Of a stretch of 30,970 nt of DNA, positions 1-30,970 are shown piece after piece; position 1 is the first letter of the stretch; each line of letters begins with the position of its first letter. This stretch comes from a virus. The notes under the pieces were generated by a model, which searched no databases, was not told the DNA's origin, and saw only the letters and a program-made list of their open reading frames with translations. Made by a program: the position numbers and the translations under genes. The stretch is from the IMG/VR virus record IMGVR_UViG_3300021976_000055, positions 1-30,970 of that record; one strand, written 5' to 3'.

Positions 1-309
1 GTTTGCCTTGGGCCGTTACCCGACATCAATGCCGCATGTCCGGTTTGCCTGCCGAATTTCTACCATCGGCAATTGCCGGACGTTCAAACACCAGTAGATG
101 ATCCCTACGTGGCGTTCCGCGAGACTGAGCCATGCAAGCGTTGCGGCGAGGGCGAATCGTGGACCGTCAAGGGTCCAGACGGCGCGTGCATCGGCCAGAG
201 TTGGACCGGCGACAATGCGGAATGCAACGCCGAGGAAGAGGCGCAAGCGCTGAATGCGGCCTACGAGCTGGGCCGCGCATCTACCTCTGCAAAGGAGCGG
301 CAATGTTGA
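1..309 (+). CDS. Small Cys-rich phage protein, 5' end probably outside window
   Basis: I do not recognise this family. The frame is open from the first base to the stop at 307-309. The only usual start inside the window is a TTG at 73 with no clear ribosome binding site, so the gene may begin upstream of the window; from TTG 73 it would be 78 residues. Two CxxC pairs are visible (one near base 38, before the TTG, and C21/C24 counted from the TTG), suggesting a small zinc-binding fold, and this is a reason to think the upstream part is coding. The C-terminal third is helical and acidic. It overlaps the start of the following csrA-like gene by 7 bases, which implies translational coupling. Function unknown. 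Confidence 0.55.
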
Positions 310-500
310 TATTGACCCGCCGCGCCGGCGAAACCCTGATGATCGGCGAGAACATCACCGTGACCGTGTGCGCCATCAATGGCAACCAGGTCAAGCTCGG
401 CATCGCAGCGCCGAAGGACGTGCCGATCTTGCGCGAGGAGCTGGTGCCGCACCGGGGCTGGGCAGAGGGCGGCCCGTTCATTTTTGGCAAGCGCGGCTGA
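303..500 (+). CDS. csrA: CsrA/RsmA-family translational regulator, phage-encoded
   Basis: This 65-residue protein matches CsrA over its first 48 positions: it opens with MLILTRR, followed by GETLMIG, a GNQVKLGI core strand and an APKxVxxxREE segment. The residues known to bind RNA in CsrA, Leu4 and Arg44, are both present. CsrA is a small dimer that binds GGA-containing hairpins in mRNA leaders and blocks or stabilises translation. After residue 48 the sequence diverges and ends in a Gly/Phe-rich tail unlike the host type. The start ATG at 303 is preceded by AAAGGAG at about 290-296. The longer open frame upstream of 303 is a shadow of the previous gene. It lies among small phage genes, so it may control phage mRNAs or redirect host CsrA targets; that role is inference. 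Confidence 0.9.
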
Positions 501-560
501 GCCGCGGGAAGCTCAAGTGATGCTCTCCCAGCTACAGCGCGACACCGATGGGGAGAGACT

Positions 561-980
561 GTGAGTACATTCCTGTTCAATTTCAAGGCGCAATTCGTGC
601 CGGCAGTCGAGGGTGGGACGAAGTTGCAGACCATCCGCCATCGCCGCAAGGATGGCCGACAGCCACATGCGGGTGATATCGCCAAGCTCTATACGGGCCT
701 ACGAACGTCCAAGGCGCGTTTGCTGCGTGAGGCGCCAGTGGTTGACTGCTTCCCTGTGAATATCGACATGGGAGAGATGGCTTCGCGCCGCATCATCAGT
801 AATGGCGTGCGCCTCAACATCGGCGAAGGCAATGCGTTCGCCAAACTAGACGGGTTTGAGGATTCGCAGGACATGATCCAATGGTTTAAATCGACCTACC
901 GCGGCATGCAGTGGTTCGAGGGATTCTGTGTCCGCTGGAGCACACGCTCAGCACTGCAAAGATCCGGAGAGCCCCAGTGA
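561..980 (+). CDS. ASCH/PUA-like domain phage protein
   Basis: The 139-residue protein starts with an FxFKxQFVPAVEGGxKxQTIRHRRKDG stretch followed by a GDxxxLYTG segment, the arrangement seen in phage ASCH-domain proteins. ASCH is a PUA-like beta-barrel thought to bind RNA or modified nucleotides. The C-terminal part carries the usual Trp/Phe-rich segment (residues about 110-128). The start is GTG at 561, with a GGGGAGAG ribosome binding site at 550-557. Its stop TGA (978-980) overlaps the GTG start of the next gene. The molecular target in phages is not established; assignment to the ASCH group is by sequence pattern only. Confidence 0.7.
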   Translation: MSTFLFNFKAQFVPAVEGGTKLQTIRHRRKDGRQPHAGDIAKLYTGLRTSKARLLREAPVVDCFPVNIDMGEMASRRIISNGVRLNIGEGNAFAKLDGFEDSQDMIQWFKSTYRGMQWFEGFCVRWSTRSALQRSGEPQ

Positions 981-1513
981 ATTGGTACGTCGGAACCGAC
1001 TGGGCCGTGATTCCCGCGGGCGGCAACAGCCTGCGTCAGGTGTTCGTGAGGCTGGAGGAGTATGAAGCGCTGGCGGCTGAGCTAACCGAATGGAAACGGA
1101 TGCGCAATGAAGCGATGGCACAGGCGACGTTCAATAGGAACGGAATCGACACGCTTGCCGCCAAACTGGCCGCCGAGCACATGTCGCATTCCTGCACGAT
1201 TGCCGAGGAACACGAGTCACGGACGGCGTTCCAAGAGCGCATCCGCGAACTAGAAGCGACGCTGCATGACATTAGCACCATCTATCCGAAGGAGCTTTTC
1301 CCGGCTGTCACGGCGCTGGCGTATTGCCGTCAAAAAGCTCTGGCCGCCCTGAGCGGGGCGGGGATAGCGGCGCAAACGGCTGCTAAGCATCCATTTACAG
1401 GCGACGGCGGCCAGCCCTGCGTCAAATGCGGAAAGCCATATCAGGACCAAGTGCATGAGTTCCGACCGCAACCAACTTCGAGTGAGCAACCTGACCGGGG
1501 AGCAGCCAAGTGA
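977..1513 (+). CDS. Coiled-coil phage protein with C-terminal CxxC motif
   Basis: This 178-residue protein has no family I can name. I chose GTG 977, which overlaps the previous stop in a GTGA and has CCGGAGAG just upstream (963-970); the open frame continues upstream to 911 but that part is a shadow. Residues about 25-120 are strongly helical with heptad-like Leu/Ala spacing and many Glu/Arg, suggesting a coiled coil. Near the C terminus, CVKCGKPYQDQVHEF looks like half of a zinc-binding knuckle with a nearby His. It overlaps the next gene by 4 bases. Function unknown. Confidence 0.65.
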   Translation: MNWYVGTDWAVIPAGGNSLRQVFVRLEEYEALAAELTEWKRMRNEAMAQATFNRNGIDTLAAKLAAEHMSHSCTIAEEHESRTAFQERIRELEATLHDISTIYPKELFPAVTALAYCRQKALAALSGAGIAAQTAAKHPFTGDGGQPCVKCGKPYQDQVHEFRPQPTSSEQPDRGAAK

Positions 1514-1755
1514 AGCCCTGCAAGCATCTCGATTTCAATGAGGCAACCTACGGCCAGGCCGCCGAATTGAAAACCCTCACCGACTTTGTAATTCCGGTCA
1601 AATATTGGAAGCGACGACCACACATGCTTTATGAAGGCGCTCCGGTGAACGTCCAGTTTTGCGGCCAAGGTCGCGGTCGCATCAATGGGATTTTTCAGTG
1701 TTACAACGAGGGCGAGATGCACTGCTACCAAGCGAGTGAGGATTCTAAGCCATGA
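1510..1755 (+). CDS. Conserved small phage protein, unknown function
   Basis: The 81-residue product begins MKPCKHLDF and contains a VQFCGQGRGRINGIFQCYN stretch and an EMxCYxA ending. I recall this type of protein from siphophages of Burkholderia and Pseudomonas, where it is annotated only as hypothetical; the recollection is not checked. Four cysteines are spread over the chain and could form a metal site. Start GTG 1510 overlaps the previous TGA (1511-1513). Its own stop (1753-1755) overlaps an ATG at 1752, which opens only a 16-codon frame. Confidence 0.65.
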   Translation: MKPCKHLDFNEATYGQAAELKTLTDFVIPVKYWKRRPHMLYEGAPVNVQFCGQGRGRINGIFQCYNEGEMHCYQASEDSKP

Positions 1756-1788
1756 CAAAGCCCTATTGGCGACTTGGGAGAGATACTC

Positions 1789-1989
1789 GTGATCTACGAT
1801 GACTATCCGACTGTCACCTGCCCTAAGTGCGGCGCCGAGGAGACCGATATGGACGGCTTTGGCTTCATTGCGTGCATTCCCGGCTGCGGCTTTTGCACAC
1901 ACCCGTCGCGCTCGTTATCCGAGGATGATTGTTGGACCTGTGGCATTTGCGGGGATCGATCACAGAATACATCCGGGAGAAAAGCATGA
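1789..1989 (+). CDS. Small zinc-ribbon-like protein
   Basis: The 66-residue product holds repeated cysteine pairs: CPKC near the N terminus, then CIPGCGFC, then CWTCGIC close to the C terminus. Eight or more cysteines in this spacing point to one or two structural zinc sites. I prefer the GTG at 1789, which has GGGAGAGA 5-12 bases upstream; an in-frame TTG at 1774 is possible but has no good ribosome binding site. The stop TGA (1987-1989) overlaps the ATG of the next gene. Function unknown; small zinc-ribbon proteins are common in phage accessory operons. Confidence 0.6.
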   Translation: MIYDDYPTVTCPKCGAEETDMDGFGFIACIPGCGFCTHPSRSLSEDDCWTCGICGDRSQNTSGRKA

Positions 1990-2198
1990 GTCTTGATCGC
2001 GAATTGCTAATTGTATCCCCGATGCTTGACGTTATCGACGTGCAGCCGCGCGGGAATGGTAGCTGCGACACCATCATTGGCCCCGATCACGAATGGGGCG
2101 TGGCGTTCACGGCGGCCGGGATCATCTATCGAATCTGCGGGCGATGCGGCACGGTGCGCATGAAAGAGCGCGGCCTGTTTCCTAATGAACACGTCTAA
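1986..2198 (+). CDS. Small phage protein with C-terminal CGRCG motif
   Basis: The ATG at 1986 overlaps the preceding stop in an ATGA and follows GGGAGAAAAGC, a good ribosome binding site. The 70-residue product has a hydrophobic beta-rich middle (residues about 35-50) and a CGRCG pair near residue 52. No family is recognised. Position and coupling make it part of the same small-gene operon. Confidence 0.6.
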   Translation: MSLDRELLIVSPMLDVIDVQPRGNGSCDTIIGPDHEWGVAFTAAGIIYRICGRCGTVRMKERGLFPNEHV

Positions 2199-2268
2199 TC
2201 CATTACCGGAGCCGAAATGATCCCTCACGGCTCTAGTGCCCGCAGCCAAGCCGATGGAGGATCAGAGC

Positions 2269-2478
2269 ATGGATGAACTACCGTTTGAAACTTACGAACG
2301 ACTCATGCACGAGCCGTGGCCTGGCGGCAAGTCGGAGCGCGTTGTGAACTTGCTGCACGCCTATGGGATACATCCCTATGGCGTGTTCAATCGGCCCGGC
2401 AGCGCAGAAGCAAACACCGCGTTGCAAGAAGCCTTGATTCGCGAGCACTCAGCACGCAGCGGAGGGGTAGGGCAATGA
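2269..2478 (+). CDS. Hypothetical small phage protein
   Basis: The preferred start is ATG 2269, placed 8 bases after a GGAGG (2256-2260); in-frame GTG 2236 and ATG 2254 are alternatives without a better site. The product is 69 residues, mostly helical, with an HEPWPGGKSERV segment and an NRPGSAEANTALQEAL segment. No domain recognised. Its TGA (2476-2478) overlaps the ATG of the next frame. A 19-codon frame starting at ATG 2218, behind CCGGAG, ends just inside this gene and may be a leader peptide or nothing. Confidence 0.5.
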   Translation: MDELPFETYERLMHEPWPGGKSERVVNLLHAYGIHPYGVFNRPGSAEANTALQEALIREHSARSGGVGQ

Positions 2479-2756
2479 CAGCCCTGGAACGCATGTATAT
2501 GGCCTACGTTCGATGGGTCAAGAAGCAGGGCTACCGCACGATCTGGGAGTGCCCCGTTAGCTGGACCGAATGGATGGTTCAGCGCTCACAGCCTGATGTG
2601 CCGTCGCGGAGCCGCCCGCGTGAAGCGCCTCCTCTGCTGGTGGCACGGCCACCTCATCAAAGCGACGATCGATGTCGCCTCGGCCGAAGTGCGCTTCGTC
2701 TTCCACTGCGAGCGGTGCGGGCGGATCTTGCCGGGGCCGGAAGTGCAGCCCTCTAA
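2475..2756 (+). CDS. Hypothetical phage protein; 3' half uncertain
   Basis: From ATG 2475, about 35 residues look like ordinary coding sequence (aromatic, helical, ending in a WTEWM segment). After about base 2580 the product becomes Arg/Pro/Ser-rich and reads like a shadow of the better candidate gene at 2596-2772, which overlaps it by 161 bases in another frame. In the +2 frame a TGA at 2594-2596 overlaps the ATG of that gene (TGATG). A single-base shift near 2580 would therefore give a normal gene ending at 2596, so an indel or misread is possible here. Function unknown. Confidence 0.4.
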   Translation: MTALERMYMAYVRWVKKQGYRTIWECPVSWTEWMVQRSQPDVPSRSRPREAPPLLVARPPHQSDDRCRLGRSALRLPLRAVRADLAGAGSAAL

Positions 2757-2772
2757 ACCGTGGCCGCGTTGA
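2596..2772 (+). CDS. Small CxxC protein overlapping the previous gene
   Basis: This 58-residue frame starts at ATG 2596; an in-frame GTG at 2620 is also possible. It contains KRLLCWWHGH followed, about 20 residues later, by HCERCGR, a pattern typical of very small phage proteins with one zinc knuckle. Codon third positions are GC-rich, in contrast to the overlapping frame. It is too short for many gene finders. Function unknown. Confidence 0.5.
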   Translation: MCRRGAARVKRLLCWWHGHLIKATIDVASAEVRFVFHCERCGRILPGPEVQPSKPWPR

Positions 2773-2788
2773 TCCATTGAGTGACGCC

Positions 2789-2881
2789 GTGACCGAACGC
2801 ATTACAATGCTGCCGACCAAGGGGATGCCGGATGAGGATCTCGCCCTCGGCCTGGTCATGGACGCACTAAGGGGAAAAAAT
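2789..2881 (+). CDS. Possible small ORF directly before the recombinase, end uncertain
   Basis: The frame from GTG 2789 (or ATG 2807) reads as a plausible acidic helix (MLPTKGMPDEDLALGLVMDA from 2807) up to the six adenines at 2875-2880. In its own frame it continues through the recombinase gene to a stop at 2999-3001, where it is clearly a shadow. A -1 slip on the A run would end it at TGA 2881-2883, overlapping the recombinase ATG as ATGA. I give the end as the A run; the true end is uncertain. Confidence 0.25.
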
Positions 2882-4388
2882 GAAGGCCGCCATGTACCTA
2901 CGGAGCTCAAAAGACCGCAGCGATGTGAGCCTCGCCGCTCAGCGCCGCGAACTCGAAAAGCTCGCGGCCTCACGCTCCTTGACGGTGGCAAAGACGTATG
3001 AGGACGCTGTCGAATCCGGATCGACCGAAAACCGCCCGGGATTCATTGAGTTAGTTCGGGCTCTCAAGCACTCCTCCCGAGGCTGGGAATACCTCCTCGT
3101 TTACGACACCAGCCGGATCGCCCGCCGGCGCTACATCGCCCAGGCCATCAAGCACGAGGCCAAAAAGCGCGGCGTCACTATCCTCTATGCCCGCATGCCC
3201 TCGGACTTGGACCCGGTCGCCGAGCTCGTGCTCGAGTCAGTCTTCGAAGCCATGGACGAGGCGCATTCGATCATGTCCCGGCAAAAGGGTTTGGCGGGCA
3301 TGGCGGAGAACGTCCGCCGCGGCTTCCGCGCCGGCGGCCGCGCGCCGATCGGCTACCAGCTGCAGGCCTTGACGACCGGTACCATCCGCGAGGGCTCGCC
3401 GGTCATGAAGTCCAAGCTCATGCCGGGCGCCGGCGCCGCCATGATCGGGGAGTACTTGACGGCCCGCGCCAATGGCATTCCCCGCACGATCGCCGCACGC
3501 AAGACCGGCATGCCGGCAACTTCCTTGATCGGCGTCGAATGGAACGCCCTCACCTACGCCGGGCACACCGTCTGGAATCGTCACGCGCCGAATGGCGGCG
3601 GCACGAAGATGCGGCCGCGCGCCGCCTGGCAAATGACGCGGGACACACATACGGCGCTCATCTCCGACGCCGCGGCCGAGACGATCCTGACCAGGCTGGA
3701 GACGAGCCACGTCGGCCGATCGGTGTCCCAGGCCATGGCCGCCAAGTCCGACTATCTCCTGACTGGCCTGCTCTACACCGGCGACGGTCAAATGTGGGTC
3801 GCCCATGGGAAGTACTACCGCTTGAAGCGCCGGGACGCTACCCCGGGCAAGACGGTCCGGGCGGACATGATCGAATCCGCCGTGCTCGAGCAGGTCGAGG
3901 CCGGCATGAAGTCGGACCTCTTCCTACGCAATCTCTTGATTGCCGCCCAGCGCAGCCGGCGTGCCGCGGATCCCGCCGCCGCCATCGATCAGCAGATCGC
4001 GAAGCTCGAGAAAGAAAAGGGCCGCGCGGCGGAGCTCGCCCTCACCTCGGACGCCGACACGTTCACCGCGATCGTCGAGGAGCGCGGCCGGCATATCGAG
4101 TCATTGCGCCGAGAAGCCGACGCCGTGCGGCAGGACGACACCGTGTCGAAACAGTTGGCGGCGATGACCGTCGACCAGCTTCGCGGGTTGCTCGCAGATC
4201 AGAGCCGGGAGAAGGCGCTGCAGACCCTGGTCGATCGAATCGTGCTCGAGCGCGACCTCACCTGTCAGATAGAACTCAAGGCCGTACCGGGCCGGCAAAG
4301 ACGGTGGCCAGGTGTGGCGTCCCCACAGGTACGCGATAGCTGGCCACCTGAGCTAATTCAGCGGGTTACGTTGAAGCGGATCGCGTAA
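2880..4388 (+). CDS. Large serine recombinase (phage integrase)
   Basis: The 502-residue protein has the large-serine-recombinase layout. The N-terminal resolvase-type catalytic domain (residues 1 to about 145) contains YLRSSKD, in which Ser10 is the likely nucleophile that attaches to DNA, and a later YDTSRIARR segment with catalytic arginines. The recombinase DNA-binding domain follows (about 150-290), then a region equivalent to the zinc ribbon, then a coiled coil (about 365-430). The zinc-ribbon region reads LLTGLLYTGDGQMWVAHGKYYR and lacks the usual four cysteines; the protein has only one Cys in total, near the C terminus. Start ATG 2880 follows AAGGGGAAAAA. These enzymes recombine attP with attB without host factors and usually need a directionality factor for excision; no candidate for that factor stands out here. 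Confidence 0.92.
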   Translation: MKAAMYLRSSKDRSDVSLAAQRRELEKLAASRSLTVAKTYEDAVESGSTENRPGFIELVRALKHSSRGWEYLLVYDTSRIARRRYIAQAIKHEAKKRGVTILYARMPSDLDPVAELVLESVFEAMDEAHSIMSRQKGLAGMAENVRRGFRAGGRAPIGYQLQALTTGTIREGSPVMKSKLMPGAGAAMIGEYLTARANGIPRTIAARKTGMPATSLIGVEWNALTYAGHTVWNRHAPNGGGTKMRPRAAWQMTRDTHTALISDAAAETILTRLETSHVGRSVSQAMAAKSDYLLTGLLYTGDGQMWVAHGKYYRLKRRDATPGKTVRADMIESAVLEQVEAGMKSDLFLRNLLIAAQRSRRAADPAAAIDQQIAKLEKEKGRAAELALTSDADTFTAIVEERGRHIESLRREADAVRQDDTVSKQLAAMTVDQLRGLLADQSREKALQTLVDRIVLERDLTCQIELKAVPGRQRRWPGVASPQVRDSWPPELIQRVTLKRIA

Positions 4389-4432
4389 ATGCGGCCGAAA
4401 GGCGGCTTGGTCGTTATAAACGGCGCCGAAGG

Positions 4433-4585
4433 ATGGCACCCCCCATAATCGTCGCAGATTCCAAATCCGGACGATATCGGCTGGTGGTCATACGTTCGCG
4501 GAAGCGTGAGTTACCCGACATCCCGGGCTACGAAGATGCCGCCGCCGAGTCGTCGCCGAATAGCCTCACCGCTGCCAAAACCTGA
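4433..4585 (+). CDS. Possible small ORF in the convergent region
   Basis: A 50-residue frame begins at ATG 4433 and ends at TGA 4583-4585. It opens MAPPIIVADSKSGRYRLVVI, alternating hydrophobic residues as in a beta-sheet, followed by a basic patch and an acidic Ser/Ala tail. The ribosome binding site is poor (GAAGG is too close to the ATG). The frame is open upstream to within the recombinase gene. Its 3' end overlaps the minus-strand gene ending at 4566 by 20 bases. No family recognised; it may be real, a fragment, or chance. Confidence 0.3.
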   Translation: MAPPIIVADSKSGRYRLVVIRSRKRELPDIPGYEDAAAESSPNSLTAAKT

Positions 4586-4763
4586 ACGCTTTCAGGATCA
4601 TCGAATCACTCGCCGTGCCCTCCTCCACGATCATCGATTCGGCGCGCCCCTCCGGCTCATTACGCACCGGTGCGTTTTCTTGCGTAATGGCCTTCGACGG
4701 CGGCTGGCGCTGATAGGCCGGCTTCGGCGCGACCTTCTTGGCGACGTAGTCGAAGTAGTTCAC
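4566..4763 (-). CDS. Small hypothetical protein after the spanin genes
   Basis: The 65-residue product starts at a GTG (4763-4761) that overlaps the stop of the Rz-like gene in a GTGA, so it is translationally coupled to it. It is polar, rich in Pro, Glu and Ala, with no membrane segment or signal peptide. It is the last gene of the late operon; the plus-strand recombinase gene ends 177 bases away, facing it. Function unknown. Confidence 0.55.
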   Translation of the reverse strand: MNYFDYVAKKVAPKPAYQRQPPSKAITQENAPVRNEPEGRAESMIVEEGTASDSMILKAFRFWQR

Positions 4764-5206
4764 GGCGCGAGAGCGATCATCGGGGTCATTTGGGCGGCGT
4801 CTGCGGAACAGGCGTGGATGTAGTCGTCAAGAGCTCGTTCAACTTCGCTAGGGCCGAGGGCGATCGGGGCGGATGCTTGAGCTCCGCCGGCCACGCTTGC
4901 GGCTTGGGGCACGCTACCACCGCAGGCACTGGCGGCATAGACGTACACCCGGTGAGCAGCGCCAGCGACAAGAGGATCGATCGGTGTTGCGTGATAAGCA
5001 TCAATTACCCCTTGCTGGTGAGCGTGGTCAGCGGCGGCCTGGCGCGCGTTCTCATCCATGGCGTTGACGACGGCCTGAAGCTGCGCCGTGTGTTGAGCCT
5101 CTAATGCGGTTTTAGACGATAGTCCGCCGATGTGATACCCCGCCGCAAACAGCGCCGCGACCATCGCGACGATGGCGCCCAGCTTCAGGTAGAGCGCCGG
5201 CGTCAC
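4760..5206 (-). CDS. Rz: Rz-like inner-membrane spanin (i-spanin)
   Basis: The 148-residue protein has one N-terminal membrane segment (residues about 7-28, signal-anchor type) and a helical periplasmic part rich in Ala, Gln and His. The decisive evidence is the Rz1-type lipoprotein gene nested inside it in another frame. Together, i-spanin and o-spanin bridge the inner and outer membranes and fuse them in the last step of Gram-negative lysis. The N-terminal ATG lies just inside the end of the upstream coiled-coil gene (overlap at 5203-5206). Confidence 0.75.
   Translation of the reverse strand: MTPALYLKLGAIVAMVAALFAAGYHIGGLSSKTALEAQHTAQLQAVVNAMDENARQAAADHAHQQGVIDAYHATPIDPLVAGAAHRVYVYAASACGGSVPQAASVAGGAQASAPIALGPSEVERALDDYIHACSADAAQMTPMIALAP
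4786..5001 (-). CDS. Rz1: Rz1-like outer-membrane spanin lipoprotein, nested in Rz
   Basis: The 71-residue product starts with a lipoprotein signal peptide: a basic N terminus, a hydrophobic core, and a lipobox LLTGC with the acylated Cys at residue 19. The mature part is Pro-rich (MPPVPAVV, PPRSP, PVPQTPPK), as in lambda Rz1. I chose ATG 5001, which has AAGGGG six bases upstream; a TTG one codon earlier is also possible. The gene lies entirely within the Rz-like gene in a different frame, the classical embedded spanin arrangement. The protein would sit in the outer membrane and bind the C terminus of the Rz partner. Confidence 0.85.
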   Translation of the reverse strand: MLITQHRSILLSLALLTGCTSMPPVPAVVACPKPQAWPAELKHPPRSPSALAKLNELLTTTSTPVPQTPPK

Positions 5207-5472
5207 CGCGGCTGCATTCCCGCGGCCGCCAGCGCGCGCGTCACTTGGGCCTGCAGGATGGCGTGCCGGCGTTCGAGCCGGTCGATTCGCTGGCGCAGCA
5301 CAATCTCTTGGTTGCGGGTCTCGTACAGGAACTGCTCCATCGACATGCGGCTGCCCTCGATCCCGGTCAGCAGGGCGGCGGTGTCGTTGATATCGATCTG
5401 CAATTTTTGGGCGGCATCGAGCGCCTGCAGCAGCTCGACCGATTGGCTGTTCATTTCAGTGCGGTCGGTCAT
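5203..5472 (-). CDS. Coiled-coil protein of the lysis region
   Basis: This 89-residue protein is predicted almost entirely helical, with heptad-like Leu/Ile spacing from about residue 12 to 82, and no signal or membrane segment. Start ATG 5472 overlaps the preceding stop (ATGA). Being between a membrane coiled-coil protein and Rz suggests a role in lysis or its timing, but this is inference from position. No family recognised. Confidence 0.6.
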   Translation of the reverse strand: MTDRTEMNSQSVELLQALDAAQKLQIDINDTAALLTGIEGSRMSMEQFLYETRNQEIVLRQRIDRLERRHAILQAQVTRALAAAGMQPR

Positions 5473-5858
5473 TTAGAGACTCGCCTTCTCGCGTGGGGTG
5501 GACTGTCTGCAACCTCTTCGATCCGGTCCCGCCACTGCTCTTGCCGATCGACCTTAGCGGCGATGTTATCGATTTTATCGCCCATCACGGCCAACTGGGT
5601 GTCGATCTTGTGAAGCACAATGCGTTCCTGCTCCAAGCCCGCGACCGATTCTTGGAGGCGGCGCACGTCGTTCTGGGCGTTGCGAATGTCGTGCTGCGCG
5701 TTGACGACATAGGTAATGGCGACGGCCAGGGCGGCGACCGCGCTGCCCAAGGCCGCTGGCGTGAGCCGCTGCCTGAGAGCTACCGGCAGCCACGCAAAGC
5801 CCGGGGCGCGGCGCGCGAGGACTGACGTCGTCGATCCGTAGTCGGGTTTCTCATCCAC
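5469..5858 (-). CDS. Membrane-anchored coiled-coil protein, lysis region
   Basis: The 129-residue product has one membrane segment (about residues 35-52, an Ala/Val-rich stretch) after a basic, Pro-containing N terminus, and then a long coiled coil (about 55-115) rich in Gln, Asp and Arg. It could be a holin accessory, antiholin or membrane scaffold. Start GTG 5858 is directly adjacent to the stop of the holin-like gene (TAA 5861-5859), implying reinitiation. The last residues are basic. No precise family assigned. Confidence 0.6.
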   Translation of the reverse strand: MDEKPDYGSTTSVLARRAPGFAWLPVALRQRLTPAALGSAVAALAVAITYVVNAQHDIRNAQNDVRRLQESVAGLEQERIVLHKIDTQLAVMGDKIDNIAAKVDRQEQWRDRIEEVADSPPHARRRVSK

Positions 5859-6083
5859 TTACGCGCTCGGCGGGTCTCGATTGGCAAACGTATTGACCAG
5901 TCCGATGACGAACGCGGCGACACCAAACACGGCGAGGATGGCACCCTGCAATTTGGGCGAGAGCAAGTGGCCGATCTGCGCCAGGTTGTTCTGCGCGTAG
6001 GCGATGCCGATGGCGGTGAGTCCCAAAGTTTTCGTTCGGTGACACCATACCCACGTTGCCAATCGTTTGATGCGGATAATCAT
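5859..6083 (-). CDS. Putative holin, two membrane segments
   Basis: The 74-residue product has a short basic N terminus, an HRTKTLG segment, and two hydrophobic stretches (about residues 20-34 and 47-65) separated by a polar turn. This resembles small phage holins, which open the inner membrane so that endolysin can reach the cell wall. I chose ATG 6083, which overlaps the endolysin stop as ATGA; the longer frame to 6416 is a shadow of the endolysin gene. Its place directly after the endolysin supports the call, which is otherwise based on topology. Confidence 0.65.
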   Translation of the reverse strand: MIIRIKRLATWVWCHRTKTLGLTAIGIAYAQNNLAQIGHLLSPKLQGAILAVFGVAAFVIGLVNTFANRDPPSA

Positions 6084-6574
6084 GCCGCCGCCCCACCCTT
6101 CGCCGCGAACACATCGATCAGATCGGCAAGCTTGCGCTGCGGCTGGCCCGAATCGCCGCCCGGCAAGCTCGCCCAGATCCCGGCGCACGCGGCGATCGCC
6201 TCCTCGACCGCGCCGCGGTTCACGAGATCGAGCGCGTGCCGTTCCTTGATGAGCAAGAGCGCCGCATCCTCCTGCGCCTGGCGATTGAAGCTCGCGAGCT
6301 TTAGGACCTGCTTGCATTCGCGCCAGGTCGGGCGGGTGATCTGAAACGCGCCCGCAGCCGTCGAAATGGAATGAGCATATTGAGGTCCCAAATTCGCGAT
6401 CGAGATGCCGAGCCACTCGCCAGTGATCGCCGGATGATCGGTGAAATTCGTGATCTCATGGGTGTAGCCGTAGCACACCGCGTAGGGCGAGACGAGCACG
6501 CCGCCCTTCACCCACTGATCGGTGCCTTCGCTGTGGATGATCGTCGATAGAAAAGCGGCCTGGTTCGGCAGCAT
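6080..6574 (-). CDS. Endolysin, lambda R-type lytic transglycosylase (GH104)
   Basis: The 164-residue protein aligns by eye with lambda endolysin R across its length. It has the SEGTD motif with the likely catalytic Glu16, a TDHP segment, a STAAGAFQITRPTW segment (in lambda, STGAGRYQLLSRWW), KERHAL, and a C-terminal GIWASLPG. This family cleaves the MurNAc-GlcNAc bond of peptidoglycan and forms 1,6-anhydro ends. There is no signal peptide, so export would depend on a holin. Start ATG 6574 sits just after the small membrane gene. Confidence 0.92.
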   Translation of the reverse strand: MLPNQAAFLSTIIHSEGTDQWVKGGVLVSPYAVCYGYTHEITNFTDHPAITGEWLGISIANLGPQYAHSISTAAGAFQITRPTWRECKQVLKLASFNRQAQEDAALLLIKERHALDLVNRGAVEEAIAACAGIWASLPGGDSGQPQRKLADLIDVFAAKGGAAA

Positions 6575-6575
6575 A

Positions 6576-6728
6576 TTAATAGCGCGCGATCAGGAACGAC
6601 GCGACGCACACCGCGACGAATACGCCGAGCCACAGAATCAGCGGCTTGTGGACTTTGAGGAAGGCGACGCGAGTCAATTCGGTTTCCAAGGGGGTCGAAA
6701 CTCCAATGGGTGGGAGGAAGTGGCACAT
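6576..6728 (-). CDS. Small single-span membrane protein, first lysis gene
   Basis: From ATG 6728 the product has 50 residues; the last 30 hold a hydrophobic segment (about residues 28-46, LILWLGVFVAVCVASFLIA) ending in RY. A TTG at 6677 preceded by GGAAA is an alternative start giving a 33-residue protein of little more than the membrane segment. Upstream in the same frame the sequence is intergenic. It ends one base before the endolysin ATG, so it could be a pinholin or antiholin; that is inference from size and position. Confidence 0.5.
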   Translation of the reverse strand: MCHFLPPIGVSTPLETELTRVAFLKVHKPLILWLGVFVAVCVASFLIARY

Positions 6729-6805
6729 GGTCCCCACTTTGCCGCTTCGCTCGAAGCAGCGCGTTGATGCGCGTCGAGATTTTCTAAAGTCCCGCAAGTC
6801 CCCCT
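6729..6805 (-). other. Intergenic gap with hairpin between fibre and lysis genes
   Basis: This 77-base gap is one of the few in the late operon. It contains an inverted repeat with arms at 6742-6748 and 6753-6759 (CCGCTTC and GAAGCAG, one G-T pair, 4-base loop). No run of U follows, so I do not call it a terminator; it could be an RNA processing or stability element separating lysis from tail expression. It also holds a short direct repeat (GGGACTT twice). Confidence 0.35.
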
Positions 6806-7822
6806 TTAGGCCGTGCGGCGGAACCAATCGGCGATGCCGACGGCGCCGGCCACATTGATATTCACAACCAGACCCACGTCAGATACCGCTCCGATGAAGG
6901 TCGCGAGTGCCACCGTTCCGATTTGCTGATAACTACCCGGCACGCCCGTGAGGGAAGCATTGAACTTCAGGTTCGTCCCATCATTCACGATCTGCATGTA
7001 GACCCAATCCGTCGTGTTGAACGTGCTGAACGGTATCGTGGCGCTGCTGAAGAGAGCTCCATTGAAGGACGTCGGGCTATTGAACGCATAGCACACGAGC
7101 GGGCCCGAGGCCGAATCGAGCAAATAGGCATACAGATTGCCGCTCGAGTTGCGCACGTAGAGACCGATACCGGTGCCAGACCCCTGGCTGGCTGCCGCTA
7201 TCGCCACCTTGGTCTCTATGGTATACGGCGTGCTGCCGGGGGCGACCTGCGTAATCCCGTGAATCAGTCCATCGGTCACGCCGCCTAGAATGATCGAGCC
7301 ATTGGCGAAGACGGCGGTTGTGCTGCCCTGATTGCGCCACGTCCATTTCGCATCGAGCGATGTGCCTTCCATTTCATCATCGAGCGTATTCGGCGGGGCC
7401 GGGTGCGTGTCTGGCGTGATATTAGCGGATCCCGAGCCGCCGCCACTCACCGGATCAATGTAGACCTGGGCCACGCCGCCGCCCAAATCCGTGACGATGC
7501 CGCCGAAGCTGAAATCGATTTCCGTGACATCGGTGACGGTGTGCGTGCCGTCAGTCACCGTGAGCGGCGAGCCGCCGCCACCGGAGCCCGCGCTATCGAT
7601 CTCAACGCGAGCGCGCCCCCCCGTCTCATGCGTGACGGTCGCGCCGACGAATTGGATTTCGATCGCATGCCCGACGATCGGCGGGCTCGATAAATCACTG
7701 ACCGCAATGGTGCCCACCGCGGCATCAATTTTATCCCAGGCATCGTTGATCTTGACCTCGGGCTGCGATTGCGAGGGGTCGAGATACTTCAAATCGAGAT
7801 TCGGTGTGCCGTCGCCGCTCAT
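6806..7822 (-). CDS. Putative tail fibre / receptor-binding protein
   Basis: The 338-residue protein has an N-terminal PNLDLKYLDPSQSQPEVKIN segment that resembles the start of phage proteins with a virion-attachment head. Gly/Ser-rich linkers follow (about residues 75-150), then a C-terminal beta-rich domain (about 170-335) with a TLDDEMEGTSLDAKWTWRN start, as seen in LamG or concanavalin-like domains that bind glycans. Start ATG 7822 overlaps the stop of the tail tip gene. As the last tail gene before lysis, it probably binds the host surface. The receptor cannot be read from the sequence. Confidence 0.7.
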   Translation of the reverse strand: MSGDGTPNLDLKYLDPSQSQPEVKINDAWDKIDAAVGTIAVSDLSSPPIVGHAIEIQFVGATVTHETGGRARVEIDSAGSGGGGSPLTVTDGTHTVTDVTEIDFSFGGIVTDLGGGVAQVYIDPVSGGGSGSANITPDTHPAPPNTLDDEMEGTSLDAKWTWRNQGSTTAVFANGSIILGGVTDGLIHGITQVAPGSTPYTIETKVAIAAASQGSGTGIGLYVRNSSGNLYAYLLDSASGPLVCYAFNSPTSFNGALFSSATIPFSTFNTTDWVYMQIVNDGTNLKFNASLTGVPGSYQQIGTVALATFIGAVSDVGLVVNINVAGAVGIADWFRRTA

Positions 7823-10800
7823 GGTGATGCGCCTATGGTGATTGTTTGATCGGCGGGAATGCCGCGCCCTACGACTGCCGACATTTGATAGACGGCGCAA
7901 CGCAGCGACGTCGGTCCCGGGGAGCCAAAGTCAGCGACCTGCTGCGCATGCGTATAGAGGACGCTCGTCGATGCGGTGGAAAGCGTGCGCGCAACCGTCG
8001 CGGGACTGTCGTGATAGATATCGATCTGGAACGCGAGCGTCGCCTCGGAGAGCGGCATATCGACGCCACTCATCAACGTGCGCCCAAGACGATCGCGACG
8101 CGTCCAGCGAATCAGAATGTCGTCATTGCTTAGTAGCGTGGCATTGACATCGACCGGGCTGAATGGCTTGAGCGCCTGCGCGTGGCCCGTGAAGGTCGTA
8201 TCGACGCCGCTGCCGTAGCTTGCGCCGATCGAGACCACTTTGTAGATGCGCGCGCCACTGATCTCCGCCGTCGAGAGCATTTCGCGCTGCAGGTAGCCCG
8301 CGTTCAGGAGCGCGAACGTATCGCCGGCGACCGACTGGCCGATGGTGTGCTCGGTACCGCGCCGGCCACGCAGCAAACGCGAGAGCCGCCATTGTGTAGT
8401 GGATAACTGCACGGCCTCGCCGAACTGCACGATTTCCCAGCGACCATCGGCGCCCATCGCGGCCGCGTTCAATCCGGCGATGAGCTGCGCATCGGTGACG
8501 CTCGAGAAGCTGTAGGCCGCCGAGAGCACGTTGACGATAATGTCTGTGCTGTCGTCATAGGTGTAATGGGGCGATGCCGGAACCGCGTCCTGCAGCGTGC
8601 CAACGGTCGATTCGTTCACGATCGCGAACTGCGTGACGAAGGTCGAGCCGCCGTCGGTCGATTTGTAGATCTGGCAACCGCCCCATGAGTTGCCGCCCGC
8701 GGCACGCTGCGCGGCCATGTAGAAGCCGGGGTTGCTATCGGCGTCCTGCAGCGCCGGCAGATCGAGAAAGAGCGCGTTCGTCGGGGCGATCAGCTTCAAT
8801 TTCTGCGGCTGGCGCGCCGGCGGATTGGCGATGGCGTAGGAAATATAACTGCCTTGATTGTCGCGAACACAAGAGAGCTTGCGCAGCACGCCGGCGGAAT
8901 TGGTATCGCTCACGATGCGCAAGCGCTGAATGAATTTATCCACCGGCACCGCAATGCAATCGGCAACCTCGAGCGCCGACCAGGATTGATCGACGGAGAG
9001 CTCGTGGCCGTCCTTCGCGGCCCACGCGTCCGCCCAGACAATGTCGGCGCATTGCAGCGCGAAGGTATCGCCTAAGCATAGGGGCAGCGACAGGTCCTGA
9101 TCGTTGACCGCGCTCGTCGTCAAGCGAAACGGCGACTGCTGCTGATCGTCTTCATAATCGCGCGCGACCGACTTGTAGTGCAGGCGAATCGTGCGCGGCA
9201 AGGTCGTCTCATCCGCGCGGCTCGAGGTGATCGCGGGCGGCACGGTCGAGCCTGAGCCGCCGTCATAGGCGCCAAAGTCATCCGTCGTGAAGGTCGCGAC
9301 CACTTCCTTGCCGCGCGTGACGAATTTGATTTGGGTGGAAGATTCAACTCCATCGAAGAACGCGACCGAACGCAATGGCGCGATGATATCGACCCCGGCG
9401 GAGACGCTGCTGATCGCGTAGCCATTGACATACGTCCCGACCAAATCCGCCACATCGTATTGCGCCGCCGTCATGCCAGCGCGCTGACAGATCGCGGCGA
9501 CGATGGCCGCGACCGAAACGTCCGCGCCGGCGCCATCGCAAATAGTCTCATCGATGGTGTAACCGAAATTTTGCTCCATCGGATAGGTGCCTGCGCCGCC
9601 GCTGCCATCCGGCGCGTAGGTCATGCCGGAAGGCATGTCGCCTGCGGTCACCGCGGCGTTATAGGCCGCGGTCCAAAACGTTGCGTTGTCGTTGGGTGAG
9701 TGCTCCGGAATGCAGGGGTTGAGCGGACTGATGGTCACATTGCCGCCGGCTGTGCTGAAACTTCGCAGGGCTGCGTAATTTTGTGACGTGTCTCGAGTCC
9801 ACGGGCCGCTCTTCACATAGCGACCATCACCGCGGATGCAATACCCAGCGAAGGGCGCGGCAGGCAATCCGGCGCATGGATCCAAGGGCGCAGCCGGTTC
9901 TCGATACACGGCGACGATAAGATCTTGGGTGGCAAAATACCAATAATTGGATACGGACCCTTGTGACTCTCGCCATTTGCCGGTGGGCGACGGCGGAGAC
10001 GGGAACGCCGTTCGATCGAAGGGCGTCGTCAACAATAATGTATAGGACTCCTCCCATTGCGAGTCAGGTATCCAATAGGGCGATGTCGGGTCGGTGTCCG
10101 CTGGCCCAAAAATTGGGTTGAAAATTGGCCCGTTGCCACTCAAATCGGTGAACGATGGCTTGGCAAAGTTGAAATGCAGTTGCAGCGAATAGATGTTGGT
10201 CGACCGAGATACGCCGGGGCCGGGCGTCGGCTGAGCGGCGCAAAGCTGACCCAGGTTGCCCCGCGCCGGCGTCGTATCGTCCATCGAGCTGTAACTTATA
10301 AACACATCAGGCACGTAGCCGTAGCAGGTAGCGGCCAAGGCTTGCACGGCGGCAAGCGAGGTATGCGGCGTGTTGTAATCTCCCGGAAAAGACGGCTGGG
10401 TCGACAAATTGGAGTCGACGTGGCGCAAGTAGAAGGTATTCGTGTTAGCCGAATTGGTCGGATCTTCCGTGGTCGCGCCGGAGTTCCACGGATACAGAAC
10501 CTCATTCGAGGTGTGGGTCTGGGTCGAGCACGCGCCGGTGCCGGAGGTATAGCACTCGAACGTGAAATTCGGATGCCGCAGTCCCTGACTCATCGCGAGC
10601 GAGCGATTGGTGTACACCATATAGGCGAGCGCGCGAAACCCGAGCACGTTGCCAAACCCTTCGATCGCCTCAATGGTCGGGTCTGCAATCTGATCTTCGG
10701 TGCCGAGATGAAGCGTAAAGCCTTCGGCATAGGCGGCACTGGCGGTCAGACGATTGGCGTAGTCCAGATCAGATTCGGCGATCTGCCCGGTGGCGGTGTC

Positions 10801-11166
10801 GGCATCCTGCTGCGGCCGGATGTCATAGACGATGGTGCCATTTTCCCAGATTCGACTGACGCCGGCGATCGCGCCGACCTCATCCGGATCATCATCCTTG
10901 ACCCGTTCGCAAAGACCGATCGCGATGCTCTGCGTATAGCTGTAGGTGGTTTGCTGCGGGCCGCCCTTGCCGCCGCTTTCATCCTCATGCTCGACGTAGG
11001 GCGCGAGCCAAATAACGGTCCCCGCGACTGTGAACGTGCCAAAGCCAATGGGCACCGGTTCGCCTACCATCGAGGTGGTGGTGCGGTTGTCCGTGATCTT
11101 CGGGCCATTCGGCAGCTGGGTCGGAAAGAGCGCGGAACCCGCGAGCGCACCCAAGGCCAAGCCCAA
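7819..11166 (-). CDS. Large tail tip protein (J-like / Phage-tail_3 type)
   Basis: From TTG 11166 the protein has 1115 residues. It has an N-terminal region with PIGFGTFTVAGTVIW, a segment about residues 155-210 (LHLGTEDQIADP, IEGFGNVLGFRALAYMVY, NFTFE) characteristic of phage and GTA-type tip proteins, a central domain (about 540-760) like Phage-tail_3, and C-terminal fibronectin-like strands. It would form the distal tail hub that contacts the cell. The frame stays open and convincingly coding for about 24 codons upstream of the TTG (a Gly/Val/Ala-rich hydrophobic stretch usual for this family), up to a stop at 11242, without any ATG, GTG or TTG. An ATT at 11238-11236 overlapping the previous TAG is the best candidate for the true start. 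Confidence 0.88.
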   Translation of the reverse strand: MGLALGALAGSALFPTQLPNGPKITDNRTTTSMVGEPVPIGFGTFTVAGTVIWLAPYVEHEDESGGKGGPQQTTYSYTQSIAIGLCERVKDDDPDEVGAIAGVSRIWENGTIVYDIRPQQDADTATGQIAESDLDYANRLTASAAYAEGFTLHLGTEDQIADPTIEAIEGFGNVLGFRALAYMVYTNRSLAMSQGLRHPNFTFECYTSGTGACSTQTHTSNEVLYPWNSGATTEDPTNSANTNTFYLRHVDSNLSTQPSFPGDYNTPHTSLAAVQALAATCYGYVPDVFISYSSMDDTTPARGNLGQLCAAQPTPGPGVSRSTNIYSLQLHFNFAKPSFTDLSGNGPIFNPIFGPADTDPTSPYWIPDSQWEESYTLLLTTPFDRTAFPSPPSPTGKWRESQGSVSNYWYFATQDLIVAVYREPAAPLDPCAGLPAAPFAGYCIRGDGRYVKSGPWTRDTSQNYAALRSFSTAGGNVTISPLNPCIPEHSPNDNATFWTAAYNAAVTAGDMPSGMTYAPDGSGGAGTYPMEQNFGYTIDETICDGAGADVSVAAIVAAICQRAGMTAAQYDVADLVGTYVNGYAISSVSAGVDIIAPLRSVAFFDGVESSTQIKFVTRGKEVVATFTTDDFGAYDGGSGSTVPPAITSSRADETTLPRTIRLHYKSVARDYEDDQQQSPFRLTTSAVNDQDLSLPLCLGDTFALQCADIVWADAWAAKDGHELSVDQSWSALEVADCIAVPVDKFIQRLRIVSDTNSAGVLRKLSCVRDNQGSYISYAIANPPARQPQKLKLIAPTNALFLDLPALQDADSNPGFYMAAQRAAGGNSWGGCQIYKSTDGGSTFVTQFAIVNESTVGTLQDAVPASPHYTYDDSTDIIVNVLSAAYSFSSVTDAQLIAGLNAAAMGADGRWEIVQFGEAVQLSTTQWRLSRLLRGRRGTEHTIGQSVAGDTFALLNAGYLQREMLSTAEISGARIYKVVSIGASYGSGVDTTFTGHAQALKPFSPVDVNATLLSNDDILIRWTRRDRLGRTLMSGVDMPLSEATLAFQIDIYHDSPATVARTLSTASTSVLYTHAQQVADFGSPGPTSLRCAVYQMSAVVGRGIPADQTITIGASP

Positions 11167-11233
11167 CTGCGGATTGCCGAAGTAGGCACCGACGACTGTA
11201 CCGACGACGATCAGCGCCGCCTGTCCAAAATTG

Positions 11234-11647
11234 CTAATACGTCACCAGCGGAATCGCCCAGATCGATTTGGTTCGCGCCACCCATTGGCCGCCATAGGAA
11301 TGCTCGACCACACGCCCGATCATCTGATCGGTATGAATCATTGATTCCCCGGTATAGATCGCGGCATGAGCCGGGTGCGCTTGCAGCGGAAACTGGATCA
11401 ACATCAGCGCCGCCGGCTCAAGGTCGATTTGCCGGGTCAGGTGCATCATGCCATCGATGAGCAGCGATTGCGGCGCGCGCGCGTAATTCGTCGGTAGGTA
11501 GCGCAGGAAGATATCGCTACCGAGTTCATTGAGGCATGCGGCGATGAAGCCCAAACAATCGGCGCCGTTACGCGTGCGGCCTTGATGCAGAAATGGCACG
11601 CCCACCCACGCGCGCGCCTGGTCGATGACAGCCCGTGGCGCGATCAT
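11234..11647 (-). CDS. NlpC/P60 family tail-tip peptidase
   Basis: The 137-residue protein has the NlpC/P60 fold pattern: an N-terminal helix with AWVGVPFLHQG, then NGADCLGF with catalytic Cys31, and a PAHAAIYTG segment with the likely catalytic His94. Such proteins sit at the phage tail tip and cleave peptide cross-links in peptidoglycan during DNA entry. The order DUF2460, DUF2163, NlpC/P60, tip protein is a known module in GTAs and related siphophages. Start ATG 11647 overlaps the previous stop (ATGA). It ends with TAG. Confidence 0.9.
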   Translation of the reverse strand: MIAPRAVIDQARAWVGVPFLHQGRTRNGADCLGFIAACLNELGSDIFLRYLPTNYARAPQSLLIDGMMHLTRQIDLEPAALMLIQFPLQAHPAHAAIYTGESMIHTDQMIGRVVEHSYGGQWVARTKSIWAIPLVTY

Positions 11648-12603
11648 AACCCGCTGCCAAGTTCCGATACCGTCGTCGGGCCCGCGGTCAAGGCGTTGAC
11701 GCCCGGAATGAAGACGCCGAAGCCGCGGAAGTTCACGAGGTTGTTGTAATTCACTTTACAGGTGAAGCGCTGCCGATCACAGCCGCCCGTGAGCGTGAAG
11801 GCATCACCGGGCGAGACGCTCTCCGGGAACTGATCCCAGAACTGCGCCACATCCGCCGCCTGGCGCGGGTCTAATTTCACCTCGCGGCTGAAGCCGGTAT
11901 TGGCACCACTGGTGAAGGTCAACTCGCCGCCGGTGTAGCTGAAGGTATTGGGCGGCGAGGAGTCCTCCAACGTCACCGCGAACTCTTGGCGGTTGGTGAC
12001 AGCACCGACCACGCCGTTGATGATCGTGGTCGCGACCGGAAACTTACAGCGCCGATCGCCGAACTTCACCACGTTGCAGGAAGCTGAGAAGGTGCGGATC
12101 ACCGTCTGCGCGAGAATCTGCGCAAGGCCGCGCACCTCGGTGCTGTACTTGCCATCGCTGTCGTGATTGATCGCGCCCAAGATGCCCGATTTCGCGACGA
12201 AGTAGCCGTGCTCCGGTGCGCGCCAGTTGCAAATCATCACCGTCACCGGCGCCTTGTCGAGCAGCCCGCTTTCTATTTCATCGACCGTCACATCGAGCGG
12301 CGTATACATCTGCGCATAGGGCGAGTCCGGAGAGGTCTCCGGAAAGGCGCCCTGCACTTCCAGGTTATCGACGGCCAAGTTGCTGTTGCTCTGGATATCG
12401 CCCGACGTCACATTGGCGATGGCGTAGTAGCGCCCGGCGTACTTGTCGGTCGGGCTGTCGCCGGTGTCCGGGATCGTGATATCCAAATCGTGTTCGGTGC
12501 CGCGGATCATGCGGCCATCCGCCATTTCGATCGACCAGATGAAAGCGAGCGAGGTCGCGTCCTTTTGCAGGTCGGCGAGCAAAAGCGGCGGGATCGTCTT
12601 CAC
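11644..12603 (-). CDS. DUF2163 tail protein (TIGR02218 type)
   Basis: The 319-residue protein matches the DUF2163 pattern: an N-terminal helical lead, a beta-rich body, an LAQILAQTVIRTFSASCNVVKFGDRRC segment near the middle, and a C-terminal GCDRQRFTCKVNYNNLVNFRGFG. These paired cysteines are typical for the family. The protein is a structural part of the tail hub. I chose GTG 12603, which overlaps the DUF2460 stop in a GTGA; the frame further upstream to 12699 is a shadow of that gene. Confidence 0.9.
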   Translation of the reverse strand: MKTIPPLLLADLQKDATSLAFIWSIEMADGRMIRGTEHDLDITIPDTGDSPTDKYAGRYYAIANVTSGDIQSNSNLAVDNLEVQGAFPETSPDSPYAQMYTPLDVTVDEIESGLLDKAPVTVMICNWRAPEHGYFVAKSGILGAINHDSDGKYSTEVRGLAQILAQTVIRTFSASCNVVKFGDRRCKFPVATTIINGVVGAVTNRQEFAVTLEDSSPPNTFSYTGGELTFTSGANTGFSREVKLDPRQAADVAQFWDQFPESVSPGDAFTLTGGCDRQRFTCKVNYNNLVNFRGFGVFIPGVNALTAGPTTVSELGSGL

Positions 12604-13271
12604 GCGAGCGGCAACCGAATTTCCGCGAGTTGAATCGTCGCCGTCATGATCTTGAAATTCGAGATCGTCACCGACCACTGCGCATCGAAGCGGCACCACA
12701 CATCAAATTCCCCGCCCCAGCTGTTGGGCGTGCCGGAGAAGCCGCCGCCTAAGGTCACGAGGCCGGTGGCTTCATCCAAGGTCCAGTCGGTTTGGATCAC
12801 GCCGCCGTCATTGGCGATCTGGATCCCGGCATAGGTATGGAGCCGGTCCGTGTAGCTTAAGCCCACCGGCCGCGTGATCTCGCGCTCCTGGATGATGCTG
12901 CCCGCACTGTATTGCTTGATGAGCCGATAGGAGGCGGGCGAATCACCGGACGACACCAGCGGCTGATCGTAGGCGGTCGGTGTCGCATCCAACCCACAGG
13001 ATTTGTAATCGCTCCAATCGCGAAAACGAAAGCCCGACCACATGCCGCCCATTGCATGCCAGAACGCATTGATGTTCTCGATATCCGCCTGATGCTGGTT
13101 GCCGAAGGGTACCGCCTCGTACTTGAAGAGCGGCCGCGACCACTTACGATCGCGTCGCTCGTAGCCGCCCTCGCGGCTGGTGATCTTCACCAGGTAATTG
13201 GGCGCCGACTGAAAGCCGTAGGTCGAGCACTGCGGAAAGGTGGCGGCCGGATCTTGAATGATCGTCGGCAT
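12600..13271 (-). CDS. DUF2460 tail protein (TIGR02217 type)
   Basis: The 223-residue protein carries the hallmark GFRFRDWSDYK segment near residue 80-90, an FxxxxGxxxGFRF context after an INAFWHAMGG helix, and a C-terminal LAEIRLP ending. DUF2460 proteins form a distal tail ring in gene transfer agents and siphophages. Start ATG 13271 shares its first base with the last base of the tape measure stop (TAATG). Confidence 0.92.
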   Translation of the reverse strand: MPTIIQDPAATFPQCSTYGFQSAPNYLVKITSREGGYERRDRKWSRPLFKYEAVPFGNQHQADIENINAFWHAMGGMWSGFRFRDWSDYKSCGLDATPTAYDQPLVSSGDSPASYRLIKQYSAGSIIQEREITRPVGLSYTDRLHTYAGIQIANDGGVIQTDWTLDEATGLVTLGGGFSGTPNSWGGEFDVWCRFDAQWSVTISNFKIMTATIQLAEIRLPLA

Positions 13272-15808
13272 TAGCGGCCGTTCCTGCGCGCGGCGATCGA
13301 GAGCTGCGTTGCGGCGTTGTTCGCCGTCTGCATTTGCGAAGGCCGGCTGATGGTGCCATTGGGCGAGGTGGTCATGAAATTGTTCGTGACCTGCAGCGGC
13401 TGCTGACCGGCGCCGCCGTTCGGGATGATGTGCATGTCTTTGGCGCCCGAGTAGGCGAGCTCCGGGCCGTCTTCCCCGACGATGCCCACCTTGCCGGCGC
13501 CGATCGTGCCGCCGCCCGCAAAGCCTCCGATCGTGCCCGCGAGCGCGCCTAAGTCCGTGCCGGTCGCCGCAGCGCCGGTGCTCGCAATGGCGGATGCACC
13601 ACCCCCGCCGCCTAAAGCCCCAGCGAACAAGCTGGAAAGTCCGCTGCCGCTGCCGGCGCCGCCGAAGATGCTTTCGGCGATATTCTTATTCGCAATCTGC
13701 AGCAGGTCCCTTTCGATACTCAAGGCCATGTCGCGAATCGCTTGGGTTAAGGACTTCGCCCCGGTTTCGGCGGCCAAGAGATTGTCCTCGAACGCCGTCT
13801 TGAAATCATCGTTGATCTGTTTCGAGAGCAAGTTCGTTTGCGAGCCCAAGCTCGTGAGCTGGTTTTGAAACGCCTGGGTCGATTTCGTCAGCTGCGGCAT
13901 GGTCGTCGCGTTCTGATCGGCAATGGCCTTTTCTGCGTTGTACACCTGGGTGAGCGAGACAATCTCGGTCTGGCGTGCGGCCTCCAATTGCGCCTGGCCC
14001 GCGAGGGTCGTCAATTGACCGTTGGCAATCTGCGCATTCACGGTCGCCTCGACGCTCGCATAAGCCAATTCGGCGTCGGTGCCTTTCTGCACCTGTTCGT
14101 TGTAGGCGGCCTGGGCCAGCGTCACATCGCGCTTTTGCTGAAGCACCGCAAGGCCCGCGGTGTCGCCGGTGCTGGTGAGATTCTCCCTGAGCGATTTGCT
14201 CTGCAGATCGAACGCGGCCGCGGCGGCCACCGTCAGGCGGCCCGCCATGACGTCGAGATCATTGTTGATGCTCTGTATTTCCCGGTCGTCTTTGAGCTTG
14301 ATCAATTGCTGGTCGAGCAGCAGCAATCCCTGCTGTGCTTTGGTGCCGGCCGCGCCCATGTTTAAGAACGCCTGGCCGAGCTCGCCCGTCGTGATTTTGT
14401 AGGCAAACGCCGCATAGTCGCCCGCGTTGAACTGCGTGACCTGCTCCTGCAATGACTTGGAGAGATCGTCCGATTTCTTTTTGGCCTCCGCGAAGGCGAG
14501 CGCGCCGGCGTCGCGCTTGATGTCCGCAACGATCTTCGAGACGTCGCCGCCCGCGGCCGCCACCTTTTTGAGCGCGTCGGCCAAGGGGCCGAACTGCAGC
14601 TTGTAATTGGCTGCCGCGGCGGCGCCCAAGCCAAAGGAGCCAGCCTGTTGGCGCAGCTGCGCATCGTAGTCGGTCAGTTGTTTGAGCGCCTCATCGCCGG
14701 CCTTCAGGAGCGCCGGGTTGACGCCCGGATCCTTGATGCGCTTCTTTTCGGCTTCCGTGGTCGAGATCAGAGCCAGTTCGTTGGCGCTGCCCGCCTCCAT
14801 GATCGCGAGCGTTTGCGCTTCGGTGTCGGCGCGGTTCTTCACGATATCCGCGGTCGACTGCTTGATGATGTCGCCGGCTTCGGTGAAATTGCCGGTCGCG
14901 AACTGCACCGCCGCCGCGCCGAGCGCGCCGATGGCGGTGCCCAGGCGCTGGAACGCACCGACCGTTTCGACCACGGTAACGGCGACATACTTGACGCCCG
15001 TGACGATCAGGTCCGCCGCGGCGCCGAGTTTCGAGCCGCCGGTTGCGCCCTTCTCGAACTGATCGGCAAGCTCACTGAGCACCGGCAAGAGCTTCGCCGC
15101 CAACTGCACCGCCAGGCCGTCGACGATGACGGCTTTGAGGATCGTCACCCGCGTGCTGAAGTCATCGGCGGCGGCGGCGAGCGAGCCCGAGATCACCAGG
15201 CCCGCGTCTTCGGCCTCTTTCTTGAATTGCGCAAGGCCCGCGGAGCCCAGGTTCAATACCGGGATCATGTTCTGCCCGGCTTTGCCCAACAAATCCACCG
15301 CGATCGCGGTCTTGATCGGCCCATCGGCCATGGTGCGAAATTTATCCGCGATGTCGGGGAGTATCTGCGCCGCGTTCTTCAAGCTGCCATTGGAGTTGGT
15401 CACCGACACGCCCAAGGCCCGGAAGGCTTCACCGGCCTTCGAGGTGGCATCGCCGCCGGCCTGGGCCAAGGAGGTGTTCAAGTGCTTCAGGCCATCGGCG
15501 AGCGCTTCGGTGCCCAACCCGGAGGCCGCCGCGGCGAGTTTCAGCGAGGATAAATCCTCCGCCGTGACGCCGGCCGATTGCGACAGCAGGTTGAGCGAGG
15601 CGGCGGCTTCGATCGACTGCGCCGCGAATTCGACCATCTTCTCGATGGTGAACGCGGCGGCAATGTTCTTCGCAATATCGGCGAGGTATTCGTGCTGCTT
15701 CTTGGAGAAGTCGTTGAGCGCATCGGACGCCGCTTTGAAGGTCGCGGTGTAGCTCGAGCTGTCGGCCGTGAGCTTGACGTTTAAGGCTGCAAGATTACCG
15801 CCGGCCAT
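13271..15808 (-). CDS. Tail tape measure protein
   Basis: The 845-residue protein has the typical layout. Long helical, Ala/Leu-rich stretches fill residues 1-650, including an SLAQAGGDATSKAGEAFRALG segment seen in phage tail-length proteins. A Gly-rich region with short hydrophobic segments follows (about 690-780), and then the common ending FAGGGTIGAGKVGIVGEDGPEL. It sets tail length and is ejected with DNA. By the usual rule of about 0.15 nm per residue this predicts a tail of roughly 120-130 nm (inference). Start ATG 15808 lies inside the end of the upstream chaperone frame. Confidence 0.93.
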   Translation of the reverse strand: MAGGNLAALNVKLTADSSSYTATFKAASDALNDFSKKQHEYLADIAKNIAAAFTIEKMVEFAAQSIEAAASLNLLSQSAGVTAEDLSSLKLAAAASGLGTEALADGLKHLNTSLAQAGGDATSKAGEAFRALGVSVTNSNGSLKNAAQILPDIADKFRTMADGPIKTAIAVDLLGKAGQNMIPVLNLGSAGLAQFKKEAEDAGLVISGSLAAAADDFSTRVTILKAVIVDGLAVQLAAKLLPVLSELADQFEKGATGGSKLGAAADLIVTGVKYVAVTVVETVGAFQRLGTAIGALGAAAVQFATGNFTEAGDIIKQSTADIVKNRADTEAQTLAIMEAGSANELALISTTEAEKKRIKDPGVNPALLKAGDEALKQLTDYDAQLRQQAGSFGLGAAAAANYKLQFGPLADALKKVAAAGGDVSKIVADIKRDAGALAFAEAKKKSDDLSKSLQEQVTQFNAGDYAAFAYKITTGELGQAFLNMGAAGTKAQQGLLLLDQQLIKLKDDREIQSINNDLDVMAGRLTVAAAAAFDLQSKSLRENLTSTGDTAGLAVLQQKRDVTLAQAAYNEQVQKGTDAELAYASVEATVNAQIANGQLTTLAGQAQLEAARQTEIVSLTQVYNAEKAIADQNATTMPQLTKSTQAFQNQLTSLGSQTNLLSKQINDDFKTAFEDNLLAAETGAKSLTQAIRDMALSIERDLLQIANKNIAESIFGGAGSGSGLSSLFAGALGGGGGASAIASTGAAATGTDLGALAGTIGGFAGGGTIGAGKVGIVGEDGPELAYSGAKDMHIIPNGGAGQQPLQVTNNFMTTSPNGTISRPSQMQTANNAATQLSIAARRNGR

Positions 15809-16426
15809 TTACTTCAGCTCCTTGTGCCCGTGCGCGAAAGGCGCCCAAGTATCGTTGGCGATTCGCGGCCCGAATGACTTCATCGCGCTCCGACTGCTCG
15901 ACGAACATGAACTCCATCATCGAGGGCGGTTGCGCGCCGTCTTTCAAGTGCGGCCGCAAGAGCTGCTGAACCGTCATCGCGGCGTGCATGTTATCGCGGT
16001 AAGGTCCCCAGGGCTCCAATCGCCAATAGGCTTTCCAACTACGCAATTCCCGCTCCGACAATTCGAGCACTTCATCGATCGAGCGCCCGAGCAACATCCC
16101 CAAGCGGTGCAGGAAGAGCTCCTCGGGCGTCAGTCTTTTTTTACCGTGTCGCTGACCTCGCTTGGGCTCGCATCCGGATCCTCCGCCGCGGTCAAGCGCA
16201 TGGCTTCGGCCGCAATGCTTTTGACGATGAGGTTGGGCCAGGCGGCCAAGTCCTCTTTCGACTTAGGCTTCGGGTTCACGAGCGCCTTGAACGCGATGAA
16301 AAGATCCGTCTCCTCGCTGCCGCTTTTCACCTGGGTGCGCACTTGCGCCATGGTCTTGCCGTCGAGCTCGCTCACCTCATAGGTCTCGCCGCGCACGATG
16401 ATCGGCCGGGTGATGAGCGTCGCCAT
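15795..16426 (-). CDS. Tail assembly chaperone fusion (gpGT-like), made by -1 frameshift
   Basis: The frame ending at 15795 has the gpT-like core ELRSWKAYWRLEPWGPYR. It stays open and coding upstream of its first usable starts (TTG 16103, ATG 16097): residues KKRLTPEELFLHRLG connect it directly to the A7 run at 16142-16136. A -1 slip there joins 97 codons of the upstream gpG-like frame to 113 codons of this one, giving about 210 residues. Lambda and many other siphophages make gpG and gpGT in exactly this way; the fusion binds the tape measure protein and recruits tail tube subunits. The first part is shared with the shorter product listed separately. Confidence 0.85.
16084..16142 (-). promoter_or_regulatory. 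Programmed -1 frameshift signal
   Basis: The heptamer A AAA AAA (16142-16136) is in the correct phase for X XXY YYZ slippage relative to the upstream gene (codons GTA AAA AAA GAC TGA). Six bases later comes an 8-bp perfect inverted repeat, CGCCCGAG at 16129-16122 and CTCGGGCG at 16091-16084, with a 30-base loop. A slippery site followed at 5-9 bases by a stable stem is the textbook arrangement. The stop of the short product lies between the two elements. Confidence 0.85.
16130..16426 (-). CDS. Tail assembly chaperone, short form (gpG-like)
   Basis: The 98-residue product is read without frameshifting. It begins with a strand-rich region (MATLITRPIIVRGETYEVSE) followed by helices and a KPKSKEDLAAWPNLIV segment, and ends at TGA just after the slippery run. 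In size, order (after the tail tube, before the tape measure) and frameshift design it corresponds to lambda gpG. Start ATG 16426 overlaps the tail tube stop by one base (TGATG). Confidence 0.8.
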   Translation of the reverse strand: MATLITRPIIVRGETYEVSELDGKTMAQVRTQVKSGSEETDLFIAFKALVNPKPKSKEDLAAWPNLIVKSIAAEAMRLTAAEDPDASPSEVSDTVKKD

Positions 16427-16872
16427 CAGCCCGCAGACCTGATGATGGGCCCGGTGATTTTGCCGCCGAACTTGATCTCGTTCTTGCTCGAGAGGCTGGG
16501 ATCGTATTCCCAGGAGAGCATCGCCAAGTCGAAGGAGAAGTTCTCGCTCGGGCTGTCATCACCGACCTGCAGCTGAAACGAGCGCCGCGCCTTGCTTTCG
16601 ACATCATCGATCAGGCCGTTCTGAATGGTGGTATCGATCAAGGTGTAATTGGCCGTGAAGGTCACATCGTTGCCATCCGAGAGCCCCGCGATGTATTCCT
16701 TGCTGCCGCCGGAGCAGAAGGTGGTCGCTTCCACCTGATCGTTTTTCACGCCAATGCCGCCAATATTCGTGATCTCGCAAAAGCGCGTGTAGCTCTCGGG
16801 CGAATTCCCGTCCCCCACGGCCAAATAGTCTTGGCCGACGAATGCGTTTGTTTTGTGAACCGTTGCCGTCAT
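16426..16872 (-). CDS. Major tail tube protein
   Basis: The 148-residue protein is beta-rich with the pattern of siphophage tail tube proteins: an N-terminal extended segment, the central VEATTFCSGGSKEYIAGLSDG motif (usually written E.T.....R.....G..D), and a C-terminal KFGGKITG. I chose ATG 16872, which has GGAGG upstream and overlaps the DUF3168 stop; the frame to 16893 is probably upstream noise. It polymerises into the tail tube around the tape measure. Confidence 0.85.
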   Translation of the reverse strand: MTATVHKTNAFVGQDYLAVGDGNSPESYTRFCEITNIGGIGVKNDQVEATTFCSGGSKEYIAGLSDGNDVTFTANYTLIDTTIQNGLIDDVESKARRSFQLQVGDDSPSENFSFDLAMLSWEYDPSLSSKNEIKFGGKITGPIIRSAG

Positions 16873-17291
16873 GTCGAGTCCTCCGTAAACCAAAAAGTGT
16901 AGAGCTGCGTCATCCTCGCAATGCCGGGATCGGGATCCCCCGCCGCGAATTCGTTGTCGATGATGACCCTATCCACATAGGTGTCGCCCATCATGCCGGT
17001 CGAAAAGCCGTCGAGCGCGGCTTTCAGCGCTTGCGCCAATCGCACCGCCACCAGGCCATTCATGGCGTAGCTGTCGATCTGCATCTGCCCCGCGACCAGG
17101 CCGTCGGTCCCGCAGGTCGTTTGCTGGAAGAAGGTCGCGGTGCGCTGGATCAGCACATCGGGCAGCGAGTCGGAATTCTGCGGCCGCGTCCAGGCATAAA
17201 AGCGCTTGGTGATCGCGCAGACGGGCGCGCAGGTCGCAAGATACTGGCGGATCCCCGTCTCGAGCGTGCCGGCGCCGTCATCCTCGGTCAC
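16869..17291 (-). CDS. DUF3168-family tail terminator
   Basis: The 140-residue product has the order expected for the tail completion protein: an ETGIRQYLATCAPVCAI N terminus, a strand with DVLIQRTA, a QMQIDSYA segment, and a helix with VAVRLAQALKAALDGF. This agrees with DUF3168 (SPP1 gp17-like), which caps the tail and joins it to the head. Start GTG 17291 overlaps the previous stop (GTGA). The longer frame to 17387 is a shadow. Confidence 0.8.
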   Translation of the reverse strand: MTEDDGAGTLETGIRQYLATCAPVCAITKRFYAWTRPQNSDSLPDVLIQRTATFFQQTTCGTDGLVAGQMQIDSYAMNGLVAVRLAQALKAALDGFSTGMMGDTYVDRVIIDNEFAAGDPDPGIARMTQLYTFWFTEDST

Positions 17292-17731
17292 GCGGATTCC
17301 ACCGCTTTGTCGATGCCGAGGAGGATCGAGTTGGCCAAGGCGAGCTCGGCTTCGTCGCGCGCCTGCAAGAGGGACTTGCGGATCCACGGCTGCGGCTTCT
17401 GATAGCGCGTCCCCAATTCGACGAAGTTCAAGGCGTAGTAGCCTTCCTTGGTGGTGGTCAAGATGCCATCGGCGATGTCTTTCGACTTGTTGATCGCGGC
17501 CCCGGTACGGAGCGATGAGCGCGCGAATCCCGCTGACACCGCGCGCCCGGTGTAGGTTTTGTGATCGACGGTGCCGACCGGGATGTTTTGCCGCGCATAT
17601 TTCAAGGCGACGTTGATGCCGGCCTTGACGCCGCGCTTTAGCACCTGGCCCTGCTCGAGCTGCTGCAACGCCTTCAATTGCCGGGTGAGCACCGCGACGC
17701 CTTCTAAGGTTGAACGTTTTTCGAATGCCAT
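17288..17731 (-). CDS. HK97 gp10-like head-tail joining protein
   Basis: The 147-residue protein has the usual HK97 gp10 pattern: a helical N terminus with LTRQLKALQQL, an AGINVALKYARQNIPV segment, the GYYALNFVELGTRYQKPQPWIRKSL motif, and a C-terminal helix. The FVExGT...PxPFxxP signature is its best mark. I chose ATG 17731, which follows AAAAGGA; the frame to 17779 is not supported. It forms part of the head-tail interface. Confidence 0.88.
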   Translation of the reverse strand: MAFEKRSTLEGVAVLTRQLKALQQLEQGQVLKRGVKAGINVALKYARQNIPVGTVDHKTYTGRAVSAGFARSSLRTGAAINKSKDIADGILTTTKEGYYALNFVELGTRYQKPQPWIRKSLLQARDEAELALANSILLGIDKAVESA

Positions 17732-17744
17732 CGAAAGAATCCTT

Positions 17745-18179
17745 TTAGGGCGTTTGACCGGTGCGATAACCCGCCACATCGCGCCGCGCGCAGGTCAGTT
17801 GCAATTCCACGCGCATCGTTATATCGCGAATCGCGCCCTGAATATCGTAATAGTCGAAGATGCCGGGGGATTTTCCGGGGTTCAGGCAGTGCACCAGGCG
17901 CATGGTGTTCGGCGCGACGCCTTCCAAGCCCGGGCGAAAACGAATGCGGATGCGGGTCCAGAGGAGGCTGCCGACCTGATTGGCGCTATAGGATTCGATC
18001 GGCTTCCAGTCATCGATCGCGAAGAACACGTTCGCGGCCCACAGCTCGTACTGAATCAAGGGCGAGCCCGCAGCGTCCAACAGCGGCGTGCCGTCATCCG
18101 CCAACTTCAGCTTTTCCAAATTACACAGGTGCCGGAGTTCGCCGGATTGCGTCGGGCGGATTTCGCGCCGGCCTGCCAT
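17745..18179 (-). CDS. Head closure / head-tail adaptor protein
   Basis: The 144-residue product begins GELRHLCNLEK and has a segment with VFFAIDDWKPIESYSANQ and TRIRIRFRPGLEG, matching the SPP1 gp16-like head closure family (PF05521). Start ATG 18179 follows GAGGGGGG. It closes the portal channel and connects to the tail terminator. It stands in the conserved order between the connector and the gp10-like gene. Confidence 0.85.
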   Translation of the reverse strand: MAGRREIRPTQSGELRHLCNLEKLKLADDGTPLLDAAGSPLIQYELWAANVFFAIDDWKPIESYSANQVGSLLWTRIRIRFRPGLEGVAPNTMRLVHCLNPGKSPGIFDYYDIQGAIRDITMRVELQLTCARRDVAGYRTGQTP

Positions 18180-18210
18180 CAGCGCCCGCCCCCCTCGCCA
18201 GCCGGCTTAC

Positions 18211-18450
18211 TCATAAAGCCTCGCCGCGTTTCACAGAGCACCCTACGCAATACGCGTCGGGGTCAATGCCGCTCCATAAGTGTATATGCGGCATGTCCTC
18301 CGGCTGCGTCGTGGTGGTGTAACGGAGCGAGACCGTCGGGCGTTTCTTCGCCGCCTGACGCTTCAATTCAAGATCAAGGAGGTAGGCCGCGACCTTATTG
18401 GGCAGGATTTTGCGCACTTGGCCGCAGAGCCCGCACGGTTTGCCGCTCAT
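18211..18450 (-). CDS. Small Cys-pair protein in the head-tail region
   Basis: The 79-residue protein has CGLC at residues 6-9 and CVGC at 68-71, giving four cysteines that could bind one zinc ion. Between them are a basic helix (about 15-38) and an MPHIHLWSG strand. Similar small proteins occur between connector and head closure genes in some phages; their role is not known. Start ATG 18450 overlaps the connector stop (ATGA). Confidence 0.6.
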   Translation of the reverse strand: MSGKPCGLCGQVRKILPNKVAAYLLDLELKRQAAKKRPTVSLRYTTTTQPEDMPHIHLWSGIDPDAYCVGCSVKRGEAL

Positions 18451-18920
18451 ACGCCCATCCCGCGGCGGTAGGGCATCAGCAAACTGATCGCGCGCTGCTC
18501 GAGCAATTCGAAATTATCGGTGTTCCGATCGAAGAGCGATTCCATGTAGAGCAGGATCGCGCAGTAGATATCGCGGCGCGCCGGCCCGGTATCGCTGGTG
18601 CCATGAATCGGGTTGCACTGCCAGTAATAGCGCCAGTTCTCAGGCGCCCAGCCCTCGCAGGGTTCGTCATACCAGCGCGGCCGCAAATCGCTCTCGGCCC
18701 AGCGGTACTGTTTGGGATCGGGCGTCGCCTTGGCGTTCGAATCTTTGGCCTGGTTGTCCAAGATCATGAGCTCGCCCAAGGTGCGCTCGGTGAAGTTCTC
18801 CGCCCAGTCCTCGGCGCCGCCGATCAGAAGATTCAGGCGCCGCTCGTAAACCGACTGCAGCCCCTCATCGAGCGAGAGTTGCGCGAGGGCGTCTTCGATT
18901 TGAATGTAGGTGCCGCTCAT
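18447..18920 (-). CDS. Head-tail connector protein (gp6-like)
   Basis: The 157-residue protein is mainly helical, with an N-terminal ALAQLSLDEGLQSVYERRLN region and a C-terminal RRDIYCAILLYMESLFDRN segment followed by a SLLMPYRRGMGV ending. The last motif is characteristic of the HK97 gp6-like connector family (PF05135), which forms a ring under the portal. Start ATG 18920 overlaps the stop of the HNH gene. In most relatives this gene follows the capsid gene directly; here the accessory block separates them. Confidence 0.88.
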   Translation of the reverse strand: MSGTYIQIEDALAQLSLDEGLQSVYERRLNLLIGGAEDWAENFTERTLGELMILDNQAKDSNAKATPDPKQYRWAESDLRPRWYDEPCEGWAPENWRYYWQCNPIHGTSDTGPARRDIYCAILLYMESLFDRNTDNFELLEQRAISLLMPYRRGMGV

Positions 18921-19426
18921 CGATAGGCCTCCGCGATCGCCTTGGCGACTGGTAGAAAAGCTTCAAAGCCCCAGTTCATTAGCGCGGAATTTACGCACAT
19001 GAGGACAACCCGGCAATTGCGCTTGGTGTACCCGCCGCCAGCTATGACGCGATCCACGCTAGGAGTGTACGGCCCTTTTATCGCCGACATGTCGAATGGA
19101 AGCGCGCTTATCTCGCATATCCCGGCTTCAAGCCGCTGGATTAGCCAATCGCAATCCAAATCGAATTCCCAACCCTCAGCTTTTGAGCGTCGCCGAATAT
19201 TCCTCAGCAGTTCATTGGCCCGCCACGGGATATTCCCGGCTTTTTTGACGCGCTGCAGTTCGATCCATTGAGGATCCTTGCGCTTCGTTTTCTCGACCGC
19301 GCAACGGCATGCCTTGCACCAAATGTGCAAACCGTCACTTTTCTTAATGTTCTTGTTTTTATGGAAATGAACGGGAGAGAAAAAACGAGTGCACTTCGAG
19401 CATCGTCGCAACGGCGTGCAATCCAC
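18917..19426 (-). CDS. HNH endonuclease with N-terminal zinc finger
   Basis: The 169-residue product has an N-terminal CxxC...CxxC finger (RRCSKCTRFF, then WCKACRC) and a C-terminal HNH-type core: GICEISALPFD, then PSVDRVIAGGGYTKRNCRVV, and ALMNWG. The central His of the classical motif is not obvious, but Asp-Arg and the late Asn are in place. It resembles free-standing homing or packaging-associated HNH proteins. I chose GTG 19426, 8 bases after the stop of the glycosyltransferase gene; no good ribosome binding site is seen. The gene is visibly richer in A and T than its neighbours, which suggests recent acquisition. It marks the edge of the accessory block. Confidence 0.75.
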   Translation of the reverse strand: MDCTPLRRCSKCTRFFSPVHFHKNKNIKKSDGLHIWCKACRCAVEKTKRKDPQWIELQRVKKAGNIPWRANELLRNIRRRSKAEGWEFDLDCDWLIQRLEAGICEISALPFDMSAIKGPYTPSVDRVIAGGGYTKRNCRVVLMCVNSALMNWGFEAFLPVAKAIAEAYR

Positions 19427-19434
19427 ATTTTGGA

Positions 19435-20163
19435 CTAACGATAGTGTTCGTGTATCCAAGCGTGCTTCCTTTTCATCAAGTCCTGCCAAGGGTCGCAATG
19501 TCCGTGCATTATCACGATTTTAGCGGTGGGCGGAAGCGCTCCGCCCTTCGGCGCGATCTGATTGCGGTAGGAGAATACGCCGTCGGCATGCGTGAACTTC
19601 GCCTCATTGGGTCCTAAGCAGGCGCCGATCCACGCTTGGTCGGAGCCGATGTATTTCAGCTTCAGGCCGATTTGCGGTGAGGTCAGGGGATCGAACTGCT
19701 CCCACACCTGCAGCCGGCTACCCGCGGTCATCTGGATCAGGGAGCCGTTGTAGGGCGTTCCTCGCGCGGTGTCGCCGTACATTTTAAAATCGAGATCGTG
19801 ATCGAAAAGCGCGGTGATGTCGGCGCAGATGACCACGTCGAGGTCGATTGAAACGAATCGCGGCCCGAAGAGATCAGCAGCCTCTCGAGAGAACATTTTA
19901 AGGCGTCGATAGCAGCTTGGGTTTCCACGACCGTGCGGGCTGGGAATGTTGGCATAGTCGCTCCATAGGGTCAGGGTGCGAACTTCCGGCCGGATACCAG
20001 CCGGGTCATCGGTCACGCAGACGAGCTCGAACGGCTTGTGATAGTGACGCGTCAGCATGGAATACAGGGTATTGACCGTCTCGGGTGAGAATTTCGAGCG
20101 GTAGCCCAAAGGCGGCCGCCACTTAAAACAGATAAATGCCAAGCGCTCGGCCGACTCGTTCAT
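19435..20163 (-). CDS. GT8-like glycosyltransferase
   Basis: The 242-residue protein has a GT-A type nucleotide-sugar fold. The metal-binding DxD is seen as SIDLDVV (residues 105-111), SDQAW lies at 174-178, and the C-terminal HGHCDPW (220-226) resembles the HxxGxxKPW motif of GT8 enzymes. The first strand (LAFICFKW) and VTDDP at 50-54 also agree. It would transfer a sugar from a nucleotide donor with retention of configuration; donor and acceptor are unknown. I chose ATG 20163, overlapping the GT2 stop. There is no signal or membrane segment, so it acts in the cytoplasm. Confidence 0.75.
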   Translation of the reverse strand: MNESAERLAFICFKWRPPLGYRSKFSPETVNTLYSMLTRHYHKPFELVCVTDDPAGIRPEVRTLTLWSDYANIPSPHGRGNPSCYRRLKMFSREAADLFGPRFVSIDLDVVICADITALFDHDLDFKMYGDTARGTPYNGSLIQMTAGSRLQVWEQFDPLTSPQIGLKLKYIGSDQAWIGACLGPNEAKFTHADGVFSYRNQIAPKGGALPPTAKIVIMHGHCDPWQDLMKRKHAWIHEHYR

Positions 20164-20891
20164 GGATAGATCTGCTTGTAAGGGAAGGTTCGGGTGAGCG
20201 GGCGCCAATTGGGGATGCGGTCGCGCTCGATCTTGCGCCGCGGGATTTCAACGTCATCGACGCCCTTGACCTTGCGTTCGTAATGCACGGTCGAGGCATC
20301 GGCGATGGTTTCACGGGGAACACGGATGACCGACCAGCCGAGCATGACGGGGTCGCCGGCGAAGCGGCGCACCTCCTCGCGAAAGAGCGCATCGGTGCCG
20401 TACAGGCCAGCGAAGCGCTCATCGTAGCCGCCGATCTCCCAGTACATGGCGGCGCTCATCAGCCAGGTGTTCGGATGCGGCTTGTAGGGCGTCAAGAGCG
20501 GCTCGCCGTCAGGACCACTCCCTTCCCAGGTATCGCGGCCGAAGCGATACACGGTGCGCGGATTCAACTTCGCGGCTTGAATGAAATTCCAGGTAGCCGC
20601 CGGCACCAGATGATCCATATCGGTCAATAGCAGCCAGGGCGCACGGGCGAAATGGGCGCAGACGTTGCGCGCCGCGTCCTGATTCCAGCGCACATCGACA
20701 CCGATCTTGAAGATTCGAAGGACGCAGCCGATCTCGAAGCCCTGCGCATCGCCATCGGGCGAACCGTCATCGCAGACGAGCACCTCGATATTCTCGCGAC
20801 AGCGTAACGGCAGCGCCGCAATCCGCGTCAACTGCTCGCGCAACATTTGCTGGTTGCGGTAATAGGGCAAGCACAGGGCTACGCGGCGCAT
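20160..20891 (-). CDS. GT2-family glycosyltransferase
   Basis: The 243-residue protein shows GT2 (GT-A fold) motifs: a first strand with LCLPYYRN, CDDGSPDG (residues 40-47), the DxD-type LLTDMDHLVP (88-97), and a GGYDERFAGLYGTDALF segment (154-170) like that of chondroitin-polymerase-type transferases. No membrane segments are present, so it is a soluble enzyme rather than a lipid-linked synthase. Start ATG 20891 overlaps the DUF115-like gene by 13 bases. Substrates are unknown. Confidence 0.85.
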   Translation of the reverse strand: MRRVALCLPYYRNQQMLREQLTRIAALPLRCRENIEVLVCDDGSPDGDAQGFEIGCVLRIFKIGVDVRWNQDAARNVCAHFARAPWLLLTDMDHLVPAATWNFIQAAKLNPRTVYRFGRDTWEGSGPDGEPLLTPYKPHPNTWLMSAAMYWEIGGYDERFAGLYGTDALFREEVRRFAGDPVMLGWSVIRVPRETIADASTVHYERKVKGVDDVEIPRRKIERDRIPNWRPLTRTFPYKQIYP

Positions 20892-21499
20892 GCGGCCTCG
20901 CGCTCGAGCGTCTTGCGGTCAATCGGCCGGAACCAGCGCGGCCCCTTCTTACCGGCGACGGAGACCACGATCTGCGCGGCCAAGAATTGCTGCGCGGCTG
21001 GCTCGAACTGGCCGGACCACTCGGCGAGCTTGCCGCCGCTCGAGCCGCCGCCATTCTTCCACGCATAGTCTGGGAACCAATGTCGCTCACCGCGGGGACC
21101 TAAGGCCATATCGAACCCGACGAGAAAAATCGCGCGCGGCCGCATCTGATAGGCCAAGTTCAAGGCACAGAAGCCGGAGTGGGTCCCGTTGAGTCGGTGC
21201 GGCGCGCCGTCCGGGGCGCGCTCGGCCATGATCGTCGAGGTGTGATCGCACTCGAATGGCACGATCGGGCGAATATTCAGGACGTTCTTGAGCGTCGAGG
21301 CCCGTAGCCAGATCGGTTTCTGCAGCCGACGCAGGCTCTCGACTCGGGCCTCCGCCCACATCCGATCCATTGAGAGGCATATATCCCACCGCGGCAGATA
21401 GTGAGCCGAATCGTTAACCGCAATGATCGTCCCGGGGAGCTTGGCGAGATTGAACTGCGAGGCTGACCAGCCGCCGGCGACGATGGTAATCGAGCTCAT
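20879..21499 (-). CDS. DUF115/Maf-like putative glycosyltransferase
   Basis: The 206-residue protein starts with a Rossmann-type ITIVAGGWSA, followed by GTIIAVNDSAHYLPRWDICLSMD, the pattern of DUF115/MptE-like and GT42-like proteins. Later it has GTHSGFCALNLAYQ (residues 105-118), IFLVGFDM (124-131) and HWFPDYAW (140-147). DUF115 forms the core of Maf proteins, which transfer nonulosonic acids to flagellin Ser/Thr residues. An SGxxAxxLA...GFD...HW arrangement is shared with the DUF115-like frame at 23909-24622. Transferase activity is inferred. Start ATG 21499 overlaps the methyltransferase stop. Confidence 0.65.
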   Translation of the reverse strand: MSSITIVAGGWSASQFNLAKLPGTIIAVNDSAHYLPRWDICLSMDRMWAEARVESLRRLQKPIWLRASTLKNVLNIRPIVPFECDHTSTIMAERAPDGAPHRLNGTHSGFCALNLAYQMRPRAIFLVGFDMALGPRGERHWFPDYAWKNGGGSSGGKLAEWSGQFEPAAQQFLAAQIVVSVAGKKGPRWFRPIDRKTLEREAACAA

Positions 21500-22155
21500 T
21501 GGGCCTCAAAGAGGTGAGTCTCGAACTTGATCCCATCGTGGATCAGGGCGACGTGGCGGAACTGCGCCGTCATCGTCCGCATCCAGTCATGGGAGCGCGC
21601 CTCATCGCGGCAGCGTCGCCCGCCGCGCATGTCGACGATGATCTTGGTCTGCCCGGCGATCGAGGCGCTCTTGACCAGGTCCATATAACGCTCTGGCGGA
21701 TAGTGAAAGCACCAGGACTTGAAACTCACCACCAAGTCATAGAACCGCGGCGCCCGTCGGTGCGCATCGTTCGCGTCGATAAAATCAACCTGCTCGAGAC
21801 CATTTAGCTTCAAGAACCGCCGCGCCGCGTCGCGATTGGAGAACGTCTCGTTGTGTTTCACCATGTCGGGCGCGTCATCGACGCCATCGAGCAAGGTCAC
21901 CCTGCACTGATCGCCGAAGTGACGCGCCAAGAGCACATCGATGCCGCCCATGCCGGAACCGATGTCGAGCACCGCATCGCAGCTCGCCGGTAGATACGGT
22001 TCGATGCAATCGAACTCGCTATAGAGGGCATCGGCATAGAGCTGCAGCCAGGCCCCGGGATCATCGACCATGTCGGCGATCGCGCCGCGCTGCAGTTGCA
22101 AATACGGGTACGCCTCGAGCGGCACGGTCAATCCTAAGTCGCGATCGGCGCTCAT
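21496..22155 (-). CDS. Class I SAM-dependent methyltransferase
   Basis: The 219-residue protein has the SAM-binding motif I VLDIGSGMGGID (residues 62-73), an acidic strand TLLDGVDD after it, and a later DLVVSFKSWCFHYPPERYM segment (motif IV/V region). It belongs to the class I fold and resembles small-molecule or sugar methyltransferases more than DNA methyltransferases, since no DPPY-like motif is present. I chose ATG 22155, overlapping the next methyltransferase stop (ATGA). It probably modifies a sugar made by the neighbouring enzymes. Confidence 0.8.
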   Translation of the reverse strand: MSADRDLGLTVPLEAYPYLQLQRGAIADMVDDPGAWLQLYADALYSEFDCIEPYLPASCDAVLDIGSGMGGIDVLLARHFGDQCRVTLLDGVDDAPDMVKHNETFSNRDAARRFLKLNGLEQVDFIDANDAHRRAPRFYDLVVSFKSWCFHYPPERYMDLVKSASIAGQTKIIVDMRGGRRCRDEARSHDWMRTMTAQFRHVALIHDGIKFETHLFEAQ

Positions 22156-22640
22156 GGTTCGAAGGTCCATACGTTGCCGGCCAGGAGCGTCCAGTCGGGA
22201 AGCTCTTGATCGAGCGCGACGGCGACGGTCAGCCAATTCGCGTCATGGCCCGTCAGCAAGCCGCCGCGCTTGACCTTTGGACGCCAGGCACGGATATCCG
22301 CGGCCACGCTGTCGGTGTCATGGCTCGCGTCGATGAACACGAAATCGAGATGCCTGTCCGGGATTCTGTTTGCCGCCTCCAGCGTCGATTCTTTTAAGAT
22401 TTCGCAGCGCTTCGGGAAGACTTCGGCAATGCGCCGGACCAGGCTCTCAGCGTGAACCATATCCTTGGTGGCATACGGTCCCTCGGCTTTCCAATGATCG
22501 ACGCCATAGAGATACAGCTGCGGGAACGCCTCCAGTAAATAACCGAAGAGAGCCCCTTGCCAGACGCCCAATTCGGCGCCGATCCGCCAGCCTCTCGAGC
22601 GAATCAGGTCGGTCAACACTTCTTTTCGGCCTTGGCTCAT
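22152..22640 (-). CDS. Class I SAM methyltransferase (Methyltransf_24-like)
   Basis: The 162-residue protein has motif I as AELGVWQGA (residues 22-30), a YGVDHW strand (46-50), FVFIDASHDTDSVAADI (100-116) and GGLLTGHDA (126-134). The FIDxxHxYxxVxxDI arrangement is typical of Methyltransf_24, often found in sugar or macrolide O-methylation clusters. I chose ATG 22640, which overlaps the stop of the GT-D fusion gene; the frame to 22721 is a shadow. The product is compact, with the catalytic core only. Confidence 0.8.
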   Translation of the reverse strand: MSQGRKEVLTDLIRSRGWRIGAELGVWQGALFGYLLEAFPQLYLYGVDHWKAEGPYATKDMVHAESLVRRIAEVFPKRCEILKESTLEAANRIPDRHLDFVFIDASHDTDSVAADIRAWRPKVKRGGLLTGHDANWLTVAVALDQELPDWTLLAGNVWTFEP

Positions 22641-23800
22641 GATTTCTCGGCAATCACGGACAGATCCTTGCCGATGCCGGCCTGGCATTGCCAGCCGAGC
22701 GCACGCAGCTTCTCGATCCACACCGACGGCGGATGCATGGAAAGATGCGCGTTGCGCCCGTCCGGCAAAATCGCATTCGCGGGCCGGGTCGAGATCACGA
22801 AATAGGCCACTTTCCCGGTAAGGCGCCAGAGGTGATCGAGCACCGAATCCAGTTTCTCCGGCTCCACGTGCTCGAGGACGTCGGTGCAGATGATGAGATC
22901 ACAGGGCTTCGGCATCGAGGCGCGCTCCGGGATGCCCGGGTCATACCCCAAGACGCGGATGGGCTTCAACGCCGCCGCCAATTTATTTTCCCCGCAGCCG
23001 TAATCCAAAATCGTCGCCGGTTGATAGTCCTCAATCAGCCGCCGCACGATCGCCTCGTGCTTGGCGCCGTCCGCGCCCCAGGAGCGCTTGGCATGGAGCG
23101 CAGTCAACTGCGCGCGGTATGCCGGGGAGGTCATGTCATCGAGCGAGTAGCGATAGGCGCCGGCGTGCCTTGCGAACATCCCAATGTGGCCGAGATCAAG
23201 TGCATGCACGCCTTTTTTCGCGAGTCGATACGCGAGCGCCGTCGCCGCGGTCCCCAAACAGATCAGCACCGTCGCGGCTGGCCGGCCGACCTCCTCCTCG
23301 ATGCGATCAAGCTCCGCGTAGGCGTGCTGGCGCGGCCCGTGCACCTCGCGAATGCTGCGCGCCTCGTTGCCCATCATCTCGGTCGTGATCGATTTCTTGT
23401 CGCCCGAGACCAAGACGATATCTTTATCCCGCCAGAGCGCGCGCACTTTTTCCCAATAATCCGGGCGGTCGATCCAGGGCGCGTTGTCGGGGCGCGTAAT
23501 GAAGCTCGAGTGATAGGTGCCCTTCGCGCTCAAATGCTGGACGTAGAGCGGCTGCGTGTAGCGGATCCAGGACTCACGCCGCGGGCAGTCGCCCAACGGG
23601 TTCGGGATCCCGACCAAGCACCCATTGGGATGACCGAGAATGAACTTCAATTCGGTCGCAAGCTTCGGATCCGGTCGCTGCGAGGTGCAGCCGCCGCCGA
23701 CGGCGACGCGCCACTCGCCATCGCCGAAGCGCGCGATCGAGGAATAGGCGAGCGCGGCCAACGTATCATCTTCGCTCACGATCGGCGGGTAGGTTTTCAC
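22637..23800 (-). CDS. GT-D glycosyltransferase fused to a SAM methyltransferase
   Basis: The 387-residue protein has two domains. Residues 1 to about 235 form a GT-D (DUF1792) domain: SIARFGDGEW (21-30), a central IVLVSGDKKSI (128-138), and LICLGTAATALAYRLAKKG (179-197) followed by ALDLGHI (200-206). Residues about 240-387 form a class I methyltransferase, with ILDYGCG (264-270), GYDPG (285-289) and CTDVLEHVEP (305-314). GT-D domains extend O-linked glycans on streptococcal serine-rich adhesins. The fusion suggests transfer of a sugar followed by its methylation. Start GTG 23800 overlaps the preceding stop (GTGA). Confidence 0.82.
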   Translation of the reverse strand: MKTYPPIVSEDDTLAALAYSSIARFGDGEWRVAVGGGCTSQRPDPKLATELKFILGHPNGCLVGIPNPLGDCPRRESWIRYTQPLYVQHLSAKGTYHSSFITRPDNAPWIDRPDYWEKVRALWRDKDIVLVSGDKKSITTEMMGNEARSIREVHGPRQHAYAELDRIEEEVGRPAATVLICLGTAATALAYRLAKKGVHALDLGHIGMFARHAGAYRYSLDDMTSPAYRAQLTALHAKRSWGADGAKHEAIVRRLIEDYQPATILDYGCGENKLAAALKPIRVLGYDPGIPERASMPKPCDLIICTDVLEHVEPEKLDSVLDHLWRLTGKVAYFVISTRPANAILPDGRNAHLSMHPPSVWIEKLRALGWQCQAGIGKDLSVIAEKS

Positions 23801-23991
23801 TTTTCAGTGTCGTCGAGGAGACTGACGGCGAGATTCATGCCGACCAGCTTGCAGCCCAAGCGAATCATCGTGACTCCATACAGGATGAGCGCTCTGGCAA
23901 CGCCATATTTATAGCGAAAGAGCGGCGAGATTTTGATCTCGACGGTGAGATTGGAGAGCTTCGGGCTGAATGATTTGGGAAACATCGCCAT
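23797..23991 (-). CDS. Small hypothetical protein in the glycan block
   Basis: The 64-residue product starts at ATG 23991 behind AGAGG and overlaps the 3' end of the DUF115-like frame by 83 bases. It has alternating hydrophobic residues (LTVEIKISPLF) and a moderately hydrophobic helix (VARALILYGVTMIRLG). No family recognised. It is coupled to the GT-D fusion by a 4-base overlap. Confidence 0.5.
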   Translation of the reverse strand: MAMFPKSFSPKLSNLTVEIKISPLFRYKYGVARALILYGVTMIRLGCKLVGMNLAVSLLDDTEK

Positions 23992-24622
23992 CGGGGAGTG
24001 CCTCTTGAATCGTCGACCGCGCGAAGCATGTCAGTGCGGTTGCGCGACTGCAATTGATTATTTCGAGCCCAACTTCTTTCGCATCGAGGGCCAAGCGGTT
24101 CATCGCCTTGACCCACTGCGGATAGCGCCCGCCGTTGCCCAAGCCCCGCGGATGATCACCGTGCCAATGCGTGCGGCCGCGTGAGCGCTGGAAATCAAAC
24201 CCTAAGAGCAAAATCCGCTTCACCCCAAAAAGATGCGCAAGGCCGATCGCCTGATAGCCGGAATTGAAGCCGGTGTGAATGTGATTGGGCGATTTGGAGA
24301 GGCCCGCCTGATCGAGCCCATAGACCCAATGCAGCTTGTACTGATCGCGCGAGGCGGACGCGACGGTCCAGAGCTGCGCACCGGTGAAACTCTTCGCAAG
24401 CTCCGCGAAGTACGTGTTCCACCAGGTCGCATCGCACGCGTACAGCGCATCCGCCCAGGGCGCTAGTCGGAAGCTCGTGTTGACGACGATCGTTTTGCAT
24501 TTCCCCTGGCACCACGCCGCGTCTTCACGGGTGGAACTGGGTCCGGAGGCGATGATGGCGCAGGTGTCGCCGGCCCACTGTCCGTGCGCTTTCCCATAGC
24601 GGGCGGCGATGGCAGTGGGAAT
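23909..24622 (-). CDS. DUF115/Maf-like protein without a usual start codon (frameshifted?)
   Basis: The frame is open from 24743 to the TAA at 23911-23909. From about 24620 it reads as clear coding sequence: GDTCAIIASGPSSTREDAAW, then VVNTSFRLAPWADALYACDATWW, FNSGYQAIGLAHLFG, RILLLGFDF, THWHGDHP and INCSRATALTCF. This is the DUF115/MptE-like pattern, seen also in Maf transferases. No ATG, GTG or TTG occurs upstream of GTG 24223, which lies in the middle of the domain. It is in the -1 frame relative to the preceding gene, which is coding up to about 24610. Either a -1 frameshift joins the two, an ATT (24622) is used, or a base is missing in the CCC at 24619-24617. The 5' coordinate is therefore approximate. 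Confidence 0.65.
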   Translation of the reverse strand: MPTAIAARYGKAHGQWAGDTCAIIASGPSSTREDAAWCQGKCKTIVVNTSFRLAPWADALYACDATWWNTYFAELAKSFTGAQLWTVASASRDQYKLHWVYGLDQAGLSKSPNHIHTGFNSGYQAIGLAHLFGVKRILLLGFDFQRSRGRTHWHGDHPRGLGNGGRYPQWVKAMNRLALDAKEVGLEIINCSRATALTCFARSTIQEALPDGDVSQIIQPEALQSHRRDQNLAALSL

Positions 24623-24852
24623 CCTTTTTCCACCATCGCCAATTCTTTTCCCGGGACTTGCGCTGCCTTCGTCAGGGGCGCCGCGGCGAAGGCCTGCCGG
24701 CGCTGCGGCTGCGGATCGTCGGCCAAGGGCTCGAGCCAGGGCGGTTTACGCACCGCCAACACCTTGCCGTAGGATTCTTCGCACCAGAAGATCTCGCCTG
24801 CGCGGATGAATCCATACGGGCTCTGCCAGCTCGTCAGTGCTTTTGCTTTCAT
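24463..24852 (-). CDS. Small protein after the capsid gene; N-terminal part of a possible fusion
   Basis: From ATG 24852 (GGAG 9 bases upstream) the first 85 or so residues are convincing: ALTSWQSPYGFIRAGEIFWC and a VLAVRKPPWLEPLA segment, like the small proteins that often lie next to phage capsid genes, then a helical linker. After about 24600 the frame turns into a Pro/Ser/Arg-rich shadow of the DUF115-like gene and runs to 24463. Two heptamers of the G GGA AAR type lie in phase, GGGAAAA at 24652-24646 and GGGAAAG at 24595-24589, and a -1 slip at either would fuse it to the DUF115-like domain. Alternatively a lost base broke a single gene. I cannot tell these apart. Confidence 0.55.
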   Translation of the reverse strand: MKAKALTSWQSPYGFIRAGEIFWCEESYGKVLAVRKPPWLEPLADDPQPQRRQAFAAAPLTKAAQVPGKELAMVEKGFPLPSPPAMGKRTDSGPATPAPSSPPDPVPPVKTRRGARGNAKRSSSTRASD

Positions 24853-24946
24853 CGATATGTGCTCCGCGGCATAAAAAGCCGCGCACTTGAGGCCGTAATC
24901 CCAAGCGCGCGGCAGCTAAGGCCAATCTCCCTTTAACCAGCGCAGC
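24853..24946 (-). other. Intergenic gap with two inverted repeats after the capsid gene
   Basis: One repeat has arms CGCGGC at 24865-24870 and GCCGCG at 24878-24883 around a loop of seven bases; it lies just before the ribosome binding site of the next gene. The other has arms AACCAGC at 24935-24941 and GCTGGTT at 24953-24959 and spans the capsid stop codon. Neither is followed by a run of U on the minus strand. They may reduce read-through or control translation of the accessory block so that it is made in smaller amounts than capsid. Confidence 0.4.
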
Positions 24947-26299
24947 TTAAGTGCTGGTTCCCGCCGGGAAATTGCCATAGACGAACGCCGCCGGCCGCGT
25001 GACCGCGAGCGCCAAGCGCTCTTCGCACAAGATGGTCACGAGATTGCGCACGAAATCATCCTGATCTTCGGTCGAGACCAGAATCTGCGCTTGCTCGCGA
25101 TCAAAGAGCATCGCCGCCAACTTAAACGCCCCCACCAGGAAGTCCCCGACGTGCATGGAGTCCGACTGCACCACCGGCAGGCCCCAGATCATGGCGGGAA
25201 TCGAGCCCATCGGCTGCGCCAGGATGTAGCGGTCTTGGCTGTCCTTGGTGAGTTCGATGTTGTGCCAATCAACCGGCGACATGACGGCGCCCGAGGCCGG
25301 GTAGAACGCCAAGCGGACCTGCAAGATTGCATGGCGAATCACATCGATGAAGGTGTCAGTCGCCTTGGCGAAGGCGCCGCTATACACCGTCGCCTGCGGC
25401 ACGATGCCCTGCAGATGCTCACCCGTGCCATCACCAAAGAGGAGCTCATGCTCTTCGGTCAATTTCAGGCCGAAGTTCAAGCGCGCATCGATCAGCGCCG
25501 CCAGCTGCTGGAAGTCGGCGAGCACTTGCTTCGAGGCCTTGATCCAGTGGGCGATGGTCGTCACCGGCACGTTCAAGCGGCTGTAGGTGATATCGGACTG
25601 CGGCTTCAAAGCCCCTTCCGAGACCACTCCGGCATTATTGGTGAAGACATTTTCCTTCACCCAGTAGATCAAATCCGTGCCCGTGGTACCGCCGGCGAGC
25701 AAATCTCGCACGGTCAGGTTCTGTAGGTACGGAACGACGACCGTCGGCAAATACTCGGGCGTGATGCCCTCACCGGCGCTGCCCGCGAGGCTCGTGATCG
25801 TCTTCAGTTGGAAGGGGCGCGACATGTGCTTGCCGGTGCCCTTGCCGATCGGCACGAAGTTTTTGAATTCCTCCGACTCGATGTACTGCTGGCCGATGGA
25901 CTTGGGCGGCCCCTTGCGACCCCCGGTGAGGCCCGTTGCGATCTTCTGCTCGAGGAGCACGATGCGCCGCTCGTTATCCGCCTTGTAATCGGCGAATTCG
26001 CCCATCAATTTGCCGCCGTCCTTGTTGAGCTTATCGACGGCCTCTTTGGTCGATTCCTGGATCTTGCCGAAGGTTTTGACATCCTCGGCGGTCTTGTCGA
26101 TCACGACTTTGACGGTGTCGAAGTGCTTACCTAAGGCCTTTTCGATCGCGGCCTTCAACTTCTCGCCGTTCTCCGCCTCATCGGCGAGCGCCATCGGCCC
26201 GTGGTAGAGGTAGCTTTCTTCCTGCGCGCGATCCCACTCGAGGGTCGCCATATCGAGTACGCCGCGCGTGATGATGCGCTGGCCTTGTGTGCGTTTCAT
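24947..26299 (-). CDS. Major capsid protein, HK97 fold
   Basis: The 450-residue protein has an N-terminal delta/scaffold-like coiled-coil region (about residues 40-125), a linker with GRKGPPKSIGQQYIESEEFKNF, and the HK97 coat domain. Typical segments are GEGITPEYLPTVVVPYLQNLTVRDLL, the ELLFGDGTGEHLQGIVPQA loop, a MSPVDWHNIELTKDSQDRYIL helix, WGLPVVQSD, and a C-terminal EERLALAVTRPAAFVYGNF. The delta domain is expected to be removed by the adjacent protease. Start ATG 26299 follows AAGGA nine bases upstream. Confidence 0.95.
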   Translation of the reverse strand: MKRTQGQRIITRGVLDMATLEWDRAQEESYLYHGPMALADEAENGEKLKAAIEKALGKHFDTVKVVIDKTAEDVKTFGKIQESTKEAVDKLNKDGGKLMGEFADYKADNERRIVLLEQKIATGLTGGRKGPPKSIGQQYIESEEFKNFVPIGKGTGKHMSRPFQLKTITSLAGSAGEGITPEYLPTVVVPYLQNLTVRDLLAGGTTGTDLIYWVKENVFTNNAGVVSEGALKPQSDITYSRLNVPVTTIAHWIKASKQVLADFQQLAALIDARLNFGLKLTEEHELLFGDGTGEHLQGIVPQATVYSGAFAKATDTFIDVIRHAILQVRLAFYPASGAVMSPVDWHNIELTKDSQDRYILAQPMGSIPAMIWGLPVVQSDSMHVGDFLVGAFKLAAMLFDREQAQILVSTEDQDDFVRNLVTILCEERLALAVTRPAAFVYGNFPAGTST

Positions 26300-26311
26300 G
26301 GTGTCAGTTCC

Positions 26312-26992
26312 TTACAATTTGAAGTTCTCAATGAGTGCGATGATGGAATCTTCCGATTCCTGGCTGTGCGCCGTTCCCTCAGCCTCGCGCTGATTGAGTA
26401 GCTTCGTCAGGCCACCGTTCGCAATCGCGGTCGCCCGACTTCTCGAAATCCCCCCAGCCTCACGCAGGAAGGACTCAAACTGTTTGAGCGTCGGCAGTTC
26501 GCCGCGCGCAAAAATGCTTTTCACATCCGTGATGACGGCCTCGACGTTGGCCGGAAAGGTCACGAGCGAAATCTCCCACAGATCGATTTCCGTGAGCCGG
26601 TACAAATCCATTTTGCCGTCGAAGGTGATGCCGCCGGTCGGAATATCGTAGCCGATCGACATCGAGCGAATGACTTTCGCTTTCATCAGCGCGTAGGCGG
26701 TTTTGGCCTGTGGCACATCGTCGATCAGGAGTTGCCCCTCGACATAGAGGCCGGTCTCGTCCTCTTCCATTTTCGTGAACGGCCCGATGGGCATGGTCGA
26801 CATGTGCTGCCACAGCGCGGGCGGCAGGGCGTCGCGTTCTTTCCAGGCCGAGAGTGTGCCGATGAAGGCGCCCTTCATTACCACATCGCGATAGGAATCC
26901 ATGACGCCGAACGCCGAGCCGTAACCGGCGAAGCTGCCGTCTTTTTCGATCGCCTTGATCTTCATCGGCAAATTGCGGTGCTTTAAATTCAT
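26312..26992 (-). CDS. Prohead protease, HK97 gp4-like
   Basis: The 226-residue protein belongs to the U35 prohead protease family. It has an AGYGSAFGVMDSYRDVVMKGAF segment, the catalytic His in LWQHM (H63), the Ser in SMSIGYD (S110 or S112), and WEISLVTFPAN with the conserved acidic residue. It cleaves the delta region of the capsid protein and itself during maturation. A C-terminal LPTLKQFESFLREAGGISR segment is common in such proteases. Start ATG 26992 overlaps the portal stop. Confidence 0.93.
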   Translation of the reverse strand: MNLKHRNLPMKIKAIEKDGSFAGYGSAFGVMDSYRDVVMKGAFIGTLSAWKERDALPPALWQHMSTMPIGPFTKMEEDETGLYVEGQLLIDDVPQAKTAYALMKAKVIRSMSIGYDIPTGGITFDGKMDLYRLTEIDLWEISLVTFPANVEAVITDVKSIFARGELPTLKQFESFLREAGGISRSRATAIANGGLTKLLNQREAEGTAHSQESEDSIIALIENFKL

Positions 26993-28344
26993 GTGACGAG
27001 CCTTAGTTTGGGCGGCGGTTTCTGCGCATCGGGCGGCGCCACGACCGTTTGCTGACCGCCCATGGTTTCGATTTTGTCCAACGGGATGAGATTCGACTGC
27101 ACCGTGAGCGCATCCCCGCCCTCGGCCGGCGGCAGATCCTCGCGCGCCCGGATTTCGTTTCGCGTCATCACGCCATTTTGCGAATAGGTGGAATAGAGCG
27201 CGGCGCGGGCGGTGGAATCGGCGCCCAACAGGTCATCGGTGTCGATGGTGAGATACAGCTTGTTCTGATCCTTGGGGCGCACGAGCTGGATGGCGCAGGC
27301 CTGCTCCAATTGGCGAATGAGCGGCCGCAAAGAGAGGCCCTGCCAGCCCAACATCAAATTCTCGATGCCCGTGCCCCAACTGGTGACGCCGGCCGCGGCA
27401 TGACCGATCAACACCGGCGGCACGCCATACCAGCGGCAGATATCCTCGACCGCGAACTGGCGCGAGGCCAAAAGCTGCACGTCCTGCGGGTTCATGGTGA
27501 GCGCTTCGAACTTCATGCCGCCCTCGAGCACCATGATGCCGCCGGCGTGTTCGCCGCCCGTGGCGAACTTATGCACGGAGGCACGGATTTCCTCGCGTTC
27601 TTTTTCCTTCAAATAGCCGCCCGCCTGCACGAAGCCGCCGGCGCGCATGCCGTTTTTGAAGGTCTCCGCCGTCGCCTGGTCGCCCGCCATTGCGATCCCT
27701 AGGCTGTTGCGGGCGTAGGCGATCGGGGACAAGCCCACCAGGCCATCGAGCGAGCGGCCCTTGAAGTGGAAAATATCGGTGGCGGCGTAGTCCTGCATGC
27801 CTAAGATGGGCGCGTAATAGCGGTAGCGAATGAGGCCGCCCTCAGCCCGGTACGGCGTCATCAATTCCGGTCGCATCGGGTCCAGCATGATCACGCGACT
27901 ATCCTCGCCGCGGGTGATCTTGGCGTAGCCGTTCCCCCACAGCGCCCGCGAGGCGATCAGCATCATCCAGAATTCGATCGCGGACATTTGCGGGTTCGGC
28001 TGGAATCCGAGCACCGTATAGAGCGGATCGTCGAGCGCCGGCGCGCCGAAGCTCGAGCCCGCGCGTTCGCGCTGATTCAAGATGAACGGGAGCGACGCGA
28101 CGGTCTCCGAGATCAGCCACACACAGGCCCAGGCCGCCGAGATGCTGAGTGCGCCTTTGGGCGTGATGTCCTTGCCGGTCTGCGACCGGACAATATTGAC
28201 CGGCGGCACGCCCTGCCCATAGCCCGGCGTCGGAAAGTAGCCGGCGCCCGCATACCCCATCGAGGAGTCATAGAGCCCTTGAAAGAAGGTCGCCGATTTA
28301 CGCAGCAGATGGCGCGCGACCGTGCGTAAGCGAGATGGCTTCAC
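26989..28344 (-). CDS. Portal protein, HK97 family
   Basis: The 451-residue protein has the portal pattern: an N-terminal ALSISAAWACVWLISETVASLPF, a helix with GNGYAKI, DIFHFKGRSLDGLVGLSPIAYARNSLG, ESxxAxxFxNG-like ATAETFKNG, an RQFAVEDICRWYGVPPVLIGH segment, and NEIRAREDLPP at the C-terminal end. Twelve copies form the DNA channel at one capsid vertex. Start GTG 28344 overlaps the terL stop in a GTGA. The end is Pro/Lys-rich. Confidence 0.95.
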   Translation of the reverse strand: MKPSRLRTVARHLLRKSATFFQGLYDSSMGYAGAGYFPTPGYGQGVPPVNIVRSQTGKDITPKGALSISAAWACVWLISETVASLPFILNQRERAGSSFGAPALDDPLYTVLGFQPNPQMSAIEFWMMLIASRALWGNGYAKITRGEDSRVIMLDPMRPELMTPYRAEGGLIRYRYYAPILGMQDYAATDIFHFKGRSLDGLVGLSPIAYARNSLGIAMAGDQATAETFKNGMRAGGFVQAGGYLKEKEREEIRASVHKFATGGEHAGGIMVLEGGMKFEALTMNPQDVQLLASRQFAVEDICRWYGVPPVLIGHAAAGVTSWGTGIENLMLGWQGLSLRPLIRQLEQACAIQLVRPKDQNKLYLTIDTDDLLGADSTARAALYSTYSQNGVMTRNEIRAREDLPPAEGGDALTVQSNLIPLDKIETMGGQQTVVAPPDAQKPPPKLRLVT

Positions 28345-30134
28345 GCCATCACCGGCGATGCGAAGAACCCCGCCCGATCGCCGCTTTCTTCCGCATCCAT
28401 CGCGAAGCCGCCAAAGGCCATGAAGAGCGCGCAGGCGCCGTCGATTTTATCCGGCGAGCGCGCCTTGTTCGGCTTGATGTTCATGTTGGAGTCAAAGGAC
28501 GGCACCACGTTAGCCATGTGCCAGGTGAGCACGGGATTGCCGCCATGTTTCAACTTCCCATTCAAGTACGCCGCCTCGCAGAGCTTCATCGCCGGCGTGT
28601 AAGAGCGCGGCCCTTGGATGAATTGCATCAGCCCGTGCATATCCTCCGGGGTGGCAGCGTCCACGCCTTCGTCGATCAGGTCGTTGACCAACTGCGCAGA
28701 ATTCCACGGATCATAGGCAATGATTTTGGGCTGAAAACGTCGAATATCCGTCAGCATGTCGGCCGCGATGGCGTTGTAATCATTCGTAGCTCCGCTGCAT
28801 TGCGTGACCAAGCCGGCTTCGATCCAGCCGGCATAGTTGACCGATTTCCTCTCGGTTCGCTGCGCTACGGCTTCAGCAGGGACCCAAAAGCGGCCCCAAG
28901 TGTAGAAGGTTTCTTGGATCTTCCACAACAAACGCCACGCCGCCATGTCGGTATTCGCCGCGCCATCGAAGCCCGCGGTGCACGGATGCCCCGCCATCTC
29001 CTCGAGCGTGAAGCCACCCGAACAGCGCCGCCACTTCGTTAAGTTAGTCCAACTCGCCGCGGCGGAAGCGCGGCGGTTCAAGCGTTTGATGCGAAATTCC
29101 GATAGCGATCCCGGCATCTGCTGAGCTGCGACCGCGGCCTTGCGGATCTCCTGCAGGATGTAGGGATTGACCGTCATCAAGGGATTCGCCTTGATCCAAG
29201 TCGACTCATCGAAATCGTCATCGTCCTCATCGACCGCGTAGTACAGCGCCAAGAAGTGATCGGCCTCAACCACGCCATTCAAAATGTTGTGCGCGAAGCC
29301 GCGCAGTTCCGCCCACGGACCGGGCGATTCATAGCCCTCGGTGGTGGTGTAGAGCTTCAAGGGCGACGCCCGCGCGCCGCCGGCGCTGTTTAAGACCTCG
29401 AGCAAATCGCGGGTTTTATGCGCGTGGATCTCATCCAGCGAGGTGTGCGAGGGATTTAAGCCGTCCTGGGTCGAGGCCTTGGAGTTGATGGGTTTGAAGA
29501 TGCCGCCGATCTCGTAGCGGTTGATCTGGCTCACCATGGCTTCCAAATCGAATTCGGCCTGCATGTCGGGTTCCTTCTCGACCATGCGCTTGGCGACGTT
29601 GAAGACGATGCGCGCCTGGCTGCCGGTGGTCGCGGCGCTGATGACCTGCGCGCCGTTTTCGTTTTCGAAGCAAAAGCAGTAGAGCAGAATGCCGGCCGCG
29701 ATGGTCGACTTGGCGTTCTTGCGCGCCGTCGCTAATAGCGCCTCGGTGTAGCGCCGCGTGCCGTTGCCAATGGTGCGAAAGCCGAAGAGCTGCACGATGA
29801 AAAACACATGTGCCGGGTGCAGTTTGATCGTTTCCGTGGCCCAGGTCCCCTCGACGTGCGGCAGACACTCCATGAACGCGCAGGCACGATTCGCTTGGTC
29901 GGCGGAGAACACAAAGGGCGGCTTTTTTCGCTGCGAGCGCTTGAGATCGGCGATGAACCGGCGCGCGGCCTTACGCACCCAGGTGCAAAAGGCGTGATGT
30001 TTCCGATCCTCGATCGCCTCTTCCGCGTAGGCGATCGCCACCGACACGTAATCGGCCGGATCAATCCTCGATGTTGAATTGCCGGAGCTTGCCGAACGGG
30101 CTTTTGGTCTTTTTCCTGCCGATGACTTTGACAC
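28341..30134 (-). CDS. terL: Terminase large subunit
   Basis: The 597-residue protein has the Terminase_1 layout. The ATPase domain shows an atypical Walker A, ATARKNAKSTIAAG (residues about 135-148), Walker B as TSLDEIHAHK, and a coupling motif in TTEGYES. The RNase H-like nuclease has GFDGAANTD, IAYDPWNS and DKIDGACAL acidic residues. It packages DNA with the small subunit and cuts it. The start is uncertain: GTG 30134 has AAGG five bases upstream but makes a 74-base overlap with terS; the first 23 residues may be a shadow, and an ATT at 30065 would overlap the terS stop as ATTGA. Confidence 0.95.
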   Translation of the reverse strand: MSKSSAGKRPKARSASSGNSTSRIDPADYVSVAIAYAEEAIEDRKHHAFCTWVRKAARRFIADLKRSQRKKPPFVFSADQANRACAFMECLPHVEGTWATETIKLHPAHVFFIVQLFGFRTIGNGTRRYTEALLATARKNAKSTIAAGILLYCFCFENENGAQVISAATTGSQARIVFNVAKRMVEKEPDMQAEFDLEAMVSQINRYEIGGIFKPINSKASTQDGLNPSHTSLDEIHAHKTRDLLEVLNSAGGARASPLKLYTTTEGYESPGPWAELRGFAHNILNGVVEADHFLALYYAVDEDDDDFDESTWIKANPLMTVNPYILQEIRKAAVAAQQMPGSLSEFRIKRLNRRASAAASWTNLTKWRRCSGGFTLEEMAGHPCTAGFDGAANTDMAAWRLLWKIQETFYTWGRFWVPAEAVAQRTERKSVNYAGWIEAGLVTQCSGATNDYNAIAADMLTDIRRFQPKIIAYDPWNSAQLVNDLIDEGVDAATPEDMHGLMQFIQGPRSYTPAMKLCEAAYLNGKLKHGGNPVLTWHMANVVPSFDSNMNIKPNKARSPDKIDGACALFMAFGGFAMDAEESGDRAGFFASPVMA

Positions 30135-30528
30135 GGGACCTTGAGGAGGGGGAAAACCCTAAATCGCTCGCCGCTTTTATCATAACGGCGGCCTGACTGT
30201 TTTTGATCGTGAGGTAGGGATTCTGGCCGTGCCACTTGCCGAGCTTCACCATGATGCCTTGCGTCGCCACCTTATGCGCCGCGTCTTCGTGGAAGGATTT
30301 GGCGATCACGTAGATCTCGAGGATGCCGGAATCTAATTTCTTCAGCATGCCGGGCGGCGAATTCGCAATGCATTCGCGCCAAATCGCTTGCTGGCGGGCG
30401 GATAAATGCGATGGTGGGTCGAAGAGATCGCCATCCGGCACGGGCTCATGCTGATTTTTGAGCGCTTCCGGCGGCGTGCCGTCGACGACTTTGAGATACG
30501 AAGGCTTGGGTTTTCGGCCGCTCGGCAT
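30061..30528 (-). CDS. terS: Terminase small subunit, P27 family
   Basis: The 155-residue protein starts MPSGRKPKPSYLKVVDGTPP, the usual opening of P27-type small terminases, followed by a helix with LSARQQAIWRECIANSPPGML, DSGILEIYVIAK, and an NPYLTIKNSQAAVMIKAASDLGFSPSSRSR segment. It recognises the packaging site and loads terL. The C-terminal tail is basic. ATG 30528 has no visible Shine-Dalgarno; instead a small hairpin lies just upstream. Confidence 0.9.
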   Translation of the reverse strand: MPSGRKPKPSYLKVVDGTPPEALKNQHEPVPDGDLFDPPSHLSARQQAIWRECIANSPPGMLKKLDSGILEIYVIAKSFHEDAAHKVATQGIMVKLGKWHGQNPYLTIKNSQAAVMIKAASDLGFSPSSRSRVKVIGRKKTKSPFGKLRQFNIED

Positions 30529-30662
30529 AGGTAAAGCGGAATATACCCGCTATTTCGGCGCGGCGGCTGCGGTTTACGTCACGTGGCGGCGCGTTTCACG
30601 CATGGCTTAGGCCAAAGGACCGCCCGGGGATCGGCTGCGGATAGCCGCCGCGAGCATCGCTG
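30529..30662 (-). other. Noncoding region before terS; possible packaging site
   Basis: This stretch has no convincing gene. It contains a hairpin with arms AGCGG 30535-30539 and CCGCT 30547-30551 and, on the minus strand, a TATATT in its loop that could act as a -10 box very close to the terS ATG; no matching -35 is seen. A second small stem lies at 30632-30636/30643-30647. Cos or pac sites commonly lie before terS, so this is the place to look, but no site can be identified by eye. A 19-codon frame (30666 to 30607) overlaps the small membrane gene by ATGA and could be a tiny peptide. Confidence 0.35.
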
Positions 30663-30773
30663 TCATTTCGTCGTCACTTGCCTTTTTTCCACGCGCAAGG
30701 CGTAAAGAAAAAGCCCTATCACGCATAGGCTAAAAACCGACGCCGCGAACAATATCCATAGAAATAGATTCAC
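30663..30773 (-). CDS. Very small membrane protein upstream of terS
   Basis: The GTG at 30773 is preceded by GGAGG (30785-30781) with a 7-base spacing, a strong ribosome binding site. The 36-residue product is one hydrophobic helix (LFLWILFAASVFSLCVIGLF, about residues 3-22) followed by a basic tail, as in single-span inner-membrane peptides. It is below the length limit of most gene finders. Function unknown; it could be a toxin-like, holin-like or superinfection-related peptide. Confidence 0.55.
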   Translation of the reverse strand: MNLFLWILFAASVFSLCVIGLFLYALRVEKRQVTTK

Positions 30774-30833
30774 TTAGTCGCCTCCGTCGATTACCTGCTC
30801 AAAAGAATCTCCTGAGGCCACGTATTTTAGCAC
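30774..30833 (-). CDS. Possible 19-residue peptide before the membrane protein
   Basis: A short frame from GTG 30833 to TAA 30774 ends directly before the GTG of the small membrane gene. It is in frame with the gene to its right and is separated from it only by that gene's TAG and seven sense codons. AAGG precedes it, but too closely. It could be a leader peptide, the former C terminus of the neighbouring gene, or chance. Confidence 0.25.
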   Translation of the reverse strand: MLKYVASGDSFEQVIDGGD

Positions 30834-30854
30834 CCACCTTAAATAAGGGTCGCG

Positions 30855-30970
30855 CTATTGAGCTGCTTTTATTCCGGCCTGCGGCGCGGGCTCGAGTGCC
30901 GCGAGCAACGCATCCGCATCGGCAATCGCACGCGTCACCATCGCGGCGCGCTTGATCTGGTGACCCTCAT
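30855..30970 (-). CDS. 3' end of a minus-strand gene entering from the right
   Basis: The last 37 residues of a protein are visible (GHQIKRAAMVTRAIADADALLAAL and a short Pro/Ala tail), ending at TAG 30857-30855. It is a helical Ala-rich C terminus with GC-rich third codon positions. The start lies beyond the window. Family not recognisable from this fragment. Confidence 0.5.
   Translation of the reverse strand, partial: EGHQIKRAAMVTRAIADADALLAALEPAPQAGIKAAQ

Follow-up and report, generated by a model that had tools for sequence, protein, structure and literature searches.

The 30,970-nt stretch of DNA analysed (hereafter the window; IMG/VR record IMGVR_UViG_3300021976_000055) carries a block of genes bounded upstream by the major capsid protein (MCP) gene (24947..26299; HK97 fold, PF05065 at 1.9e-48) and downstream by a gene at the head-tail connector position (18447..18920). 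The latter was assigned from its position and gave no match in a Pfam search. Block genes and both flanking genes all lie on the minus strand, as do all features given below, confirming a preliminary description in which the block occupied one strand between capsid gene and connector. Coupling "mostly" by 4-base overlaps, as stated there, was found at three of the eight junctions (g8/g7, g5/g4 and g1/connector); at the remaining junctions the overlap is 7 to 85 bases.

The enzyme content of that description was upheld by Pfam and PHROG matches. Gene g7 (22637..23800) encodes a fusion of a GT-D glycosyltransferase (PF08759, 9.2e-27) and a methyltransferase (PF13489, 1.1e-8). Its score against PF08759, the GT-D fold, was 94.7 bits, above the curated cut-off of 27; against TIGR03728 (SP_1767 family) it was 92.4 bits (3e-26), under the curated cut-off of 290.75, which by sequence makes g7 a relative and not a member of the SP_1767 family. 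Gene g5 (21496..22158) encodes a class I methyltransferase (PF13649, weak at 6.4e-5), its start being chosen by comparison with the nearest relative, L002, whose alignment begins at residue 27 of the longer ORF. Gene g4 (20879..21499) has an ordinary start and encodes the second DUF115/sialyltransferase-like protein (DUF115B; phrog_4603, 2.3e-16). It is followed by the GT2 glycosyltransferase gene g3 (20160..20891; PF00535, 8.2e-8) and the GT8-like glycosyltransferase gene g2 (19435..20208), which matched phrog_1962 (glycosyltransferase) at 2.9e-10 and had no match in the Pfam search.

Three further genes or reading frames were treated separately. A Methyltransf_24 methyltransferase gene (g6 or MT24, 22152..22721; PF13578, 4.5e-17) was sought at the same place in close relatives and not found there, and the HNH/endonuclease VII-like gene g1 (18917..19498; phrog_3322, 2.6e-24) occurs at this place, among relatives, in L002 only. 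Judged by sequence comparison, both are local extras outside the module core. The 64-codon frame g8 (23797..23991) is an uncertain ORF common to L002 only, yielded no family in family searches and may not be a gene. The core order DUF115A, GT-D/methyltransferase, methyltransferase, DUF115B, GT2, GT8, or g9-g7-(g5)-g4-g3-g2, recurs in about 20 related IMG/VR phage contigs, which places the block far beyond chance, and isolate S20 carries it with gaps. The block is real and placed in the head operon. The same gene order, which the preliminary description had proposed to seek in other phages, was found, and the composition is not peculiar to this virus.

Gene g10 (24463..24852), a small gene immediately downstream of the capsid gene, has a zero-frame product of 129 aa, assigned to the phrog_2616 family (32/47 members), with a beta-rich domain of about 42 residues, a linker and a basic tail rich in Pro, Ser and Thr. 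Residues 1-40 were modelled by AF2 at a pLDDT of about 95. Foldseek comparison with the PDB gave nothing significant (best YqbF, prob 0.66, E 0.36), and comparison with viral models returned, at E >= 1.5e-3, numerous uncharacterised phage proteins of small size. In mEp235, TC7 and vB_MseS-P1 a stand-alone homolog lies behind the MCP gene, and its gene position suggests that g10 may bind the capsid.

The next gene, g9, encodes the first DUF115-like protein (DUF115A); its lack of a start codon and the putative frameshift were missed in the preliminary description. The g9 frame opens within g10, in -1 relative to it, and is open well upstream of its first ATG/GTG/TTG (24223), a codon inside the DUF115 domain; g9 therefore cannot be an independent gene started at such a codon. 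In the overlap of the two ORFs, a slippery heptamer of the X_XXY_YYZ type, G_GGA_AAA, lies in the g10 frame at 24646..24652 as the putative -1 site. It is followed after 4 nt by a potential hairpin (24604..24641) with a 12-bp stem, TGGCGATGGTGG/CTGCCATCGCCG (arms 24641-24630 and 24615-24604, G-U pairs allowed), which outranks all other tested positions of the window locus. Slippage here would give a predicted g10-DUF115A fusion of 314 aa (23909..24852; complement(join(23909..24646,24646..24852))), modelled by AF2 at a pLDDT of 88.6. The A5 run a little 3' of the heptamer (within ATGGTGGAAAAAGG) was first considered as the place of a sequencing indel; this was dropped for the upstream G_GGA_AAA, since this heptamer, and not the A5 run, is common to most close relatives. 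Assembly error or a pseudogene was ruled out, the arrangement being common to L002 (95% identical over g9), dozens of contigs and isolate genomes.

Among 147 distinct DUF115A domains, 68 have no start codon before the GPS loop; in the DUF115B paralog, a start was present in 24/24. For all 57 startless DUF115A frames with an upstream g10 homolog, the overlap with that homolog is in -1, with no +1 case, and a further 12 loci show the -1 overlap though DUF115A has a start codon. Classic X_XXY_YYZ heptamers, of many different types, numbered 45 in the g10 phase versus 9 and 2 in the other phases; after clustering at 60% identity, an in-phase heptamer was found in 16 of 31 clusters, versus 6 and 2. 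No classic heptamer was found in 31 of 69 loci, including the close lineage L011: 17 have an in-phase X_XXY_YYZ in which Y is G or C and 14 have none, and these loci would need weaker one-tRNA slips (e.g. C_CCT) or another mechanism. In a position-matched stem test on 38 loci, the post-heptamer hairpin had a median percentile of 0.05 versus positions of the same locus, with stem sequences varying between loci and pairing retained. Minimum-energy folding 3' of the heptamer, the less informative of the two tests, gave a modest mean z of -1.0. Selection appears to switch at the heptamer: 5' of it, conservation favours the g10 frame (29/29 pairs), and 3' of it, the DUF115 frame (26/29 pairs). One locus (L046) carries a natural single in-frame g10-DUF115A fusion (1.8e-8), also behind an MCP gene, and L048 is a second possible, weak case. 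In 68/68 loci with an MCP match, the g10-DUF115A arrangement lies directly behind the capsid gene. The loci compared are related sequences and p-values are therefore overstated. Frame arrangement, slippery site, hairpin, selection switch and post-capsid position are each supported by these comparisons, and a programmed -1 frameshift producing the predicted g10-DUF115A protein is strongly supported. According to the comparative evidence, DUF115A would be made only through a one-base backward slip of the ribosome, joined to g10.

Production of DUF115A without frameshifting, from a non-standard start by coupling inside g10 or through transcriptional slippage, is considered very unlikely. In-frame ATT, ATC or CTG codons exist at some loci and GTG or TTG in D3-like phages, but CTG, ATT, ATC and ATA are all absent from 22 of the 57 startless loci. 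The relation is -1 in every case, the in-phase heptamers are varied, some of them (GGGAAAA, CCCTTTG) without a long homopolymer, and the in-frame fusion in L046 likewise argues against such a route. Stop-start coupling is discounted because the g10 stop usually lies 3' of the start of the DUF115A domain. Phage D3 and five D3-like records share the heptamer C_CCA_AAG, and D3 shows the same -1 relation; alone the D3-like phages are no proof of frameshifting, since a GTG (or TTG) is present in their DUF115 frame. C_CCA_AAG has been described as very prone to shifting in E. coli (PMC5009743). The corresponding heptamers are C_CCT_TTG in S20 and T_TTT_TTG in Psp6.

The full g9 domain matched phrog_4603 "alpha-2,3-sialyltransferase" at 2.5e-51, and this family matches all 39 members compared. 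Similarity to PF01973 (GT42-like) is weak in both g4 and g9: DUF115A of the window scored 22.4 bits (1.1e-4), under the curated cut-off of 34.6, and 36/39 members match weakly at E <= 0.01. Foldseek gave a weak match of DUF115A to ST6GALNAC2-CMP (prob 0.99, E 4e-3, TM 0.42), and g10, DUF115A and g4, used as sequence queries against the PDB, gave noise plus very weak Cst-II matches. Some known members of the DUF115/Maf and GT-D/SP_1767 families act in protein O-glycosylation. Flagellin is O-glycosylated by Maf glycosyltransferases, whose PF01973 domain is similar to Cst-II (PMC11339370). The phage domain is likewise of this Cst-II-related DUF115/MptE-like kind, but is single, short, under the Pfam cut-off and predicted to be joined to a phage head domain.

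These observations are probably best explained by a late head-operon module building a short, probably methylated glycan on a virion protein, its first enzyme being made by programmed -1 frameshifting. Most ribosomes translating g10 would complete the zero frame, giving g10 protein, and a fraction, aided by the hairpin just 3', would slip at G_GGA_AAA, resulting in a capsid-adjacent head domain bearing a putative glycosyltransferase of sialyltransferase-like fold. Such a fusion would fix the ratio of enzyme to head protein, bring the enzyme to the head and start or extend glycans on the virion. GT-D/methyltransferase, DUF115B, GT2, GT8 and the methyltransferases would then lengthen and methylate the sugar using host donors. 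We infer the occurrence and rate of the frameshift, glycosyltransferase activity, virion target, donor sugars and order of action from the sequences. The most likely acceptor would be the capsid or the g10 protein itself. A virion target had already been suggested in the preliminary description and is the best reading given the post-capsid fusion; the HNH and MT24 genes counted there fall outside the module. Whether a head-gene frameshift makes a capsid-tethered glycosyltransferase widely in tailed phages, whose particles would carry their own enzyme while the head assembles, in a proportion determined by slippage, we judge evenly balanced.

A role in altering the envelope of the host, for seroconversion or superinfection exclusion, with the late-operon position incidental, is unlikely. 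Many temperate phages carry host-modifying glycosyltransferases, and D3 is itself seroconverting, via other genes (PMC12373910). Against this stand the placement of the module in the late head operon of every core relative and the predicted fusion to a post-capsid protein. The module enzymes have no obvious membrane segment (none over KD 1.6), and GtrA (PF04138), thymidylate synthase (PF00303), CMP-sugar synthetase and NAD-epimerase families were all absent from 11 records of 31-44 kb, some possibly incomplete; these results disfavour both O-antigen conversion and DNA hypermodification of the thymidylate-synthase type. Phage glycosyltransferases that decorate DNA are known (Pyle 2024, cited in PMC12619734), but modification of phage DNA is highly improbable here, the block lying among head genes and the DUF115 and GT-D relatives being protein glycosylation families. 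Doubtful, though somewhat less so than an envelope target, is the proposal that the zero-frame g10 tail is the glycan acceptor, frameshifting swapping an acceptor tail for an enzyme. Counted from 48 nt ahead of the GPS loop, the median open length of the tail frame is 41 codons, versus 20 for DUF115A genes that lack this arrangement, and the S+T+P content is 0.36 versus 0.28; the composition is partly imposed by the overlapping DUF115 frame and was rejected as acceptor proof, and the tail has no known acceptor motif.

Frameshifting in phages is chiefly known from tail chaperones and from extensions of structural proteins. The -1 frameshifts of lambda G/GT and other tail-assembly chaperones likewise combine a late structural gene, a heptamer of the G_GGA_AAG kind and a minor C-terminally extended product, but the g10-DUF115A site, a locus separate from the tail-chaperone site, lies behind the capsid gene, adds a glycosyltransferase domain and has a hairpin just downstream. 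Among capsid or tail proteins lengthened by frameshifting (T7/T3 10B, Lactobacillus A2 and Listeria phages; also Ig-like extensions; PMC5009743), a head-gene -1 frameshift likewise yields a minor longer product; here the small post-capsid g10 would shift, gaining an enzyme domain. Proteins of the phrog_4603 type also lie among head or morphogenesis genes in D3 (orf6.5/orf7), P1/P7 (hdmA-D, pmgN-P) and S20, annotated as separate or truncated genes and with no mention of a frameshift; in P7, hdmB starts at an ATG of its own, and hdmA lacks homology to g10. In mycobacteriophages, phage-encoded glycosyltransferases likewise serve virion glycosylation, with glycans on both capsid and tail tube (Freeman 2023, as cited in PMC12619734); there, in other phages, glycosylation was demonstrated, where ours is a prediction, and the part of the source consulted mentions no frameshift fusion. 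A literature search for frameshifting together with glycosyltransferase or sialyltransferase in phages, with most subscription journals outside its coverage, found no description.

The arrangement explains why the "alpha-2,3-sialyltransferase" encoded after many capsid genes, as in D3, S20 and Psp6, is truncated or overlooked in annotation; through phage D3 the frameshift reading is open to testing in a laboratory strain. The sequences compared suggest that these phages glycosylate their own virions in a manner for which no description was found. If true, a conserved frameshift that fuses a glycosyltransferase to a head domain would be a new use of recoding. Particle glycosylation has been linked to immune recognition of mycobacteriophages, and the module would give a concrete means of telling, from genes, which phages have glycosylated particles.

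On the minus strand of the window, an IMG/VR virus record of 30,970 bases, the genes for the terminase large subunit, portal, S78 protease and HK97-type capsid protein (26299-24947) are followed by the block g1-g9, and this by the connector, head completion and tail genes. Family searches recovered the gene families assigned to the block in the preliminary description, apart from some corrections, and none of the g1-g9 enzymes carries an obvious membrane segment. Further along the same strand, a 98-aa ORF followed by a Phage_tail_T gene (PF06223, 2e-10) at 16426-15795 is likely a tail assembly chaperone pair, possibly a second frameshift locus. The hub and large tail protein (12699-7819, minus strand) match the phiJL001 gp84 and GTA-type Rcc01698 families, indicating a tail tip of the gene-transfer-agent type. 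A phage-encoded CsrA homolog (303-500, plus strand; PF02599, 6e-23) lies outside the head operon, and a protein with an N-terminal serine recombinase domain (2880-4388, plus strand; PF00239, 1.7e-19) is encoded on the strand opposite the late genes.

No ATG, GTG or TTG was found in the window ahead of the first conserved loop (I-A-S-G-P-S) of g9, which encodes the first enzyme of the block, DUF115A. Its reading frame is open back into g10, the small gene after the capsid gene, one base back. The overlap contains G_GGA_AAA at 24652-24646 and, four bases past it, a 12-bp stem with a 14-base loop; a −1 shift at this heptamer would result in a 314-residue fusion. A base-calling error was ruled out as the cause, since a close relative (L002, 95% identical over g9) shares the layout. 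Judged by comparison among relatives, frameshift fusion of g10 and DUF115A is very probable.

A further 80 viral loci and 73 from bacteria, all aligning to DUF115A, were examined by stop-to-stop frames for start codons, for heptamers and for the frame in which DUF115A lies relative to g10. A start codon before the loop was absent in 68 of 147 distinct DUF115A domains and present in 24/24 members of the family of the paralog g4. Using an iterated g10-domain profile, a g10 homolog was detected upstream of 57 of the 68 startless domains; all 57 overlapped it in the −1 frame and none in +1, and 22 of them lacked CTG, ATT, ATC and ATA as well. In twelve further loci the two genes overlapped in this way and the open stretch included a start codon of some kind. 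Classic heptamers (X_XXY_YYZ with Y = A or T) numbered 45 in the g10 phase versus 9 and 2 in the other two; with each 60%-identity cluster contributing once, the figures were 16 of 31 clusters versus 6 and 2. As heptamer types vary between and within clusters (GGGAAAA, AAAAAAA, CCCTTTG, CCCAAAG and others), the data suggest that slipperiness rather than sequence is maintained. A classic site was present in 38 of 69 loci, an in-phase X_XXY_YYZ with Y = G or C in 17 and neither in 14, many of which retain in phase C_CCT or C_CCC, which might slip with one tRNA, though more weakly. Prophage-like bacterial loci with DUF115A in the −1 frame of g10 (L120, L122, L123, L128, L139, L149, L155 and L159; hosts Pandoraea, Bordetella, Achromobacter, Paracoccus and others) had no classic heptamer; in-phase C_CCT or C_CCC was common.

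Hairpins were scored as the best perfect stem starting 4-12 nt downstream of the heptamer, relative to other positions in the same locus. The hairpin at the heptamer was stronger than at approximately 95% of these positions (median percentile 0.05; 38 kindred, hence not independent, loci), and in the window no other tested position equalled it. Stems unlike in sequence between loci can still pair (for example GGCGATGG/CCATCGCC, GAGACAG/CTGTCTC, GGAGACGG/CCGTCTCC). The g10 frame was better conserved 5′ of the heptamer in 29/29 pairs and the DUF115 frame 3′ of it in 26/29, again among kindred loci.

The same layout was found in the isolate phages Psp6 (T_TTT_TTG) and S20 (C_CCT_TTG). D3 and five D3-like records share C_CCA_AAG, a heptamer described as highly shift-prone in E. 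coli (PMC5009743), in the orf6.5 phase, and their orf7 lies in −1; GTG is also in frame (TTG in one), so that these phages could serve to test the frameshift but do not prove it. Annotation of orf7 in the D3 record begins at an internal codon and thereby loses the first strand and loop. In the P1-like phages P7 (L188, 2811-5508) and RCS47 (L192), a DUF115 protein with an ordinary start and a glycosyltransferase are encoded in the hdm/pmg morphogenesis operon, which in P7 is under a C1 operator.

In all 68 loci of the g10-DUF115A overlap type where a capsid gene could be recognised, the fusion came directly after it, the GPS loop lying 209-627 nt past the end of the capsid gene; DUF115A genes with an ordinary start mostly did not adjoin a recognised capsid gene. 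In one locus (L046), g10 and DUF115A form a single in-frame gene behind its own capsid gene. Because mEp235, TC7 and vB_MseS-P1 have a related capsid gene and, in the position behind it, a stand-alone g10 homolog with no glycosyltransferase annotated there, g10 seems to be a common post-capsid protein that acquired the enzyme. For residues 1-42 of g10, structure prediction gave a small beta-rich fold plus one helix at high confidence, followed by a predicted flexible linker bearing the shift site.

The GT-D/methyltransferase g7 as query retrieved 27 IMG/VR loci. The gene order, proposed earlier for a search in other phages, was traced by tblastn with all window proteins, and g9-g7-(g5)-g4-g3-g2 recurred between capsid and connector genes in approximately 20; S20 has homologs of g9, g7, g3 and g2 at the same place. 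Judged by this gene order, the module has been kept together as a unit. The block had been described as one set, which holds for these core enzymes; g6, not found at this place in any of these relatives by tblastn, and g1, detected only in the nearest relative, are not core. In L018, the same gene set without g9 lies between unrelated terminase and portal genes; the cassette thus travels, yet remains among head genes.

The structure of DUF115A was predicted with a pLDDT of 88.6. Its best functional fold neighbours were sialyltransferases, a weak match that fits the assignment to phrog_4603 and the reported kinship of Maf (PF01973) and Cst-II (PMC11339370). Glycosyltransferase activity of the fusion is likely. 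The GT-D domain of g7 lies close to the SP_1767 family, though outside it; that family has a role in adhesin O-glycosylation. Neither thymidylate synthase nor GtrA families were found in the 11 records searched, which makes gtr-type O-antigen conversion and thymidylate-synthase-type hypermodification of DNA unlikely. CMP-sugar synthetase and NAD-epimerase families were also absent from these, so that donor sugars would be supplied by the host.

A virion target, as initially proposed, is somewhat favoured, and the chances are about even that the fusion serves to tether the enzyme to the capsid. Compared with genes that lack this arrangement, the zero-frame tail of g10 is open longer and contains more Ser/Thr/Pro; this tail as acceptor is an appealing, unproven variant. 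Phage structural genes that frameshift and phages with glycosylated virions are each known already. Their combination, in the form of a capsid-adjacent protein with an enzyme as its extension, was not found described in the literature searched, where coverage of subscription journals was thin.
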